A stretch of DNA of 64,000 bases, from assembly GCF_900089605.1 (NCBI RefSeq), contig NZ_LT594324.1, positions 992,001 through 1,056,000 of the forward strand. The letters are read 5' to 3'. Positions 1 to 64,000 of this stretch are shown here, piece after piece. The notes beneath the pieces are model-generated. The model was not told the DNA's origin and did not search any database. It saw only the letters and a list, made by a program, of their open reading frames with translations. A program made the translations under genes and the position numbers. Position 1 is the first letter of the stretch, and each line of letters begins with the position of its first letter. This DNA is from Micromonospora narathiwatensis (lineage in GTDB: Bacteria; Actinomycetota; Actinomycetes; Mycobacteriales; Micromonosporaceae).

Positions 1-2
1 CG

Positions 3-617
3 GACGTCGCCGGCCCGGCCGCGGCCGCCATCGCCGGCTTCGCCCCCGGTCTGCTCGGCTACGGCCTCTTCGCCGTGCTCACCCGAGCCCTGTACGCCCG
101 CGGCGAGACCCGATCGGCGACCGTCGCCACGGCCGTGGGCTGGCTGACCGTGCCGGCGCTGGCGGTCCTGCTCGGGCACCTGCTGCCGCTGGCCGACCGG
201 GTGCTGGCGGTGGCCCTGGCCACCTCCGGGGGCATGCTGGTCCTCGGCGGCCTGCTGATCACCGCCGTGCTCCGTTCCGCCGGTCGGGCCGCCCTGGCCG
301 GCGTCGGCCGGGCCGGGGCCGCCGGCCTGCTCGCCGCCGCGGTCGCCGGGCTCGGCGGGGTGGGCGCCGCCCGCTGGCTCGCCGGCCTCGGGACCCCGAC
401 GACAGCGCAGGCGCTCGTGCAGGGCATGCTGTCCGGAGCCGTGGTCGGCGCCCTGTTCCTCGCCGTCGCCTGGCTGACCGACGCGCGCGACGTCCGGCCG
501 CTGCTCGCCGCCGTGGCCCGCCGGCTCGGGCGGCGACGACCGCCGGCCACCACCGGCAAGCCGGAGGACCAGCGCCCCGCCGGTCGGGGCGACGGGAAGG
601 AGACCGTTACCTCATGA
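3..617 (+). CDS. murJ: MurJ/MviN-type lipid II flippase, C-terminal part
   Basis: The gene begins before the window; about 204 codons are visible. The first visible residues include FAPGLLGYGLFAVLTRALYA, which matches the loop and helix seen in MurJ/MviN flippases, and several hydrophobic helices follow. The protein ends in a short basic, proline-rich tail. The stop TGA overlaps the ATG of the next gene (ATGA at 614-617), so the two are probably translated together. MurJ moves lipid II across the membrane for peptidoglycan synthesis. Actinobacteria carry several MurJ-like paralogues and the N-terminus is missing, so this could be a polysaccharide-export relative rather than the essential flippase. 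Confidence 0.75.
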   Translation, partial: DVAGPAAAAIAGFAPGLLGYGLFAVLTRALYARGETRSATVATAVGWLTVPALAVLLGHLLPLADRVLAVALATSGGMLVLGGLLITAVLRSAGRAALAGVGRAGAAGLLAAAVAGLGGVGAARWLAGLGTPTTAQALVQGMLSGAVVGALFLAVAWLTDARDVRPLLAAVARRLGRRRPPATTGKPEDQRPAGRGDGKETVTS

Positions 618-1747
618 CGGACGCCTCGTCGGCACCGCGGTGGCCCGGCTCGGTGGCCCTGGTGCTCGCCTCCAGCACCGGCGGGGTGGGGCAGCACGTC
701 CGCTCGGTGGCCAAAGGGCTGACCGCCGCCGGAGTGTCCGTGCTGGTCTGCGGTCCGGCCGCCACCCAGGACCAGTTCGACTTCACCGGGGTGGGTGCCC
801 GGTTCGCGCCGGTGGAGATCCCGGCCAGCCCCACCCCGGCCGACGCGCGCGCCGTCGCCGCGCTGCGTCGGGCGCTCACCGCCACCGGGGTCGACGTCGT
901 GCACGCGCACGGCCTGCGGGCCGGTCTGGTCGCCGTCCTCGCCCGGTCGGCCGCGCCGCTGGTCGTCACCTGGCACAACGCGGTTCTCGCCGGCGGGCTG
1001 CGCGGAGGGCTGTCCCGGCTCGTCGAGCGGGTCGTCGCCCGCGGCGTCCGGGTGGCGCTGGGCGCCTCCGCCGACCTGGTGGAGCGGGCCGCCGCGCTGG
1101 GCGCGGCCGATGCCCGCCTCGCCCCGGTCGCCGCGCCGACGCTGCCCGCGCCGCGCCGCCGCCGGGCCGCCGTCCGCGCCGAGTTCGGGGTCGGTCCCGA
1201 CCGGCCGCTGATCCTCTCCGTGGGTCGGCTGCACCCGCAGAAGCGGTACGACATCCTGGTCGACGCGGCCGCCCGGTGGCGTACCCGGTCGCCGGCGCCG
1301 CTGATGCTGATCGCCGGCAGCGGACCCGCGTACCTCCAGCTCGCCGCGCGGATCTCGGCCGCCCGGGCGCCGGTGACCCTGCTCGGGCACCGGACCGACG
1401 TGGCCGACCTGCTGGCCGGTGCCGACCTGGCCGTGGTGACCAGCGACTGGGAGGCCCGCCAACTCTTCGCCCAGGAGGCGCTGCACGCCGGCGTACCGCT
1501 GGTGGCGACCGCGGTGGGGGGCCTGCCGGAGCTGGTCGGGGACGCCGCGGTGCTGATCCCCGCCGGTGACGTCGACGCGGTCGACGCGGCGGTCCGCGGC
1601 CTGCTGGACGACGATGTTCGCCGGGCTGACCTGGCCCGCCGGGGCACCGCCCGGGCCGCGACCTGGCCGACCGAGGCGGACACGGTGGCCGCCCTGGCCG
1701 CGCTCTACGCCGAACTGGTGCCCGAGCCGTCGACGGGGAACCGGTGA
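614..1747 (+). CDS. Glycosyltransferase family 4
   Basis: This 377-residue protein has the GT-B layout of family 4 glycosyltransferases. The N-terminal acceptor half starts with a glycine-rich LASSTGGVGQHV segment. The C-terminal half carries SVGRLHPQKRYD and the nucleotide-sugar binding stretch with EARQLFAQEALHAG followed by a VGGLPELVG loop. It probably transfers a sugar from an NDP-sugar to a lipid or glycan acceptor at the membrane; the substrate cannot be read from sequence. The ATG overlaps the stop of the MurJ-like gene and its own stop overlaps the next start, so it sits in a three-gene envelope operon. Confidence 0.85.
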   Translation: MTDASSAPRWPGSVALVLASSTGGVGQHVRSVAKGLTAAGVSVLVCGPAATQDQFDFTGVGARFAPVEIPASPTPADARAVAALRRALTATGVDVVHAHGLRAGLVAVLARSAAPLVVTWHNAVLAGGLRGGLSRLVERVVARGVRVALGASADLVERAAALGAADARLAPVAAPTLPAPRRRRAAVRAEFGVGPDRPLILSVGRLHPQKRYDILVDAAARWRTRSPAPLMLIAGSGPAYLQLAARISAARAPVTLLGHRTDVADLLAGADLAVVTSDWEARQLFAQEALHAGVPLVATAVGGLPELVGDAAVLIPAGDVDAVDAAVRGLLDDDVRRADLARRGTARAATWPTEADTVAALAALYAELVPEPSTGNR

Positions 1748-3996
1748 TGCTGCGCAGACTCACCCCGGTTCTGTTGACCCTGGTCGTGGTGGCCCTGGGC
1801 ATCACCGCGCTGGCCGCCCGCCCCGACAAGGGCGACCCCGAACGCGACGCCGACTTCGTGGTGCTGGCCGGGGTGGCCGGGCTGCGCTGGGACGACGTGG
1901 ATCCGGAGACCACCCCGACGCTGTGGCGGATGGCCGAGGAGGGCTCCATCGGCTCCCTCTCGGCGCGCTCCGCGCACCGGCCCACCTGCCCGGTCGACGG
2001 CTGGCTCACTCTCGGCGCCGGCAACTTCGCCGCGTGGAACGGCAGCCGCACGGCCGGTGGCTGCCCGGCCACCGGGGTGACCGTCGAGCAGCCGGACCGG
2101 ATCGGCGCCAACCTGCCCGACCAGGAGAGCGTCGTCGCGTACAACCAGGATCAGCTCACCTGGGGCGCCACGCCCGGGTCCCTGGCGGAGTCGGTGCGCT
2201 GCTCGGTGGCGGTCGGGCCGGGCGCCGCGCTGGCCGCCGCCCGCCCGTTCGGCCGCGTCGACCGGTACGCGCCGGTCCTCCCCGCCGATCCGGCCGAACT
2301 GCTCGGCTCCTGCGTGCTGAGCATCGTCGACCTGGGCACCGTCGACGGCGCGGACCGGGCGATCCGTACCGCCCAGGCCCGGCAGGCCGACGCGCAGCTC
2401 GCCCGGGTGCTCGCTGCCCGGCCGCCCCGCTCGCTGGTCCTGCTCGCCGGCGTCTCCGACACCGACACGCCGTCCCGGCTGCACGTGGCCGTCGCCAACG
2501 GCCCTGGTTGGGAACAGGGCTGGCTGACCTCGTCGAGCACCGACCGCCGGGGCTACCTGCAACTGGTCGACCTGGCCCCCACCGCCCTCGCCGCGCTGGG
2601 CCGGCCGATGCCGGAGCGGCTCTTCGTCGGCCGTGCCGCGGTACCGGTCGGCGGACGCCCGGCCGACCTGCGTGCCGCGATCGACGTGCCGGCCGACGCG
2701 GACCGCGAGGCCGGCGCGCGGCACTCGGTCGCCGGCTGGTTCTTCACCGTGCTCGCCACCGCCCAGGTGGCCCTCGCCGTGGCGGTCCTGCCGCTGCTGC
2801 GCCGGGCCCGCCGGCACGCCGGACCGCACGGGCCCGAACCGGTCACCCGGCGGGTGGTGGCGGCCGTGGAGCTGCTGCTGATCGCCGCCGCGCTCGCCGT
2901 ACCGGCCGCCCTGCTCGCCGATGCCGCGCCGTGGTGGCGTGGCCAGCACGCCGCGTGGTGGTTCGCGGTGGTGACCGCCGCGCTGATCGTCGGGGGCACG
3001 GCCGCCGTCCGCCTCAGCCCCGGACACGACCGCACCCTCGGCCCGCTCGGAGCGGTGGCCGGGCTGGCCACCCTGGTGGTCGGCGTCGACGTGCTCACCG
3101 GCTCCCGGTTGCAGCTCAACGGCGTGGTCGGCTACTCCGCCCTGGAGGGCGGCCGGTACGCCGGCCTCGGCACCGTCGGCCTGGGGGTGCTCATCGCCGG
3201 CTCGCTGCTCTGCGGCGGCTGGCTGGCCCAACGGACCCCCCGGACCTGGCGTCCCATGGTCATGGTGGGGGTCGGCAGCGCCGCCGTGGTGGTCGTCGGC
3301 AGCCCCTACCTCGGGGCGGACTCGACCGGCGCGATCGCGCTCACCGCGGGGGTGAGCGTGGCCGCCGCGATCTGCACCGGCGGCTGGCTGACCACGAGCC
3401 GGCTGGCCTGGGCCACCATGGCCGGGCTGGCGCTCACCATCGGCTTCGCCATGGTCGACCTGCGTCGGCCCGAGGCCGAGCGGGGCGCGGTGGGCCGATT
3501 CCTCGCCGCGCTCGGCGACGGCACCGGCGGGCTCGCCGTGCACCGGTCGAGCACCGCCAACATCGAGACCCTGGTCAACAGCCCGCTCACCGTGTTGGCC
3601 GTGGCCGGCGCCGCGCTCGTCTGGTTCGCCCTGCTCCGGCCCTGGGGCGGCCTGATGCGGCTGTTCGGCATCTACCCGGCGATCCGGGCCGCGATGGCCG
3701 GTACCGGGGTGGCCGCCGGGATCGGCGGGGTGCTGGGCGGCGCGGCGCTGGACGTGGCCGGGGCGGCGGGCGCCCTGGTGGTGCCGATGGCGGCGCTCGC
3801 CGCGCTGCGGGTGCTCGACCATGCCACCGACCGCACCCAGCCCGGCGCCGAGGCCGGCACCGGCACGGCCGGTGGACCGGGCGGCCGCCCGGACGCCCGG
3901 AGCGAGGCGGAGGCCGCCGAGTGCGGGGCGGCCGACGGGCCGGCGCGGGTACCCGCCCAGGGCGCGCCGACGTCGACCGCGGCGCCCACCGCCTGA
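1744..3996 (+). CDS. Multi-pass membrane protein with alkaline-phosphatase-like ectodomain
   Basis: The protein is about 750 residues. It starts at GTG 1744 or ATG 1747, overlapping the glycosyltransferase stop. An N-terminal signal helix (residues 1-27) is followed by an extracellular region with features reminiscent of the alkaline phosphatase/sulfatase fold (early VVLAGVAGLRWDDV, TPTLWRMAEEGSIGSL). From about residue 330 there are many hydrophobic helices and then a Pro/Ala/Gly-rich tail. The coupling to MurJ-like and glycosyltransferase genes suggests a role in cell-envelope glycan assembly. The function is unknown; the phosphatase-like resemblance is my inference from a few motifs. Confidence 0.8.
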   Translation: MMLRRLTPVLLTLVVVALGITALAARPDKGDPERDADFVVLAGVAGLRWDDVDPETTPTLWRMAEEGSIGSLSARSAHRPTCPVDGWLTLGAGNFAAWNGSRTAGGCPATGVTVEQPDRIGANLPDQESVVAYNQDQLTWGATPGSLAESVRCSVAVGPGAALAAARPFGRVDRYAPVLPADPAELLGSCVLSIVDLGTVDGADRAIRTAQARQADAQLARVLAARPPRSLVLLAGVSDTDTPSRLHVAVANGPGWEQGWLTSSSTDRRGYLQLVDLAPTALAALGRPMPERLFVGRAAVPVGGRPADLRAAIDVPADADREAGARHSVAGWFFTVLATAQVALAVAVLPLLRRARRHAGPHGPEPVTRRVVAAVELLLIAAALAVPAALLADAAPWWRGQHAAWWFAVVTAALIVGGTAAVRLSPGHDRTLGPLGAVAGLATLVVGVDVLTGSRLQLNGVVGYSALEGGRYAGLGTVGLGVLIAGSLLCGGWLAQRTPRTWRPMVMVGVGSAAVVVVGSPYLGADSTGAIALTAGVSVAAAICTGGWLTTSRLAWATMAGLALTIGFAMVDLRRPEAERGAVGRFLAALGDGTGGLAVHRSSTANIETLVNSPLTVLAVAGAALVWFALLRPWGGLMRLFGIYPAIRAAMAGTGVAAGIGGVLGGAALDVAGAAGALVVPMAALAALRVLDHATDRTQPGAEAGTGTAGGPGGRPDARSEAEAAECGAADGPARVPAQGAPTSTAAPTA

Positions 3997-4098
3997 GGCG
4001 GACCCGGTTTCACGTGCGCCGACGGTGGGTGCGACGCCGGCCCGGGACAGGGAAGGTGTTACCGTGGAATCCCGTGGATCGCGTGATCACTCTGCTGA

Positions 4099-5898
<1,800 letters not shown>

Positions 5899-5901
<3 letters not shown>

Positions 5902-5920
5902 GCGAGCGGAGCGAGCGAGC
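5899..5920 (+). repeat. TGAGCGAGCG-type repeat on the pyrG stop codon
   Basis: The stop TGA of pyrG is the beginning of TGAGCGAGCGGAGCGAGCGA. A near copy begins at the scpA stop (11044). From general knowledge, similar GAGCGAGCG words are abundant in Micromonosporaceae genomes; I could not count them here. The role is unknown. Confidence 0.6.
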
Positions 5921-5947
5921 CGGCGGGTTCAGTAGCGTGGCGGCGGC

Positions 5948-6553
5948 GTGAGCGCGGTCGAGCACCGGTACGAGGTGACCGGCCACCGGGAGATCTGGTC
6001 CGGCCGGATCTTCTCGGTGGTCAGCGACGACGTCACCATGCCCGGCGGCGGCACGGCCGCACGGGACTACGTCCGGCACGTGGGCGCGGTGGCCGTGGTG
6101 GCGCTGGACGACGCGGGGCAGGTGGTGCTGATCCGGCAGTACCGGCACCCGGTCGGCCGGCACCTGTGGGAGCTGCCGGCCGGGCTGATGGACGTCAGCG
6201 GCGAGGACTTGGCCGCCGCCGCGGCCCGGGAACTGGCCGAGGAGGCGGACCTGACCGCCGGTACCATCGACGTCCTGGTCGACCTGCACACCTCGCCGGG
6301 CTTCTCCGACGAGGTGGTCCGGGTCTTCCTGGCCCGCGACCTGGCCGACGTGCCCGCCGAGCAGCGGCACGACCGGCGCGACGAGGAGGCTGACCTCCAG
6401 GTCGTCCGGGTCGACCTGGACGAGGCGGTCGGGATGGTCCTGGCGGGGGAGATCACCAACGCCGCCTGCGTGGCCGGGCTGCTCGCCGCCGGCCGGGCCC
6501 GGGAGACCGGCTTCACCGCGCTGCGCCGGCCGGAGGCGCCGCTGCCCCGCTGA
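5948..6553 (+). CDS. NUDIX hydrolase, ADP-ribose pyrophosphatase type
   Basis: The 201-residue protein has a complete Nudix box: G79, then E, then REL..EEADL within the segment GLMDVSGEDLAAAAARELAE and the residues after it (pattern Gx5Ex7REUxEExGU, with D in place of the last G). This binds divalent metal and cleaves a nucleoside diphosphate linked to another moiety. The position directly after pyrG is common in actinobacteria, where the protein is annotated as ADP-ribose pyrophosphatase. The GTG start at 5948 follows the repeat at the pyrG stop. Exact substrate is inferred from neighbours and family only. Confidence 0.9.
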   Translation: MSAVEHRYEVTGHREIWSGRIFSVVSDDVTMPGGGTAARDYVRHVGAVAVVALDDAGQVVLIRQYRHPVGRHLWELPAGLMDVSGEDLAAAAARELAEEADLTAGTIDVLVDLHTSPGFSDEVVRVFLARDLADVPAEQRHDRRDEEADLQVVRVDLDEAVGMVLAGEITNAACVAGLLAAGRARETGFTALRRPEAPLPR

Positions 6554-6818
6554 GCGCGGCCACGGGGACGTGACCGGGCCGCGCGGGGTGAGCCGCGCGG
6601 CCCGGTGCCCGTACCGCCGCGGCTGTCTCCGCCACCGGCCGATCCATGCCTGACACATCGTCAGGACGACCGGGTACCGGATGTCACTGTGTTGGCCTCC
6701 GGGGAGTTCCCGCGCGCCTAGACTGCCGCCGGCGGGACCGGTGGACCGTGTCGGCAAAGGGGCCGCTGCGGCGCCGCGCAGTCGGGGACGAGCAGCCCCG
6801 GAGGAAGGTGACTGCATC

Positions 6819-7934
6819 GTGAAGGTCGGAATCCCTCGCGAGGTCAAGAACCACGAGTACCGGGTGGCGATCACGCCCGCGGGCATCAACGAGTTCACCC
6901 GCCACGGCCACGAGGTCTTCGTCGAGTCCGGTGCGGGTGTCGGCTCCAGCATCGCCGACGACGAGTTCGCCGCCGCCGGCGCGAAGATCCTGGCCAGCGC
7001 GGACGAGGTCTGGGACGCCGCCGAGCTGGTGCTCAAGGTCAAGGAGCCGGTCGCCGAGGAGTACCACCGGATGCGTGCGGGGCAGGTGCTCTTCACCTAC
7101 CTGCACCTGGCCGCCTCCCGCGAGTGCACCGACGCGCTGCTCGACCGCGAGGTCACCGGCATCGCGTACGAGACCGTCGAACTGCCGGACCGGTCGCTGC
7201 CGCTGCTCGCCCCGATGTCCGAGGTGGCCGGCCGGCTCGCGCCGCAGGTGGGCGCCTTCTACATGATGCGTACCGGGGGTGGGCGCGGCGTGCTGCCGGG
7301 CGGCGTCTCCGGCGTCTACGCGGCCAAGACGGTGGTCATCGGCGCCGGTGTCTCCGGCATGAACGCCGCCGCGATCGCGCTCGGCATGCAGTCCGAGGTG
7401 CTGCTGCTGGACAAGAACGTCGCCCGGCTGCGTCAGGCCGACGCCATCTACCGCGGCCACCTGCAGACCGTCGCCTCCAACGCGTACGAGATCGAGCGGG
7501 CCGTGGTCGACGCGGACCTGGTCATCGGCGCGGTGCTGGTGCCCGGCGCGAAGGCGCCGAAGCTCATCTCCAACGAGCTGGTGTCCCGGATGAAGCCGGG
7601 CAGCGTGCTCGTCGACATCGCCATCGACCAGGGTGGCTGCTTCGAGGACTCGCGCCCCACCACGCACGCCGACCCGGTCTACAAGGTGCACGAGTCGATC
7701 TTCTACTGCGTGGCGAACATGCCCGGGGCGGTGCCGAACACCAGCACCCACGCGCTGACCAACGTCACCCTGCCGTACGCGCTGGAGCTGGCCAACCAGG
7801 GCTGGCGTCAGGCGCTGCGCAACGACCCGGCCCTGGCGCTGGGCCTGAACACCCACGCCGGCAGGGTCGTCTACGGCCCGGTCGCCGAGGCGCACGAGAT
7901 GGACGTGCTGCCGCTGGCCGAGGTGCTGGCCTGA
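6819..7934 (+). CDS. ald: Alanine dehydrogenase
   Basis: This 371-residue enzyme interconverts L-alanine and pyruvate plus ammonia with NAD. The start is GTG 6819, chosen because GGAGGAAGG lies about 10 bases upstream and the N-terminus ([15 protein letters not shown]) is the family signature. The pyruvate-site segment [10 protein letters not shown] and the Rossmann loop [13 protein letters not shown] are present, and the length equals that of well-known homologues. An upstream leader of about 265 bp separates it from the NUDIX gene, so it is probably transcribed independently. Its TGA touches the presumed xerD start. Confidence 0.96.
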
Positions 7935-8926
7935 CCCGCGATACCCCGACCACGGAACGGGCCGGTGCGGAACCCGCGCCGGCCCTGTGCCGTGCCGTCC
8001 GGGGCTACCTGGACCACCTCACCGTCGAGCGTGGGCTCTCCGTGAACACCCTCGCCTCGTACCGTCGCGACCTCGACCGCTACCTGGTCACCCTGGCCGC
8101 GGCCGGGGTGACCGACCTGGCCGCGGTCGGGGCCGCCGAGGTCGAGGGACATCTGGCCCGGCTGCGCGCCGGCGACGCCGACCACCCGCCCCTCGCCGTG
8201 TCATCGGCGGCCCGTGCCGCCAGCGCCGTCCGCGGCCTGCACCGCTTCGCGCTGCGCGAGGGGCTGGCTGGCGTCGACCCCAGCCGCGACGTCCGCCCGC
8301 CCACCCCGGCGCGCAGGCTGCCCCGGGCGCTGCCGGTCGACGACGTCATCCGGCTGCTGGAGGCCGCCGGCCCGGGCACCGCCACCGGCGACGCGGCGCC
8401 CCGCACGCTGCGCGACCGGGCGCTGCTGGAGTTCCTGTACGGCACCGGCGCGCGCATCTCCGAGACGGTCGGCGCGGTCGTGGACGACCTGGACGTGGAC
8501 GAGGGGACCGTGCTGCTGCGCGGCAAGGGCGGCCGGACCCGCCTCGTGCCGGTCGGCGGGTACGCGGTCGAGGCGCTGCGCGCCTGGCTGGTGCGGGGCC
8601 GTCCGGCACTGCTCGCCGCCGGCCGGGGCACCCCGGCGGTCTTCGTCAACGCGCGGGGCGCCCCGCTGACCCGGCAGGGCGCCTGGACCGTCCTGCGCGG
8701 CGCCGCCGAGCGGGCCGGCCTGCCGGTGGCCGGACCCGACGCGGTCTCCCCGCACACCCTGCGCCACTCGTACGCCACCCACCTGCTCGACGGCGGCGCC
8801 GACGTCCGGGTGGTGCAGGAACTGCTCGGCCACGCCTCGGTGACCACCACCCAGGTGTACACGTTGGTCACCGTGGAGCGGCTGCGCGAGGTGTACGCCA
8901 CCGCCCACCCACGGGCCCGCGGCTGA
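7931..8926 (+). CDS. xerD: Site-specific tyrosine recombinase XerD
   Basis: The protein is about 331 residues and has the SAM-like N-terminal domain ([20 protein letters not shown]) and the catalytic core. Visible catalytic signatures are the first Arg in GTGARISE, the [12 protein letters not shown] box and the [14 protein letters not shown] box with the nucleophilic Tyr. It resolves chromosome dimers at dif with XerC. There is no ATG, GTG or TTG between the ald stop and the conserved N-terminus. The most likely start is CTG 7931, overlapping the ald TGA, which is an unusual start codon. It precedes parA/scpA/scpB, as in many actinobacteria. Confidence 0.93.
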
Positions 8927-9118
8927 CCTCTTCGGACCCCTGGCGACGGCAGGCCGGGCCGACACGCCGACCCGGTACCGAACGCGCTGCTGGCGCGTGG
9001 CGTACAGTCGGCATCGGCGTGGACCTCATGGACGACGAACCGGGGGTACGCAGCGGCGCCGCGAGGGACGTCGGACGGCTCCGACGCCGGGTGGTCGTCG
9101 GGAGGGGGCAACGAAGAC

Positions 9119-10042
9119 ATGGCTGGCAACGCGGACCGTGCCGAGACCTGGACGTCGGAGCTCCGTGAGCAGCAGGCGTCGCTCGGCGCCGACCTCGGCC
9201 CGGCCGACCCGGCCGCGTACACGATGCGCAAGCCGATCCCGGAGCCGATGCCGACCGACCGGCACGGCCCGGCGCGGATCATCGCGATGGCCAACCAGAA
9301 GGGTGGCGTCGGCAAGACCACCACCACCATCAACCTGGGCGCGGCGCTCGCCGAGTACGGCCGGCGGGTGCTGCTGGTCGACTTCGACCCGCAGGGCGCG
9401 CTCTCCGTCGGTCTCGGCGTCAACCCGCACAATCTCGATCTGTCGGTCTACAACCTGCTCATGCAGGACGACGTCACCGCCGAGGACGTCCTGATCAAGA
9501 CCGACGTCGCCGGGCTGCACCTGCTCCCGGCCAACATCGACCTCTCCGCCGCCGAGATCCAGCTGGTCAACGAGGTCGCCCGGGAGATGGCCCTGGCCCG
9601 CGTGCTCAAGACGGTCCGCAAGGAGTACGACTTCATCCTGATCGACTGCCAGCCCTCGCTGGGCCTGCTGGCGATCAACGCGCTGACCGTGGCGCACGGC
9701 GTGCTCATCCCGCTGGAGTGCGAGTTCTTCAGTCTGCGCGGGGTCGCGCTGCTGCTGGACACCATCGACAAGGTGCGCGAGCGGCTCAACTTCGACCTGG
9801 AACTCGAAGGCATCCTCGCCACCATGTACGACAGCCGCACCACCCACTGCCGTCAGGTGCTCCAGCGGGTGGTGGAGGCGTTCGGCGACAAGGTCTACCA
9901 GACCGTGATCACCAAGACCGTGAAGTTCCCCGAGTCGACCGTCGCCGGCGCCCCGATCACCACCCTCGACCCGGCCTCCTCCGGTGCCCGCAACTACCGT
10001 CAGCTGGCCCGTGAGGTGATCGCCGCGCAGGCCGAACGGTAG
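9119..10042 (+). CDS. ParA/Soj-family chromosome partitioning ATPase
   Basis: The 307-residue protein carries a deviant Walker A motif (ANQKGGVGKTTT, about residues 58-69), the LVDFDPQG Walker A' segment and IDCQPSLG for Walker B. It has an N-terminal extension of about 55 residues before the ATPase core. The start ATG 9119 follows a GGGAGGGGG ribosome site. It is not next to a parB gene but lies directly upstream of scpA and scpB, the usual actinobacterial arrangement for a second ParA paralogue. A role in nucleoid organisation with SMC-ScpAB is inferred from that linkage. Confidence 0.93.
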   Translation: MAGNADRAETWTSELREQQASLGADLGPADPAAYTMRKPIPEPMPTDRHGPARIIAMANQKGGVGKTTTTINLGAALAEYGRRVLLVDFDPQGALSVGLGVNPHNLDLSVYNLLMQDDVTAEDVLIKTDVAGLHLLPANIDLSAAEIQLVNEVAREMALARVLKTVRKEYDFILIDCQPSLGLLAINALTVAHGVLIPLECEFFSLRGVALLLDTIDKVRERLNFDLELEGILATMYDSRTTHCRQVLQRVVEAFGDKVYQTVITKTVKFPESTVAGAPITTLDPASSGARNYRQLAREVIAAQAER

Positions 10043-10065
10043 GTCGAACGCGGGATGTCCGGGCC

Positions 10066-11046
10066 GTGGACTACGGTTTTCCGGTGACCGCACCGCCCCT
10101 CGACCCGTCTGCCGCCCCGCGCCGCGCCGCCGACCCGGCGACCGCCGCCGAGCCGGCCGCGGAGGTCGACGGCGTCGTCCCGGCCGACCCGGCCGAGGAA
10201 TCCGGCAGGTTCACCGTCCGGCTGGACAACTTCACCGGCCCGTTCGACCTGCTGCTCCAGCTCATCAGCAAGCACAAGCTCGACGTCACCGAGGTGGCCC
10301 TGCACAGGGTCACCGACGAGTTCATCGCGTACCTGCGGGCCATGGGCGACCAGTGGGACCTGGACGAGACCAGCGAGTTCCTGCTGGTCGCCGCCACCCT
10401 GCTCGACCTGAAGGCGGCCCGGCTGCTGCCCGCCGCCGAGGTGGAGGACGAGGAGGATCTCGCCCTGCTGGAGGCCCGGGACCTGCTCTTCGCCCGGCTG
10501 TTGCAGTACAAGGCGTACAAGGAGGCGGCGGCGCATCTGGCCGAGCTGGAGGCGGTCGGCGGTCGGCGCTACCCCCGCGCGGTCACCCTGGAACCCCGGT
10601 ACGCCGAGGCCCTGCCCGACCTGGTGCTCGGCATCGGCCCGGAGCGGCTGCTCAAGCTGGCGCTGAAGGCGATGACCCCGAAGCCGGCGCCCGAGGTGTC
10701 CATCGCGCACGTGCACATGGTCCGGGTCAGCGTCCGGGAGCATGCGGAGATCATCTCCGCCCGGCTGCGTCGCGCCGGCACGGCCACCTTCTCGCTGCTC
10801 TGCGCCGACTGCGAGATCACCCTGGAGGTGGTGGCCCGTTTCCTCGCCCTGCTGGAGCTGTACCGGCAGGGGCTGGTCGCCTTCGTGCAGGAGCAGGCCC
10901 TGGAGGAGCTGACCGTCCGGTGGACCGGTCCCACCGACGGCGACACCGAGCTGACCATCGACGAGTACGCCGGCTCCCCCGAGCCGGCCGCCCCGCCGGC
11001 GTCCGACGGCGGCGACACGGCAACCGCACGGGAGGGAACCGCATGA
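10066..11046 (+). CDS. scpA: Segregation and condensation protein A
   Basis: The 326-residue protein contains the ScpA (kleisin) signature FTGPFDLLLQLISKHKLDVT at about residues 55-75, where ScpA contacts the SMC coiled-coil neck. A C-terminal winged-helix region follows. A disordered Ala/Pro-rich leader of about 45 residues precedes the domain. The start is GTG 10066, with GTG 10084 as alternative. It works with ScpB and SMC in chromosome compaction. The stop codon is the start of a TGAGCGAGCG repeat, and scpB follows after about 150 bp. Confidence 0.95.
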   Translation: MDYGFPVTAPPLDPSAAPRRAADPATAAEPAAEVDGVVPADPAEESGRFTVRLDNFTGPFDLLLQLISKHKLDVTEVALHRVTDEFIAYLRAMGDQWDLDETSEFLLVAATLLDLKAARLLPAAEVEDEEDLALLEARDLLFARLLQYKAYKEAAAHLAELEAVGGRRYPRAVTLEPRYAEALPDLVLGIGPERLLKLALKAMTPKPAPEVSIAHVHMVRVSVREHAEIISARLRRAGTATFSLLCADCEITLEVVARFLALLELYRQGLVAFVQEQALEELTVRWTGPTDGDTELTIDEYAGSPEPAAPPASDGGDTATAREGTA

Positions 11047-11065
11047 GCGAGCGTGAGCGAGCGAA
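11044..11065 (+). repeat. TGAGCGAGCG-type repeat on the scpA stop codon
   Basis: The scpA TGA begins TGAGCGAGCGTGAGCGAGCG, a tandem duplication of the 10-mer. It matches the repeat at the pyrG stop at the same offset relative to the stop codon. Confidence 0.6.
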
Positions 11066-11197
11066 TCGTCAACGGAGTGCGGTGGTGCCTCATGGCGGCA
11101 CTGCTCACAGTCCGACCCCCGGCCGACGCCGCGGCAACGGTGCCGCGGCGTTCGACGCGGCCGGGGCTTGGACCGTTCGGCGCAGCGGAGTGCCGGC

Positions 11198-12199
11198 ATG
11201 AGCGACGAGGAGCGCAGGGACTCGCTGGCCGACCAGGCCGCCGCCTGGGTCCCCCCGTGGCAGCGCTCCGCACCCCCGAAGCCCATCCCCGAGCCCGCCG
11301 CCGAGGCTGAGTCTGAGTCCGCCACGGAGGCCGAGCCCGCCGCGGAGGGCCAGCCGACGCCCGAGCCTGCCCCTGCGGACTCGCCTGACGCCGTACCTCA
11401 GCCCGCTGCAGATCTTGAAAGCGAAGAGCCCCCCGACGCGCCCACCCCTTCCAAGATCTCCACGGTCACCGGGACGGAGCCCCCGTCCGCTCCGGATCTT
11501 GGTACGGAGACGCCCCCGGAGGGGCCGAACGGCACCAAGATCCCCGAGGAGAGCGGCACCGGCGAGTCGGCTGGGGAGAGCGACGACGTCGGCGTACCCG
11601 CGAAGCGGGGGCGGCGGCGGGTGACGGCTGCGGCGGAGCCGGCACCCGAGTTGGGCGACGCGGAGCTGCGGGGGGCGCTGGAGGCGATCCTGCTGGTGGT
11701 GGACCAGCCGGTCAGCGAGCTGACCCTGGCCCAGGTGCTGGAGCAGTCCCCGGAGCGGATCGGCCCGATGCTTGACGACATCGCGGCCGGCTACACCGCC
11801 GCCGGGCACGGCTTCGAGCTGCGCCGGGCCGCCGGAGGCTGGCGGCTCTACACCCGCCCGGAATACGCCACCTACGTGGAGCGGTTCGTGCTGGACGGGC
11901 AGTCCGTACGGCTCACCCAGGCGGCGCTGGAGACCCTGGCCGTGGTCGCCTACAAGCAGCCGGTCACCCGGTCGCGGATCTCCGCCATCCGGGGTGTCAA
12001 CTGCGACGGGGTGCTCCGTACCCTGGTCTCCCGCGGCTTGGTCGAGGAGTGCGGCGCCGAACCGGACAGCGGGGCGTTCCTCTACCGAACCACCACGATG
12101 TTCCTGGAGAAGCTGGGGTTGAACTCGGTGGACGACCTGCCGCCGCTGGCCCCCTTCCTGCCCGACGACGTAGAAGAGCTTGCCGATGCGACGCGATGA
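11198..12199 (+). CDS. scpB: Segregation and condensation protein B with long acidic N-terminal tail
   Basis: The protein is 333 residues from ATG 11198, which has a GGAG site 7 bases upstream. The C-terminal two thirds is ScpB (ELRGALEAILLVVDQPVSEL, then two winged-helix domains with TQAALETLAVVAYKQPVTR). The first 145 or so residues are low-complexity Pro/Glu/Ala-rich and much longer than in typical ScpB (about 190 residues in total). The DNA for this tail contains GATCTTGG/CCAAGATC words in both orientations. It forms the SMC-ScpAB complex with scpA. The rsuA-like gene starts inside its last codons. Confidence 0.94.
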   Translation: MSDEERRDSLADQAAAWVPPWQRSAPPKPIPEPAAEAESESATEAEPAAEGQPTPEPAPADSPDAVPQPAADLESEEPPDAPTPSKISTVTGTEPPSAPDLGTETPPEGPNGTKIPEESGTGESAGESDDVGVPAKRGRRRVTAAAEPAPELGDAELRGALEAILLVVDQPVSELTLAQVLEQSPERIGPMLDDIAAGYTAAGHGFELRRAAGGWRLYTRPEYATYVERFVLDGQSVRLTQAALETLAVVAYKQPVTRSRISAIRGVNCDGVLRTLVSRGLVEECGAEPDSGAFLYRTTTMFLEKLGLNSVDDLPPLAPFLPDDVEELADATR

Positions 12200-12956
12200 C
12201 CGTGCCCCGAAGCCCGACGCCCCCGTGTACGACAGCACCGAGCGCCTCCAGAAGCTGCTCGCCGCCGCCGGGGTGGGCTCGCGGCGTGCCTGCGAGGATC
12301 TGATCTTCCGGCGGCGGGTCACCGTCAACGGCCGGGTCGCCCAGCTCGGCGACAAGGCCGACCCGACCCGCGACGTGATCCACGTCGACGGCGAGCGGCT
12401 GCAGGCCGACACCCGCCTGGTCTACCTGGCCATGAACAAGCCCCGAGGGGTCGTCTCCACGATGGCGGACGAGAAGGGCCGTGCCGCGCTGTCGGACTTC
12501 CTCGGCAACCGGGTGGAGCAGCGGGTCTACCACGTCGGGCGGCTCGACGCGGACAGCGAGGGCCTGCTGCTGCTCACCAACGACGGCACCCTCGCCCACC
12601 GGCTCATGCACCCGTCGTACGGGGTGCAGAAGACCTATCTCTGCGAGGTGGCCGGGCCGATCCCGCGCAACCTCGGCAAGCGGCTGGCCGCCGGGGTCGA
12701 GCTGGAGGACGGGCCGGTGAAGGTCGACTCGTTCCGGGTGGTGGACAGCCTGGGCAAGACCGCCCAGGTGGAGCTGACCCTGCACGAAGGGCGCAAGCAC
12801 ATCGTCCGGCGGCTGTTGGCCGAGGTCGGCCACCCGGTGAGCCGGCTGGTGCGTACCTCGATCGGACCGATCCGCCTTGGCGACCTGCGCGCCGGGCGGA
12901 CCCGGCGGCTCACCAACGCCGAGGTCGCCGCCCTGTTCAAGGCGGTGGGTGACTGA
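12186..12956 (+). CDS. RsuA/RluB-type rRNA pseudouridine synthase
   Basis: The protein is 256 residues from ATG 12186, which overlaps the end of scpB. An N-terminal S4 RNA-binding domain (LQKLLAAAGVGSRRACEDLI) is followed by the catalytic domain with GRLDADSEGLLLLTNDG, which carries the catalytic Asp, and the LHEGRKHIVRRLL motif. It isomerises uridine to pseudouridine in rRNA. It resembles the RluB/RsuA group, but which rRNA site it modifies cannot be told from sequence. The scpA-scpB-rluB-cmk-der order is conserved in many Gram-positive bacteria. Confidence 0.93.
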   Translation: MRRDDRAPKPDAPVYDSTERLQKLLAAAGVGSRRACEDLIFRRRVTVNGRVAQLGDKADPTRDVIHVDGERLQADTRLVYLAMNKPRGVVSTMADEKGRAALSDFLGNRVEQRVYHVGRLDADSEGLLLLTNDGTLAHRLMHPSYGVQKTYLCEVAGPIPRNLGKRLAAGVELEDGPVKVDSFRVVDSLGKTAQVELTLHEGRKHIVRRLLAEVGHPVSRLVRTSIGPIRLGDLRAGRTRRLTNAEVAALFKAVGD

Positions 12957-13197
12957 CCGGTCGTTGCGGGTACGCGCCCCGGTAGGCTTCCTCGCGGCCG
13001 GCGACGGCTCCGGGTCGTGGCGCGGCGTCAGCCGCGCCGAGTCGGAGTTGTCGGGGCATCCCCGCGGGTGTCGCGGGTCGCGTCCGGTGACGTCGCCGCG
13101 CGGCCCGCCACGGGCGCGGGCATCATTGACGAGGACAACCGCTCAACGGCGCCGGACCCACCGGCGACCGGCGAGGTACGGGCTGAGGAGGCACACG

Positions 13198-13878
13198 GTG
13201 GGGGAGAACGAACGGACCGGGCGGTGCGTGGTCGCGGTGGACGGGCCATCCGGTTCGGGCAAGTCCACCGTCTCGCGGCGGCTAGCCGTCGACGTCGGGG
13301 CCCGCTACCTCGACACCGGCGCGATGTACCGGGCGCTCACCTGGGCGGTGCTGCGCTCCGGCGTCGACCTGACCGACACCGAGTCGGTGGCCAAGGTCGC
13401 CAGCGAGGTCGACCTGCACATCGGGACCGACCCCCAGGGGTACGGCGTGACCGCTGACGGCGTCGACGTGGCCAAGGAGATCCGCGGTCCCGAGGTGACC
13501 ACCGCGGTCTCCGCCGTGGCCGCCGTATCGGCCGTACGCGAGCTGCTGGTCGCCCGGCAGCGCCAGATGATCGCGAACGCCGGCCGGATCGTGGTCGAGG
13601 GTCGCGACATCGGCTCGGTGGTGGCCCCGGACGCCGACCTGAAGGTCTACCTGACCGCCTCGGAGACGGCCCGCGCCCAGCGGCGCAGCGCCGAGGACGC
13701 CGCCGACGTCGCCGCGACCGCCGCCGACCTGGCCCGCCGCGACAAGCTCGACTCGACCCGCAAGGTCGACCCGCTCCAGCAGGCCCCGGACGCGGTCGTG
13801 CTGGACACCACCGAACTGGGCATCGACGAGGTCGTCGCCCGGCTGCGCGAGATGCTCACCGAGCGGGGTGTGGCGTGA
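13198..13878 (+). CDS. cmk: Cytidylate kinase
   Basis: The 226-residue protein phosphorylates CMP/dCMP with ATP. Its P-loop [19 protein letters not shown] is at about residues 11-29, followed by [14 protein letters not shown], which binds the nucleotide monophosphate, and [15 protein letters not shown]. The start is GTG 13198, preceded by GAGGAGG. The reading frame is open further upstream, but that part has no family similarity. Its final GTGA overlaps the start of der. Confidence 0.96.
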
Positions 13879-15281
13879 CCGAGACGAGTGACGGCTGGGT
13901 CGAGCTGCGCGATCCGGAGTTCGACGCCGAGGAGCAGGCCGGCCCGCAGCCGGTGGTGGCCGTGGTCGGCCGCCCCAACGTGGGCAAGTCGACGCTGGTC
14001 AACCGGATCATCGGCCGCCGGCAGGCGGTCGTCGAGGACATTCCCGGCGTGACCCGCGACCGGGTCCCGTACGACGCTCAGTGGAACGGCCGGGCGTTCA
14101 CCGTGGTGGACACCGGCGGCTGGGAACCCGACGCGAAGGACCGGGCCGCGGCGATCGCCGCGCAGGCCGAGGCCGCCGTCACCACCGCCGACGTGGTGCT
14201 CTTCGTGGTCGACGCGACGGTCGGCTCGACCGATGTGGACGAGGCCGCGGTGAAGATGCTGCGCCGCAGCGCCAAGCCGGTCATCCTGGTGGGGAACAAG
14301 GCCGACAACGCCGCCGTCGAGATGGAGGCGACCGCGCTGTGGTCGCTCGGCCTCGGTGAGCCGTACCCGGTGTCGGCGCTGCACGGGCGCGGCTCCGGCG
14401 ACCTGCTCGACGCCATCATGGACGCCCTGCCCGAGGCCCCAAAGGTGGTGGAGCACCGGCCCCGCGGCCCGCGCCGGGTGGCCCTGGTGGGCCGGCCCAA
14501 CGTCGGCAAGTCCAGCCTGCTCAACCGTTTCTCCGGTGAGGAGCGGGCGGTGGTCGACTCGGTCGCCGGCACCACCGTCGACCCGGTCGACAGCCTGGCG
14601 GAGATCGGCGGGGAAACCTGGCAGCTGGTGGACACCGCCGGCCTGCGCAAGCGGGTGGGCAAGGCCAGCGGCACCGAGTACTACGCCAGCCTGCGTACCG
14701 CCTCGGCGATCGAGGCGGCCGAGGTGGCGGTGGTGCTGCTCGACGCCAGCGAGGTGATCAGCGAGCAGGACCAGCGGATCCTCACCATGGTCGTGGAGGC
14801 CGGCCGGGCCCTGGTCATCGCGTTCAACAAGTGGGACCTGGTCGACGCCGACCGCCGCTACTACCTGGACAAGGAGATCGACCGGGAACTGCGCCGCATC
14901 CCCTGGGCGATCCGGCTCAACCTGTCGGCGAAGACCGGCCGGGCGGTCGACAAGCTTGCCCCGGCCCTGCGTAAGGCCCTGGCGAGCTGGGAGACGCGGA
15001 TCCCCACCGCGCAGCTCAACCAGTGGCTCACCGCCCTGGTCCAGGCCACCCCGCACCCGGTACGCGGCGGTCGCGCGCCGCGCATCCTCTTCGCCACCCA
15101 GGCCGGGGTGGCCCCGCCGCGCTTCGTGCTGTTCACCACCGGTCCGCTGGACGCCGGCTACCAGCGCTTCGTCGAGCGCAAGCTCCGTGAGGAGTTCGGC
15201 TACGAGGGCAGCCCGATCGAGATCTCGGTACGCCCTCGCAAGAAGGTCGGTCCGGGCGGGCGCGGCAAGGCCCACGGCTGA
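13875..15281 (+). CDS. der: Ribosome biogenesis GTPase Der/EngA
   Basis: The 468-residue protein has two tandem GTPase domains. Each has a P-loop GRPNVGKS (about residues 34 and 206), a DTGG/DTAG switch II motif, and NKAD or NKWD specificity motifs. A C-terminal KH-like domain follows. It acts in 50S subunit assembly. The GTG start at 13875 overlaps the cmk stop. It is the last core gene before the tRNA and the mobile region. Confidence 0.97.
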
Positions 15282-15421
15282 CCCTGGTCACCTCCCCCGC
15301 CGGGCAGGGCCGGCCTGGGCCGTCACCGAGGCCGCCGCGCGGCGGGGGAGGGGCCTGTGCGCGGTACGAAGATCCTGCGCTAAGCTGTACCGGCTGCCGC
15401 AGGGGAGACCCGGCGGGGCAT

Positions 15422-15495
<74 letters not shown>

Positions 15496-15512
15496 CAGAG
15501 TTTCAGCAGGTC

Positions 15513-15546
15513 AAGGCCTTGATTCACTTCGGTGAGTCGGGGCCTT
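15513..15546 (+). terminator. Hairpin terminator after tRNA-Pro
   Basis: AAGGCC (15513-15518) pairs with GGCCTT (15541-15546), and inside it GATTCAC pairs with GTGAGTC (one G-T pair) around a TTCG loop. There is no long T tract, which is usual for actinobacterial terminators. Confidence 0.65.
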
Positions 15547-15575
15547 CTTGCTGTTCCGTCTCACAATTCATCACG

Positions 15576-15604
15576 TACGCCCGTACTGCTGAATTTCGGG
15601 CGTA
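15576..15604 (-). terminator. Hairpin downstream of the integrase gene
   Basis: TACGCCCG (15576-15583) is perfectly complementary to CGGGCGTA (15597-15604), with a 13-base loop. It lies 4 bases beyond the integrase stop and could end integrase transcription or be part of the attachment region. Confidence 0.45.
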
Positions 15605-15608
15605 GGAG

Positions 15609-16790
15609 TCACCCGAACAGCCCGGATTCGAGGTGCTCGGCTGCCACCTTCAGGTGGCTGCTGTCGGGGTGGACGTAGACCCGTTTGGCGAGCGTGCCGC
15701 CGTCGGCGTGGCCGGCCCAGGCGGCCAGCACGACGTCGGGCACACCGGCGGCGGCGAGGTAGGTCAGGCATGCGTGCCGCGCGTCGTACGGCCGAACCTT
15801 GCGGACACCGACCTTGGCCATCAGCTCGTACACCCGGCGGCGGAGCCAGTCGGTGCGTTGCGGCTGGCCGAGTTCGTTGACCAGGACGTAGCCGCTGTCG
15901 ACGTAGGCGTTGCCGGCCTTCAGACGCTCCTTCTTCTGCAGGGTGTGGAACGCCTTCAGCGCCTTCGTTACCGTTGCCGGCATCGGCAGGCCGCGCTTGC
16001 CGGCCACCGACTTGGCCTCCTTCTCCTCGATCTCGCCGTCGACGAGCGTCCGGGTGTTCTCCCCGGCCGCGATCGTGCCGGCCTCGAAGTCGACATCGGA
16101 CCAGCGCAGCCCGCACACCTCGGCGGGTCGTAGGCCCATCAGCGACAGCAAGCAGACGGCGTACAGGCGTTCGCCCGTGATGCCGGTCAGGAACGTCTTC
16201 ACCTCCTCCTGGGTCCAGGGCTTGCGCTCAGCCTGTGCCTCGGCTGCGGCCTTCGCGGCAGCCCTGGGGATGGTGACGAACGCTGCGACGTTGCGGACCA
16301 CGAGTTGGCGGCGAACCGCCACGTTCAGCGCGGTCCGGAGGCGGCCGAGCGTCAGGCGCACCGATCGGACACCCAAGCCCGTTCCCGGTTTGCCGCCGCG
16401 TTTCCGGCCCTCCGTCAGCATCCAGTCGACCAACGCCTCGATGTCGGCCTCGGTGATGTCTTGGAGTGGCTGTCCGCCGAGACGCGCCCGGACCGGCAGG
16501 AGCGCGTCCCGGTAGTTGGCGGCGGTGGCCTTCTCCACGTCACGGGTGGCCGACGTCAACCACTCGTCGAGGAACTCGTCCACCGTGATCTTGCCGGGTT
16601 TGACGTACGTGCCGCGGTCGGTCTCGTGCTTGATCCGGGCGTATTCGGCCCTGGCTTCCTTTCTGGTGTCGAAGGTGTAGGTCCGCTGGTCCCGGCGTCC
16701 GTCCGGCTTGCGCCCGACGTCGATGACGAAGCGGTAGCGGGTCTTGCCGCTGCGAAGGATGATCTTCTTGATCGGGTCCGACGTACTCAC
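15609..16790 (-). CDS. int: Tyrosine site-specific integrase of the element
   Basis: The 393-residue integrase has an arm-binding N-terminal domain (RYRFVIDVGRKPDGRRDQRT), a SAM-like core-binding domain from about residue 65 (TVDEFLDEWLTSATRDVEK), and a catalytic domain. Catalytic signatures are the first Arg in SLMGLRPAEVCGL, DARHACLTYLAAAG (Tyr replaces the usual first His of the HxxRH box), and WAGHADGG...RVYVH with the nucleophilic Tyr. It should recombine attP with the 3' part of tRNA-Pro. It is divergent from the small gene at 17002, and three 13-bp tandem repeats lie between them. Confidence 0.95.
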   Translation of the reverse strand: MSTSDPIKKIILRSGKTRYRFVIDVGRKPDGRRDQRTYTFDTRKEARAEYARIKHETDRGTYVKPGKITVDEFLDEWLTSATRDVEKATAANYRDALLPVRARLGGQPLQDITEADIEALVDWMLTEGRKRGGKPGTGLGVRSVRLTLGRLRTALNVAVRRQLVVRNVAAFVTIPRAAAKAAAEAQAERKPWTQEEVKTFLTGITGERLYAVCLLSLMGLRPAEVCGLRWSDVDFEAGTIAAGENTRTLVDGEIEEKEAKSVAGKRGLPMPATVTKALKAFHTLQKKERLKAGNAYVDSGYVLVNELGQPQRTDWLRRRVYELMAKVGVRKVRPYDARHACLTYLAAAGVPDVVLAAWAGHADGGTLAKRVYVHPDSSHLKVAAEHLESGLFG

Positions 16791-16870
16791 GCTGGTCGTG
16801 CTCCTTTCGTTGGGGGATGCGCTGGTGCTCTGGCGTCAACGCCTGACACACCGGCCGGTCACGAGGTAAT

Positions 16871-16909
16871 GGTACCTTCTTTTGGTACCTATTTTCGGTA
16901 CAGATTTGT
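16871..16909. repeat. Three 13-bp tandem repeats (GGTAC...) in the int/17002 intergenic region
   Basis: GGTACCTTCTTTT, GGTACCTATTTTC and GGTACAGATTTGT begin at 16871, 16884 and 16897 with an exact 13-bp period. They form an AT-rich island between divergent genes. They could be operator sites or integrase/excisionase arm sites. Confidence 0.7.
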
Positions 16910-17001
16910 CCGTGCGGTGGCGGATGGTGGTGGGCGATGTGGAATGTGGGAACCTCGACTCGTCATCCAGCCGTTCGAGCCGCTCGCCAAGGAGTTGAGG
17001 C

Positions 17002-17250
17002 ATGCCGCGACAGCGTCCTGTCGCCGATAACCTGCCACCGTTGCCTGCGCGAGAGAAGCGGGATCAGCAGGTCAAGATCCGGCTCATGCCTTCGGAGATA
17101 GAGAGGCTGGCGGTGTTGCGGCCTGACCTCACGCCATCCGGGATTCTCGCGTTGCTCGTCGACGACGTGCTCGCTGGGCGGTATCGGCCGGCGTGGGCTG
17201 CCGCTGCACCCGATGATGCTGAAGCGGGCGGGCCCCAGCGGTCGGCGTAG
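17002..17250 (+). CDS. Small basic protein, possible ribbon-helix-helix
   Basis: The 82-residue protein reads as a normal protein from ATG 17002: a disordered start, then QQVKIRLMPSEIERLAVLRP and SGILALLVDDVLAG, which fits a short strand followed by two helices, as in ribbon-helix-helix DNA-binding proteins. It is divergent from int and meets the excisionase-like gene tail to tail with no gap. A regulatory or accessory recombination role is inferred from position only. Confidence 0.55.
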   Translation: MPRQRPVADNLPPLPAREKRDQQVKIRLMPSEIERLAVLRPDLTPSGILALLVDDVLAGRYRPAWAAAAPDDAEAGGPQRSA

Positions 17251-17502
17251 TCACCTGTCCGTCCGGTCTGGATGATTCTCGCGGTCGGTCTTCTGCCGTT
17301 CGATGCCAATGAGCTTGAGCAGGTCCGCCGTGCGGACGCGGTAGGAGGTTCCGATCCGAAGGACTGGGCACGGGAAGGTCCCGCTCTTCGCCAAGTCGTA
17401 GGCCTTCGTGCGGCCCACGCCGAGAGCGCGAGCGGCGGTCGCGAGATCGACCACCGCGGGTAGTTGGAGTAGCTCGTCCCGGTTGAGAGCGCTGGCGATC
17501 AT
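17251..17502 (-). CDS. xis: Excisionase-like helix-turn-helix protein
   Basis: The protein is 83 residues from ATG 17502, preceded by AAGGAG at a normal distance. The MerR/excisionase-type helix-turn-helix is visible as VDLATAARALGVGRTKAYDL, followed by the wing GTFPCPVLRIGTSYRV. Proteins of this kind next to tyrosine integrases bend attachment-site DNA and set the direction of recombination. It lies 460 bp from int in the same direction, with the small 17002 gene between them on the other strand. Confidence 0.8.
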   Translation of the reverse strand: MIASALNRDELLQLPAVVDLATAARALGVGRTKAYDLAKSGTFPCPVLRIGTSYRVRTADLLKLIGIERQKTDRENHPDRTDR

Positions 17503-17528
17503 CACCCTGCTCCTTAGGTCGAGGGGAG

Positions 17529-17547
17529 CGGACGCCGGGGGCGTCCG
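17529..17547. promoter_or_regulatory. Palindrome upstream of the excisionase-like gene
   Basis: CGGACGCC (17529-17536) and GGCGTCCG (17540-17547) are perfect inverted repeats with a 3-base spacer, 26 bases upstream of the ATG at 17502. It could be an operator or a leader hairpin. Confidence 0.4.
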
Positions 17548-17564
17548 GCTGGAGAGGCACGGTT

Positions 17565-17631
17565 CGACATGCCTCGACATGACCATCCGCTCCGGGCGTT
17601 GCCCGCGGCGCTACCCGTCTCCTACGACATG
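17565..17631. repeat. Three CGACATG boxes upstream of the excisionase-like gene
   Basis: CGACATG occurs at 17565, 17575 and 17625. The first two are exactly 10 bp apart, one helical turn. This spacing suggests a protein-binding site in the control region of the divergent or minus-strand promoter. Confidence 0.35.
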
Positions 17632-17954
17632 ACTCAGAACGTTGGTAACGCCTCGTTCTCCGAAGCACCCGTCGCCGTATGCCATCAGCGAACGCTTTGA
17701 TGGCGCCGCAGCCGACGGGGCCGACTCGCTTCATGTGAGGTCGGCAACTGGTCACGCCCGGTAGGTGATCCCGTGGCCCGTGCGGCGCATCTAGCGGCGG
17801 GGGTGCCACCGGCGGACCGAGCGTAGCGAGGCCCCACTTGCCGCCGGGCGAGCTTGCGGTACGCCCTCCAGGTGCAGGCCTGGGCGATCCGCTGATGGGC
17901 GAGGGTCGGGATCGCGAGGGCGGGGGCCCTCGCACCGGTGCAGGCTGGGCGGTT

Positions 17955-18140
17955 GCCCTGCGCCGGTGCGGGGTGGCACAGCCCGTCCCGGGCGAGCATG
18001 GCCAGGCCGATTAGAGCGTGTGGTTGTGGAATCCGAACGCGATGTGGGCGGTCAGCCGCAGCTTGGTGTTGACGGTCTCGACAAGGGCGGTGGACAGCCA
18101 GTGCTCAATGCTGATCTCGACGGCGGTGCGGTGACGCACG
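17955..18140 (-). pseudogene. Remnant of an ISL3-family transposase C-terminus
   Basis: On the minus strand one frame reads WLSTALVETVNTKLRLTAHI and then AFGF. A second frame continues as LIGLAMLARDGLC. Together these match the end of ISL3-family transposases, which typically read VEx(T/V)NTKxRLxxRIAFGF...ALIxLAML. A frameshift and stop separate the parts and no N-terminal domain is present. The surrounding 17640-18298 contains no convincing intact gene; it also holds an 8-bp inverted repeat (GCGAGGGC 17914-17921, GCCCTCGC 17926-17933). Confidence 0.65.
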
Positions 18141-18298
18141 ACGTGACCGGGGGGTGCGGCTGCTGGACGTTAGCCAGTCCGTCCTTGGGTGCCAATGCCC
18201 GATGCAGACGGGGATGGGTGCGTTCAATGCGGTCCAGCTGAGGCTCTTGGGCGGTGCTGGTCGGCAGACGCGTCTGCTACATGAGAGACAATCGCTGA

Positions 18299-19240
18299 AT
18301 GCCCTCACTTCCGCCGCCACAGGACCGAGACCTTCCACTGTTTGTCTACGGCTCGCTGAAGCCCGGAGAGCTGGCCTTCGGTCTGATTGAGCCGTTTGTC
18401 AACGGCACCCGGCCCATTGAGGCCACCGTTGCCGGTCTGATCAGGCTGCGTGATGGACTGCCGTTGTTCGATCCCTCGGCTACCGGGCGTGTCCGCGGCT
18501 TTCTTCTCTTCTTCAGTGCGAGCAAGGCCGATGAGGCCTGGAACATCGTGGCCGACTTTGAGCCAGGCACCCAGTACAGCTGGGAGACGACCGAGGCCGT
18601 GACTGAAGATGGCCGGAGCGTCATGGCCAACGTTCTTGCCGGCGCGAAGCTGCAGCACGGGGTTTCTGGAGATCCAGTACCGGAATGGTCCGCCGGTCAT
18701 GATCCGGTTCTTGGTGAGGGACTGGCCGAGGCCCGGCGGCTCGTGTTGGAGGCAGCGCCGCAGGGCGTGCGGGCGCAACCGGACGGCCCCGAGTTCTGGC
18801 GTCAGTTCTTCCGCCTGCAGGCGTCCTACCTCCTGCTGTGGAGCGTCGTGGAACGATATACAGCGCTCCGCTACGGGCCAGCGCTAGAGCCCGGGCCCCG
18901 GGTTCGCCGGCTAGGCGACGACCCTGCGTTCCAAGCTGCCCTCAAGACCGTGGGCGCCAAGCACGGCAGTGTGGTGGACAGCAGAGATCCCACCGACACG
19001 ATCAAGTTGAGGCCGGACGGCACCGGTGGCGCCCGCTATTACTACCAAGTCCGCTCGAACCTGTCTCATCGGGGAAAGGGCGCGTTTCGGGATGCACGCC
19101 TGGTGCTGAAGGCGGTTGTCGAACTGCATGACGCAATGCTGGTTTTGCTGGCCCAGCATGTTCCGATCGCCGTGGATTCTGGTCTGGGTGAGGTTCGTTT
19201 GCGGCACCTGCTGCCTGCTGGGGTGACGGAGCGCTGGTGA
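18299..19240 (+). CDS. GGCT/AIG2-fold protein fused to a HEPN-like domain
   Basis: The 313-residue protein has two parts. Residues 1 to about 130 look like the gamma-glutamylcyclotransferase/AIG2 fold (LPLFVYGSLKPGELAFGLIE is the nucleotide-like binding loop, followed by VRGFLLFF). The C-terminal third is helical and holds RSNLSH inside YYYQVRSNLSHRGKGAF, an Rx4H motif typical of HEPN ribonuclease or binding domains. HEPN proteins often act in defence or toxin systems. The codon use is less GC-rich than the core genes, and it lies between an IS remnant and another hypothetical gene. The fusion is my reading of motifs; activity is unproven. Confidence 0.65.
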   Translation: MPSLPPPQDRDLPLFVYGSLKPGELAFGLIEPFVNGTRPIEATVAGLIRLRDGLPLFDPSATGRVRGFLLFFSASKADEAWNIVADFEPGTQYSWETTEAVTEDGRSVMANVLAGAKLQHGVSGDPVPEWSAGHDPVLGEGLAEARRLVLEAAPQGVRAQPDGPEFWRQFFRLQASYLLLWSVVERYTALRYGPALEPGPRVRRLGDDPAFQAALKTVGAKHGSVVDSRDPTDTIKLRPDGTGGARYYYQVRSNLSHRGKGAFRDARLVLKAVVELHDAMLVLLAQHVPIAVDSGLGEVRLRHLLPAGVTERW

Positions 19241-19349
19241 CCGGTAGGTCTCTGAACACCAGCACGACGGAGGTGAGACTTGGCCATCGATACGGCAACC
19301 CACCTCTAAGTAAGCATCGATCGGCAAGCGGAGCGCCCGATCCGAGAAC

Positions 19350-20009
19350 ATGTCGTACGGTGTGCCTACCGTGGCGTGCGTGATCTCTGACTTCACCGCC
19401 GCATGGGTGCCGTACCAGCCGTTCCGAGAGTTCGCCACCGCTGCAGCGGTGGCGATGCGCTGGGCGGAGGGCCAGGCCGCGCAGCGCCTGCTGTCCGCCG
19501 TCCTGGTCACAGACCGTAAGGGCGAGTACCACGGCGAAGCGCTATTCGAGCCGTACCTGAAGGGCCGGCATGCCTCGCCGCGATCTCCGCGCGTCGACGT
19601 GTGCCCCGGGGCGGTGATCGCGCACGCGCCCACGCCAGAGGCGCTGGCGGTGGCGACGCGGCTGGCGCGCGGCAACGCCCTGGTCGTGGTGGAGCATCCG
19701 AGTCCATGGCGGTTGGCAGGCTGGGCCGGCGCCGTCGGCGCGCTCGACCTTGACACCGGCGAGACCACCGTGCTGGACCTGCGGCTTCGCGAGTGCCTGG
19801 ACGAGCTGGTGCGCTACGGCAACAACGGTTACGCCCGCGGGTACGGTCGCGACGGAGCCCACCGGGTGCTGGCCGACATGGCCGCTGGCGGGCTGCTCGA
19901 ACGCGACGTCGTGCTCAGCGCGCTCAGCGCCTACGAGGTCTCCCCGCGCGCCCAGCTGGTCATCGCCGGTCTAATCGACAAGGTTACGACGATGACCACT
20001 CACCAATGA
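19350..20009 (+). CDS. Hypothetical protein in the ICE left arm
   Basis: The 219-residue soluble protein has no signal peptide or membrane helix. I do not recognise the family. Notable segments are YGNNGYARGYGRDGAHRVLA and a C-terminal helical part (LSALSAYEVSPRAQLVIAGL). It lies 109 bp after the GGCT-HEPN gene and 120 bp before the sigma-factor gene, all in the same direction. The start ATG 19350 lacks a clear ribosome site, so a nearby GTG could be used instead. Confidence 0.6.
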   Translation: MSYGVPTVACVISDFTAAWVPYQPFREFATAAAVAMRWAEGQAAQRLLSAVLVTDRKGEYHGEALFEPYLKGRHASPRSPRVDVCPGAVIAHAPTPEALAVATRLARGNALVVVEHPSPWRLAGWAGAVGALDLDTGETTVLDLRLRECLDELVRYGNNGYARGYGRDGAHRVLADMAAGGLLERDVVLSALSAYEVSPRAQLVIAGLIDKVTTMTTHQ

Positions 20010-20041
20010 CCTGCGGGAACCTCCCCTAAAAAATCTTGGAG

Positions 20042-20061
20042 AAAGAGTGGCGGGTAATCGG
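20042..20061 (+). promoter_or_regulatory. 20-bp repeat, copy 1, upstream of the sigma factor
   Basis: AAAGAGTGGCGGGTAATCGG is identical to 21200-21219. Similarity continues for about 15 more bases to CGCACATA here and GGCACATA there. It ends 68 bases before the sigma-factor ATG, almost the same distance as copy 2 to its gene, which suggests a shared promoter or operator. Confidence 0.6.
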
Positions 20062-20129
20062 ACCGGCCGCACATAGGAGAGGACGTCCGGTGAGTCCTTC
20101 AGCGGACGCACCGCACCGAGAAGGGCGCC

Positions 20130-20969
20130 ATGCACCCGGAAGCCGACGAGCCGACGGACGATGTGGCGGGATCGGGACTACAACGGGAGCCGACCCGCCG
20201 CAACATCGCTGTCCCCGCTTCCTGGCTTGCCGACTTCGCTGGTACCCGCGAGGACCATGACCTCGACGAAACCGTCCGCGCTCTGCGCCGACGTGAGCGT
20301 CTGGCCGAGGACGCCGACTTGGTCGCCTGGCTGCGTCGGTACAACTTCACCGGTCGCGACTACGACCTGTTCGCCACCGAGCTGGCCCGCTACGGGTACG
20401 CCGTCATGGTGGCTTGGATCCGCCAAGGCGCCATCTTTGGCAAATGCCGTGAGCGCGGTGCTGGCCTGCCCGAGCCGCCGCTCGGGGCACTCAGCCGCCC
20501 TGACGTCGCCGAGGAACTCGCCAACGAGACCGTGGCCAAGGCGCTGCGCTCCTTTCGCGACACCGTGCTGATCCCCGGTCGGTGGAACGCGGATCGCGGC
20601 GCCTCGCTCAAGACGTTCTTCATCGGCCAGTGCCTGATCCGTTTCCCGAACATCTACCGCGCCTGGCTGAACAACGAGGTGCACCACGATGTGCTCGTCG
20701 ACGAGCTCACCCTCTTCGACCGCCCCGCCAGCGGCGGCCCGCCCGCCGACCCGGCCCAACTCGCCGTGCTCCGCCAAGAGGTGGACGTTCTGCTGACCGG
20801 CGCCCCGCCCCGCACCCGCACCATGCTGACGCTCATTCTTGCCGGCTACACCCAGGCGGACGTCGCCAGCCTGCTCGGCCTCACCGAGAATGCCGTACAG
20901 AAAGCCTTGTCCTACTACCGCACCCGCCTGACCGGCCCACAACCCGCCCATATCCGAAGGGGGGCATGA
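20130..20969 (+). CDS. Sigma-70-family RNA polymerase sigma factor
   Basis: The 279-residue protein ends in a sigma region 4-type helix-turn-helix (GYTQADVASLLGLTENAVQK, about residues 230-250), with TRTMLTLILAG before it. The middle contains a divergent region 2-like part (VAEELANETVAKALRSFRDT, KTFFIGQCLIRFPNIYRAWL). The N-terminal 60 residues are unusual. It probably directs RNA polymerase to element-specific promoters. A 20-bp repeat precedes this gene and also the small gene at 21289 at matched distances, which would fit autoregulation and a small regulon. The target set is inferred, not shown. Confidence 0.8.
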   Translation: MHPEADEPTDDVAGSGLQREPTRRNIAVPASWLADFAGTREDHDLDETVRALRRRERLAEDADLVAWLRRYNFTGRDYDLFATELARYGYAVMVAWIRQGAIFGKCRERGAGLPEPPLGALSRPDVAEELANETVAKALRSFRDTVLIPGRWNADRGASLKTFFIGQCLIRFPNIYRAWLNNEVHHDVLVDELTLFDRPASGGPPADPAQLAVLRQEVDVLLTGAPPRTRTMLTLILAGYTQADVASLLGLTENAVQKALSYYRTRLTGPQPAHIRRGA

Positions 20970-20975
20970 ACGCCC

Positions 20976-21215
20976 ATGCCGCAGCCCACCCCGCACCACC
21001 GCCCGCGGCCCTCCGCGGCGACCGCGAAGTCGTCAGAGTCCACGATCCAGGCCAAGATTGAGCGCTCCTCGCTCGGCACCGCCGACGCCCGTGCCATGCG
21101 TGCCCGCACTTCCACCGCGACCGCCCGCGCCATCGTCGCCCGGGCGGCCGGAGCGGCTCCGCGTACTCCTCACAGCAATATCGGCCGAAAGACCGGCCAA
21201 AAGAGTGGCGGGTAA
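20976..21215 (+). CDS. Small basic Ala/Arg/Thr-rich protein, tentative
   Basis: This open frame of 79 residues starts 6 bases after the sigma-factor stop. Composition is low-complexity (ARTSTATARAIVARAAGAAP), so it may be a real small protein or chance. The second copy of the 20-bp repeat overlaps its last codons. Confidence 0.35.
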   Translation: MPQPTPHHRPRPSAATAKSSESTIQAKIERSSLGTADARAMRARTSTATARAIVARAAGAAPRTPHSNIGRKTGQKSGG

Positions 21216-21219
21216 TCGG
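21200..21219 (+). promoter_or_regulatory. 20-bp repeat, copy 2, upstream of the small repeat protein
   Basis: This copy is identical to 20042-20061 and ends 69 bases before the ATG at 21289. A hairpin, GGCCG/CGGCC, lies just before it (around 21183-21198) and could end upstream transcription. Confidence 0.6.
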
Positions 21220-21288
21220 CCGAACGGCACATATGCCTACGGCAAGAGTGGTCCAACCGAGACCGCACTACCAAGGGAGATGATCCAC

Positions 21289-21510
21289 ATGGCTCGAGGC
21301 GGCTCCCGCACCGTGGCCCGCAGCGCCAGCACAGGTCGGTTCGTCCGCAGCAGCACGGCGGCTCGGTCGCCGCGGACCACCACGACCGAACGCGTCGGAC
21401 GCGGGACGAGTAACACCCGCACCGTCAACCGCAGCGCCAGCACCGGCCGATTCGTGACGGCGGCCACTGCGGCCCGGCACCCGGGGACCACGATCACCCA
21501 GCGAGTCTGA
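21289..21510 (+). CDS. Small protein with duplicated SASTGRFV motif
   Basis: The 73-residue protein starts at ATG 21289 with AAGGGAG upstream. It is made of two copies of a unit of about 30 residues: R-T-V, then RSASTGRFV, then a TAAR..(R/G)TT.T(E/Q)RV end. Short basic proteins with this S-A/T-GRFV...TAARHP.TT signature occur widely in actinobacteria; their function is not known to me. The upstream 20-bp repeat links it to the sigma-factor gene. A strong hairpin follows its stop. Confidence 0.75.
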   Translation: MARGGSRTVARSASTGRFVRSSTAARSPRTTTTERVGRGTSNTRTVNRSASTGRFVTAATAARHPGTTITQRV

Positions 21511-21527
21511 CGCGACCCGGCATCGTG

Positions 21528-21554
21528 AGCCCTCTCCCCACCCGGGAGAGGGCT
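21528..21554 (+). terminator. Strong hairpin terminator after the SASTGRFV gene
   Basis: AGCCCTCTCCC (21528-21538) pairs perfectly with GGGAGAGGGCT (21544-21554) around a 5-base loop. It lies 18 bases after the stop of the small gene. Confidence 0.85.
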
Positions 21555-21620
21555 TACGATGCTTACGCCGGTGTGGCGCCGACGTCAGATAGATTGAGAT
21601 CCCTTGGGGAACGCATCGAT

Positions 21621-21642
21621 CCGACCCTTAGCTCAGGGTCGG
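21621..21642 (-). terminator. Hairpin after the endonuclease VII-like gene
   Basis: CCGACCCT (21621-21628) pairs with AGGGTCGG (21635-21642), with loop TAGCTC. It lies about 35 bases beyond the stop of the minus-strand gene at 21677 and between convergent genes. Confidence 0.55.
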
Positions 21643-21676
21643 GGCGATGCCGACTTTTTCGGGGCCGACCCATGGC

Positions 21677-22330
21677 TCATAGCTCGTTGTCGACGAAGTT
21701 CAACCCGAGCTCGTTGGCCCTTGTCCGCTGTTGCTCGGTCCGTCGAATGATCTCGTCCCACACCGGCTCACGGAGGGCGATCGCCGTTGCGATCCATCCG
21801 CCCGCGCCTTGAGGGTCGCCGGTGCAGTGGTAGCAGCGGCAGTCCACCTCATCCCTGATCCGCCGGTCGCGATGGATGCGCCCACTGGCAGCGAACCTGT
21901 TCGCCTCCCAGGGATCGATTCCGGCCTGTGTCAGGTAGATGCGGGCAGCTTCGATCCACCGCCTCGACGACAGCATCGCGTTGCCATGCAGCTCGACCAA
22001 ACCGAGGTTCCCGTTACAGCCGGCGCACAGAAGTCCCCGTACGCACCGACCGCACGAATCTCGTCCCGGGCAGCACAAGTGGTCGTGGTCGACCGGCAGG
22101 GGCACCAGTCCGATCGGGTGGCGCCATGCCGGGCCGCCACAGATTCCGCACCCGCCGCCCTGCGCCCGCAGGAACTCCCGGTACCGAACTGCGGTAATCC
22201 GGTGCCGTAGCAGCGCCTTTTTCGGTGCCTCCAGGCAGCACACCTCGGAGGTGAGGTGAGCGGGGATTAGCCCGAGCGAACGGGCGTCGACGAAGGCCAC
22301 ACGCCGGATTATGACGGCCGGGTATGTCAC
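21677..22330 (-). CDS. HNH / recombination endonuclease VII-like protein
   Basis: The 217-residue protein carries the endonuclease VII arrangement: CGICGGPA (first zinc cysteine pair), PLPVDHDHLCC (catalytic DHDH), RGLLCAGCNGNLG (second cysteine pair and the Asn-rich helix). This is the beta-beta-alpha-metal nuclease fold. A further cluster, CRCYHC, is near the C-terminus. Such nucleases are frequent on phages and ICEs and cleave branched or double-stranded DNA; the role here is unknown. It is convergent with the sigma-factor cluster. Confidence 0.8.
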   Translation of the reverse strand: MTYPAVIIRRVAFVDARSLGLIPAHLTSEVCCLEAPKKALLRHRITAVRYREFLRAQGGGCGICGGPAWRHPIGLVPLPVDHDHLCCPGRDSCGRCVRGLLCAGCNGNLGLVELHGNAMLSSRRWIEAARIYLTQAGIDPWEANRFAASGRIHRDRRIRDEVDCRCYHCTGDPQGAGGWIATAIALREPVWDEIIRRTEQQRTRANELGLNFVDNEL

Positions 22331-22546
22331 CGAACGGGCCGCTCTCGGTGGTCCTGGCTAGCCAAGAGCGGCCCCTGGCCTCTCCCGTCAGGCGGCACCA
22401 GAAGGCGAACTTCACACCTAGGCATTACCGACGTGATGGGCCGCGACCAGACCGTCGGGGCGGGCCGCCAACCCAGCTGTCAACGGCGGACCGGAACTGA
22501 CCCCCTAACGACGGATTGGGATTGACCCCCCGGAGGTCGTTTCGTG

Positions 22547-23341
22547 CTACTTGTCGCGGTCTTTGGTGAGGAGTTCTCGGCGGGCTTTGGTGCGGTAGGA
22601 CTCGCCTGCGAGGGTGAGGACTTCGGCGTGGTGCACGAGGCGGTCGATCATCGCGGCGGCGACGACTTCGTCGCCGAAGACCTCGCCCCACCGCCCGAAC
22701 GGCAGGTTCGAGGTGACGAGGATGGAGCCGGTCTCGTAGCGAGATGCGACGAGCTGGAAGAACAGGTTCGCCGCATCGGTGTCGAAGGGGATGTAGCCGA
22801 CTTCGTCGACGATGATGAGCTTGTAGCGGCGGATCTTCTTCAGCTCGGCTTCCAGGGCACCGGCGTGGTGGGCGCGGGCGAGGCGGTCGATCCAGTTCGT
22901 CGCGGTGTCGAACAGGACCGAGTAGCCGGACTGGGCGGCCTTGATCCCGAGCCCGATCGCCAGGTGGGTCTTGCCCAGGCCGGGCGGGCCGAGGAGGATC
23001 ACGTTCTCCGCCTTCGGGATGAACGTCGCCGTGGACAGGTGCGCGAGCACGTCCTTGCGGAGGCTCGGCAGGTGGTCGAGGTTGAAGTCCTCCAGGGTCT
23101 TGATCGCCGGGAAGTGCGCGGTGCGGATCCGCATCGTCGTGCCGGCGGACTCTCGGTCGGCGACTTGCCGTTCCAACACGACGGCGAGGTACTCCTCGTG
23201 CGACCAGTTCGCCTCCCTGGCCTGGTCGGCCAGGGTCTCCCAGGTCCGCCCGATCGTGGGCGTCTTGAGGACTCTGGTGAGGTAGGCGAGCTTGGATCCC
23301 AGCCCGTCCGGCGCCGGGCTGCTCTTCGTTGTCGTGGTCAT
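22547..23341 (-). CDS. istB: IS21-family helper ATPase IstB
   Basis: The 264-residue AAA+ protein has a Walker A motif (VILLGPPGLGKTHLAIGLG), Walker B (LIIVDEVGYIPF) and the sensor segment SILVTSNLPFGRW. IstB assists IstA in target choice and strand transfer. Its ATG immediately follows the istA stop codon (TAGATG), so the two are translated as a unit. The length is normal for the family. Confidence 0.96.
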   Translation of the reverse strand: MTTTTKSSPAPDGLGSKLAYLTRVLKTPTIGRTWETLADQAREANWSHEEYLAVVLERQVADRESAGTTMRIRTAHFPAIKTLEDFNLDHLPSLRKDVLAHLSTATFIPKAENVILLGPPGLGKTHLAIGLGIKAAQSGYSVLFDTATNWIDRLARAHHAGALEAELKKIRRYKLIIVDEVGYIPFDTDAANLFFQLVASRYETGSILVTSNLPFGRWGEVFGDEVVAAAMIDRLVHHAEVLTLAGESYRTKARRELLTKDRDK

Positions 23342-24622
23342 CTACTTCCCTTCGGCTGCGCTTTTCTGAACCGCCTCGAGGTCGGGGCGGGGGTCGAAGT
23401 CCACGCCGAACAGGGCGTCGTAGTCCGGCAAGGCACGGATCGCCACGACGTGCCCATCAGCGTGCGAACGAGTCGAGACCTGCCGCCGGCGGGCGGCCAA
23501 GTCCTGGCGCAGCAGCCGGGCGGTGGCCTGATGCTCGGGATCCGTGATCGTGCGGGCGTGGCCCCAGTCGCGGTCGTGATCAGCCACGACCTGCCCGGCG
23601 CACGAGGCCACCATCCGGGTGGGGGTGGCGAGCACGTCGACGAACCTGCCGATGCACCGAGGGTCCACGGAGTAGTCGTTGCCGTCGATACGCACGTAGT
23701 AGTCCCGCCCCAACCGCACCCGATGCGTGAGCCCGATCGCCGGCGCCACCGGCGGCAGAGCCACCATCGCGGCCCGGTCCGCCGCCCACCTGGCCGTGGG
23801 CGTCGTCGAGCCGATCGCGCGCAGGACGCGCGTGTTCGCGCTCTGCACGAGCCAGTCGCCGATCTGGGCGTTGAAGTCGAACGGCGAGGTGAACACGCGC
23901 CCGGGCAGGAACGAGGTCTCGAAGAACCCGTTGCGCCGCTCGACCAGCCCCTTGAACTCCGGATCCCGGGGTGGGGCCAGGCGAATGCGCACCCCGATCG
24001 TCCCGGCGAACGACGCCGCCTCCGTCGTGAGCTTCCCGGTGCCGCCGATCGCGGCCTCCCGGTCCCAGACCAAGGTCCGTGGACTGGCGCCCCACCCGGC
24101 GACGATCTCCCACATCCCCGCCAGGATGTCTCCGGCCTTGCGACTGGGAATCATGACTGCGTCCGTGACTCGCGAGTACCCGCAGGTCATCGCGAGCACC
24201 GGCAGGATCCGCTCAGCCCCGCCGCCAACCGGGATCGGCTGGGGTGGGAACCACAGGTCGCACTGGGCGACCTCGCCCGGGTCGTACTCGACTCGGTCGG
24301 TCGGGTCCGGTGGAACGAACAACGGGCGCAGCTCCCGGACCCGGTCTTTGAGGATCGTCAGCGACTTTGTCCACCCGATCCGCTCAGCGATCACCGTCGC
24401 AGGCATCCGCGGGAACTCCGCGAGCAACGCCCGGATCTGCGGCTCGACCTCGTCCACCAGCGAACCACGAGGGCCGCGCTCACGCGACGGCGGCGCCTCA
24501 GCCCGAAGCGCCGAACGGACCGTGTTACGCGCCAAACCCAGCCGACGCGCGATCTCCTTGATCGGAACACCCTCAGCCCGATGCAGCCGACGGATCTCAG
24601 CCCAGTCTTCCAATGCGATCAC
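23342..24622 (-). CDS. istA: IS21-family transposase IstA
   Basis: The 426-residue transposase starts with an N-terminal helix-turn-helix (GVPIKEIARRLGLARNTVRS) and then a DDE integrase core: the first Asp in VAQCDLWFPP, the second in TLVWDREAAIGG, and the Glu in DPEFKGLVERRNGFFE. It is full length with no frameshift. The C-terminal region contains YYVRIDGNDYSVDPR, usual in this family. Confidence 0.96.
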   Translation of the reverse strand: MIALEDWAEIRRLHRAEGVPIKEIARRLGLARNTVRSALRAEAPPSRERGPRGSLVDEVEPQIRALLAEFPRMPATVIAERIGWTKSLTILKDRVRELRPLFVPPDPTDRVEYDPGEVAQCDLWFPPQPIPVGGGAERILPVLAMTCGYSRVTDAVMIPSRKAGDILAGMWEIVAGWGASPRTLVWDREAAIGGTGKLTTEAASFAGTIGVRIRLAPPRDPEFKGLVERRNGFFETSFLPGRVFTSPFDFNAQIGDWLVQSANTRVLRAIGSTTPTARWAADRAAMVALPPVAPAIGLTHRVRLGRDYYVRIDGNDYSVDPRCIGRFVDVLATPTRMVASCAGQVVADHDRDWGHARTITDPEHQATARLLRQDLAARRRQVSTRSHADGHVVAIRALPDYDALFGVDFDPRPDLEAVQKSAAEGK

Positions 24623-24738
24623 CCCTCCAGCCTCGGAGGGGTCAGTCCCAATCCGCCGCTAGAGGGTCAGTCTCAGCGCGTCGTCGACACCAGCCGCATC
24701 CTGCAACCGGCAAGGCCCTTGCTAGGAGCAAGATATGG

Positions 24739-24786
24739 CCATTGCTTATCAATCTGCGACCGGGCGCGGTCGCAGATTGGCAATGG
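24739..24786. other. Candidate origin of transfer (oriT) hairpin
   Basis: CAATCTGCGACC (24750-24761) and GGTCGCAGATTG (24768-24779) form a perfect 12-bp stem with a 6-base loop. The outer arms CCATTGC (24739-24745) and GCAATGG (24780-24786) extend it to 19 bp with a TTAT bulge on the left. A further small inverted repeat CTTGCT/AGCAAG is at 24718-24732. The position directly upstream of mobC and relaxase is where oriT is usually found. The nick site is not identified. Confidence 0.55.
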
Positions 24787-24881
24787 GAGGGCGGGCGATG
24801 TCCGCCATGCCGGTCGGGCACGGCGTTGGTAGCCGCTGGCGCTGCCGCCGCCGGCAACGCCGGGGGCGCACAGTGGCGACG

Positions 24882-25298
24882 ATGGACAGCGACGAGCCCG
24901 CCCCGCCTCGCATGGTCCGGCATCGCACCCACAGCCGGCCGGCTCGCCCGCACGCGGTGTTGCTCAGGCTGTCCGATGAGGAGAAGGCGGCGATTGACAG
25001 GGCGGCGGCCGCCGCGCGGCTGACCCCGACCGGCTACGCCGCGAAGGCCGCCGTCGCCGCAGCTTCTGCCGGGAAGGCACCCGCTGGCCCGACTGACGAT
25101 CTGCGCGATCTGCAGCACGAGTTGTTCGCCGCGCGCCGCGCTGTGGCGATGTTCGGTAACAACGTCAACCAGGCCGCGGCGGCCTTCAACGCCACCGGTC
25201 TGCTGCCCGATTGGGCTGCCGAGGCCGTCCGGCTGTGCGCGGCCGCCGTGGCCCGGCTCGACGAGGTGATCTCCCTGATCGACAGGAGGCTACGGTGA
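24882..25298 (+). CDS. mobC: MobC-like relaxosome accessory protein
   Basis: The protein is 138 residues from ATG 24882 (GTG 24873 is an alternative; the open frame reaches further up, into the hairpin). A ribbon-helix-helix-like part (VLLRLSDEEKAAIDRAAAAA) is followed by the MobC segment with FGNNVNQAAAAFNATG. Such proteins bind oriT and help the relaxase open the DNA. It overlaps the relaxase start by GTGA. Confidence 0.85.
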   Translation: MDSDEPAPPRMVRHRTHSRPARPHAVLLRLSDEEKAAIDRAAAAARLTPTGYAAKAAVAAASAGKAPAGPTDDLRDLQHELFAARRAVAMFGNNVNQAAAAFNATGLLPDWAAEAVRLCAAAVARLDEVISLIDRRLR

Positions 25299-26731
25299 TC
25301 ACACGGGTGCACCGGCGCGGATCGCGAGTCGGCGGGCTGCTGCGCTACCTGTGGGGCCCGGGCAAGGCGGAGGAACACGTCAACCCTCACCTGGTGGCCG
25401 CCTGGGACGGCGCGGGCCCCCTGGCCGACCTGGAGCCCGAAGTTACCGCCACGGGCAGGCGAGATTTCCGTGGGCTGACGGCGTTGCTGGAACAGCCGGT
25501 TCGCGCCGGCTACCGGCCGCCGAAGAAGTTCGTGTGGCATGCCAGCATGCGGCTGGCGCCCGAGGACCGGCATCGTAGTATCAGCGACACGACCTGGGCG
25601 AGCATGGTGGAGCAGATGCTCACCGAGGTCGGCGTCGCCACCACCGCCACCGATCCGGGCCTGCGGTGGATCGCCATGCGGCACGCCGACGACCACGTGC
25701 ACATCGTCGCCACGCTCGTCAGGGAGGACGGCCGCACCAACTGGCTGCGCAACGACTACCCGCGCTGCGTCAAGGCCACCTACAACGTGGCTCGCCGCTA
25801 CAACCTGCACCGCCGGGTCCCGCCGGCGGATCGCACCGCTCATCGTCGTCCCCACCCGGTCGAGGTCAGCAAAGCCCGTCGTACCGGCCGCGCTCAGACG
25901 CCGCGTGATGAGCTGCGCCGGCGCGTGCGAGCGGCCGTGGCCGCCGCTGGATCGGAGGAGGAGTTCTTCGCCCGGCTGCGCGAGGCAGGAGTGCTGGTGC
26001 GGGTCCGGCACAGCAGCACCGATCCCGAGCAGATCACCGGGTACGCAGTGGCACTCCCCGGCGGACACACAGCGGACGGGCAACCGGTGTACTTCGGCGG
26101 GGGCCGGTTGGCGCCCGACATGACGTTGTCGAAGCTGCGCCTGCGGTGGGGCACTCCGAAGCCGCTGTCGGCGCCGACCGTGGGCCGGGCTGAACGGGTC
26201 GAGGCGATGCGCCAGGCGGCCGCCGCAGTCACCGCGGCCGCCGAGGAAATTCGCCGGGAGGCCCGTACCGCGCCCGGCCGGGCGCAGGCGACCGCGGTCG
26301 CTGCGGCTGATCTGCTCACCAGCCTGGCGTACGCGGTGGAGGGCGACCGGCGCGGGCAGCTGCACCGGGCAGCCGAAGTGTTCGACCGGGCGGCCCGGGA
26401 CCTGTACGGGCGGGTACGTCGAGCCACCAGCCGTTCCCAGGAGTTGCGGGCCATGTCGCGTCTGGTAGCGCTGATGGGTCGCATCTCCGGCGACGACGAC
26501 GCGGTCGCCGCCCTCGCGCTGGTGATGGACCTGGCCCGGCTCGCCGACGCCCTCGAGGATCTGCGGCAGGCCCAGCAGCGCCTACATCAAGCCGAGGCGG
26601 CCCGGGCCGTAGCCGGCGCGCTGCAGGTGGTAGCGGCTGGTCGGCAACAGGTGGTAGCGCCGCCGCTAACTCCCACGCCAACACCCGAACCGACAGTGGG
26701 AGGCGGCCGGCGTGCCGCGCGCGGCCGCTGA
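25295..26731 (+). CDS. Relaxase / mobilization nuclease
   Basis: The protein is 478 residues from GTG 25295, preceded by AGGAGG. Its N-terminal nuclease domain contains KKFVWHASMRLAPEDR and the metal-binding triad MRHADDHVHIVATLV (HxxxHxH type). The C-terminal half is helical and Arg/Ala-rich. The relaxase nicks one DNA strand at oriT and pilots it into the recipient. It is coupled to mobC by a 4-base overlap, and the next gene follows with a strong ribosome site. Confidence 0.93.
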   Translation: MITRVHRRGSRVGGLLRYLWGPGKAEEHVNPHLVAAWDGAGPLADLEPEVTATGRRDFRGLTALLEQPVRAGYRPPKKFVWHASMRLAPEDRHRSISDTTWASMVEQMLTEVGVATTATDPGLRWIAMRHADDHVHIVATLVREDGRTNWLRNDYPRCVKATYNVARRYNLHRRVPPADRTAHRRPHPVEVSKARRTGRAQTPRDELRRRVRAAVAAAGSEEEFFARLREAGVLVRVRHSSTDPEQITGYAVALPGGHTADGQPVYFGGGRLAPDMTLSKLRLRWGTPKPLSAPTVGRAERVEAMRQAAAAVTAAAEEIRREARTAPGRAQATAVAAADLLTSLAYAVEGDRRGQLHRAAEVFDRAARDLYGRVRRATSRSQELRAMSRLVALMGRISGDDDAVAALALVMDLARLADALEDLRQAQQRLHQAEAARAVAGALQVVAAGRQQVVAPPLTPTPTPEPTVGGGRRAARGR

Positions 26732-26750
26732 GCAAACAGGGGAGGTGCAC

Positions 26751-27896
26751 GTGCCGCGCCCGGAGCAACACGAAGACCCGATGACCGAGACCCGCCAACA
26801 GTTCCTGCAAGGGCTGGCAACGATGGCGACCGTCGGCGAGGCCGGCGCCCGCTGGGCCGCCGTCGGCATCCAGAACAAGGCCGCCGAACGGGAACGCGAC
26901 GCCCGGCGTGAACAGGCCGCCGCGACGGCCCGCCGCGAAGCCGACCGGCTGGCCGCCAAGGTACGCGCGGAGCGGGAACGCATGGCGGCGTCGCTGGACG
27001 GCGATTGGCTGGTCAACCAGGCCACCTTCGCCGAAGCCGCCGCCGTCTGGCGTACCGCGACGATCCACGCCAGCAGCGACCCGGTAGCCCGGCGGGCGGC
27101 AGAGTTCGCCGAGCAACGGCTACGGCGGATCCGCCCGGACCTGATGGCCGCCTATGAGCGCCATCGGCAGGCAGGGGTGCCGCTTCCCGAGGCGATGCGT
27201 GCCGCCGCGCGGGAGGTGTGGGAGCGCGATGCCCGCGCCAGCCACCGTCCGCATGGCGGCGCTCGGGCGCACGGCGGCACACCCGACCGGCCGAGGATCA
27301 CCCCGGACGGTCCAGTCGCACTGCCACCGAGCGGCAGAGGGATGGTCGACGACTTCGACGCCGCCGTTCGGCAGGAGGCGATGAAACTGGCCGAGCACGT
27401 CCGGCCGGAGGCCCTCGACGAGCTACAGCGCCAGTGGCGCGCCACGGGCAAGCTCCCAGCGGGCGATCCGGTGCAGTTGCTCCGCGACCTCGCGGCGGAG
27501 ATGAACGAGGCCATCAGGGCCGGCGAAGCCGACGGGCGGCAGGTCGAGGCGATCCGCCTCGCCCAGAACCACGTGGAGGAGGCTCTGGCCCGGGATCTGC
27601 AAGGCCGGGCGGCTGCCGAACGCGGCCAGGGGGTCCGCGACGCCGGGACGGTCGACAACCCCCGCACCCCGGGCGACGAATACGCGGCCGGGCAGGCGGC
27701 AAGCGTGCTTCATGACGACAACGCCGATCGCACCGTTGCCACCGCGGCTGCCGTCCGCCACGCCGAACCTGCCCCGATGCCGGCCTGGGCTCAAGCTTTC
27801 CCGAAGCTTCGCGTGGCCCAGGTCAGCCCGGCGGTCGCCGGGAAGCAACCCGCCCCGGCGATCAGCGCTGTGCCGGCCCGAGGCAGGCCACGATGA
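26751..27896 (+). CDS. Mobilization-associated helical protein
   Basis: The protein is 381 residues from GTG 26751, chosen for the GGGGAGG site 5 bases upstream (an earlier GTG at 26712 lies within the relaxase gene). It is strongly charged, with a probable coiled coil at about residues 30-75 (AAERERDARREQAAATARRE) and no membrane helix or signal peptide. The family is not known to me. It lies between the relaxase and the DUF4913 protein with overlaps, so it probably serves in relaxosome assembly or DNA processing. Confidence 0.75.
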   Translation: MPRPEQHEDPMTETRQQFLQGLATMATVGEAGARWAAVGIQNKAAERERDARREQAAATARREADRLAAKVRAERERMAASLDGDWLVNQATFAEAAAVWRTATIHASSDPVARRAAEFAEQRLRRIRPDLMAAYERHRQAGVPLPEAMRAAAREVWERDARASHRPHGGARAHGGTPDRPRITPDGPVALPPSGRGMVDDFDAAVRQEAMKLAEHVRPEALDELQRQWRATGKLPAGDPVQLLRDLAAEMNEAIRAGEADGRQVEAIRLAQNHVEEALARDLQGRAAAERGQGVRDAGTVDNPRTPGDEYAAGQAASVLHDDNADRTVATAAAVRHAEPAPMPAWAQAFPKLRVAQVSPAVAGKQPAPAISAVPARGRPR

Positions 27897-28402
27897 CGAC
27901 CGCCGCGTCGCAGCGGACCCGCACGGTCGCCGCTGCCCAACTTGAGGAACTGGCCGCGGAGGTAGCGAAACTGGCGGCGCAGGTCGCCGACCTGCAGCAG
28001 ATCCAGGTCGAACGCACCCAGGACGGCGACAGGAAGGACCAGCCACCGCTGTACTCGACGGTCGAGGAATGGGTGACCAAGTACCTGTTGCCCACCTTCC
28101 CACGCCCCGTCGGCGAGGTCGGCCTGACCCGCTGGCACTGGTGCGAGCAGTGGTGGCGCCACGACGAAGCCGTGACCCGGCTGACGGCCCTGTGGTACGG
28201 CTGGGAACAGGCCCGCCTGCAGATGACCGGCATGCTGCCCTGGCTTCGAGAACTCGACCACCAACTGCCCATCCTGTGCGGCGACGACGGACCTTTCCGC
28301 AACTGCGCTGCAGGCGGCGAACTCGGCGAGAAACGACACCGCTCATCGCCGGAGGTACCAGCCCAGCCTGCACCAGACAACTGGTGGAGGTGGTGGGACT
28401 AA
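27893..28402 (+). CDS. DUF4913-domain protein
   Basis: The 169-residue protein begins with a short coiled coil (LEELAAEVAKLAAQVADLQQ) and then the DUF4913 pattern: VEEWVTKYLLPTFPRP, RWHWCEQWWRHDEAVTRLTA, LWYGWEQARLQ and a DGPF segment near the end. Such proteins are common on actinobacterial plasmids and ICEs, next to relaxase genes; the function is unknown. The ATG overlaps the previous stop (ATGA). Confidence 0.85.
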   Translation: MTTAASQRTRTVAAAQLEELAAEVAKLAAQVADLQQIQVERTQDGDRKDQPPLYSTVEEWVTKYLLPTFPRPVGEVGLTRWHWCEQWWRHDEAVTRLTALWYGWEQARLQMTGMLPWLRELDHQLPILCGDDGPFRNCAAGGELGEKRHRSSPEVPAQPAPDNWWRWWD

Positions 28403-28760
28403 CCACCGCTTTTGACACCAGAAGCGGCCATGCCCGGAGGGCAAGAACGGTAGGGGCAGACGGCAGTTCGTGCCCGCCGTTCCGTGGATGATGTTTCCCG
28501 CTACGGCAGGTCCACCCATCCGCGTACGCAGCGCTTCTTCTTTCGGTCACTGCAGGTCGGGCGCACGCTGCCCTCACGGGCTTTGTCGTGACCGATCCGC
28601 ATGGTGAGCTCCCTCCAGCCCGTCGGCTACGCCAAGCGGCATCGACTCGAGCGTGTGAAGAACCTAGCGACCAAAGATCGTTAGTACTGCTACGGCGGAT
28701 CTCCATCTTGAACGGTCCGTCCACGTTCGTGTTCGGAGCGAAGACTGGCTTGCTCGAGTG
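28403..28760. other. Intergenic stretch with copy 1 of a 29-bp repeat
   Basis: I see no convincing gene in these 358 bases. A minus-strand frame of about 33 codons starting MRIGHDKAREGSV is too short to judge. The stretch contains the first copy of a direct repeat (28656-28684). Confidence 0.5.
28656..28684 (+). repeat. 29-bp direct repeat, copy 1
   Basis: TGAAGAACCTAGCGACCAAA begins this copy, which matches 30386-30414 at 28 of 29 positions (T here, C there at base 26). The two copies flank a 1.7-kb island. Confidence 0.75.
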
Positions 28761-29531
28761 TCAGAGGCGCCCGAGCAACTCAGCCTTCTTCGCCGCGAAC
28801 TCCTCATCCGTGAGGATGCCGGCGTCGTGGAGCGAGGCGAGCTTTTCAATCTGCCCAACGACATCCGGCTGAGCCGCGGCCACGGCCGGCGTCCCCGGCG
28901 TGCCTCGCTGGATCACCGAGGAGGCGAGGTCCAAGATCTTGTCGGTCACGCCGGGCTGCGCCTGAAGCTCCGAAGACTTGGCCTGCGCGGAGGCTTCGGT
29001 GACGACCTGCCGGCCCTGGAGCAATACGGAGAAGACCGTGAACAGCTTCTCCGGCAACTCGAGGACGGACTGATCGCCGTCGGCCCAGTTCACGCGGACT
29101 ATCCGCGGGGGCTTCATGGCAGCCCCGAGGCTGGCGCCGACAGCCTTGCCGATCCTCCCGGGCAGAGCAGCCGTCGCGGCAGCCCGGCCCATGGCGCCGA
29201 CGACACCTTCCTGGCCCGGAAGTTCCTCCCACTCGAGCACGGTCTCGGCGTTGAGCTTGTACCGCTTGAAGGGGTTGTACGGGTGCGGGATGACGAGTCC
29301 GCCCTGGCCTGAGTCAACGCTGGCGCCCGTCAGGCGGCCACCTACCACGCGTCCCTGGTTCGTCACGTGCGAACCGTAGATCAACGCTTTGGCCCACGCA
29401 ATCGTCGTGCGGATGAAATCGACCTCGCCTGTCGGCTCGAAACACCCGAAGCTGCCAACCGCCGTAGCAGTGCCAGTGAGGCACCGCCTCGGACCGCCCA
29501 GCCGGGTGGTTGAGCTGGTCTTTTCAGTCAC
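28761..29531 (-). CDS. SHOCT-domain protein
   Basis: The protein is about 256 residues from GTG 29531; an in-frame ATG at 29588 is possible and the start is uncertain. The C-terminus is a clear SHOCT domain (DVVGQIEKLASLHDAGILTD and following EEFAAKKAELL). The rest is not recognised; it contains VDFIRTTIAWAKALIYGS and a central Ala/Gly-rich helical stretch. SHOCT domains are short oligomerisation helices at the ends of many bacterial proteins. It lies inside the 1.7-kb island between two 29-bp repeats. Confidence 0.7.
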   Translation of the reverse strand: MTEKTSSTTRLGGPRRCLTGTATAVGSFGCFEPTGEVDFIRTTIAWAKALIYGSHVTNQGRVVGGRLTGASVDSGQGGLVIPHPYNPFKRYKLNAETVLEWEELPGQEGVVGAMGRAAATAALPGRIGKAVGASLGAAMKPPRIVRVNWADGDQSVLELPEKLFTVFSVLLQGRQVVTEASAQAKSSELQAQPGVTDKILDLASSVIQRGTPGTPAVAAAQPDVVGQIEKLASLHDAGILTDEEFAAKKAELLGRL

Positions 29532-29576
29532 TGGCGTCGCATCATCGCATCCATAGCCGCAACTGTGGAGGCGGTC

Positions 29577-30370
29577 ATGGCTGCGCATGTGGTGACGGTC
29601 AACGAGGTGCTCGACGGTCATGTGGCGTTGGATATCCAGTGCCTGGACCGCATCTACCTCAACGCGTACGTGCCGAAGTTGCAGACCAGCTAGCAGGTCG
29701 TGGCGTTCCTGTCCGGACACCTCGGGTTCCCATTCCCCCGCCCGGCGCTGTTCAACCAGATCGGGCAGCGGTTCCGCCGGGCGGTGGCCTCCTACGCCGA
29801 GGCCATCGACATCCCGTGGGTCAGGTTCGGCAAGGGCGACGACAAAGCTCACGGTGATGCGTCCCCACCTTGCCCGCCAGGCTGCCACCGGCCGGTCCGA
29901 GGTGGCCGCGGTCGGGGTGGCGCAGGAGTTCCAACGGGTGTGGGCCGCCATAAAGGGCACAACCTCCACCGGCACGCCGCGGTGGTCGTTCTGCAAGGCC
30001 GACCACAGGGTGACCTGCTACTACTTCTACCTGTGGGACGACGACTTCGGACCCGCGTTCGTCAAGGTGTGCGCCTACTTCCCCTACCCGGGCAAGATCT
30101 GGATCAACGGGCACGAGTGGGCCAAACGCCAAGCCAGCAAAGCCGGCATCGGGTTCACCGAACTGTCCAACGGGTTCGCCGCGCCTGCGACCAACCCCAA
30201 GCGGCATCCGCATCGCCATCTTCTACACCGAGATCTACAACCGGCTCCTGGTCCCGCTCACCGCCGCCGACCAGCCCCGAGCCCCACCAGCCCTACGAGC
30301 CGCGCCGACCACCAGCACCCGCCACGTCGACGACTACGCAACCCGCGCCCGCCTTCCACACGCCGCGTGA
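29577..30370 (+). pseudogene. Decayed gene with nonsense codon and frameshifts
   Basis: An ATG at 29577 with a GGAGG site opens a frame that reads for 38 codons (AAHVVTVNEVLDGHVALDIQ...) to a TAG at 29691. The same reading resumes (VVAFLSGHLGFPFPRPALFN), then shifts by one base near 29850 into QEFQRVWAAIKGTTSTGT and TCYYFYLWDDDFGPAFVKVC, ending near 30200. A different frame then gives IRIAIFYTEIYNRLLVPLTA to a TGA at 30368. The first part resembles a protein family I have seen repeatedly in actinobacteria but cannot name. The last part looks like the 3' end of another gene joined by deletion. Confidence 0.65.
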
Positions 30371-30385
30371 AACTTGACACAAGAT

Positions 30386-30414
30386 TGAAGAACCTAGCGA
30401 CCAAAGATCGCTAG
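30386..30414 (+). repeat. 29-bp direct repeat, copy 2
   Basis: This is the second copy of the repeat at 28656-28684. Here it also contains a perfect inverted repeat CCTAGCGA/TCGCTAGG separated by 7 bases (30393-30415). Confidence 0.75.
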
Positions 30415-30441
30415 GCGCCAACGATCATCTGGGCCTGCACG

Positions 30442-31584
30442 TCAAGCCGTACCTGGCTGTCCACTGGTGTCGGGCCGCAGGTGGTGTATCACCTGTTCCA
30501 GGTGCGCGAGTGCGGCGATCGCGACAGTGTCGACCCCGGCCCCGGTCTGGGCGACGATGCGTCGGGCCACCCGGATTGCCTCATCCGGGCTCGCCGCCTC
30601 AAACAGCAGCGGCGCCAGAAGGCGCACCGCTGCGCACCTGCCGTCGATGTCCTCGAGCAGCCGGGGATGCCGCTCGACGAGCCGAGCGAGGCGGTGGTCG
30701 ACCACCCTGTCGAGCATGGGTTGTGCCTGCCGTCGCAGGGCAGCACGCAGCTGGGCCTTGCCGTTGGGGCGACACAGCAGGTCTCCCGGGTCGGCGCCGA
30801 CGCTGAAATCGGCCGCCAGCAGCGGGCCGAGCGGGCGTGGGTGCCGGAGCAGTTGCCACGCGCGGTCCAGCGCAGCGTGGCCCGCCGGGTCCGCATCGAA
30901 TGCAGCGATCAAGCCCTGCGTGGCGCCGGGCAGTTGCCGCAGGATCGTGGCCTGGGTGTCGGTCAGCGTGGTGCCGCACGGTGCGAGAGCGAACGCTCCG
31001 GTCCGACCCGACCGGGAGTAGGACAGCCACACCGCGAGGACATCGGCAGGTCCTTCGACCAGCACCGGAGTCCACCGTGCGGCGATACGGTCCTGCTGCT
31101 CCGCAACACCGAACAGCAGTTGGCCCTTGTCGTAGATCGCAGTCTCAGGGCTGTTGATGTACTTGGGTACGTCCTCGTCAACGACAGGGCTGGAGCGGCC
31201 AAGGAAGGCCACGGTGTGCCCGGCCGGGTCACGGACCGGGAACATGATCCGGTCCCGGAACATGTCTATGAGCCGGTCCGGGTCGTCGCGGGTGCGGGTC
31301 GCCAATCCCGCGCCAACCAGCTCCTCCGCCGTGAACTCGCTGGCGCGTAGGTGGCGCGTCAGCGAGTTCCAGCCTGGTGGGGCGTATCCGATCCGCCAGG
31401 GCCACTCCCGGTGTACGAGGACTCCGAGTCCGCGTTCGGCGAGGTAGGCACGGGGGCCGTCGGCGTGTTCGAGTTGGGCGCGGTAGTACGTCACCGCGGC
31501 GTCGATGGCCGCCAGCAGCCGCCGGGGCTCGGTCCCGGTGCCGCGTACCGAAGGCATCGGGTGATTGAGTCGAGGTTTGCCCAT
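30442..31584 (-). CDS. DnaG-like primase lacking the zinc finger
   Basis: The 380-residue protein matches the catalytic core of DnaG: RAYLAERGLGVLVHREWPWRI, then MFRDRIMFPVRDPAGHTVAF, then PKYINSPETAIYDKGQLLFG. The toprim acidic residues are in VLVEGPADVLAVW (Glu) and IAAFDADPAGHAA (DxD). The CHC2 zinc-binding domain at the N-terminus of normal primases is absent. Conjugative primases make primers on the transferred strand in the recipient, which fits its position at the end of the secretion operon. Confidence 0.9.
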   Translation of the reverse strand: MGKPRLNHPMPSVRGTGTEPRRLLAAIDAAVTYYRAQLEHADGPRAYLAERGLGVLVHREWPWRIGYAPPGWNSLTRHLRASEFTAEELVGAGLATRTRDDPDRLIDMFRDRIMFPVRDPAGHTVAFLGRSSPVVDEDVPKYINSPETAIYDKGQLLFGVAEQQDRIAARWTPVLVEGPADVLAVWLSYSRSGRTGAFALAPCGTTLTDTQATILRQLPGATQGLIAAFDADPAGHAALDRAWQLLRHPRPLGPLLAADFSVGADPGDLLCRPNGKAQLRAALRRQAQPMLDRVVDHRLARLVERHPRLLEDIDGRCAAVRLLAPLLFEAASPDEAIRVARRIVAQTGAGVDTVAIAALAHLEQVIHHLRPDTSGQPGTA

Positions 31585-31611
31585 GGCCTACCCCTGATAT
31601 CCAAGCTAGCT

Positions 31612-33444
31612 TCAGCCGGCAGATCCGCGCCAGGAGCGCTGCGTCATGCGTTCCCGGCGCGCGGCGCGGGTGCGCTGCGCCTGGCGGGTCATCTCGGCGG
31701 TGGAAGCAGCGACGGCCGTTGTGAGCTGCTCTGCGAGCGGTTCGTCGTACCAGGGCAGCAGGTTGAGCATGGCCACTTTGACGCCGGTGGCGAAGAGCAG
31801 TGCCGAGCCCTTCGGTAGCGCCCGGATGTGTGCGGGGTCGAGGATGCGCTGTCGGCGCACCGAGGTCTGGTACGAGGTGTGTCCCCGTCCGTCGCGCGAG
31901 TGGGAGGCGACGGTGACGTCGTGCTCGCCGACGAGCCGGGACAGGTCCTCGGCGAAGCGGGCGTCGTCGATGCCGGCGCCGACCAGCTTGACCGTGGCCG
32001 CCGACCAGAGCGCGTCCATGCCCTGTTCGCCCCAGACGCGTGTGCCTTGGCGGTAGGACTGCAGGATGGTCAGCGGGATGATCGCTCGGCTGCCGAAGTG
32101 GCTGTACAGCTCTGGTAGGTCCGCGATTTTGCAGATGTTCGCGGCCTCGTCGAGGCAGGCGATCAGCGGCGGGTCGAGCCGGCCGCCGTGCGCCTCGGCG
32201 GCCGCCACGGCGGCGCGTAGCACCTGGTCGGTGAGGCCGGCGACCAGCGGGGCGGCCGCACCCGCGCCGTCTTTGGACATCAGGTAGAGGGTGTCGGTGC
32301 TCTCGACGAACGCCTCGACGTCCAGGGCGGGTAGCGGTAGGTCCGGTGGCGTGACCCAGGCCATGATGGTCGGGTTGGCCAGGCATGCTGCGGCGGTGCG
32401 TGCGGTCTCGTAGAGCCCTTCGCGGGTCTCCGGTGCGCCGGCTTGGCGGCCGGACATGGCCCGGGCGGAGGCGCCGAACCCGTGGTTCTTGAGGATCGTC
32501 GCCGGTTCGCGGGAGGTGGAGTCCGATAGCCACGCCTGCACTGTGGCCAGCGTGCGGCCCTCCAGGGCTGCGGCCAGGATGAGCGAGGTGAGCAGGTCCA
32601 ATGCTCCCTGGATCCAGAAGTCGTCGCTGCCCTGGGAGTTGCGGACCTGCTGGACGAAGTGGTTGGCCAGCCGGTGGGCGTCCTCGACGTCTTCGACGGC
32701 GGCGAGTGGGTTCCACCACCAGCGCTGCGGCACGTGGGCGATGGATTGCGGGTCGAACACCCACGCGGTGCCGTGCTCGGCCCGGGCGGCCGCCGTGGTG
32801 GCCCACAGGTCGGGCTTGTTGCTGGTGGCCAGGGCCGCCCCGGGGGCGTTGAGGATGGACTGCACGGCCAGTGCGGTCGTTTTGCCGGCGCGTGGAGCCA
32901 TCACTGCGAGGATGACGTCCTCCCAGGAGGAGTAGAGCCGGGGACCGGAGCCGCGGCGTCGCCGGTGTTCGCCGAGGACCACGCCGATCGACGCGGCCGG
33001 GATGTCCTTGACCGGCAGCTTCGCCAGGCCGCGACGCAACCGCCGGGCCTTGGCCGCCACGGCGGGCAGGGTCATCGGTCGTACGTCGGCCGGGCCGGCC
33101 AGCGACGGCAGCGGATCCTCGGCGTCGGGCTTGCGCCCCTGCCACCAGGTGGCGGCGAGGGTGACCAGGCCGACCAGGATCAGCAGCAGTACGGCGTAGA
33201 CGACCCCGACGGCGGTCGGGGACACCCCGGGCCACAGCGCCGGCCAGTCGGCGCGCAGCAGCCGATCAAGGTACAGCGAGCCGAAGCCCGGCCCGGCCGG
33301 TTGCCCGGTCACAGTGGCGGTGATCTGGCCGGCCAGCCAGGACAGCCACATCAGGGCGACGACCGCCCAGACCAGCCCGAGCGCCAGGAATGGGGTGAGG
33401 GGGCCGCCGGCGGTGCCGCGCGGTTCGACGGGCCGGGTGTTCAC
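31612..33444 (-). CDS. Type IV coupling protein (TraD/TraG/VirD4-like ATPase)
   Basis: The protein is 610 residues from GTG 33444, overlapping the upstream stop by GTGA. Two N-terminal membrane helices (about residues 20-45 and 75-100) precede an ATPase domain: Walker A in VMAPRAGKTTALAV and Walker B in PPLIACLDEAANICKI. The C-terminal TraM-recognition-type region follows (RAIIPLTILQSYRQGTRVWG). Coupling proteins hand the relaxase-DNA complex to the secretion channel. It is the penultimate gene of the operon. Confidence 0.93.
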   Translation of the reverse strand: MNTRPVEPRGTAGGPLTPFLALGLVWAVVALMWLSWLAGQITATVTGQPAGPGFGSLYLDRLLRADWPALWPGVSPTAVGVVYAVLLLILVGLVTLAATWWQGRKPDAEDPLPSLAGPADVRPMTLPAVAAKARRLRRGLAKLPVKDIPAASIGVVLGEHRRRRGSGPRLYSSWEDVILAVMAPRAGKTTALAVQSILNAPGAALATSNKPDLWATTAAARAEHGTAWVFDPQSIAHVPQRWWWNPLAAVEDVEDAHRLANHFVQQVRNSQGSDDFWIQGALDLLTSLILAAALEGRTLATVQAWLSDSTSREPATILKNHGFGASARAMSGRQAGAPETREGLYETARTAAACLANPTIMAWVTPPDLPLPALDVEAFVESTDTLYLMSKDGAGAAAPLVAGLTDQVLRAAVAAAEAHGGRLDPPLIACLDEAANICKIADLPELYSHFGSRAIIPLTILQSYRQGTRVWGEQGMDALWSAATVKLVGAGIDDARFAEDLSRLVGEHDVTVASHSRDGRGHTSYQTSVRRQRILDPAHIRALPKGSALLFATGVKVAMLNLLPWYDEPLAEQLTTAVAASTAEMTRQAQRTRAARRERMTQRSWRGSAG

Positions 33445-34883
33445 GGCTGGGCCTGCCGGATCGCGGTGTCGGTGTCGTAGAGCTCCCACTCGTCGCCGAC
33501 CAGGGTCAGTGCCACCGGCAGCCCGTTGCGTTCACCGGTCTTGATCAGGTACTTGCCCCGGCCCGGATGCACAGAGCCGGCGAACCATGCTTCCGGCGCG
33601 GCCCAGGACGCCACCAGTTCCCGCTCCGGCCCGGACAGTTTGATCACCTCGTTGACCCGGGTCAGCTCCCGAGGCGGCAGCCCGGCGAGGATCTTGATGG
33701 CGGACCGTTCGATGAATCCCTGCGCTTTGGCCCGGTCCTCGGGCGTAGGTAGTGCGTCGAGGTCGGCCAGGGAGTGGGTGACCATCACGCTGGCCATGCC
33801 TCGCTGTCGGTTGAGCCGGGTGAGCGCGTCGGCGTGCTCGACCAGGCCGGACGCGCCGCGCAGGGCCCGCCACAGCTCGTCCATCACGCCGAGGTACTGC
33901 CGGCGCGGCGCCAAGCCCTGGTCGGCCAGCACCGATGCGGCGTCGACCATGCCGAAGCCGTACGCCCAGGTGCACAGCATCGCGGCGGCCACCAGCTGGT
34001 CACCGGCGGCGGCGACCTGGGAGATGTCGACGCTCACGGCGGGGGCATCGAGGTCCAGCGGCCTGGTCGTCGGGCCGTCGAAGACTCCGCGCAGGCTGCC
34101 CTCGCACAGCAGCGCCAGGGTCGGCACGAGCTGGTCGACGCGGCGGCGGTACTCGCCGTCGGTGCGGGCCCGGGCCGCGGTCAGGAGCTCGTCGGCGCCG
34201 GCTTCGACCAGGCGCAGTACGTCGGGCACGGTTGGATCCTGGTCGAGCCGTTCGGCGAGTACGTCGATCGCGCGGCCCAGGATGATCTCCTCGGTGTTGT
34301 TCAGCGGCTGCCCGCGTACCAGGGCGCACAGGGCCAGCAGCAGGGACATGCGCCGGCCCCGGATTTCCAGGCGTAGCTGCCGGGCGTCGGCGCTGCCCAT
34401 TCGGGCGAGCGCGCTGCCCAGCGGGCCGGAGTCCAGCGGGTTGAGTCGGTCCAGGCCCCGGCCGATCCGGATGACCTGCCCGCCAAGGTGTTCGACGAGG
34501 CGGGTGTAGTCGGGCTTGGTGTCGCCGAGGATGAGGGCGCTGGTGCCGAACCCGGTCATGCCGGTGATGAGCCGTTTGACCACGGTGGACTTGCCGACGC
34601 CGGGCTGGCCGAGGACGAACACGCCCGGGTTGGTGATCAGTCCTTCGCGTAGCCATTCGAGTGGGTCGAGGCAGACGACTTCGCCCCACAGCATGTGCCG
34701 GCCGATTGGCACTCCGATGGTGGGTGCTCCGGAGCCGGCGACGAACGGGTAGAGGCCGCAGAGCTGGACGGTGGTGCCCTGGTATTCCATGCTGGGGGCG
34801 ATGTGGCTGGCTCGGCCGGTGCCGGGGGCGCGTACACCCCATGCCGGCGCCAGCCGGGCCGTGTCGACGGCGGTTGTCTTCAT
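33441..34883 (-). CDS. VirB4-like conjugative ATPase
   Basis: The protein is 480 residues from ATG 34883 with an AGGAGGA site. Walker A is GVFVLGQPGVGKSTVVKRLI, followed by SALILGDTKPDYTRLVEHLG, and Walker B is YLGVMDELWRALRGASG. The segment MASVMVTHSLADLDALPT is also typical of VirB4/TraC C-terminal domains. It lacks the N-terminal half of long VirB4 proteins; that part may be supplied by the SCO6880-like protein encoded next to it. It energises assembly of the secretion channel. Confidence 0.9.
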   Translation of the reverse strand: MKTTAVDTARLAPAWGVRAPGTGRASHIAPSMEYQGTTVQLCGLYPFVAGSGAPTIGVPIGRHMLWGEVVCLDPLEWLREGLITNPGVFVLGQPGVGKSTVVKRLITGMTGFGTSALILGDTKPDYTRLVEHLGGQVIRIGRGLDRLNPLDSGPLGSALARMGSADARQLRLEIRGRRMSLLLALCALVRGQPLNNTEEIILGRAIDVLAERLDQDPTVPDVLRLVEAGADELLTAARARTDGEYRRRVDQLVPTLALLCEGSLRGVFDGPTTRPLDLDAPAVSVDISQVAAAGDQLVAAAMLCTWAYGFGMVDAASVLADQGLAPRRQYLGVMDELWRALRGASGLVEHADALTRLNRQRGMASVMVTHSLADLDALPTPEDRAKAQGFIERSAIKILAGLPPRELTRVNEVIKLSGPERELVASWAAPEAWFAGSVHPGRGKYLIKTGERNGLPVALTLVGDEWELYDTDTAIRQAQP

Positions 34884-34904
34884 CGGTTCCTCCTGATCAC
34901 CGGC

Positions 34905-36392
34905 TCAGCGGGGCCAGTGGCGGGCCAGCTGCGGCGGGCAGACGCCGCAGGGCAGGGTGGTCGCGAAGCCAGCGGCCTGACTGGCGCGCAGCTGCCGCAG
35001 CCGGATCTTGGCCACGTCGGCGCGGGACTCGACGTCGGCGATGGCCCGGCCCAGGTCCTCGGCGGTGAGGACGGTGGTGGTGACGAACAGCGACATCAGG
35101 CCCACCCCGGCGCCGGTCGCTTCCTCTCGGGCGGTCTGCAGTGCTCGTTCTCGGTCGGCGTGGTCGCGGGCGGACTCGTCGCGTTTCTGCGCTCGGTTGT
35201 AGGCCGCGCGGAACGCGGCGGCGTTGACCTCGCTTTCGACGATCCGCGCGGCCTCCCCGGCGGGGAATGGCCGGTAGAGCAGCGACACCCGCTTCGGGTA
35301 CGGGCCGGGGGCGAGTAGGCGGGCCAGGACGTCGGCGTGCACGTGCTGGCGCGGTGCCTCGTGCCAGGCCCACGACACCGACGTGCCGGAGTCGTGTACG
35401 TACCGGTCGAGGTGCTCCTCGGCCATGACCGGCCCGGCGGTTTCCCAGTCGACCCACCGGCTCAGGTCGAGGTCGGGGGTCGCGGCCAGCCGGGCCACGT
35501 CGCCCCGGCTGGCCGGGTCGAAGGCGGTGCGGACGATGGCCGAGATGTTGTCCGCGCTGGCCCGGCCGAGGACGGTCAGGCCGCAGCTGCCCAGCGAGTC
35601 CTGCAGGCCGGGCAGAGCCCGGCTGATCTCGTCTAGCGCCTCGTCGAGGTTCTTGGGCTTGCTGGGTGAGGCGCCGGGTTTGAAGGTCACCGACACCCGG
35701 GTCTCCACGTCGGCGGCGGCTGCGGGGGACACCTCCACCAGCCGTTGCAGCACCCGCCGCGCCGAGGCCGGCCCGTGGGGCACGATTCGCCGGCTGACGT
35801 GGTCGGCCAGCCGTGACCCGGGATCGGGTGCGGTGTCCACGGTGACCGTGACGTGGTCGACGATCGGCAGGTAGCCCAGGTTGGCCAGCCAGCCGCCCCA
35901 GTTGGCCACCCACGCCGCGCTGGCGTCCGGGTCGGCCAGCCAGGTCGAGGTGGCCGCGCACCGCAGCGTCACGGTCATGGTGCCGAGCCGCTGGTTGTAG
36001 ACCACCCCGTAGCCGCCGCTGTCGTCATCGACGGTCAGCAGGGTGGTGGGCGCGAGCACGCCCGGCAGCTGCCAGGCGTGCTCGCCGGTCACCATCACGC
36101 CGGAGCGGTAGGAGGTGTAACCACGGCTGGTGCCGATCAGCCACCGCACCCGCTGCGCGATGCCCGCCGACAGGGGAACTCCGTCCCAGCGCACGACCAG
36201 CAGGGCCACGAGCAGCACACACGGTCCGGCGGACACGGCGAGCGCCTGTAGTCCCATCGACCCGGAGATGATCAGTACGGTGATCGCGGCGAGGACGACG
36301 AAGGTCTGCGCCGGTCCGAGGCCGAACAGTCCCATGCCGCGCGCTCGCCGCCAGCCACCGAAGGTGCGTACCTGTGCCTGGTCGCTGCTCAC
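34905..36392 (-). CDS. SCO6880-family conjugation membrane protein
   Basis: The 495-residue protein has two close membrane helices at about residues 27-66 (FVVLAAITVLIISGSMGLQA, then a second) and a long cytoplasmic part with the family features RWLIGTSRGYTSYRSGVMVT and SWAWHEAPRQHVHADVLARL. Such proteins resemble a PrgI/TcpE-type membrane part joined to a VirB4 N-terminal-like domain, and always lie beside a VirB4 ATPase gene in actinobacterial ICEs. The start GTG 36392 overlaps the upstream stop. Confidence 0.9.
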   Translation of the reverse strand: MSSDQAQVRTFGGWRRARGMGLFGLGPAQTFVVLAAITVLIISGSMGLQALAVSAGPCVLLVALLVVRWDGVPLSAGIAQRVRWLIGTSRGYTSYRSGVMVTGEHAWQLPGVLAPTTLLTVDDDSGGYGVVYNQRLGTMTVTLRCAATSTWLADPDASAAWVANWGGWLANLGYLPIVDHVTVTVDTAPDPGSRLADHVSRRIVPHGPASARRVLQRLVEVSPAAAADVETRVSVTFKPGASPSKPKNLDEALDEISRALPGLQDSLGSCGLTVLGRASADNISAIVRTAFDPASRGDVARLAATPDLDLSRWVDWETAGPVMAEEHLDRYVHDSGTSVSWAWHEAPRQHVHADVLARLLAPGPYPKRVSLLYRPFPAGEAARIVESEVNAAAFRAAYNRAQKRDESARDHADRERALQTAREEATGAGVGLMSLFVTTTVLTAEDLGRAIADVESRADVAKIRLRQLRASQAAGFATTLPCGVCPPQLARHWPR

Positions 36393-37849
36393 GACGGCGA
36401 GCTCCCCTCCTGCATCGCGGAGCTGGCGGTGTTCGCGCCGGCCTTCGCCGCCGTCACCCCGGCCTGGGCGACCAGCGCGGCACCGATGACCACGGGTGCC
36501 GCCGGCCCGGTCGCAGCCCCGGCGGCCGCCGTCCCGCCGCCGGCCGCAGCGCCGCCGACTCCAGCCCCACCGGCCGCCGCCCCGGCGGACCCGGTGGCTC
36601 CGGTGCCGGCCGGCACGGTGGTGGTCGGCGCTACGGGCCCCGCCGGGCCACCCGCGGTGGCGCTGCCGTTGGCGACCTTCGGGGCGTTGCCGGTAGCGCT
36701 TCCCGAGCCGCCCGTCGGGGGCGGCATCGTCGGGGTCGGCATCGCACCGGTCGGGCCGCTACCAGAGGAACCACCGCCGCTACCGGGTCCCTGGGAGTCC
36801 ATGTAGCGGGCGTGGTCGCCGGCGCTGTGACCGCCGATCGCCCCGCGCACCGACGACGCCGCGTGCAGCCCGGCGGCCGCGCCGGCCCCGGCCATGCCCA
36901 AGCCCCCGCCGCCGGAGGCGACGCTGCCGGTGAAGATCGTGAAGAACTTCATCAGCGCCGGCAAAGCGATGATCGACAGGGCCAGCATGCCGAGGCCCAT
37001 CAGCCAGTCCCGGCCGTTACCGCGCATCATCACGAACGAGGTGGCGTACACCGACACCGCCGCCGGCTTGTAGAGGGCGAGGGCCAGGGACCAGCCGAGG
37101 GTCTTCTGGAACATTTGGCTGGTGCCCCGGGTGACGGTTCCTGCAGCGGCCAGCTGCAGCAGCCCCGCCAGGACGATCACCGAGCCTTCGCGGAAGACCA
37201 TCAGGATGGTCTGGACCACGGCGGCGAGGATGACGACGATGCCCACCAGGATCATCACGAAAGGTGCGATCGCGGCGCCGGGCAGCAGCAGCCCGCCGAG
37301 CGCCGCGCTCATCGTCTCGTTGGGTGGTTTGTTCGAGTCCTTGAAGATCGCCTCGTTGAGCAGCCACATGGAGTAGCTGTCACCGACCTTGAGGACCAGG
37401 TGGGTGCCGGCCACACCGACGCTGCCCCACAGCGCCGTGTTCCAGATACCGCGCACCGCCTGCAGCAGCGGTTCGCCCTTGCGAGTGATCACGATGGTGA
37501 TGCCCTGCCCGATCAGGCCACAGACCAGCAGCAGAATCGTGACCGGCAGCATGAAGCCGCGCAGCTGCTGAGCCGGCCCGCCAGCGTCGTTGCACTGGGC
37601 GACCCAGTCCGAGGCCCACCGCCCCGGATCGGAGCCGGTGGTCGGGCACAGGCTGTTGGACGGGATGAGCGTCCAGCTGGTCAGCAGCCGGGCGACCCAT
37701 TCGATGGCCTCCTTAACGGCGCTGGCCAGGCCGTCGAGGACCGTGTTGACCAGCGAGTCACGGACCGCCCCGGGGGCGTTGATGCCGTCGGCGATGACGC
37801 CGGCGCAGGTGGTAGGGACGAACGGATTACAGAACGGCACGAGGATCAC
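36389..37849 (-). CDS. TrbL/VirB6-like conjugal transfer membrane protein
   Basis: The protein is 486 residues from GTG 37849 (GTGA overlap with the upstream gene). An extracellular N-terminus with several Cys (VPFCNPFVPTTCAGVIADGI) is followed by six or more membrane helices, among them PVTILLLVCGLIGQGITIVI and VMILVGIVVILAAVVQTILM. The last 150 residues are a Gly/Ala/Pro/Thr-rich low-complexity tail. Proteins of this kind form the inner-membrane channel of type IV secretion systems. The reading frame is open farther upstream but overlaps the neighbouring gene there. Confidence 0.88.
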   Translation of the reverse strand: MILVPFCNPFVPTTCAGVIADGINAPGAVRDSLVNTVLDGLASAVKEAIEWVARLLTSWTLIPSNSLCPTTGSDPGRWASDWVAQCNDAGGPAQQLRGFMLPVTILLLVCGLIGQGITIVITRKGEPLLQAVRGIWNTALWGSVGVAGTHLVLKVGDSYSMWLLNEAIFKDSNKPPNETMSAALGGLLLPGAAIAPFVMILVGIVVILAAVVQTILMVFREGSVIVLAGLLQLAAAGTVTRGTSQMFQKTLGWSLALALYKPAAVSVYATSFVMMRGNGRDWLMGLGMLALSIIALPALMKFFTIFTGSVASGGGGLGMAGAGAAAGLHAASSVRGAIGGHSAGDHARYMDSQGPGSGGGSSGSGPTGAMPTPTMPPPTGGSGSATGNAPKVANGSATAGGPAGPVAPTTTVPAGTGATGSAGAAAGGAGVGGAAAGGGTAAAGAATGPAAPVVIGAALVAQAGVTAAKAGANTASSAMQEGSSPS

Positions 37850-38607
37850 CCGCCTGCGGTGAAGGGGAGAAACGTGGCGATGCCAGCGGCGGACGCTGCG
37901 GTGACGGCTTGGTCGAACGTGCCGCCGGTTGGTGCGAGTAACGCCCAGTCCGACCCGGTCCAGCGCAGATGTACCTCGGTGCTGACCATGACCGGGACCC
38001 CGGAGGCACCGGGGGCTTCTATCAGCAGGCACAGGGCCGCCTCGCCCTCGGTGTAGCTGAGAATCCGGTAGCCCCGCAGGGTGGCGTACAGGGTGCCGAT
38101 GGGCTGCCCGTACGCCACTCCTGCCCGAAGGCGAAGCTCGTCGTACGCCTGCGCGACCTGGACCCGCAGCGCGGGCGCGTCCGGCCCAACTACCTGGGTA
38201 CGCAACGCCGGTTCGAAGACTGCGGGTCCGACCTGCGGGTTGACGCGCACGACGATGTGGACGCTGGCGAGGACCGCACCGGCGCGGTCGTGTGCGAACC
38301 CACGAGCCAGGCCCTTCTCGGTGAGACAGGGGCCCGACTGGTCCGAAACGGGCACCGCTACTCCGGCGACATCGGACCAATCGAGGTCGTGGGGCAGGCC
38401 GGCGCTGGCGCCGCCGGCAGCGCCGGCGGCGGTGTCCGGACCAGCCGGTGCAGCCGGGCGACCCTGCGTGGTGACGGGTCGGGTCGGACCCGTACCGAAC
38501 ACGACCGCCACGGTCACGGCCCCCGCCACCGTCGCGGCGGCCAAACAAATGGCGAGGATACGGCGACGCGTGGTGCGCCGCGCTCGGGTGATGACGTCGT
38601 AGGTCAT
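37846..38607 (-). CDS. Membrane-anchored conjugation protein, VirB8-like position
   Basis: The 253-residue protein has a short basic cytoplasmic start (TRARRTTRRR), one membrane helix (about residues 16-38), an Ala/Gly/Pro linker and a soluble domain of about 170 residues with one Cys pair (SGPCLTEKG, AALCLLIEA). The topology matches VirB8/TcpC-type scaffold proteins. The sequence itself gives no firm family call. It lies between the VirB2-like and TrbL-like genes, with an overlap to the latter. Confidence 0.75.
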   Translation of the reverse strand: MTYDVITRARRTTRRRILAICLAAATVAGAVTVAVVFGTGPTRPVTTQGRPAAPAGPDTAAGAAGGASAGLPHDLDWSDVAGVAVPVSDQSGPCLTEKGLARGFAHDRAGAVLASVHIVVRVNPQVGPAVFEPALRTQVVGPDAPALRVQVAQAYDELRLRAGVAYGQPIGTLYATLRGYRILSYTEGEAALCLLIEAPGASGVPVMVSTEVHLRWTGSDWALLAPTGGTFDQAVTAASAAGIATFLPFTAGG

Positions 38608-38610
38608 GAC

Positions 38611-38907
38611 TCAGCCCGGCAGGACCGCGCCGACGACGACCGCCGCGACCGCGCCGCAGGTCAGTCCGGCCAGCACCCAGGGGATGCCCGCCGCGCCGTC
38701 GGCGGCGAACGCCGACCGGTTACGGCGCCCGACGGCCATCATGATCCCGCAGACGAGCAGGCCGCCGACGCCCGCGACGATGAGGATCCACTTCATCCAG
38801 CCGATGAACAGGTCCCCGGCGGCCTCCAGGCCGGGCGGTGCGGCCGGCGGGGGCGTGGGCGCGGCCACGAGTTCGATCGCGGCCCCGGCGAGGTAGTGAG
38901 CAAGCAC
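38611..38907 (-). CDS. Small two-helix membrane protein, VirB2/TrbC-like
   Basis: The 98-residue protein starts at GTG 38907 behind TTTAGGAGA. It has a hydrophobic N-terminal segment, then a Pro/Ala-rich part and two membrane helices (WMKWILIVAGVGGLLVCGIM and GIPWVLAGLTCGAVAAVVVG). This size and topology fit the pilin-type or channel subunit at the start of type IV secretion operons. It is the first gene of the minus-strand operon. Confidence 0.75.
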   Translation of the reverse strand: MLAHYLAGAAIELVAAPTPPPAAPPGLEAAGDLFIGWMKWILIVAGVGGLLVCGIMMAVGRRNRSAFAADGAAGIPWVLAGLTCGAVAAVVVGAVLPG

Positions 38908-39008
38908 AGCAGTCTCCTAAAGGTCACGATGCCCCGGTTGGGCGCATCTGCCAGGGACCTTGACGAGGCGGGGCTGACGGCAGCGTTGACGTTGGTGTAG
39001 CCGCTACC

Positions 39009-39032
39009 GCTACCGCTGCTACCAGCGGTAGC
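39009..39032. repeat. Inverted repeat between divergent conjugation operons
   Basis: GCTACCGCT (39009-39017) and AGCGGTAGC (39024-39032) are perfect inverted repeats with a 6-base spacer, within a run of CCGCTA/GGTAGC words. They lie in the 160-bp gap between the divergent operons and could bind a regulator of both. Confidence 0.45.
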
Positions 39033-39068
39033 CGGCAGCGGTAACGGCCCTGGGAAGCCGCAACGGTC

Positions 39069-39659
39069 GTGGCCATGAACGCGCGACCTCAAGCAGCAGT
39101 CGCCCTGACGCTCTCGCTGGCCGTTGCCGGCTGTGCTGCCAGCGGCGAGACCGCACCGGCCACGCCGAGCACCACCAGGGCCACGTCCACCGCGGCGCCG
39201 GCCAGCATGGCTGCACCGGTACGGCCGCCAGCGCAGCCCGGGTTCGCCTACGCCGATCCCGAGGAGGTATGCCGCCGGTTCGTGGCAGCCCTGTACGGCG
39301 CCGATACCCGTAGCGATGCTGGGCCTGGCGACGCCTTCCGGCGGGCCGTCCGCTTCGCCAGCGGGACGTTGGCCGGGCAGAGCGCGGCCGCAGAGCGCGA
39401 CGGCCGATGGCTGGCCTGGTCTGCCCACCGTGCCTACCTTGACGCGCTCGTGGAGCCTTTCGTCGACGCTCAGCTGCCGCCGGACACGGCGATCACTGCC
39501 CGGCGCGCGGTCCGCGTGACCGCCACCGCGATCGGCGAGGACGGGTGGCGGGGTTGGACCGAGCACAGCGTCGCCGACTGCGTCCTGCACCGTGGCGGCC
39601 CCGACGGGCCCGGGTGGCGGGTCACCGACTACGAGATCCGCCAGGCAGGGCTGCGGTGA
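39069..39659 (+). CDS. Putative lipoprotein of the conjugation region
   Basis: The 196-residue protein (GTG 39069 or ATG 39075) has a lipoprotein signal peptide ending in the lipobox LAVAGCAAS. A Thr/Ala/Pro-rich linker follows, then a domain of about 120 residues (VCRRFVAALYGADT...GWRGWTEHSVADCVLH) that resembles small extracytoplasmic domains of transfer proteins. It is divergent from the secretion operon and overlaps the wall-hydrolase gene by GTGA, so the two probably act together at the cell surface. Confidence 0.75.
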   Translation: MAMNARPQAAVALTLSLAVAGCAASGETAPATPSTTRATSTAAPASMAAPVRPPAQPGFAYADPEEVCRRFVAALYGADTRSDAGPGDAFRRAVRFASGTLAGQSAAAERDGRWLAWSAHRAYLDALVEPFVDAQLPPDTAITARRAVRVTATAIGEDGWRGWTEHSVADCVLHRGGPDGPGWRVTDYEIRQAGLR

Positions 39660-40705
39660 CTCGTCTGTGGCCCCTTCTGGTCGGGGGCATCGCCGTCGTG
39701 GTGCTCGCGCCGCTGGCGCTGGTAGTGCTCGTCGGCCTCGTAGTGCTCGGAGCCAACCCGGCGACGGCGTGCACCGTCAGCCCGCCCACCGCATCGGCCA
39801 GCTCCACGCCGGGGTGGAGCGGCCAGGGTCCGTGGAACGCCGAGCAGGTCGGCAACGCCGCAGTCATCGTGTCCGTCGGCGCCGAGATGGGAGTGCCCCG
39901 CTACGGCTGGGAGATAGCCGTGGCGACCGCGATGCAGGAGTCAACACTGCGCAATCTCGGCCACCTGGGCGTGGACAACGACCACGACTCCCTCGGGCTG
40001 TTCCAGCAGCGACCCAGCCAGGGCTGGGGCACCCCGGAGCAGATCCTCGACCCCCGCTACGCGTCCCGGAGGTTCTACGAGCACCTGGTCAAGGTCGACG
40101 GCTGGCAGAACATGCCGCTCACCCAGGTCGCGCAGGCCGTGCAGAGATCGGCGTACCCCAACGCTTACGCAAAGTGGCAACCCGAGGCGCAGCAACTCGT
40201 CGGGCTGATCGGTGACGGCTTGAACATCGTCTGCACCAGCGACGGCGGCGACGGACTCCCGCCTCTGGACGAGGCGGGCCTGCCCGACGGCTTCACCCTG
40301 CCCACGGACCCGCAGCTGCGGGCCGTCGTCTCCTTCGCACTCGCTCAACGGGGTAAGCCGTACGTGTGGGGCGCTGAGGGACCAGACAGTTACGACTGCT
40401 CGGGGTTGATGATGGCGGCGTGGGCCAACGGTGGCGTGAAGATCCCGAGGGTCACCGCCGACCAGGTTCACACCGGCGTCGCCGTCACTACTCTTGCGGC
40501 GATGCGGCCTGGAGACCTGATCTTCATACCCGGCTCTGACGGCACCACGTCGCGGCCCGGGCACGTCGGTATGTACATCGGCGCCGACCGTCGTGGCAGC
40601 CAGTACCTGATCCATGCGCCGAGGAGCGGTGATGTCGTCAAGGTCGTTCCCGTCACCACCTGGAGCCGGCAGGTCGCCGCGATCCGACGGCCAATGAGCC
40701 CCTGA
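39656..40705 (+). CDS. Bifunctional wall hydrolase: lysozyme-like plus NlpC/P60
   Basis: The protein is 349 residues from GTG 39656. An N-terminal membrane anchor (LLVGGIAVVVLAPLALVVLV) is followed by a transglycosylase-like domain (VATAMQESTLRNLGHLGVDN, LGLFQQRPSQGWG with the catalytic-region Glu in MQES). The C-terminal NlpC/P60 domain has the Cys nucleophile in SYDCSGLMM and the His in GHVGMYIG. Such enzymes open the peptidoglycan for the conjugation machinery, as VirB1-like proteins do. Confidence 0.93.
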   Translation: MTRLWPLLVGGIAVVVLAPLALVVLVGLVVLGANPATACTVSPPTASASSTPGWSGQGPWNAEQVGNAAVIVSVGAEMGVPRYGWEIAVATAMQESTLRNLGHLGVDNDHDSLGLFQQRPSQGWGTPEQILDPRYASRRFYEHLVKVDGWQNMPLTQVAQAVQRSAYPNAYAKWQPEAQQLVGLIGDGLNIVCTSDGGDGLPPLDEAGLPDGFTLPTDPQLRAVVSFALAQRGKPYVWGAEGPDSYDCSGLMMAAWANGGVKIPRVTADQVHTGVAVTTLAAMRPGDLIFIPGSDGTTSRPGHVGMYIGADRRGSQYLIHAPRSGDVVKVVPVTTWSRQVAAIRRPMSP

Positions 40706-40850
40706 CCTTTCAAACCTCTGCAGCTGCGTCGGTCGGTGTCGGATTTAAGACTGCGGGTGGCTCAGGAACACCCTAGCCTGAGGCGACTTCATGATCCGTT
40801 CAGTCCAAGCAACTCCCGGTGCCGCAGGCAGAGCAATCGCCTAACCGGCG

Positions 40851-41843
40851 GTGCTAGATATTACGGTGCGTCACCGACGCGGCACCCTTCCCGGCACTAT
40901 CAGTAACTTGGCGGACCGAATGACCTCGTGTGCGAGCGACACCTACAGCCCGAGAGAAGTGAACTCACGGCTTCAGGAGTTGGGTTTCCGGGAGCACCTG
41001 GCGCAGACGATCTATGGCACTGTCGCCTTTTTCGTTCGCCGCCAGAACGACGACGAGGCCGGCAGCCTCCTCCTACATGGTGTTGCATCCGACGCGACCA
41101 CCTGGACTCCCATGCTGCAGTGTGCCGCTGAGTTGGGTGTTGACCTAGGCAACCTAGTGCTCGTGGATCTGCCCTGCTTCGGAAAGTCCGAGAATCGCCT
41201 CGATACCATGTGGATTCCTGAAGTCGGTGACATGCTCATCTCGGAGATGACCACTTTGGGTTTCCTAAGAGTAAGGCTCATCGGGCATTCTATGGGCGGG
41301 TTTCTCGCCCTTGATATGGCGGCGAGGTTCCATGAGCATGCGACTTCGGTCCACGTTGCTGCCGGATCCTACTTTGCAATTCTTAACACCATTAAGCGGC
41401 CCATTCGAAACATCTTCCGCAATCCAGGAACCGCGCTCCTCTGGAATAGCTACTGGTTGCTGTGTCTAATGGGCCGGACGGGCACCATGATGGTCAGGAC
41501 CGCCGCAGCCGTCCTCGGCCCGCGCGTGGTGATTGCTCCCTTCGTTGCCAAGCCGACGAAGCTTCGTCGGCAGATAGCCGAGGTGATGCTGTCCCAGCTC
41601 AACCCGCGAGGAGTTGTGCTAACCGCGAGAAACGGCCCGGCGTATGATGCCGTCACGACATGGGGAAGCATCCGGGTTCCTCTCGTGGCGGTGTTCGGCC
41701 AAAAAGACCGGATGGTCACCCGATGGGACGCTGAGGAATTAAGCCAGGTGAATCCATCGGCCCGCATAGCATGGGTCGACGATGCCGGCCACATGCTAAT
41801 TGTCGAACGGCCTGCAGCCGTCCTGCGTGCCTTGGGTCTTTAG
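40851..41843 (+). CDS. Alpha/beta hydrolase
   Basis: The protein is about 330 residues from GTG 40851 (GTG 40866 and ATG 40920 are alternatives). It has SLLLHGVASDATTW (oxyanion-hole loop), VLVDLPCFGKSE, the nucleophile elbow IGHSMGGFLAL, the acid-region VAVFGQKDRMV and the catalytic His in DDAGHMLIVERP. The catalytic triad is therefore complete. The substrate is unknown. Base composition is visibly less GC-rich than the flanking conjugation genes. It is followed without a gap by a membrane protein and a fatty-acid-modifying methyltransferase, so a lipid substrate is a reasonable guess. Confidence 0.85.
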   Translation: MLDITVRHRRGTLPGTISNLADRMTSCASDTYSPREVNSRLQELGFREHLAQTIYGTVAFFVRRQNDDEAGSLLLHGVASDATTWTPMLQCAAELGVDLGNLVLVDLPCFGKSENRLDTMWIPEVGDMLISEMTTLGFLRVRLIGHSMGGFLALDMAARFHEHATSVHVAAGSYFAILNTIKRPIRNIFRNPGTALLWNSYWLLCLMGRTGTMMVRTAAAVLGPRVVIAPFVAKPTKLRRQIAEVMLSQLNPRGVVLTARNGPAYDAVTTWGSIRVPLVAVFGQKDRMVTRWDAEELSQVNPSARIAWVDDAGHMLIVERPAAVLRALGL

Positions 41844-41844
41844 C

Positions 41845-43086
41845 GTGACGACGCTAGCGCGCCGAGTCGTCACTGTCATCGATGCTATTCTCCCAACCAG
41901 AGGATCGAAGCGCGGCCTCGACAACGTCCGATTGGCTGCCTGGCCGTTGCTGGTCTTCGCACTAACGATGGCGTTAACCGCCGCTTTTGGGGTGGCTAGA
42001 GAAAGCGGCTGCCAGGGGTTCCGAGCGTTCCTGGGCTCCCTCCTGCTGCGCCAAGGTGAGCCCCCGAACTGCCGCAGCGTCGCTTTCCTGGTCGACATAC
42101 CCACCGTCATCCTTTCGCTGACGGCGCCGTTCGCTGCCATCGCCTACCTGACTATCCTGCGCAGGTTGGAAAGTCTGGTCCCAGACCTTCAGCGCACCGG
42201 CCTGCTGCCCGATGACGCCGACACCGCCGCCAAGTATCAGGTCCTGCGGCAGTGGCTTCACCAGCTTCTGCCTAGGGGATGGAAGAGCTGTGTCCTGTTC
42301 GCCGTTTCGGCGATGATGACGGTCTGGCTCTACACGCGAAACCTTGAATCCGGCGGGATCTTCCAGGCTCTGGCCAGTCCGGCTGTCCCCGAGGAAATGC
42401 TCCGAGACCACTGGTGGGCCGATTATCGCCAACATCCCGTGTTGGCAGTGCACTGTATCTTGGTCGGCACCATCGGAGTGCACTACGCCCTGGCTAGCGC
42501 CTGGCTGTACGCCCTGGTAGGTCGGCACTTGCTGAGCCGATCGAGACGCAAGTCCCTGGCGTTCCGGGTGCGGTACGTCCCACGCTGGCGAGATAGGAGC
42601 TTCGGCTGGTCACCGGCGATCGCACTGATCATGCTCAGCTACGCCTCGACAATTAACTTCGCGATCTCGATGATCGCCGTCTTCGACATGTTGCAGACAG
42701 GCTCCTTCAACCGGACCGTTGCCGGGGCGTTCGCCACGCTCGGTGTCCTCACCGATCTCACCCTCGTGATCCTCACCCTGAACGACGTAGGCAAAGTGCA
42801 TCAGGGCGTCCGTTCGTCCGTGCGGAAGTCTGTGGCGCGTGGGCTGGACAAAGCCGAGGCATCCCGCGAGCAGCGCACCCGCCAGCGCCGGCCGATCCGC
42901 AACGGACGCTCGCGATCCCACTCGGTAGCCACGAGGCGCGAGGTGAACATCATTCTGGCGGCGAGGGACCTCGATAGCTGGCCGGCCCTACCCATCAGCA
43001 ACCTGCCGCTCGGCCTCCTCAAAGTAGCCCCGGGCGTCTACGCCATCATCCAGCTCACCCGCACACTCACCGGCGGATCGTCATGA
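41845..43086 (+). CDS. Polytopic membrane protein, unknown
   Basis: The protein is 413 residues from GTG 41845, one base after the hydrolase stop. About six membrane helices are visible (for example AAWPLLVFALTMALTAAFGV, DIPTVILSLTAPFAAIAYLT, SPAIALIMLSYASTINFAIS), with cytoplasmic basic stretches (REQRTRQRRPIRNGRSRS). I do not recognise the family. The tight packing between hydrolase and methyltransferase suggests one membrane-associated pathway. Confidence 0.75.
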   Translation: MTTLARRVVTVIDAILPTRGSKRGLDNVRLAAWPLLVFALTMALTAAFGVARESGCQGFRAFLGSLLLRQGEPPNCRSVAFLVDIPTVILSLTAPFAAIAYLTILRRLESLVPDLQRTGLLPDDADTAAKYQVLRQWLHQLLPRGWKSCVLFAVSAMMTVWLYTRNLESGGIFQALASPAVPEEMLRDHWWADYRQHPVLAVHCILVGTIGVHYALASAWLYALVGRHLLSRSRRKSLAFRVRYVPRWRDRSFGWSPAIALIMLSYASTINFAISMIAVFDMLQTGSFNRTVAGAFATLGVLTDLTLVILTLNDVGKVHQGVRSSVRKSVARGLDKAEASREQRTRQRRPIRNGRSRSHSVATRREVNIILAARDLDSWPALPISNLPLGLLKVAPGVYAIIQLTRTLTGGSS

Positions 43087-43102
43087 CGGGAGGACGAGTT
43101 TC

Positions 43103-44395
43103 TTGGAAGCGCTACGACGCGAAGACGTTATCACCCTGCACTCAGATTGGGCGCATTTGCGCGTTCGTCCGCTTAGCCCCGTTTTGCAGAGGCTCGTAAT
43201 CAAGGCCTTCGTGGCTACACTCGACCGCTCTCGGCAGAGCCTCGTCTACGGGTCTGCCGGGCAGCGGCGCGAAGATCTGCCCAGCATTACCGTGACTGAT
43301 CCCGGCGATTTCGCGGCCAGGTTACTACATGCCGGGACGCTAGGATTTGGGGAGGCTTTCATTGAAGGATCATGGCGGGGCGGCGACGGCACAGGGTCCC
43401 TAAGGGAAGAAACGGATGAGGTGGTCGACTGGCTGGCAGTGTATGCGGACAAACTGGCGGCCCGGGAACCGGCCGCATCCTTTGCCGGCCGACTAGGATG
43501 GCGTTGGCGATTGCCTAGAGCCGTGACCAATACGAAAGATGGATCACGGCGCAACGTTGCCTTGCACTACGATCTGCCTCCCGAATTTTTCCGCCTGTTC
43601 CTCGATCCCGGCCTCACCTATTCCTGTGCCGACTTCAGGCGGGCAAACAGCCTTGAAGCGGCTCAACTCCACAAGATTAACGGACTTTTAGACCTTGCGG
43701 AGGTGCGGTCAGGGTGTCGCCTTCTCGACGTGGGTTGCGGGTGGGGCAGTCTCCTAGCGGAGGCTGCGGCGCGAGGGGCAGAGAGCACCGGGATCACGGT
43801 GTCCCGCCGGCAGTACGAGTACTGTTTGAGCAGGTTCGGCGGCGCTACAGGGTTCGGTGCGGCTAGCGTCTTGCTAGAGGACTATCGCGACCATTCCGGA
43901 GAATATGACTCTATAACGTCGGTCGAGATGATCGAGGCGGTTGGCTCTGCATACTGGGTGGGTTTCTTCCGTAAACTCGGTTCCCTGTTGGCATCAGACG
44001 GCACAATCGCCCTTCAGGTAATTACCTTCCCCGACGGGCGGATGAAGCGGTCAATCGGCAATTACTCGTGGGTCGACCGGTATATTTTCCCGGGTGGGGA
44101 GCTGACCAGCATCGAGGAGATCGACCGGATCCTCCAGCGGCACACCGGACTGGAACTCACAGAAACCCGTCGCTTATCCTCGTCGTATGCTCGGACGCTT
44201 CGGGATTGGCGCCACCAGTTCTGCGCCCGACTGGAAGACGTTCAAAAGCTGGGCTTCGACGAACGGTTCATCCGGGTATGGGCGCTGTACTTGGCGTACT
44301 TCGAGGCAGGCTTCCGCGTACGGTACCTGGACGTGTGGCAGTGCCAACTCAGACCGAAGAGGCCCATCTCAACCTCGGGCTTGCAGCTTTATTGA
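43103..44395 (+). CDS. Cyclopropane-fatty-acyl-phospholipid synthase family methyltransferase
   Basis: The protein is 430 residues from TTG 43103, behind GGGAGGA. An N-terminal SCP2-like region (LGFGEAFIEGSWRGGD) precedes the SAM-binding domain: NVALHYDLPPEFFRLFLDPG, LTYSCADFRRANSLEAAQLH, LLDVGCGWGSLLAEAAARGA and TSVEMIEAVGSAYW. These are the hallmark motifs of Cfa-type enzymes, which methylate or cyclopropanate unsaturated acyl chains in phospholipids. Which modification is made cannot be told. It is the third gene of the lower-GC trio. Confidence 0.93.
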   Translation: MEALRREDVITLHSDWAHLRVRPLSPVLQRLVIKAFVATLDRSRQSLVYGSAGQRREDLPSITVTDPGDFAARLLHAGTLGFGEAFIEGSWRGGDGTGSLREETDEVVDWLAVYADKLAAREPAASFAGRLGWRWRLPRAVTNTKDGSRRNVALHYDLPPEFFRLFLDPGLTYSCADFRRANSLEAAQLHKINGLLDLAEVRSGCRLLDVGCGWGSLLAEAAARGAESTGITVSRRQYEYCLSRFGGATGFGAASVLLEDYRDHSGEYDSITSVEMIEAVGSAYWVGFFRKLGSLLASDGTIALQVITFPDGRMKRSIGNYSWVDRYIFPGGELTSIEEIDRILQRHTGLELTETRRLSSSYARTLRDWRHQFCARLEDVQKLGFDERFIRVWALYLAYFEAGFRVRYLDVWQCQLRPKRPISTSGLQLY

Positions 44396-44609
44396 TCGCC
44401 GTCGACCATGGAGCCCGGCTTGGCATCATCCCGTTGGCCGGTCCGTCCAGGAAGCACGCCTCTATCGCTGCCATCCGACCACATGTCGCACTTCTTCCTG
44501 CGGAACTCCACCGGTGGAGTCAGTGATGCTTTCCGTCGTGATCATGCTAGTCGGTTGGTGCAGCAAGCCCGGAGATCGATAGGGGTGAGGCCCCCGGCAA
44601 GACGGCAAT

Positions 44610-44969
44610 TGACCAAGATCCCCAACCGTGCCTCGCCGTGCTGCCTTACCAGGGCGAGCCCTGTCCAGCGGAGCCCTGAACCACCTGGCCGACCTCGTGG
44701 GTCAGCACCGCAACCAAGATCGGTCCGCCTAGCCGCTGGTCAGCTCCGGCCGGCAGGAGCTTCTCGCCCTGGCGCATCCTGCACGACGGCGATACCTACA
44801 CCCAGCCAAGCCGCAAGAACTGCTGGCATCTCGCCGACGCGTCGGCGACGCCACCCGCACGGGCATGCAGCACCTGCTCCACCGCGCGAAGTGGGACGGC
44901 GACGCGACCCGCGACGACGTGCGCGATTACGTGGTCGGCCAGCTATGCCGACGGTGCCTGCGCCAATAG
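44610..44969 (+). pseudogene. Fragments of two decayed transposase N-termini
   Basis: Around 44630-44790, pieces in shifting frames read LPYQGEP, SSGALNHLADLVGQHRNQ and ILHDGDTYTQ, resembling the N-terminus of IS5-like HTH transposases. At 44810-44969, KNCWHLADA in one frame and TRTGMQHLLHRAKWDGDATR plus DDVRDYVVGQL in the next resemble the N-terminus of IS701-family transposases. Both are frameshifted and truncated. The rest of the 44396-44942 gap shows no intact gene. Confidence 0.55.
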
Positions 44970-45746
44970 CGCGAACATCAGGAGCGCCCCAGCGATGAGG
45001 AACGGCCCCATCGGGATCTGTGTTTGGGGATGTGCCCGCCTGCTTGCCAAGAGGACCACTCCCGCCAAACCCGAGCCCAAGAAACCCAAGAGCACGCCTC
45101 CCAACGCGCTGCCCCAGCCCCACCAGCCCAGCAGGGCGGTCAACGAGAAAAGCAGCTTGGTGTCGCCGAGGCCCATACCGCGACTGCCCAGAACCAGTCC
45201 GAGGCTCAGGAACACCAGGGCGCTGACGATCGCGCAGATCGCCGCACTGAGCAGCCGGTCCCACGACCCGCTGGCAGCCGCGTCGACCGTGAGCAGGACG
45301 AGCACACCAGCAGCAGCCGGGAGGGTCAGCACGTCAGGTAGGCGGTGCACCTGAGCGTCGATGAACGCGAGCGGCACGGCACATCCGGCCCACCACAGGC
45401 CAGCCAGCATCACCGGGATCGTTGGAGCGGCGAGTACGACTATGACCACCGCTACCGCGACGCAGAGCTCCAGCAGGTACGGAACGGCACCAACTCGATG
45501 CCGATACCGGCCACATCGACCGCCCGGCAGCAGCGCGGTCCAGCCAGGGCCGGTCGGACTTACCTCAACCCCGCAGCGACCGCAGGTACGCCGGCTGGCC
45601 TGGCCCGCCGGTACGGTCAGTCGAACGACCAGCCAACGCAACGGTGGCGTTACAGCGAGGATGAGCAGGAGCGACCCAATCCGGGCCGGCGCACGAGGTT
45701 CGCTGCCCGGGCGCGCCGTTGACAGCAGTTCCTGCGGGGCGCTCAT
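44943..45746 (-). CDS. Prepilin peptidase (A24 family)
   Basis: The 267-residue membrane protein has the two catalytic aspartates of the family: FIDAQVHRLPDVLT (Asp before LPD) and GMGLGDTKLLFSL (GxGDxK). A Cys pair, CGRCGVEV, after the first helix resembles the zinc site of PilD/TadV relatives. It should process the Flp-like pilin and TadE-like pseudopilins of the Tad operon that begins at 49.5 kb on the other strand. It is joined to the MpaB-like gene by an ATGA overlap. Confidence 0.92.
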   Translation of the reverse strand: MSAPQELLSTARPGSEPRAPARIGSLLLILAVTPPLRWLVVRLTVPAGQASRRTCGRCGVEVSPTGPGWTALLPGGRCGRYRHRVGAVPYLLELCVAVAVVIVVLAAPTIPVMLAGLWWAGCAVPLAFIDAQVHRLPDVLTLPAAAGVLVLLTVDAAASGSWDRLLSAAICAIVSALVFLSLGLVLGSRGMGLGDTKLLFSLTALLGWWGWGSALGGVLLGFLGSGLAGVVLLASRRAHPQTQIPMGPFLIAGALLMFALLAQAPSA

Positions 45747-46615
45747 GCCCTGCTTCGGTTGCTCAGGGGATCCTGCTGCGGGCCGAGCTGGCTAATCTCG
45801 TACCCGTCGGGGTAGGTCTTGGTCTTGATCCCGTCAGCGAACAACGCTGTCGTCCGCGGCCTGCCGAACCAGCGCTGCAGCTGGGAACGCACCTTCAGCG
45901 CGAGGTGCAGACCAGCCCTGACGGGCCAGGCGGGCGGAGCGACCTGCATCGCGGCTCGCAGCCGTTCGTCGTACATGGCGCTGACCAGCGCGTTGCCCAG
46001 CGGTGTGAGCGGCCCTGGGATGCGGGTGAGCATCAGCATGCGGGTGGCCCGTTCGATGGCCGCCGCGTCGTCGTTCGGCTTCAGGTGAGCAGCGTCGTGG
46101 GCATCGAACCAGGTCTCGAACGCCCCGTAGGAGCCGGGGATGTCGGTGATGCCCATCCGGCGACCGAGCTCCCGGTAGAAGAGGTAGGTGGCCTGCCGCT
46201 CGTGGCAGCATGGGCGGCGCCAGCCGTAGCGCTGCAGCCACCGGGTCGGGATCACCACCAGGCAGCCGAGGACGTAGAGGTAGTCGTCGTTGCTGATGTC
46301 GTACGGGCGGTGGATTTGGTTGACGCGTCGTAGCGCGTCGCGGCCTCGCGGCTGCTCGAATCCGTTCAGCACCATTTCGTACATCAGGAGACCCGTGTCG
46401 TCGATCCGCTTCTGGGTGCGCTCGGTCAGTTCGCCGGTGGCGGTGTGCACCGCGGCGATTGACGGGACCGAGAACGACCGGTTGAAGGCGAGGTTGAGCC
46501 CGAGTTTCATGTCCCATGGGAACTCGTATCGCAGCATCGTCTGGTAAACGGCCAGGTACTCGCGCTCCGGGTCGAGGGCGCGGATGCGAGCGAGGTTGGC
46601 GTAGCGAGCCTTCAT
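45743..46615 (-). CDS. MpaB-type oxygenase (DUF2236)
   Basis: The 290-residue protein matches the MpaB/Lcp-like oxygenase family: ARYANLARIRALDPEREYLA, YEFPWDMKLGLNLAFNRSFS, ERTQKRIDDTGLLMYEMVLN, ALRRVNQIHRPYDISNDDYL. Conserved His and Arg residues in RVNQIHRPYDISNDDYLYVL likely hold a heme-type cofactor in this family. The substrate is unknown. It overlaps both neighbours (MAB_1171c-like upstream and prepilin peptidase downstream), so all are one operon. Confidence 0.85.
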   Translation of the reverse strand: MKARYANLARIRALDPEREYLAVYQTMLRYEFPWDMKLGLNLAFNRSFSVPSIAAVHTATGELTERTQKRIDDTGLLMYEMVLNGFEQPRGRDALRRVNQIHRPYDISNDDYLYVLGCLVVIPTRWLQRYGWRRPCCHERQATYLFYRELGRRMGITDIPGSYGAFETWFDAHDAAHLKPNDDAAAIERATRMLMLTRIPGPLTPLGNALVSAMYDERLRAAMQVAPPAWPVRAGLHLALKVRSQLQRWFGRPRTTALFADGIKTKTYPDGYEISQLGPQQDPLSNRSRA

Positions 46616-47841
46616 CGTCGGGCGTCTCCGAGCGGGATCTGCGAGGCGGGGAGGTGTCGGGACGCGGTGAGCGTCCGGGCCACCACGGGTGATTGGGCGT
46701 AGGCGCCGGAGACGAGCGCCAGCCAGGACACCTCGCCGGCGTAGCCGCCGGAGGGACGATGCAGCTCGTCTGCGGGCTGGGGGAGTTCGACGGCACGGCC
46801 GGCGCGATGGGCACGCAGAGCGCAGGCCAGGTGGGCCGCCTCAACCGCGGCTCGCTGCTCCTCTGCGGTCAGCTCAGCCTGCTCGGCGAACTGCTCGGCC
46901 AGCTCGGTCACCCTGGCATCCATGTACGGGCGCAGGGCGAGTCGCGCGTCCCGGATCTCGGCGACGCGGCGGGTCAGGGCGTAGTCGATGTCCCGCACGG
47001 CCGTGAGGTGTCGGCGCAGGCTCACATCGAGTTCGAGCTCCGGCAGCGCGGTGATGAGGTCCCGCCAGAGCGGTTCCAGCCGCCGGTAGCAGCGGAAGTC
47101 GTCCCAGCGTCGTGTGATCGTGAGGATCGGACCCCACGCCGGCATGGTGAGGCCGACCATCATGAGCAGCGCGCTGATGGTCACCAGGACCGAGGCGATC
47201 TCTCGTTCGCCCGTCGGCCGGTGGCCGCTCCAGTAGGCGATCAGGTACACGATCTTGTTGATGCTGTAGAGCAGGGCGCAGGCGGCGCCGACGGCCGTGA
47301 CGCGAAGGCCTCGGCGTAGCCAGGGGCGTCCGCAGATCCGGGCGAAGCGCCAGCACAGCCGGGAGATGTCGATGCAGTAAGCGAAGAAGCCGAGCGCAAT
47401 GAAGACCAGCAGGTACGCGGTCACCGCGGGGTCAGTGGCGTACTCGACCGTGAGGAGCACCGGGGTGTCGTAGGTGAGCGTGTAGGCGAACAGCCCGACC
47501 ATGGCGAGGAAGGCGCAGCTTGTGACCAGTATCCAGCGTCGGGTCCGGGCGGCGGCCTTCCGCCGTGGAAGCGTCAGGTGGAGCAGCATGCTCTCGGCAC
47601 TCGCGGCGATCGTCATCGCGCAGGCATGGGAGAAGAGCTTGGCCAGGTTGGGCAGACCGGATGCACGGTCGATCGCGGTCGCGAGGGGTGGAACGGCGAG
47701 CGTGATCCCGACGGCGAAGGCTGCGATGGCCACGCAGATGGCGCCGCGCGCGTGGCTGGGATGCCGGCGCTGGAGCCGCAGCATGTACCCGAATGCGGTC
47801 CAGCCGGCGAGGGCGCAGATGGCGTACAGGGCGGTATCCAT
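46612..47841 (-). CDS. MAB_1171c-family putative transporter
   Basis: The 409-residue protein has about seven membrane helices in the first 240 residues (MDTALYAICALAGWTAFGYM at the start) and a cytoplasmic C-terminal domain with FRCYRRLEPLWRDLITALPE and RRVAEIRDARLALRPYMDAR. That combination is typical of the MAB_1171c family, whose function is not established. In actinobacteria it recurs next to MpaB-like oxygenases and ImmA/XRE genes, as here. Confidence 0.82.
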   Translation of the reverse strand: MDTALYAICALAGWTAFGYMLRLQRRHPSHARGAICVAIAAFAVGITLAVPPLATAIDRASGLPNLAKLFSHACAMTIAASAESMLLHLTLPRRKAAARTRRWILVTSCAFLAMVGLFAYTLTYDTPVLLTVEYATDPAVTAYLLVFIALGFFAYCIDISRLCWRFARICGRPWLRRGLRVTAVGAACALLYSINKIVYLIAYWSGHRPTGEREIASVLVTISALLMMVGLTMPAWGPILTITRRWDDFRCYRRLEPLWRDLITALPELELDVSLRRHLTAVRDIDYALTRRVAEIRDARLALRPYMDARVTELAEQFAEQAELTAEEQRAAVEAAHLACALRAHRAGRAVELPQPADELHRPSGGYAGEVSWLALVSGAYAQSPVVARTLTASRHLPASQIPLGDARR

Positions 47842-47846
47842 CGGCG

Positions 47847-48419
47847 CTACCAGTCGGGGTGTTCCAGCGAGCGCCGCAACCGGTCGTACAGCTCGGCATG
47901 CCGGCTATCCAGCGGTGAGTCGTCCTGTTCGCTGCCGCCGCTGTGCGCCCGCCGAAGAAGTAGCGAACCGATCATCTCGGCCTCACGCTCCTCAGCAGCG
48001 GCATAGTTGCTGCGACCGAGGCTGCGTTGGACCAACTCCGGGTCGAGGTCTGGCAGCAGCAACCGCGAGGCGTCCGGATCCAGGATCTCGGTCGTCCGAT
48101 GACCGGCGATCAGGTGCCCAAGCTCGTGTCCGATGATCAGCATCTGATGCAGCGGCGAGGTGTCCTGCTCGAAGAAGATGGCGTCGAAGTCGCCGGTCGG
48201 TACGAACATCCCGCACACCGTGTGTGCCGGCAGGCTGATCGGGACCAGGTGAATGGGGCGGCCGCGCCGTTCGCCGAGAATCTGGCACAGCATCCGGATG
48301 TCGGACCGTTCCGGCACCTCCAGCTCGGCGAGCAGCCTCTCGCAGCGCTTGCGTAGTCGGTTCAACGTCACGTCAGCGTTCTCCCGCTCATTGGCGTGCT
48401 GCCACCGAAGGAACAGCAC
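47847..48419 (-). CDS. ImmA/IrrE-family metallopeptidase
   Basis: The 190-residue protein (ATG 48419, or GTG 48371 giving 174 residues) contains the zinc-protease motif HELGHLIAGH and an upstream segment VCGMFVPTGDFDAIFFEQDT typical of the family. ImmA/IrrE proteases cleave partner XRE repressors in response to signals; in ICEBs1 ImmA inactivates ImmR to induce transfer. The XRE gene immediately upstream is the obvious partner. Confidence 0.88.
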   Translation of the reverse strand: MLFLRWQHANERENADVTLNRLRKRCERLLAELEVPERSDIRMLCQILGERRGRPIHLVPISLPAHTVCGMFVPTGDFDAIFFEQDTSPLHQMLIIGHELGHLIAGHRTTEILDPDASRLLLPDLDPELVQRSLGRSNYAAAEEREAEMIGSLLLRRAHSGGSEQDDSPLDSRHAELYDRLRRSLEHPDW

Positions 48420-48421
48420 CG

Positions 48422-48943
48422 CTACCTGCGTTCGTCAGGCTCGTCGCTGGCACTGTTGGCGTCTGAACCCTCGGCCACGGCGCGCAAGCGGGCCACCATC
48501 TGCTCGATCAGCTGAGTGTCCGTGGCAGACAGTCCACTGTCGGCCAGCACCTGGCGTAGTGCCACCTGCTTGACGTCCATCCGGCGGAGCTCGTTGAGCA
48601 GCCCGATCTGGTCTTGGATTCGTCGCGCGGCCGCTTCGTCGACGAAGTAGCCCGAGTTGACGCCGAACGCGGCGGCCAAGGCGCGTACGTGCGACATCCG
48701 GGGGTCGCTGGCCACACCCCGGCGTAGCTCTCCGATGTAGGCCGCGCTGATGGTGACACCGGTGTCGCTCGCCGCTGCGTTGATCTTGTCGGCGATCTCT
48801 TTATTGGTGTACCGGCGTCCGGGTTCGTCGGAGTCGCTGAGCTCCTCCGGCGTGGGGCGAATCTTGTCGAACAGGTACTCCAGCCTGGCGGCCAGCGTGT
48901 CGAGGGGCGGCAACTCGAGCTCAACCTGCTGATCTTCGACCAT
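48422..48943 (-). CDS. XRE-family helix-turn-helix regulator
   Basis: The 173-residue protein has an N-terminal HTH: YTNKEIADKINAAASDTGVT, ISAAYIGELRRGVASDPRMS and HVRALAAAFGVNSGYFVDE, the arrangement of XRE-type repressors. A helical C-terminal part follows with an acidic tail. It is the first gene of the minus-strand operon and is divergent from the Tad pilus operon, separated by a 523-bp gap, so it may control both. ImmA is encoded next. Confidence 0.87.
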   Translation of the reverse strand: MVEDQQVELELPPLDTLAARLEYLFDKIRPTPEELSDSDEPGRRYTNKEIADKINAAASDTGVTISAAYIGELRRGVASDPRMSHVRALAAAFGVNSGYFVDEAAARRIQDQIGLLNELRRMDVKQVALRQVLADSGLSATDTQLIEQMVARLRAVAEGSDANSASDEPDERR

Positions 48944-49466
48944 GATTCTTCACCCTCCAGCGACCTAAACAACAGTGTCGCATCTACAAGCGTACGCGAA
49001 ACAGATGTTGACACGTGCACCGAGCGTGAGCGTATGATCGCCACTGCGTTGGGCAACGCCTGTTGAGCGAAGGCGGCATCCGCTCAACGTCCGTGTTTCG
49101 GGGGCCGACAGTTGGCCCACGGATCCGAACGGGGGTACGGCCGGTGGGAGGGGCAACTCCACAAAGGATGAAACGGGGGATCCAACTCCCAGCACCCGCT
49201 GGCCCTCGCGGCGGGCGGGCAACCGGGAGCGGCACCCCGGCCCGGACGCCGTCGACCGGAGGGGGCGCTGGGCCGCACAGTAGGGACACCTTCGGGCGGT
49301 CCAGCACCCAGCGGGCTCCAGCCATCTGGCATAGGCACGTCCGCCGGCGAGCGGCCAGTGGCGTCCGTAGGTCGGCGAAGCGACCACAACGCACCGGGGC
49401 TGAGCGCCCGACCAGGCATCGCCAGCGGCAGGTGAAGGCCATGCCAGCCATCAGAGGAGATACGCC
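48944..49466. other. 523-bp control region between the XRE operon and the Tad operon
   Basis: No open frame here looks like a real gene; the frames are short or of shadow composition. It must hold promoters for the divergent operons. A short AT-richer segment lies close to the XRE gene (48960-49030). Confidence 0.5.
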
Positions 49467-50057
49467 TTGATTGCGATCACCAGCAAGGCCGTGAACCCGA
49501 GAGCCCGGTGGCTCGCCGCTGGGCTCACCGGCACCGTGCTCGCCGGGATGACGGGGTGCGGCGACGAAAAGCCTGCCATCACGCCGAGCTCGAGCCCCCC
49601 AGCGGCGTCGGCATCGCCACAACCGACGGCCGACGCCGAAAATGCCGAAGCCGAGGCGGCAGCGTTGACCGCCTATCAGAACTACGTCCGGAGCTACGTC
49701 GCCGCCTCGAACAAGGGTGACTACAACGCGAAACTCGACAGGTTCGTGGCGGACCCGGCGCTGTTGACGGTGCGCCAGGACCTGCTGATCAAGTTTCAGC
49801 AGGGGCTCGTCACCACCGGGGAGCCGGTCTCGGCGCCCGCCGTGAGCAGGGTCGACACCACCTGGCGTCCTTTCACCGCCGAGATCGAGGACTGCTTCGA
49901 CACCAGCGGGTGGGATGTGGTCTCCAAGAAGACCGGCAAGTCGGCGCGTACGAAGGGCCAGGCAACGAGGTACGTGGTGATCGCCCAGGCTGAGCTGTTC
50001 GGCGACGGCCAGTGGCGAATCCGTGAGGTCAACGCGCAGCGGGAGAGGTCATGCTGA
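49467..50057 (+). CDS. Putative lipoprotein at the head of the Tad operon
   Basis: The protein is 196 residues from TTG 49467, which follows AGAGGAG at good distance. The signal peptide ends in a lipobox (LAGMTGCG). A Ser/Pro/Ala-rich linker precedes a domain of about 130 residues (ALTAYQNYVRSYVAASNKGD, ending with one Cys). The fold resembles small extracytoplasmic accessory proteins; I cannot assign a function. It overlaps the next gene, so it belongs to the pilus operon. Confidence 0.75.
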   Translation: MIAITSKAVNPRARWLAAGLTGTVLAGMTGCGDEKPAITPSSSPPAASASPQPTADAENAEAEAAALTAYQNYVRSYVAASNKGDYNAKLDRFVADPALLTVRQDLLIKFQQGLVTTGEPVSAPAVSRVDTTWRPFTAEIEDCFDTSGWDVVSKKTGKSARTKGQATRYVVIAQAELFGDGQWRIREVNAQRERSC

Positions 50058-50935
50058 GGCGTACCCCGCTCGCCGCCGCAGTCCTGATTCTGGTGGCCAG
50101 CATGGGTGCCCTGCTCGCACCCGACCCCGCGTACGCCGACTATGAGCACTGCGATGCGCTGGGCAACTGCTACTGGGTGGTGGAGCAACCGGGCACCGGC
50201 GGCGGCGGAAACAACGGCGGAGGCAACAACGGCGGCGGTGCGGGTAAAGGGTGCAGCTACGAAGGTCAGCCCGTGCCGTGCGTGGTCGACGAACTCGGGG
50301 TCTGGGACGGCTCCTGCTACGTCAAGCGCGTCCCACCGCCGCCGGGCGGCCGGACCGACGGCTACTGGAGCATCCGTACGTGCGTCTACGGCGACATCGC
50401 CTCGCAGAGCCCGGCTACCTGGTCGCCAGACCCGCCCGCCGGGATCCTGCCCTCGTACCAGGAACTTGCCCAACGAGCCATCGCCGAGATGAAGCTCGAC
50501 GGGCCGAACATCGGGATTGCTCCGCGGACGAACGGCTCCGGGTTGGTCGGACTGCCGATCTGGCTCTGGAACAACGTCAGTCCCACCACCTGGGGGCCCA
50601 TCACCCGGACCGCGACGGTGCCAGGTCGGTCGGTCACCGCTACCGCCCGGGCGCAAAAGGTTGTCTGGAGCATGGGGGACGGCAACTCCGTCACCTGTAC
50701 CAAGCCCGGCACGCCGTACCAGCCGTCCTTCGGCAACCGGAAGTCACCGGACTGCGGATACGACGGCTACTCGCGGCCAAGCAGCACCCGACCCGAAGGT
50801 CGGTACACCGTCACGGCGACCACCTCGTGGCTGATCACGTGGAGCGGGGGAGGCGGGAACAGCGGCTCACAGTCCATCGACCTTTCCTCCACGACCACGC
50901 TCGACATCGGCGAACTGCAGGTGATCACGTCATGA
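50051..50935 (+). CDS. Secreted protein of the Tad operon
   Basis: The 294-residue protein has a Sec signal peptide (LAAAVLILVASMGALLAPDPAYAD). A Gly/Asn repeat region (GGGGNNGGGNNGGGAGKG) follows, then a Cys-containing and Trp-rich domain that could be beta-structured (AQKVVWSMGDGNSVTC, VTATTSWLITWSGGGG). The VWSMGDGN segment resembles PKD-like surface domains. It overlaps its neighbours on both sides by ATG...TGA, so it is part of the pilus operon and probably surface-exposed. Confidence 0.78.
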   Translation: MLRRTPLAAAVLILVASMGALLAPDPAYADYEHCDALGNCYWVVEQPGTGGGGNNGGGNNGGGAGKGCSYEGQPVPCVVDELGVWDGSCYVKRVPPPPGGRTDGYWSIRTCVYGDIASQSPATWSPDPPAGILPSYQELAQRAIAEMKLDGPNIGIAPRTNGSGLVGLPIWLWNNVSPTTWGPITRTATVPGRSVTATARAQKVVWSMGDGNSVTCTKPGTPYQPSFGNRKSPDCGYDGYSRPSSTRPEGRYTVTATTSWLITWSGGGGNSGSQSIDLSSTTTLDIGELQVITS

Positions 50936-51609
50936 CCAGCTCCCCGACCACCTCCTCCCGGGCCACCCCAACGGTTGCCGCGCCGTACGCCGTGCCCCGA
51001 GTCGCTCCGCAACGACGCTGGCGCCCGGCCCTCGTCTGGCTCGCGGTGGCGCTCGTCGCAGCCGGTGGGCTGATCGCCGGGGGCGTGCTGCGCAAGGTCG
51101 GCACCACAGCCGAGTATCTGGCGGTGGCCACCCGGGTGGAGGTCGGCTCCACGATCGGTCGCTCTGACCTTCGCACCGTGCGCATCACGGTGGACCCGGC
51201 CCTCAAGCCCATCCCGAGCAGCGCCGCCGACGCCGTCATCGGCAAGTTCGCCGCGGTCGCGCTGGTGCCCGGTACCCTGCTGACTCAGGCGCAGCTCGCC
51301 GACACCGCAGTGCCGGGACCCGGTAGGCAGTTGGTCGGCATAAGCCTTTCGCAGGAGCGTATGCCTGCTGAGCGGATCAAGCCTGGTGGCGAGGTCCTCC
51401 TCGTCGTGACCACCGACGACGGCCCGGTCGCGAATCAGCAGGCCACGACCGCACCGATCAGCATCAAGGCCACCGTCATCGACGTGCGGGACGGCGTGAA
51501 GGAGGGGACGACACTCCTCAACGTCGCCGTCGTCGAACGCGACGGGCCACTCGTGGCCGCACGCGCCGCTGCCGGTCGGATCGTCGTTGCCCTGACCTCG
51601 GGGAGCTGA
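50932..51609 (+). CDS. SAF-domain protein, CpaB-like
   Basis: The protein is 225 residues from ATG 50932 (ATGA overlap). It has one membrane helix (RPALVWLAVALVAAGGLIAG) and a SAF domain (VATRVEVGSTIGRSDLRTVR, IGKFAAVALVPGTLLTQAQL). CpaB/RcpC proteins with this layout act in Tad pilus assembly, usually at the outer side of the membrane. It precedes the CpaE-like gene. Confidence 0.85.
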   Translation: MTSSPTTSSRATPTVAAPYAVPRVAPQRRWRPALVWLAVALVAAGGLIAGGVLRKVGTTAEYLAVATRVEVGSTIGRSDLRTVRITVDPALKPIPSSAADAVIGKFAAVALVPGTLLTQAQLADTAVPGPGRQLVGISLSQERMPAERIKPGGEVLLVVTTDDGPVANQQATTAPISIKATVIDVRDGVKEGTTLLNVAVVERDGPLVAARAAAGRIVVALTSGS

Positions 51610-51610
51610 C

Positions 51611-52420
51611 GTGGCACTCATCGCGATGGTCTCGGCCAAGGGCTCGCCTGGCGTCACCACCACCGCATTGGCCTGCACCCTGTCCTGGGGCGGACGCACG
51701 GTGCTGGCCGAGTGCGATCCCGCAGGTGGCAGCATCCTGAGCGGATACCTCTCGAGCCTGGACATTCCACCGATCGGCTTGCTGCCACTGGCGGCGGCTG
51801 CCCTGCGCGACCAGCTCGGCGACGTCTTTCCCCGCCAGTTGGTCGATCTCGACGCCGGTCATCCGGGCCGACGGATCCTGCTGCCCGGCATCAATGACCC
51901 CGTACAGGCGGGGACCATCCGCCCGACCTGGGAGCCGCTTGCCGCGTTCTTCAGCGACCTGGAGCGCGGCGAGGACGGTTACGACGTCATCGCAGACTGC
52001 GGCCGGTTGACCACCAGCGCGCCGCCGTGGCCGCTGCTGTTCCGCGCGGACCTGGTACTCCTCGTCGTACGGACGGCGATCCTGCGAACCATCGCCCCGG
52101 CTGTGGCCGCGGCCGAGCTCCTCCGCCGGGAACTCACCCAGCACGGACAGGGGCGCGACGGGGTCGCCCTGGCCCTGATTGGCGACGGCCCATACGGCCG
52201 ACGAGACATCGAACAGCGGTTACAGCTCCCAACCTTGATGGAGCTGCCCGACGACCGGCGCACCGCCGAGGTACTCAGCGACGGTGACGGCCGGCTTCGC
52301 GGCAGCCAGCAGTTGTTACGTGCCGCCGCCAGCGCTGAACCAGCCGTCCGGGAGGCGATCGCACGCCGGCGAGCGCATCTCTTGCCCACGTCGTCGACCG
52401 GGAGCAGCCATGCTCGATAA
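51611..52420 (+). CDS. MinD/ParA-like ATPase, CpaE/TadZ-like
   Basis: The 269-residue protein starts with a degenerate P-loop ALIAMVSAKGSPGVTTTALA and has LAECDPAGGS (second Asp segment) and DVIADCGRL (Walker B). The Lys of the normal GKT is replaced (PGVTTT), as seen in many actinobacterial TadZ/CpaE-like ATPases. These place the Tad secretion complex at a cell site. GTG 51611 follows the upstream stop directly, and the end overlaps tadA. Confidence 0.85.
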   Translation: MALIAMVSAKGSPGVTTTALACTLSWGGRTVLAECDPAGGSILSGYLSSLDIPPIGLLPLAAAALRDQLGDVFPRQLVDLDAGHPGRRILLPGINDPVQAGTIRPTWEPLAAFFSDLERGEDGYDVIADCGRLTTSAPPWPLLFRADLVLLVVRTAILRTIAPAVAAAELLRRELTQHGQGRDGVALALIGDGPYGRRDIEQRLQLPTLMELPDDRRTAEVLSDGDGRLRGSQQLLRAAASAEPAVREAIARRRAHLLPTSSTGSSHAR

Positions 52421-53942
52421 GCGCGGACCCAGCGGCCCGACCTGGCCGGCAGCGGCCGACCGGATCGCCGCGAACGGCCACCGCTGGCCAACCAACGGCA
52501 ACGCAGCCGCGGCCGTACCTGATCCTGGCCCGTCACCCACCGCTGATCAGGCGGCGGTGAAGCCGGTCAGCATCGACTACGCGGCGGTGCGGCTGCTGCG
52601 CGCCCGGGTCAGCGCCGAGCTGACCGCCGCACTGCGAGAGACACCCAACGTCTCTCCCGGACACCGTCAAGCGGAAGCGGAACGCATCGCCGCGCGGCTG
52701 GTACGCGACCACGTCGACACCCTGCACCAAGCCGGGCAGCCGATCTCACAGGCGGAAGAGGACGCCCTGCTCGACGCCGTCGCCGCCGACATGTTCGGCC
52801 TGGGGCGTCTGCAACAGCTCCTGGAACGCAAGGACATCGTCAACATCCACATCCTCGGCTGCGACAACGTGCGAATCGAGCACACCGACGGGCGGATCAC
52901 GGTGGGCGAACCGGTTGCCGACAGCGACAAGGAACTGGTCGACATGTTCCAGGTCCTCGCGATGCGCGCCGGGGCGACCGAACGCTCGCTGTCGTCGACG
53001 AAGCCCTGGCTGGACATGCAGCTGCCCGACGGAAGCCGCCTCACCGTACTCATGCAGGTGTCGGTGCGACCCTACGCCGCCATCCGCCGGCACACCCTCA
53101 TGGACGTCAGCCTCGAGGGCCTGCGCGACCGGTACGGCGCCATGGACGAGCTGATCTGCCAGTTCCTCAAGGCGGCCATGGCCGCCGGCCTCAACATCAT
53201 GGTCGCTGGCCTCGCCGACGCCGGAAAGACCACCCTGCTACGCGGGCTGGCTCGCGAGATCCCTGCCGGGGAGCAGTTCGTCACCCTCGAGGAATCGCGC
53301 GAGCTCGGCCTGCACACCACCGGCCGGCACCGCTGGGCGATGAGCCTCGAATCCCGGGAAGGCCACGGCTCACGCGGTGCCGATGGCCGACCGGCCGGCG
53401 AGGTCACGATCATGGACATGATCCCGCTGACCCTGCGGATGTCAGTCCAGCGGATCATCGTCGGCGAGGTCCGGTCCCGGGAGATCGTGCCGATGCTGCA
53501 GGCCATGGCCACCAGCAAGGGATCGCTCTGCACCATCCACGCTCGCAATCCCCGAGCTGTCATGGACCGCGTCATCGAGCTCGCCCTGCAGCACGGTCCC
53601 GAGATGACCGCGGAACTGGCACGACGGATGGCTGCCGGCGCCATCGACCTCATCGTGTACGTCAGCGTCGAGGACGAGACCAAGCTCGGCGGCCGCAAGC
53701 ACCGCTACGTCTCAGAGATCGTCGAGGTCGGCGGGATGAGCGGCGACCAGCTCGTCACCACGCAGATCTTCGGACCGGGGCCGGACGGGCGAGCCGTGCC
53801 GCGACACCTCCCCGAACGGCTGCTCGAATCCTTCCTACGGGTCGACTACGACCCTCGCCAGCTCACCGGCTACATCCAGCAGGGCGAGCACAACCGAGGC
53901 GCCTGGACCACTCGCCTCGACACATTGACGAGGCGGCCATGA
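52410..53942 (+). CDS. tadA: Tad secretion ATPase TadA/CpaF
   Basis: The protein is 510 residues from ATG 52410. After a disordered leader of about 60 residues come the N-terminal domain and the RecA-like ATPase: Walker A in IMVAGLADAGKTTLLRGLAR, Asp box in FVTLEESRELGLHTTGR, Walker B region in QRIIVGEVRSREIVPMLQAM, and the His box CTIHARNP. It powers extension of the Flp pilus. Overlaps to both neighbours show tight coupling. Confidence 0.95.
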   Translation: MLDKRGPSGPTWPAAADRIAANGHRWPTNGNAAAAVPDPGPSPTADQAAVKPVSIDYAAVRLLRARVSAELTAALRETPNVSPGHRQAEAERIAARLVRDHVDTLHQAGQPISQAEEDALLDAVAADMFGLGRLQQLLERKDIVNIHILGCDNVRIEHTDGRITVGEPVADSDKELVDMFQVLAMRAGATERSLSSTKPWLDMQLPDGSRLTVLMQVSVRPYAAIRRHTLMDVSLEGLRDRYGAMDELICQFLKAAMAAGLNIMVAGLADAGKTTLLRGLAREIPAGEQFVTLEESRELGLHTTGRHRWAMSLESREGHGSRGADGRPAGEVTIMDMIPLTLRMSVQRIIVGEVRSREIVPMLQAMATSKGSLCTIHARNPRAVMDRVIELALQHGPEMTAELARRMAAGAIDLIVYVSVEDETKLGGRKHRYVSEIVEVGGMSGDQLVTTQIFGPGPDGRAVPRHLPERLLESFLRVDYDPRQLTGYIQQGEHNRGAWTTRLDTLTRRP

Positions 53943-54844
53943 GCCTGCTCGACCTCGCCGCTGTGTTGGCGGGCCTGCTCGCCGTCGCCGGGGCGATCGT
54001 CGGTGTGCTCGGCGTCGTGGGAACCACCCGCCCGCCCCGTCCGCCGTCGGCTTTGCAGCAGCGTGCCCGCCGCTGGTGGGTTGGGCCCGGGCGAACGCGG
54101 CGTGAGCAACGCAGCCACCAGCTCAAGGTGATCACTGCGGTCGTTGCTGGCGCACTGACCTGGCTCCTGACCGGCTGGCCCGCCGCCGGGGCCATCATCG
54201 GCATCGCCGTTCCGGGCATACCCTGGCTGTTCGCCGCCGGTCGCGCTGAGAAGCAGGCGATCGCTCGGCTGGAGGCCGTTGAGGCCTGGACCCGCCGGTT
54301 GGCGGACATCGTCGCCCGAGGGATCGGCCTTCAGCAGGCGGTCGTGGCGACTGCGGCGACCGCGCCGCAACTCATCGAACAGGAGATCCGTGACCTGGCG
54401 GCGCGGCTGCAGGCCGGCGGTGACCCAACCGCCGCCCTGCAGCAGCTGGCCGACGACCTCAACGACTACACCGCCGACCAGGTCATCGCACCGCTCATGC
54501 TCCACGTCGCCGATCGCGGTGAGGGCCTGCACGAGGTGCTGACCGGCATCAGCCGGTCCATTGCCGCCGAGATCGAGATGCGCTCAACGGTCGACGCCAA
54601 GCGTGAAGGCCCCCGCTTCGCGGTGCGGTTCCTGACCGGCATGACCATCATGCTCCTGGCCTACGGGGTGATCAATCCGCACTACCTGCAGCCCTACGGC
54701 AGCGTGCTGGGGCAACTCGTCCTGCTCTTCCTCGCCGGCCTGTACGTCGTGCTCATGGCCTCGGTACGCAAACTCAGCCTCCCGCCGAAGCGGGAACGCC
54801 TACTGCCGCCGGCCGACAGGCAGACCGTGGGAGCGCCAGCATGA
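53939..54844 (+). CDS. tadB: Type II/IV secretion inner-membrane protein TadB
   Basis: The 301-residue protein has membrane helices near the N-terminus (VLAGLLAVAGAIVGVLGVVG; VITAVVAGALTWLLTG) and two at the C-terminus (TGMTIMLLAYGVINPHYLQP; LGQLVLLFLAGLYVVLMASV). The cytoplasmic helical T2SF domain lies between (RRLADIVARGIGLQQAVVAT). This is the TadB layout. It overlaps tadA (ATGA) and tadC. Confidence 0.92.
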   Translation: MSLLDLAAVLAGLLAVAGAIVGVLGVVGTTRPPRPPSALQQRARRWWVGPGRTRREQRSHQLKVITAVVAGALTWLLTGWPAAGAIIGIAVPGIPWLFAAGRAEKQAIARLEAVEAWTRRLADIVARGIGLQQAVVATAATAPQLIEQEIRDLAARLQAGGDPTAALQQLADDLNDYTADQVIAPLMLHVADRGEGLHEVLTGISRSIAAEIEMRSTVDAKREGPRFAVRFLTGMTIMLLAYGVINPHYLQPYGSVLGQLVLLFLAGLYVVLMASVRKLSLPPKRERLLPPADRQTVGAPA

Positions 54845-55698
54845 ACAACGGTCACCTCACCGCCATGGTCATCGCCGGCGCGTTGACGGGGTTCGGGCTG
54901 TTCCTGCTGGTCGTACAGCTGATCCCCGCACCGCCGGCGCTCGGGCCCGCGCTTCGCCGGCTACATCCGATGAGCACCCCGAGCAGCACCCCGGCCGGCA
55001 TCAGCTGGCTCCGGCGCCGATTTTCGGTACCGCACGCGGACCTGCGGCTCCTCAACCGCAGCACCGACCAGTACCTCCTCACCCTTGGGCTGTCCGCCCT
55101 GTTCTGCCTGGTCCTGCCCGCTCTGATCACCATCGCCGTCGCGGTGCTGGCCCTGCCGATACCCGTGTTCATTCCCGCCGGTGGCACGGTCGCCGCCGCG
55201 CTGGCCGGCGCGGCGTTGGCACACCGGGAGGTCGTCGTCAAGGCCACCGCCGCCCGGGCGGAATTCACCCGAGCCATGTGCACCTACCTCGACCTCGCCG
55301 CCCACCAGGTCCTCGGTGGTCACGGCCCGGTCGAGTCGCTGGACCGAGCGGCCAGCGTCTGCCAGGGCTGGGTATTCGACCGAATCCGGGAAGCCCTGCT
55401 CAGCGCACAGCTCCAGCTGCGGCCGCCATGGGACGAACTGAAGGTCCTCGCTCGCGACATCGAGGTCGTCGAGCTGGGCGACCTGGCGGACATCATGCGC
55501 ACGGCCGGCAACGAGGGCGCCAACGTCCACCAGACGCTGCGCGCTCGCGCCGACTCGATGCGGGACCGGATCCGTACCGAGGCACTCGCCCAAGCCGAGC
55601 TACGCACCAACAAGCTCGACATCCCCGCCGCGGCGCTGATCCTCGTACTCCTCGTCCTCATCGGCTACCCGTTCATGGCCCGACTGTTCGTCCGCTGA
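54841..55698 (+). CDS. tadC: Type II/IV secretion inner-membrane protein TadC
   Basis: The 285-residue protein has an N-terminal helix, a pair of helices in the middle (YLLTLGLSALFCLVLPALIT), a T2SF-type helical domain (TYLDLAAHQVLGGHGPVESL; VVELGDLADIMRTAGNEGAN) and a final helix (AALILVLLVLIGYPFMARLF). TadB and TadC form the membrane platform of the pilus. The ATG overlaps the tadB stop. Confidence 0.92.
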   Translation: MNNGHLTAMVIAGALTGFGLFLLVVQLIPAPPALGPALRRLHPMSTPSSTPAGISWLRRRFSVPHADLRLLNRSTDQYLLTLGLSALFCLVLPALITIAVAVLALPIPVFIPAGGTVAAALAGAALAHREVVVKATAARAEFTRAMCTYLDLAAHQVLGGHGPVESLDRAASVCQGWVFDRIREALLSAQLQLRPPWDELKVLARDIEVVELGDLADIMRTAGNEGANVHQTLRARADSMRDRIRTEALAQAELRTNKLDIPAAALILVLLVLIGYPFMARLFVR

Positions 55699-55730
55699 AG
55701 CGGCACAACCCACTCACGGAGGGAACCGCC

Positions 55731-55931
55731 ATGCACACCATCCACGCACTCGTCGCCCACCTGGCAGCCCGCTGGCAGAACCTGACCACGCCGGCTGAGG
55801 CCGAGCGAGGCGACAGCCCGGTCGGCACCGCCGTCATCACCGCGATCCTCGTCGCCGGTGCCGTCGTCGTCGCCGGGGCGATCGTCGCCGTCGCCAACGG
55901 CTGGGTCGCGCTCATCCCCACCCAGCCGTGA
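55731..55931 (+). CDS. Flp-like pilin / small TadE-class pilus protein
   Basis: The protein is 66 residues from ATG 55731, behind GGAGGG. It has a basic leader of about 28 residues (ending in EAERGDSPVG) and one hydrophobic helix (TAVITAILVAGAVVVAGAIV). This fits a prepilin: leader, cleavage near G-D-S-P, and the helix that packs the fibre core. It is the most likely major pilin of the operon and the presumed substrate of the peptidase at 44.9 kb. Confidence 0.82.
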   Translation: MHTIHALVAHLAARWQNLTTPAEAERGDSPVGTAVITAILVAGAVVVAGAIVAVANGWVALIPTQP

Positions 55932-56356
55932 CCATGAGAGCGCCCCTCATCCGCCCACGCCCGGCCGGGCGCGGGCGGATCAACCCCTGCTGCCGCGACC
56001 GTGGCAGCTCGCCGGTGGAGTTCGCCATCATCGCGCTGCCGATGCTCCTGCTGACCTTCGCCGTCGTCCAGACCGGGTTGGTCTTCTTCGCCCAGTCCAT
56101 CGCGCTGGCAGCCGCCACCCAGGGCGTCAACGGCGCCCGTGGCTACCAGTCCACAGCCGCAGCCGGCGAGAGTCGAGCCCTCAACTTCCTGTCCACCGCC
56201 GGAGCCGGCCTGGAGAACCGGCAGGTCGTCGTCACTCGTACGGCAACGGAGGTACGAGTCACCGTCACCGGCCGGGCGATCACCGTGCTTCCCGGCTTCA
56301 ATTGGACGATCAGCAGATCCGCGCATGGCCCGGTAGAACGGCCGACCGCACCATGA
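55928..56356 (+). CDS. tadE: TadE-like pseudopilin
   Basis: The 142-residue protein (GTG 55928 or ATG 55934) has the TadE signature RGSSPVEFAIIALPMLLLTF with the conserved Glu in the hydrophobic segment. A soluble C-terminal part follows (NRQVVVTRTATEVRVTVTGR). TadE proteins are minor pilins processed by the prepilin peptidase. It overlaps both neighbours by 4 bases. Confidence 0.9.
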   Translation: MTMRAPLIRPRPAGRGRINPCCRDRGSSPVEFAIIALPMLLLTFAVVQTGLVFFAQSIALAAATQGVNGARGYQSTAAAGESRALNFLSTAGAGLENRQVVVTRTATEVRVTVTGRAITVLPGFNWTISRSAHGPVERPTAP

Positions 56357-56844
56357 GGAGGCGATGGAACCGCCGGGAACGCGGGTCGGCATCCATCGAG
56401 ATGGCAGTCGTCGCGCCCGCCATCCTGGCGTTGTTCGCCAGCGCTGTCATCGCGGGCCGGGTCAACCTCGCCCGTCAGGCTCTGGAAGCGGCGGCCTACG
56501 ACGCTGCACGCACCGCTTCCTTGGCACGCACCTCAAGAGAGGCGAACGCCCAGGCGCAGGCGGCCGCCCGCGCCACGCTCGAGGCCCAGGGACTGAGCTG
56601 CACCAGCTTGAACGTCACGGTCTCCACCGCAGGCTTCGACGTCCCCGTCGGGCAACCCGCCACCGTCACCGCCACCCTGAGGTGCCGTGCGACCTTCTCC
56701 GACGTCGCACTGCCCGGCATGCCTGGCACGGTGCCGATCAGCGCATCCTTCACCAGCCCGCTGGACACATATCGGGGAAGAGCTCTCGGGTTCGGGATTA
56801 CTGAAGCAGGTTCTGCGGCGAACCCGAGTGTGGGTGGCGTGTGA
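56353..56844 (+). CDS. Second TadE-like pseudopilin, 3' end altered by a transposon
   Basis: The 163-residue product begins RRRWNRRERGSASIEMAVVA, the TadE/TadF-type leader and helix, and has a Cys pair. The last 17 residues after LDTYRGRALG (codons from 56791) are encoded by the inserted element and look foreign. Removing 56791-61037 makes the frame continue as RPR and stop at TGA 61047-61049, overlapping the next gene by ATGA. The ancestral product would be 149 residues. The protein may still work, since only the tail is changed. Confidence 0.88.
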   Translation: MRRRWNRRERGSASIEMAVVAPAILALFASAVIAGRVNLARQALEAAAYDAARTASLARTSREANAQAQAAARATLEAQGLSCTSLNVTVSTAGFDVPVGQPATVTATLRCRATFSDVALPGMPGTVPISASFTSPLDTYRGRALGFGITEAGSAANPSVGGV

Positions 56845-56927
56845 TGAGCATATCGGTGCGCTTCAGTTCGGGAACCGGCTATGGCGAGAGCGTCAGCCGG
56901 GCTGGCTGGAACGGTGGATTCCGCCGC

Positions 56928-57719
56928 CTAGCTGTTTGTGGTGGGAACGCGGCCGATGGCGGTGAAGAACGTGAAGGCGGCCAGGAATGGGCCGTTGGTC
57001 AGGCTGGTGAGCCAGGTCCGGGCGGCGTTCTCGTCGAGGGCTCCGGACTGCCATGCGCGCTGGGCGACGGCGGGCATCCGCAGGATGGCGTCTGCGGCTT
57101 GGTAGTCGTGGAACATGGCGACGGTGGCCTGGATGGAGGCGACTTCGAACCCGACGTCGTTGAGGAGTCGGCCGAGTTGCCGTCCGATAGCGGCGTTGCG
57201 AACCACCTTGCTGGTGACGTAGCGGGTGTAGGCGCGGCTCGTTGCGGTGTCGGCGGCGTCGATGGCGAGGGTGTCCCAGTCTGGTTCGGCCAGTGCGACC
57301 AGGCCGCCGGGACGTACGACTCGTCGCAGTTCGGCCAGTGCCTGGCGGGGGTCGGTGAGGTGTTGCAGCACCCGGTCGGTGCGGGCACGGTCGATGCTGG
57401 CGTCGTCGAGTGGCAGGGCGTGGGCATCGCCGGCTCGAACCGTGACGTGTGTGTGCGCTGCGGTTCGTTGCTGGGCTTGCTCCAGCATCGCTGGGTCGTG
57501 ATCGATGCCGATGACGGCTCCCCTGTCTCCGACCGCGTTGGCCAGCGCGGGAAGGTCGGTTCCGGGCCCGCACCCGACATCGAGCACCACGTGGCCTGGG
57601 CGCAGGTCCAGCGCCGTGAGGAGTTGTTGCTTGTATTGGCGCCCGGGATCGCTGGCGGCGGCTTGGTCGAGGTAGGCGATCTGGTCGGCGGCGCGCAGGG
57701 TGCTGCTGGGCGGGGTCAT
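56928..57719 (-). CDS. Class I SAM-dependent methyltransferase (UbiE-like), transposon passenger
   Basis: The protein is 263 residues from ATG 57719. It shows the SAM-binding motif VLDVGCGPGTDLPALANAVG, the acidic residue at the end of strand 2 (IGIDHDP), GDAHALPLDDASIDRARTDR and LRRVVRPGGLVALAEPDW. These place it with UbiE/COQ5-type small-molecule methyltransferases, not rRNA Erm enzymes. The substrate is unknown. It is encoded at the far end of the transposon, where passenger genes lie, and could give a new property such as modification of a natural product or antibiotic; that is speculation. Confidence 0.85.
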   Translation of the reverse strand: MTPPSSTLRAADQIAYLDQAAASDPGRQYKQQLLTALDLRPGHVVLDVGCGPGTDLPALANAVGDRGAVIGIDHDPAMLEQAQQRTAAHTHVTVRAGDAHALPLDDASIDRARTDRVLQHLTDPRQALAELRRVVRPGGLVALAEPDWDTLAIDAADTATSRAYTRYVTSKVVRNAAIGRQLGRLLNDVGFEVASIQATVAMFHDYQAADAILRMPAVAQRAWQSGALDENAARTWLTSLTNGPFLAAFTFFTAIGRVPTTNS

Positions 57720-57803
57720 GGGAGCAGGAAACCACAGTCGCGACCCGGCGTGGGGGTGTTGCTGTGGTGGTTGTGTGGAGATCAAGTCCTGGGGTTCGGC
57801 GGG

Positions 57804-59534
57804 TCAGCCGGTGGTGGAATCGCGGTTTGCGGTCGGACCGGTGAGACCGGGGTGGTCGACGGTGGCGGTGTAGCGGGTGCTGGCCTGCACCGAGAGGCCG
57901 AACAGGTCGACGAGGCGGCGGACATCGCCGTCGGTGGCGTGGGCTTCGTTGAGGATGCGGTCTTCGCGGATCGCGGTGCCGGACAGTCCTTTGCCGGTGA
58001 TGAGCCAGGTCCAGCGTTGGCCGACTGCGGCGTCGGGCCGGCAGGCTGTGCGGTAGTGCAGGAAGAAGTGGTCGTTGAGGGTGTTGGGCCAGCGTGTGTG
58101 GCGGTAGTCGAGCCAGCGGTTGAGGCGGTCGAGCACGGGCTCGGCCAGGACGATGACGCGGCCGTCGGTGTGCAGGCGTCCGTCGCGCAGATCGGTGACC
58201 TTGAGACGGCGGATGTGTCCGGGGCGCAGTCCGTGGAAGGCGATCAGGGCGACGACGGCTGCTTGGGCGAGGTTGCTGGAGTTGAGGGCCTGCCGGATGG
58301 CGTCGAGGTTGGCGGGGACGGGCTGGCGGGATGCGTGTTCGCCGGTTTTGACGCGGCGGGTTGGGTCGGTGAACAGCACCTTGTGCTCCTTGAGCACGCG
58401 GAAGACCGACTTGAGTCCTTGTCCGGCGGTGGATCGCTGGTTCCCGGAGGCGGGCAGGGCGTCGAGCACATCGTCCTTGCTGATCTCGCGCAGGGTGGTG
58501 TGTCCGCTGGTGGCCCAGGCGCGCAGGGTGGGCAGGGCCCAGCTGGTGTGCAGGCGGATGGTGGTCTCGGAGCGCGGCCGTCGGCGCGGGCTGGTGGGAC
58601 GGCCGTGCCGCATGACGTGGTACCAGGTGAGCAGTTCGGTGGTCATCGGCTCGGGAAGGCCCTCGATCTGGCTGTGGAACCAGGTGTCGAACGCTGGGTG
58701 CCGGTCGTCGATCAGCAGGCCGGCGTCGGCGAGGACCTCGAGCACGGTCCAGGTGCGCAGGCCGGCGGCGCGCAGTTGGAGGACCTCGGTGGCATTGATG
58801 GCCGCGCCGGGGGTGTCTTGCAGACCGAGCAGGATGCGGATGCCCCAGCGGGCCTCGTCGGTGTGCTTCTTGCCCCACCGTCGGGCAGCGGCGTAACAGC
58901 GGGTGTGTCGGTCGAGCTCGTCGGCGAAAGCCGGGTCGGGTGGTGCCGGCATGGCGGCGCGTCCGCACGCGGCGAGGTCACGCTCCATGGTGAACAGCAG
59001 CAGTTGCTGGTGTCGGACAGGGCGCCGCGGCGGGTGGTCGGCCGCGGGCGGGGTGGACTTGGGCTGGTAGCGGCTGCCGTCGGAGAACATGTTGGCCAGG
59101 AACAGTTGCTGCCCGTTGCGGTTGGCAGCGACAACGTCAAGCTTGTCGCGGCCGGTGCGGACCAGGGTGGCCTGCTTGCGGCACAGTCGGCAGACGCCCT
59201 CGGCGCCGAGGATGGTGGCCCGGCCGCAGGTGCGGCAGTCGCCGACGACCTTGTACTTGGCGCGCCAGGTGCTGCAGCCGTGGCACCGCCAGTTGTGCAG
59301 CCGGGTCACGCCCCACGCGTAGCAGTCCCGGCAGGACTCGACCGGCGGCGTGGCGTAGGGGTGGCAACGGGTGCACAGCCCAGCGGCGAAGTAGCCGAAA
59401 CGGGAGCCGCAGCGCAGGCATGGCGGCGGGATGACCGGGCCACCCGGCCAGCAGGTGAAGCAGAAGTCGACCTGCGGCATGGCCACCGGCGTGGTGCGGC
59501 AGCTGGTGCATCGCCGGACGCGGGGTCTGCTCAT
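57804..59534 (-). CDS. TnpB-like tyrosine recombinase with eight CxxC knuckles
   Basis: The protein is 576 residues from ATG 59534 (ATGA overlap with the HTH gene). The first 130 residues hold eight CxxC pairs (CTSC, CFTC, CLRC, CTRC, CRDC, CHGC, CRTC, CRLC), enough for about four zinc ribbons. A recombinase core follows with the first Arg in LIAFHGLRPGHIRRLKVTDL. The C-terminus has NEAHATDGDVRRLVDLFGLS and then RYTA with a candidate Tyr, but the usual HxxR and GH boxes are weak. It resembles the second recombinase of Tn554-type elements. Confidence 0.78.
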   Translation of the reverse strand: MSRPRVRRCTSCRTTPVAMPQVDFCFTCWPGGPVIPPPCLRCGSRFGYFAAGLCTRCHPYATPPVESCRDCYAWGVTRLHNWRCHGCSTWRAKYKVVGDCRTCGRATILGAEGVCRLCRKQATLVRTGRDKLDVVAANRNGQQLFLANMFSDGSRYQPKSTPPAADHPPRRPVRHQQLLLFTMERDLAACGRAAMPAPPDPAFADELDRHTRCYAAARRWGKKHTDEARWGIRILLGLQDTPGAAINATEVLQLRAAGLRTWTVLEVLADAGLLIDDRHPAFDTWFHSQIEGLPEPMTTELLTWYHVMRHGRPTSPRRRPRSETTIRLHTSWALPTLRAWATSGHTTLREISKDDVLDALPASGNQRSTAGQGLKSVFRVLKEHKVLFTDPTRRVKTGEHASRQPVPANLDAIRQALNSSNLAQAAVVALIAFHGLRPGHIRRLKVTDLRDGRLHTDGRVIVLAEPVLDRLNRWLDYRHTRWPNTLNDHFFLHYRTACRPDAAVGQRWTWLITGKGLSGTAIREDRILNEAHATDGDVRRLVDLFGLSVQASTRYTATVDHPGLTGPTANRDSTTG

Positions 59535-59848
59535 ACCGGTGGCGCCGATCGGGTCCGGCCCAGCCGCGGGGTGATCGGCGTGGCCTCGCCGCAGGCGATG
59601 GCTGTCTTGGCGGGGCGTCGTGCGGCGACCTTGTCCGCCTCGCAGACGAGCAGGTCGGTGGGCGTGCAGTCCAGCACCGCGCAGATCAGCTCCAGGTCGT
59701 CGAGCCGGATCGTGGTCGGCGTGCCGGTCCACAGCGCCGACATCTTCCCGGCGCTGATCTCCAGTCCGGCCTCGGCCAGCCGGCGGCGCAGCTCGGTGGA
59801 CTTCCAGATTCCCCGCTCGGCAGCCTTCATCCGCAGGTTCCACCGCAT
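59531..59848 (-). CDS. Small HTH protein of the transposon
   Basis: The 105-residue protein starts at ATG 59848, 5 bases after the stop of the first recombinase. It has an XRE/Cro-type helix-turn-helix: STELRRRLAEAGLEISAGKM, SALWTGTPTTIRLDDLELIC, AVLDCTPTDLLV. It occupies the place of the small accessory protein in Tn554-like elements and may regulate or bind the ends. Confidence 0.82.
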   Translation of the reverse strand: MRWNLRMKAAERGIWKSTELRRRLAEAGLEISAGKMSALWTGTPTTIRLDDLELICAVLDCTPTDLLVCEADKVAARRPAKTAIACGEATPITPRLGRTRSAPPV

Positions 59849-59852
59849 CGAC

Positions 59853-60941
59853 CTACCCCCTCGTCGTCTCGGTCAGGCGTGCCGTCACACGCTCGTTCGC
59901 CGCGGCCCAGGCGTGCTCGATGTGCTTGTCGTGCACGTGGATGTAGCCAGTGGTCGTCTGCAACCACGAATGCCCGAGCAGTTCCTGGATCGCCTTCAGG
60001 TCAACCCCTCGGGCGTAGAGCGACGACGCGCAGTAGTGGCGCAGGCCGTGCGGGGTCAGCCGGCTCTGCCAGGAAGGCAGCCACCGTTGCACCGCCGAAG
60101 CAAGGCCGTTGCGCAGAGCGTTGGTGCCGATACGTTCACACCGGCCGGTGACCGGGTCGCGACGTTCGCTGGGCAGCAACGGCGCGTGCGGGTCTGCCCA
60201 GTCGTCGCCGAACTGATGCCGCACGTCGACCAGCCACCACTGCAGCAGCTCGCCGATCGAGTTGATCCCGGGCACCATTCGGGACTTGGGCCCGCGGCCG
60301 TGGCTGCCCTTGCCGAAGCGCACGTGCAGCTTGCCCAGCTCACCCAGGTCCGGCCGCCAGTCACGGATGTCCAACATCGCGGTCTCGGTGATCCGCAGGC
60401 CGGCCCGGCGCCACAACGACGCCGCCAGATAGTCCCGTGCCGCCGGAAGATACTTACGCGCCTGGGGCAACGCCCCGCGCCAAGCGCCGAACAGGGTCTC
60501 TACCTCGCCGTCGGACGGGGGAACTCGCACATTTGCCGTGTACGGCTTCGGCGGCCGGTTGTACTCGTCGATCGGCTGCACCAGCACATGGCCGGTCAGC
60601 GCGTGGATGTCTCCTTGGTACCGCGTCAGCAGAAAGTCGAAGAACTGCGCAACAACCCACGCCTTCCCCGTCACCGTCGCCGGAGCCAGCCCGCGATCCT
60701 TGCGCAGGTGCACCAGGTACCGGTCGGCGTCGCCAGGCTGGCACGTCCACACCGGCTCGCCAAGGAACCGGATGAACTCGAACAGTACGTACCGCTCCTT
60801 CACGATCTGCCGATCGGTGATCCCCGAACCAGCCGACGCCAAGGCGTACTGATCGACCAACTCCTGCTCGAAGTCCTCCAACTCGGCCGCTGTCCGCAGC
60901 CGACGCGGGGCATCGATCGACCGCACCACCGCCAGCGCCAT
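59853..60941 (-). CDS. TnpA-like tyrosine recombinase
   Basis: The 362-residue protein is the length of Tn554 TnpA. A core-binding domain (ERYVLFEFIRFLGEPVWTCQ) precedes a catalytic domain with all key boxes: RRAGLRITETAML (first Arg), TPHGLRHYCASSLYARG (HxxRH), LLGHSWLQTTTGYIHV (His and nucleophilic Tyr). It should catalyse excision and insertion of the 56.8-61.0 kb element. Its start lies about 95 bp from the right core repeat. Confidence 0.88.
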   Translation of the reverse strand: MALAVVRSIDAPRRLRTAAELEDFEQELVDQYALASAGSGITDRQIVKERYVLFEFIRFLGEPVWTCQPGDADRYLVHLRKDRGLAPATVTGKAWVVAQFFDFLLTRYQGDIHALTGHVLVQPIDEYNRPPKPYTANVRVPPSDGEVETLFGAWRGALPQARKYLPAARDYLAASLWRRAGLRITETAMLDIRDWRPDLGELGKLHVRFGKGSHGRGPKSRMVPGINSIGELLQWWLVDVRHQFGDDWADPHAPLLPSERRDPVTGRCERIGTNALRNGLASAVQRWLPSWQSRLTPHGLRHYCASSLYARGVDLKAIQELLGHSWLQTTTGYIHVHDKHIEHAWAAANERVTARLTETTRG

Positions 60942-61045
60942 GGTCGCCCCACTTCAGGAATCACTCGCCAACGTCTGCACAAGCGACAACGAGTCAGGAA
61001 TCCCGACGTTCCGTCGAAACTCCCATCTGTGCTCGGGAGGCCCCG

Positions 61046-61537
61046 ATGACCAGGTGCTTCGGCAGCTCAAGACAACCCGGCCAGGAAGAAACCCGTGACA
61101 CTTCTGACAAGATCATGAAAGCCGCCATCCGCCGGCTGAGCGACGACGACGGCCGGATCACGATCTGGTTCGCCGTCCTCGCACCCGCCTTCCTCGCCCT
61201 GATCGGCCTCATAGTCGACGGCGGCGCCAAGATACGCGCCTACCAGCGCGCGGACAACATCGCCGCCGAGGCGGCCCGTGCTGGCGGGCAAGCAATCAAG
61301 GCCGGACAGGCCATAGACGGCGGTGCCAAGGAGATCGACCCCTCGCGCGCCGCCTCCGCCGTGCAGGCGTACCTCGACGATCTCGACGGGGTCACCGGCA
61401 GCGTCCGTGTCAACAACCCCCAACAGCTCACGGTCACCGTCACCGTCACCTACAACCCGATCCTGCTCGACCTGTTCGGCGGGGGCGGCGGCACGACGGT
61501 GACCGGCCGGGCGACCGCGAACCTGATCGCCCAGTAG
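61046..61537 (+). CDS. TadG-like pilus assembly protein
   Basis: The protein is 163 residues from ATG 61046, or 141 from ATG 61112. The TadG-type N-terminal segment is DDGRITIWFAVLAPAFLALI (conserved short polar stretch then membrane helix), followed by DGGAKIRAYQRADNIAAEAA. The C-terminal half is a small soluble domain. It is the first pilus gene after the transposon. Before the insertion its ATG overlapped the upstream stop; now translation must restart on its own. Confidence 0.85.
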   Translation: MTRCFGSSRQPGQEETRDTSDKIMKAAIRRLSDDDGRITIWFAVLAPAFLALIGLIVDGGAKIRAYQRADNIAAEAARAGGQAIKAGQAIDGGAKEIDPSRAASAVQAYLDDLDGVTGSVRVNNPQQLTVTVTVTYNPILLDLFGGGGGTTVTGRATANLIAQ

Positions 61538-61557
61538 CAGCTCGCAAAGGAGCAACC

Positions 61558-64000
61558 GTGGCACGCACCGCAATCACCGCCGGCCGCGGCCAACAGGCCC
61601 TTACCGCCCTCGGTGCTCTCGTCCTGGTTGCCGTGATCGCTGCTCTGCCGATTCTGCTGCTCTGGGCCGCCGGCAATCCTCTTGCCGAGCTCGGCGGCTG
61701 GTTCGCCACCCTCACCGACGACCCGGGCGCCGCAACCAGCCAGGCCTGGCAGGCACTCAGCACGCGTGACGACGGAGATCTGTTCCTGTGGGCCCTGTCG
61801 CTGGTCGCCTGGGTGGCCGCCGCCCTGGCCGCGTGGACCTGGGTAACCTTCCTCGTCGCCGTCGTCGCGGAGGCCGCCGCGCAGGTACAGGGCCGCCGGA
61901 AGGGACGTATTCCGCGTCGCATCGCCCAGGTTCCCGGCATGCGTCTCCAGCAGCGAGCCGCAGCCGCGCTGGTGGCTGCCATCCTCGGTGGCCTTGCCGC
62001 GCCGGCCCTGGCATCGGCTGCCGCCCCCGCCGCCGCCGTTCAACCCATGACGGTCGGACCCACAACGGCTGCCGAGGCGACCGAACAGCCGAGCCCCGCG
62101 CCGACCCATGCAGCGACGGCAGAGAATCACCTCGAGCACACCGTGGAGCGCGGCGAGAGCCTGCTGGCCATCGCCGAGCGCTACAACGTCTCGTGGCAGC
62201 GCCTGGCCGAGGCGAACCACGGGTTGCCGCAACCAGACGGGCGCAGCCTCCAACCAGGTAACACCCGGGTCTACGCCGGATGGACCCTGCGCATCCCGCT
62301 GGCCACCGCCCCGACCGCCACCATCACGTCGACCCAGGCCTCACCTGCTGCAGCTACTGCTCGGATCAGCTATTTGGTCGCACGCGGTGACTGGCTGTCG
62401 GGTGTAGCACAGCGCTTCCTTGGGGACGCCGACCGCTACGTCGAGATCGCCGACCTCAACCCGCAACTCAAGAGGCGTGACGCTCGCTTCCCCGACCACA
62501 TCGAGCCCGGATGGCGGATTCTGCTGCCCGAGGAGGCTCGCGATCGCGGCCCCGTCGAGCGAGCTCAGGGTCTGGTCGTGAATGGCGACCGCGCTCGGCC
62601 GAGCCCGCCCGCTTCGGAAGCTGACAGCGCGTCGGCCGATCCCCGTCCAGGGGCAGCCGCCGACAGCCCCGCGGATGCGTCCGGTTCGAGGCAAGGAGAC
62701 GCGAGCTCGTCGCCGGCCGTCGCTCCCACAAGCCCCCCGACTGCTACGGCTACGCCCTCCGCCTCGGCCAGCTCACCTGCCGACGAACGGACAGCGACGG
62801 CACGTCCCACCGATGAGGCAGAACAGGGACGCACGCAGCCAGTACAGGACGGCGAAGTCAACGAGGGAATACTCTTGGGGTCGCTCGCCGGCGCAGGTCT
62901 GCTCTCCGCGCTGCTGCTCGCCGCCGTCGTACGTCGGCGAACCCGTCAGCGCCAGCACCGTCGGTCCGGTCGCCGACTACCGCATCCCCGCAGTGGGGCG
63001 ACGGAACGCGCGCTGCGGGTCGCCGAGCAACCTGCCGACGTCGACCGGCTCGACCTCGCCCTGCGCAGCCTCGCCGCAGCGCTGGCCGAACGCGAGCAAC
63101 CCCTGCCGGACATCGCCGCCGCCTGGATCGTCGACCAGAGCGTCACCGTCGTGCTCACCACACCGGGTGCCCAGCCGCCCGCGCCATGGATTGACGACCG
63201 GGGGCACTGGACCCTGCCCGGGGATGTCACCGTGCCAGCCGTCACCGAGCAACTCGCGCCGCTGCCCGCCCTCGTCGCCGTCGGGTCCCAGCCGGGCCGG
63301 CACCTCCTGCTCGACCTCGAACGCCTGGGCAGCCTCGCCATCGCTGGCGACAGCGAGCGCACCCTGGCACTGCTGCGTTACATCGCCTGCGAGCTGGCCT
63401 GCAACGCATGGTCCGACGACGTCGAGATCATCGTCACCGGCTTCCCGGCGTACGAGGCCGAACTTCTGGTCGCGCTCAACCCGGACCGGGTGCGGGCAGC
63501 CTCGTCCGTCAGTGAGGCCGTCACTCGCCTCCGACGGCGAGCCGCCGCCGTGGCCGCCGCCCTCTCCGCCTCTGGAGCAGCGGACGCACTCGCGGGCCGA
63601 ATCTCCGACAACGGCGAGGCATGGGCACCCCAGGTGCTGCTCGTCGCCGATCCGGATGCCGACGACCTCGATCTGCTCGACGAGTTCGGCAAAGAGCTAC
63701 GGGAGGCCGGCCGGTGCGCTGTCGCGGTCGCCAGTACCGCCCGGGTCCACGCGGCGACCGGCCCGAACACGGCCATCATCGACGAGGACGGGACCCTGCA
63801 TCTCGCCCTGCCTTATTTTCTCGTCGACGGTGCCGCAGCGGGCCTGCCCGTACGCGAGCTGGAACCGCTTGTCGAGATCATGGCGCAGGCCCGGAGCGCC
63901 ACGGACGAGTCGGTCCCGCCGGCCGCCGAGCCGGAGGACTGGGCCGAGGGCACCGACGCGGCCGGCTCAGTGCTTGAACTTCTCACCGCGGCCGCCGTTG
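61558..64000 (+). CDS. Large LysM-domain membrane protein, runs off the window
   Basis: The frame opens at GTG 61558 behind AAAGGAG and stays open to the end (814 codons visible). Three membrane helices occur in the first 160 residues (about 16-37, 74-103, 140-160). Two LysM domains follow, at about residues 194-245 (HTVERGESLLAIAERYN) and 271-325 (YLVARGDWLSGVAQRFLG). A Ser/Ala/Pro/Thr-rich linker, a fourth helix near 437 (ILLGSLAGAGLLSALLLAAV) and a long cytoplasmic domain come next. In actinobacterial Tad loci such proteins often end in a transcriptional-activator (BTAD) domain; that part would be outside the window. It may connect the pilus complex to peptidoglycan. Confidence 0.88.
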   Translation, partial: MARTAITAGRGQQALTALGALVLVAVIAALPILLLWAAGNPLAELGGWFATLTDDPGAATSQAWQALSTRDDGDLFLWALSLVAWVAAALAAWTWVTFLVAVVAEAAAQVQGRRKGRIPRRIAQVPGMRLQQRAAAALVAAILGGLAAPALASAAAPAAAVQPMTVGPTTAAEATEQPSPAPTHAATAENHLEHTVERGESLLAIAERYNVSWQRLAEANHGLPQPDGRSLQPGNTRVYAGWTLRIPLATAPTATITSTQASPAAATARISYLVARGDWLSGVAQRFLGDADRYVEIADLNPQLKRRDARFPDHIEPGWRILLPEEARDRGPVERAQGLVVNGDRARPSPPASEADSASADPRPGAAADSPADASGSRQGDASSSPAVAPTSPPTATATPSASASSPADERTATARPTDEAEQGRTQPVQDGEVNEGILLGSLAGAGLLSALLLAAVVRRRTRQRQHRRSGRRLPHPRSGATERALRVAEQPADVDRLDLALRSLAAALAEREQPLPDIAAAWIVDQSVTVVLTTPGAQPPAPWIDDRGHWTLPGDVTVPAVTEQLAPLPALVAVGSQPGRHLLLDLERLGSLAIAGDSERTLALLRYIACELACNAWSDDVEIIVTGFPAYEAELLVALNPDRVRAASSVSEAVTRLRRRAAAVAAALSASGAADALAGRISDNGEAWAPQVLLVADPDADDLDLLDEFGKELREAGRCAVAVASTARVHAATGPNTAIIDEDGTLHLALPYFLVDGAAAGLPVRELEPLVEIMAQARSATDESVPPAAEPEDWAEGTDAAGSVLELLTAAAV

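Follow-up and report, generated by a model that had tools for sequence, protein, structure and literature searches.

Tn554 of Staphylococcus aureus encodes two tyrosine recombinases together with a third, small protein. According to PMC3414803 (2012), Tn554 uses one preferred site, and Actinobacteria hold Tn554-related elements without TnpC (Famint36/41); Table 2 of that paper lists the plasmid pNOCA01 of Nocardioides sp. JS614 as a carrier of such an element. We analyzed a 64,000 nucleotide stretch of the Micromonospora narathiwatensis genome (the window; NZ_LT594324.1, positions 992,001 to 1,056,000) in which a Tad operon is interrupted by an insert encoding two tyrosine recombinases, a small HTH protein and a methyltransferase, all on the minus strand. 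This gene content was already recognized in an earlier reading made from the letters alone (the sequence-only reading), and its view that a two-recombinase, Tn554-related transposon lies inside a Tad operon is borne out. The short and long recombinase genes are adjacent and co-oriented, as in Famint36/41, and the short recombinase is 62.4% identical over 99% to a recombinase on NC_008697, a plasmid in Table 2 of PMC3414803; we assumed this recombinase to be the one listed there. The match to the listed plasmid, pNOCA01, places the element by sequence similarity in the actinobacterial Tn554-related class, which is already known. Such elements were described in that reading as best known from Firmicutes, which would make one in an actinomycete notable; this argument fails, as the class was defined in Actinobacteria in 2012 (PMC3414803) and all nine plasmid records with a recombinase of at least 60% identity are actinobacterial. 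We use TnpA for the short recombinase; the way in which PMC3414803 assigns the short protein and the long one to Tn554 TnpA and TnpB differs from a pairing by the sizes of the Tn554 proteins.

A search of the same genome found a second TnpA gene at 5.59 Mb, 100% identical to the first. Extending this match until the flanks diverged defined a second copy of the element (G000:C1:5589361-5593691) that corresponds to window positions 56779-61109 over 4331 identical bp, with unlike flanks on both sides. The second copy likewise lies between TadE2 and TadE3 of a Tad operon, and two identical copies in different tad operons of one genome are a sign of mobility. A genus search with the left flank returned eight matches covering most of the flank, the window's own included. 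Two of these (L038, with flanks 96-97% identical, and L039) have a contiguous empty site with the joint 56778|61110 and no bases gained or lost. The insert is absent from L040, L041, L042 and L044 as well, and L043 carries an element at the same point as the insertion in the window. The true borders are 56779-61109 (Table 1), and the second copy and the empty sites identify 61038-61109, including the ATG at 61046, as element DNA.

The sequence-only reading had set the borders at 56791-61037, between two copies of CTCGGG, with an old host ATGA overlap at 61046. CTCGGG is present at 56785-56790 and 61032-61037, and the joint arithmetic that favors this placement is correct: deleting 56791-61037 gives G-R-P-R-stop, with TGA at 61047-61049 over the ATG at 61046. 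However, the second copy and the insert-free Tad operons of relatives give the joint 56778|61110 instead, and the repeat is explained by chance, as the two end regions share 4 six-base words against 3.6 expected from base shuffles. The uninterrupted operon does have a four-base ATGA overlap, but it lies at 61115, where tadE ends in TYRGRS-stop and the ATGA covers the true start of the next gene. The element itself contributes the ATGA at 61046, which the L080 copy and small scars from another genus share. We therefore regard the narrower borders as almost certainly wrong.

No target duplication was seen at the insertion. The five bases to the right of the three full copies differ (AGATC in the window, CGCCG in L007 and CGGGG in L080), and at the left end the first five bases read AGAGC in the copies of G000, G259, G218, G216 and G219, AGAAC in G231, AGATC in G078 and G081 and CGGGC in G333. 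These end bases, few and mixed as the cases are, would fit a left core that for the most part moves along with the element. A search with the left-end motif helped only in part to fix the borders across relatives. The two identical copies suggest that the element copies itself, although excision and reinsertion after replication would fit them equally well; the mode of transposition is in either case something that we infer.

Table 1. Features of the element and its insertion site (window coordinates).
Feature	Position	Strand	Basis or remark
TadE2 gene, host part, insertion target	56353..56778	+	Pfam TadE E=1.2e-9; ends at the empty-site joint
Element	56779..61109		4331 bp, 68.7% GC; exact second copy and empty sites
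Left end, supplying tadE tail RALGFGITEAGSAANPSVGGV and stop	56779..56844	+	Similar tail in 10/10 tadE-site copies
Left-end inverted repeat CTCGGGTTCG / CGAACCCGAG	56785-56794 / 56819-56828		Read from the sequence; also in L079
Long operon-strand open frame	56841..61049	+	1402 codons from GTG 56841, 1401 from ATG 56844
TGATG, tadE stop overlapping long-frame start	56842..56846	+	10/10 tadE-site copies
Cargo SAM-dependent methyltransferase	56928..57722	-	Pfam Methyltransf_11 E=4e-23
TnpB-like recombinase, 576 aa	57804..59534	-	N-terminal CxxC array, C-terminal tyrosine recombinase
HTH protein, 105 aa	59531..59848	-	Pfam HTH_26 E=7e-16; phase shifted relative to TnpA and TnpB
TnpA-like tyrosine recombinase, 362 aa	59853..60941	-	Pfam Phage_integrase E=4e-19
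Right-end ATGA	61046..61049	+	Long-frame stop; overlaps the start of a frame that enters the next tad gene in phase
Host bases AGATC right of the element	61110..61114		Compared with other full copies
Downstream TadE-like gene, own start	61115..61537	+	Pfam TadE / Tad; start set by empty sites

The insertion site is surrounded by TadA, TadB, TadC and TadE genes (TadE assigned by Pfam; TadA to TadC identified by eye in the window and subsequently by tblastn at the other loci). No NCBIfam model scored above cut-off for the element proteins, and the long TnpB-like protein had no Pfam match. Its recombinase assignment comes from a profile (A2) that matched XerA with E=4.8e-8 and from a predicted fold (mean pLDDT 83.7, pTM 0.59) that matches XerA, Cre and Tn1549 Int. 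H434, R523, R526 and Y555 are among the invariant columns of 30 sequences, and the CxxC pairs fall within the first 120 residues.

Searching 160 genus genomes with the whole element found its first ~70 bp in seven places, and window positions 56762-56850 (including 17 host bases) had eleven matches in 354 family genomes. Ten of the eleven are copies or scars of the element at the tadE site, in nine of the 354 genomes and in three genera, all between TadE2 and TadE3 and all inserted at the codon after Y-R-[S/G/A]; the eleventh (L100) has no tad genes. Such a series of ten copies or scars in nine genomes at one tadE codon is new here. Full copies at this site are the two in the window genome and one in Micromonospora sp. 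HNM0581 (L080), which carries other cargo, an acetyltransferase-like gene (named by eye) at the position of the methyltransferase. L079 is a decayed copy of 1.67 kb, and remains are found in L083, L084, L085, L097, L098 and L099, of which L098 resembles L097 around the joint and perhaps records the same event.

A wider search of named genomes with four TnpA sequences identified 67 loci. The Tad proteins of the window matched 16 of these, with the tad strand opposite to TnpA in all 16 and tad genes flanking the element on both sides in 11, at several different junctions. Opposite orientation was likewise found at all 20 Tad-sited loci of the full 75-element set described below. Other elements follow a VirB4-like gene (L121, L123, L131), and on annotated plasmids tad genes lie near L169 and conjugation genes near L170, L172 and L174. 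The first gene-like frame past the right end was co-oriented with the operon strand at 43 of the 48 loci with a call under our GC-phase rule.

The longest open frame of the window is the operon strand of the element itself: an open frame of 1402 codons that is antisense to all the genes of the element, which is also new here. In L080 the same long frame runs for 1318 codons from ATG through different cargo. Of 59 elements, 58 have TnpA and TnpB in the same phase, and all 59 have the HTH gene shifted by +1. We counted the codons that place a stop on the opposite strand (TTA, CTA and TCA) in TnpA and TnpB of a first set of 60 elements, drawn from the 67 loci and the window after eight loci with a TnpA match shorter than 300 residues had been excluded (L158, L159, L162-L166 and L168). 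L116 is without TnpB, and L102 is the same locus as L080. Only 38 of 53,953 codons were stop-making, and 48 elements had none, versus 342 of 64,799 in host flanks (genes taken as open frames with 150 codons or more and selected on their GC pattern; Fisher p=4e-51, a value that overstates independence). The HTH genes, which are out of phase, had 42 of 6,454, approximately the host rate, and sister elements (TnpA 42-53%) had 42 of 7,999. Across the HTH region of 59 elements, the element-wide phase contained 2 stops versus 41 and 123 in the other phases. Other A-ending codons were present at normal shares (ratios 0.79-1.22); comparisons of control codons with T-ending codons scattered more, with odds ratios from 0.52 (Val) to 1.78 (Pro).

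The whole module was open in 45 of 59 elements of the first set, and in 24 of 31 after thinning. Five plasmid elements (TnpA 61-62%) had no stops in the element-wide phase, compared with 19-37 in the other phases. A fully open module was absent from the six plasmid elements that are more distant or broken; three plasmid sister elements had 1/892, 3/856 and 1/852 stop-making codons without an open module. The trait may have arisen more than once, as three members of the sister group (L028, L029 and L033) had 0 of 1,990.

The first set under-samples stop-bearing elements. For a test by location, we assembled 75 elements (TnpA 58-100%), adding ten previously uncounted loci with TnpA of at least 60% over at least 280 residues and including five of the nine plasmid records at or above 60%; second copies (G285, G000) were excluded, as were genes that were partial or split (e.g. 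G015, G324, G209). Location classes were assigned by tblastn with few queries, so that some cases may be missed. Tad-sited elements had no stop-making codons among 17,634 recombinase codons (20 of 20 elements with none). Elements beside conjugation genes had 55 of 30,754 (25 of 34 with none), those elsewhere 48 of 11,124 (0.43%, versus 0.53% in flanks; 2 of 12 with none), and those on short contigs 1 of 8,286 (8 of 9 with none). Elements without stop-making codons were enriched in Tad operons versus the rest (p=0.0008), and this remained after thinning to 40 elements with <80% TnpA identity (16/16 versus 14/24, p=0.003). The whole module was open in 19 of the 20 Tad-sited elements; the exception, L114, has TnpB out of phase. 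The trait thus accompanies residence in Tad operons in every case, residence in conjugation operons in many cases but not in all, and other locations rarely.

In the window's own family, 11 copies had 71 stop-making codons among 10,157, and the only copies with none (L082 and L182) are the two in Tad operons. Members with TnpA of 60-73% have 4-20 each, and two further elements (L124 and L126) have one each. These stop-bearing members rule out a stop-free frame as a family-wide trait. This correction narrows the claim, and the location test supports the mechanism proposed below.

It could be argued that GC-rich codon usage produced the long antisense frame as a by-product. Long antisense-like frames do occur in the host flanks (21 reach at least 500 codons and 2 at least 1000 in 213 kb), and elements of this class that lie outside operons show nearly the host rate. 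However, Tad-sited elements have 0 stop-making codons of 17,634, versus 48 of 11,124 elsewhere in the same class, and the HTH genes of the same elements are at the host rate. GC bias was rejected as the cause on the HTH, sister-element and location controls, and we consider this explanation very unlikely.

Alternatively, the antisense frame could be a genuine gene that encodes its own protein. The frame is open and long, and its identity between elements is slightly above a synonymous-shuffle null (0.48 versus 0.44 for the window and L103; 0.71 versus 0.57 for the window and L102). However, at 50-70% amino acid identity the four-fold sites are 0.45-0.47 identical, versus 0.40 expected at saturation, and such near saturation argues that an antisense peptide is not the main object of selection and that only stop-freeness is kept. 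The frame also crosses unlike cargo in the window and L080, and from the left ATG it ranges from 13 to 1401 codons among the tadE-site copies. A protein-coding role thus appears improbable.

At each of the ten tadE-site copies, tadE is joined to the insert, and the insert to the next tad gene, through a chain of frames whose stops and starts overlap, and the right-end ATGA is also present in L007, L080, L097 and L098. Shuffled long inserts kept this chain at a frequency of 0.000-0.003, but shuffled short scars kept it at 1.0, 0.70, 0.33 and 0.17 (L083, L099, L085 and L097, respectively), so the chain in scars is weak as stand-alone proof. Rotated inserts kept the chain in 0.31-1.0 of trials; long inserts did so in about a third to half, because the frame itself is open. 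At the wider set of loci, upstream overlaps were counted at 26 of 59 (a raw count, of which 17 were trusted by eye as involving host genes), and on the right side an overlapping start into a frame of at least 100 codons was found at 12 of 59. In L103, the frame continues into the next gene without a stop. The strong part of the case is the codon evidence and its tie to location, with the end phases as supporting evidence.

Insertions into operons usually silence the genes downstream. We propose that the element is a site-specific transposon that is translationally transparent and so spares its host operon from polarity, a reading to which we assign a probability of about two in three. It builds on the observed site, orientation, overlaps and stop-free frame tied to operon residence; translation of the frame and its anti-polarity benefit are what we infer from them. 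The recombinases would place the element at a gene junction (here tadE2/tadE3) of a tightly coupled operon, antisense to the operon. The upstream gene would then run into the left end and stop at TGATG, where ribosomes could restart, follow the stop-free frame across the whole element and stop at the right-end ATGA, before restarting there and running in phase into the next host gene. Ribosomes would in this way stay close behind RNA polymerase over 4.3 kb of antisense RNA, Rho-dependent polarity would be avoided and translational coupling would be kept across the insert. The stop-free opposite strand thus probably lets the interrupted operon be read through.

Translation of the operon strand might instead serve the element, with ribosomes stripping antisense RNA off the recombinase mRNA or controlling recombinase expression. 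The transcript of the operon would lie antisense to every gene of the element, and the same frame would serve such a role. However, the overlaps at both ends and the frames that enter the next host gene point to downstream expression, and elements of the window's own family that lie antisense beside virB4-like genes (L181, L183-L185, L087 and L088) lack the trait, with 4-20 stop-making codons each. We consider a role for the element itself unlikely and favor read-through for the benefit of the host operon. Slightly less firmly than for the window element, we think it probable that a group of transposons evolved antisense read-through, by phase-locked genes, purged codons, an open cargo frame and overlaps at the ends, which would have allowed life in Tad operons and many conjugation operons without silencing them, and that copies outside lack the trait.

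If this proposal is correct, keeping an antisense frame open would be a novel means by which mobile DNA limits the harm it does, and would explain the persistence of such elements in Tad operons. The element would also offer a whole-element test of the coupling between ribosomes and RNA polymerase in actinomycetes. No terminator-like site was found on its operon strand. Thousand-codon antisense frames would also be a warning for gene callers, and the codon signature, together with its loss outside operons, allows a genome-wide search for similar elements. Among the titles and abstract openings of the open-access literature, we found no stop-free antisense transposon strand and no such elements in Tad operons.

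One of the closest described systems is the pNOCA01 element (Famint36/41). It has a short and an abnormally long recombinase and the same three-gene order as the window element, and it sits between TadB- and TadC-like genes. In the available portions of PMC3414803, Famint36/41 are described without reference to an HTH gene, to operons as targets, to orientation or to an antisense frame free of stops. The window element resembles Tn554 by description in its two tyrosine recombinases and small third protein, and the use of one codon by all ten tadE-site copies, with no target duplication, is a Tn554-type trait; relatives of the window element use other junctions. The third gene here encodes an HTH_26 protein, and, unlike in Tn554, the target is a tad operon. 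RIT elements also have several adjacent tyrosine recombinase genes, but they have three, whereas the window element has two and its middle gene encodes the HTH protein. GC-rich genomes often have long antisense non-stop frames, which are stop-free opposite genes just as the frame of the window element is. Unlike those frames, the window element and its Tad-sited relatives lack stop-making codons in one element-wide phase, and such elements do so only inside certain operons.

Three sister-group elements (L028, L029 and L033), whose TnpA, the short tyrosine recombinase, shows 44-53% identity, have all three genes in one shared phase and contain none of the codons TTA, CTA and TCA, which are read as stops antisense (0/1,990). 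They are perhaps a second lineage in which the opposite strand is kept stop-free. Elsewhere in the sister group, one contig of genome G184 carries two elements in tandem (locus L090).

Cargo is not constant between element copies (see table). The window holds an additional stretch with 30% identity to TnpA, which is probably a further tyrosine recombinase.

Table. Element cargo, neighbouring genes and further features
Locus	Feature	Position	Strand	Length
L079	cargo, unknown frame			285 aa
L080	cargo, acetyltransferase-like gene	3181-3735		
L173, L175	thioredoxin or redox genes adjoining plasmid elements			
L090	tandem sister-group elements	2321-11166		
Window	TnpA-like stretch	8294-8917	plus	

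Four sets of remains at the tadE site (L083, L084, L085 and L099) have a reading frame that opens at the left-end ATG of the element and leads, in the same phase, into the tadE-like gene downstream; here the element end may have been co-opted as a gene start.

Elements of the same class that lie antisense and adjoin virB4-like genes (L181, L183, L184, L185, L087 and L088) contain 4-20 stop-making codons each. These elements tolerate stops; the Tad-sited ones do not.
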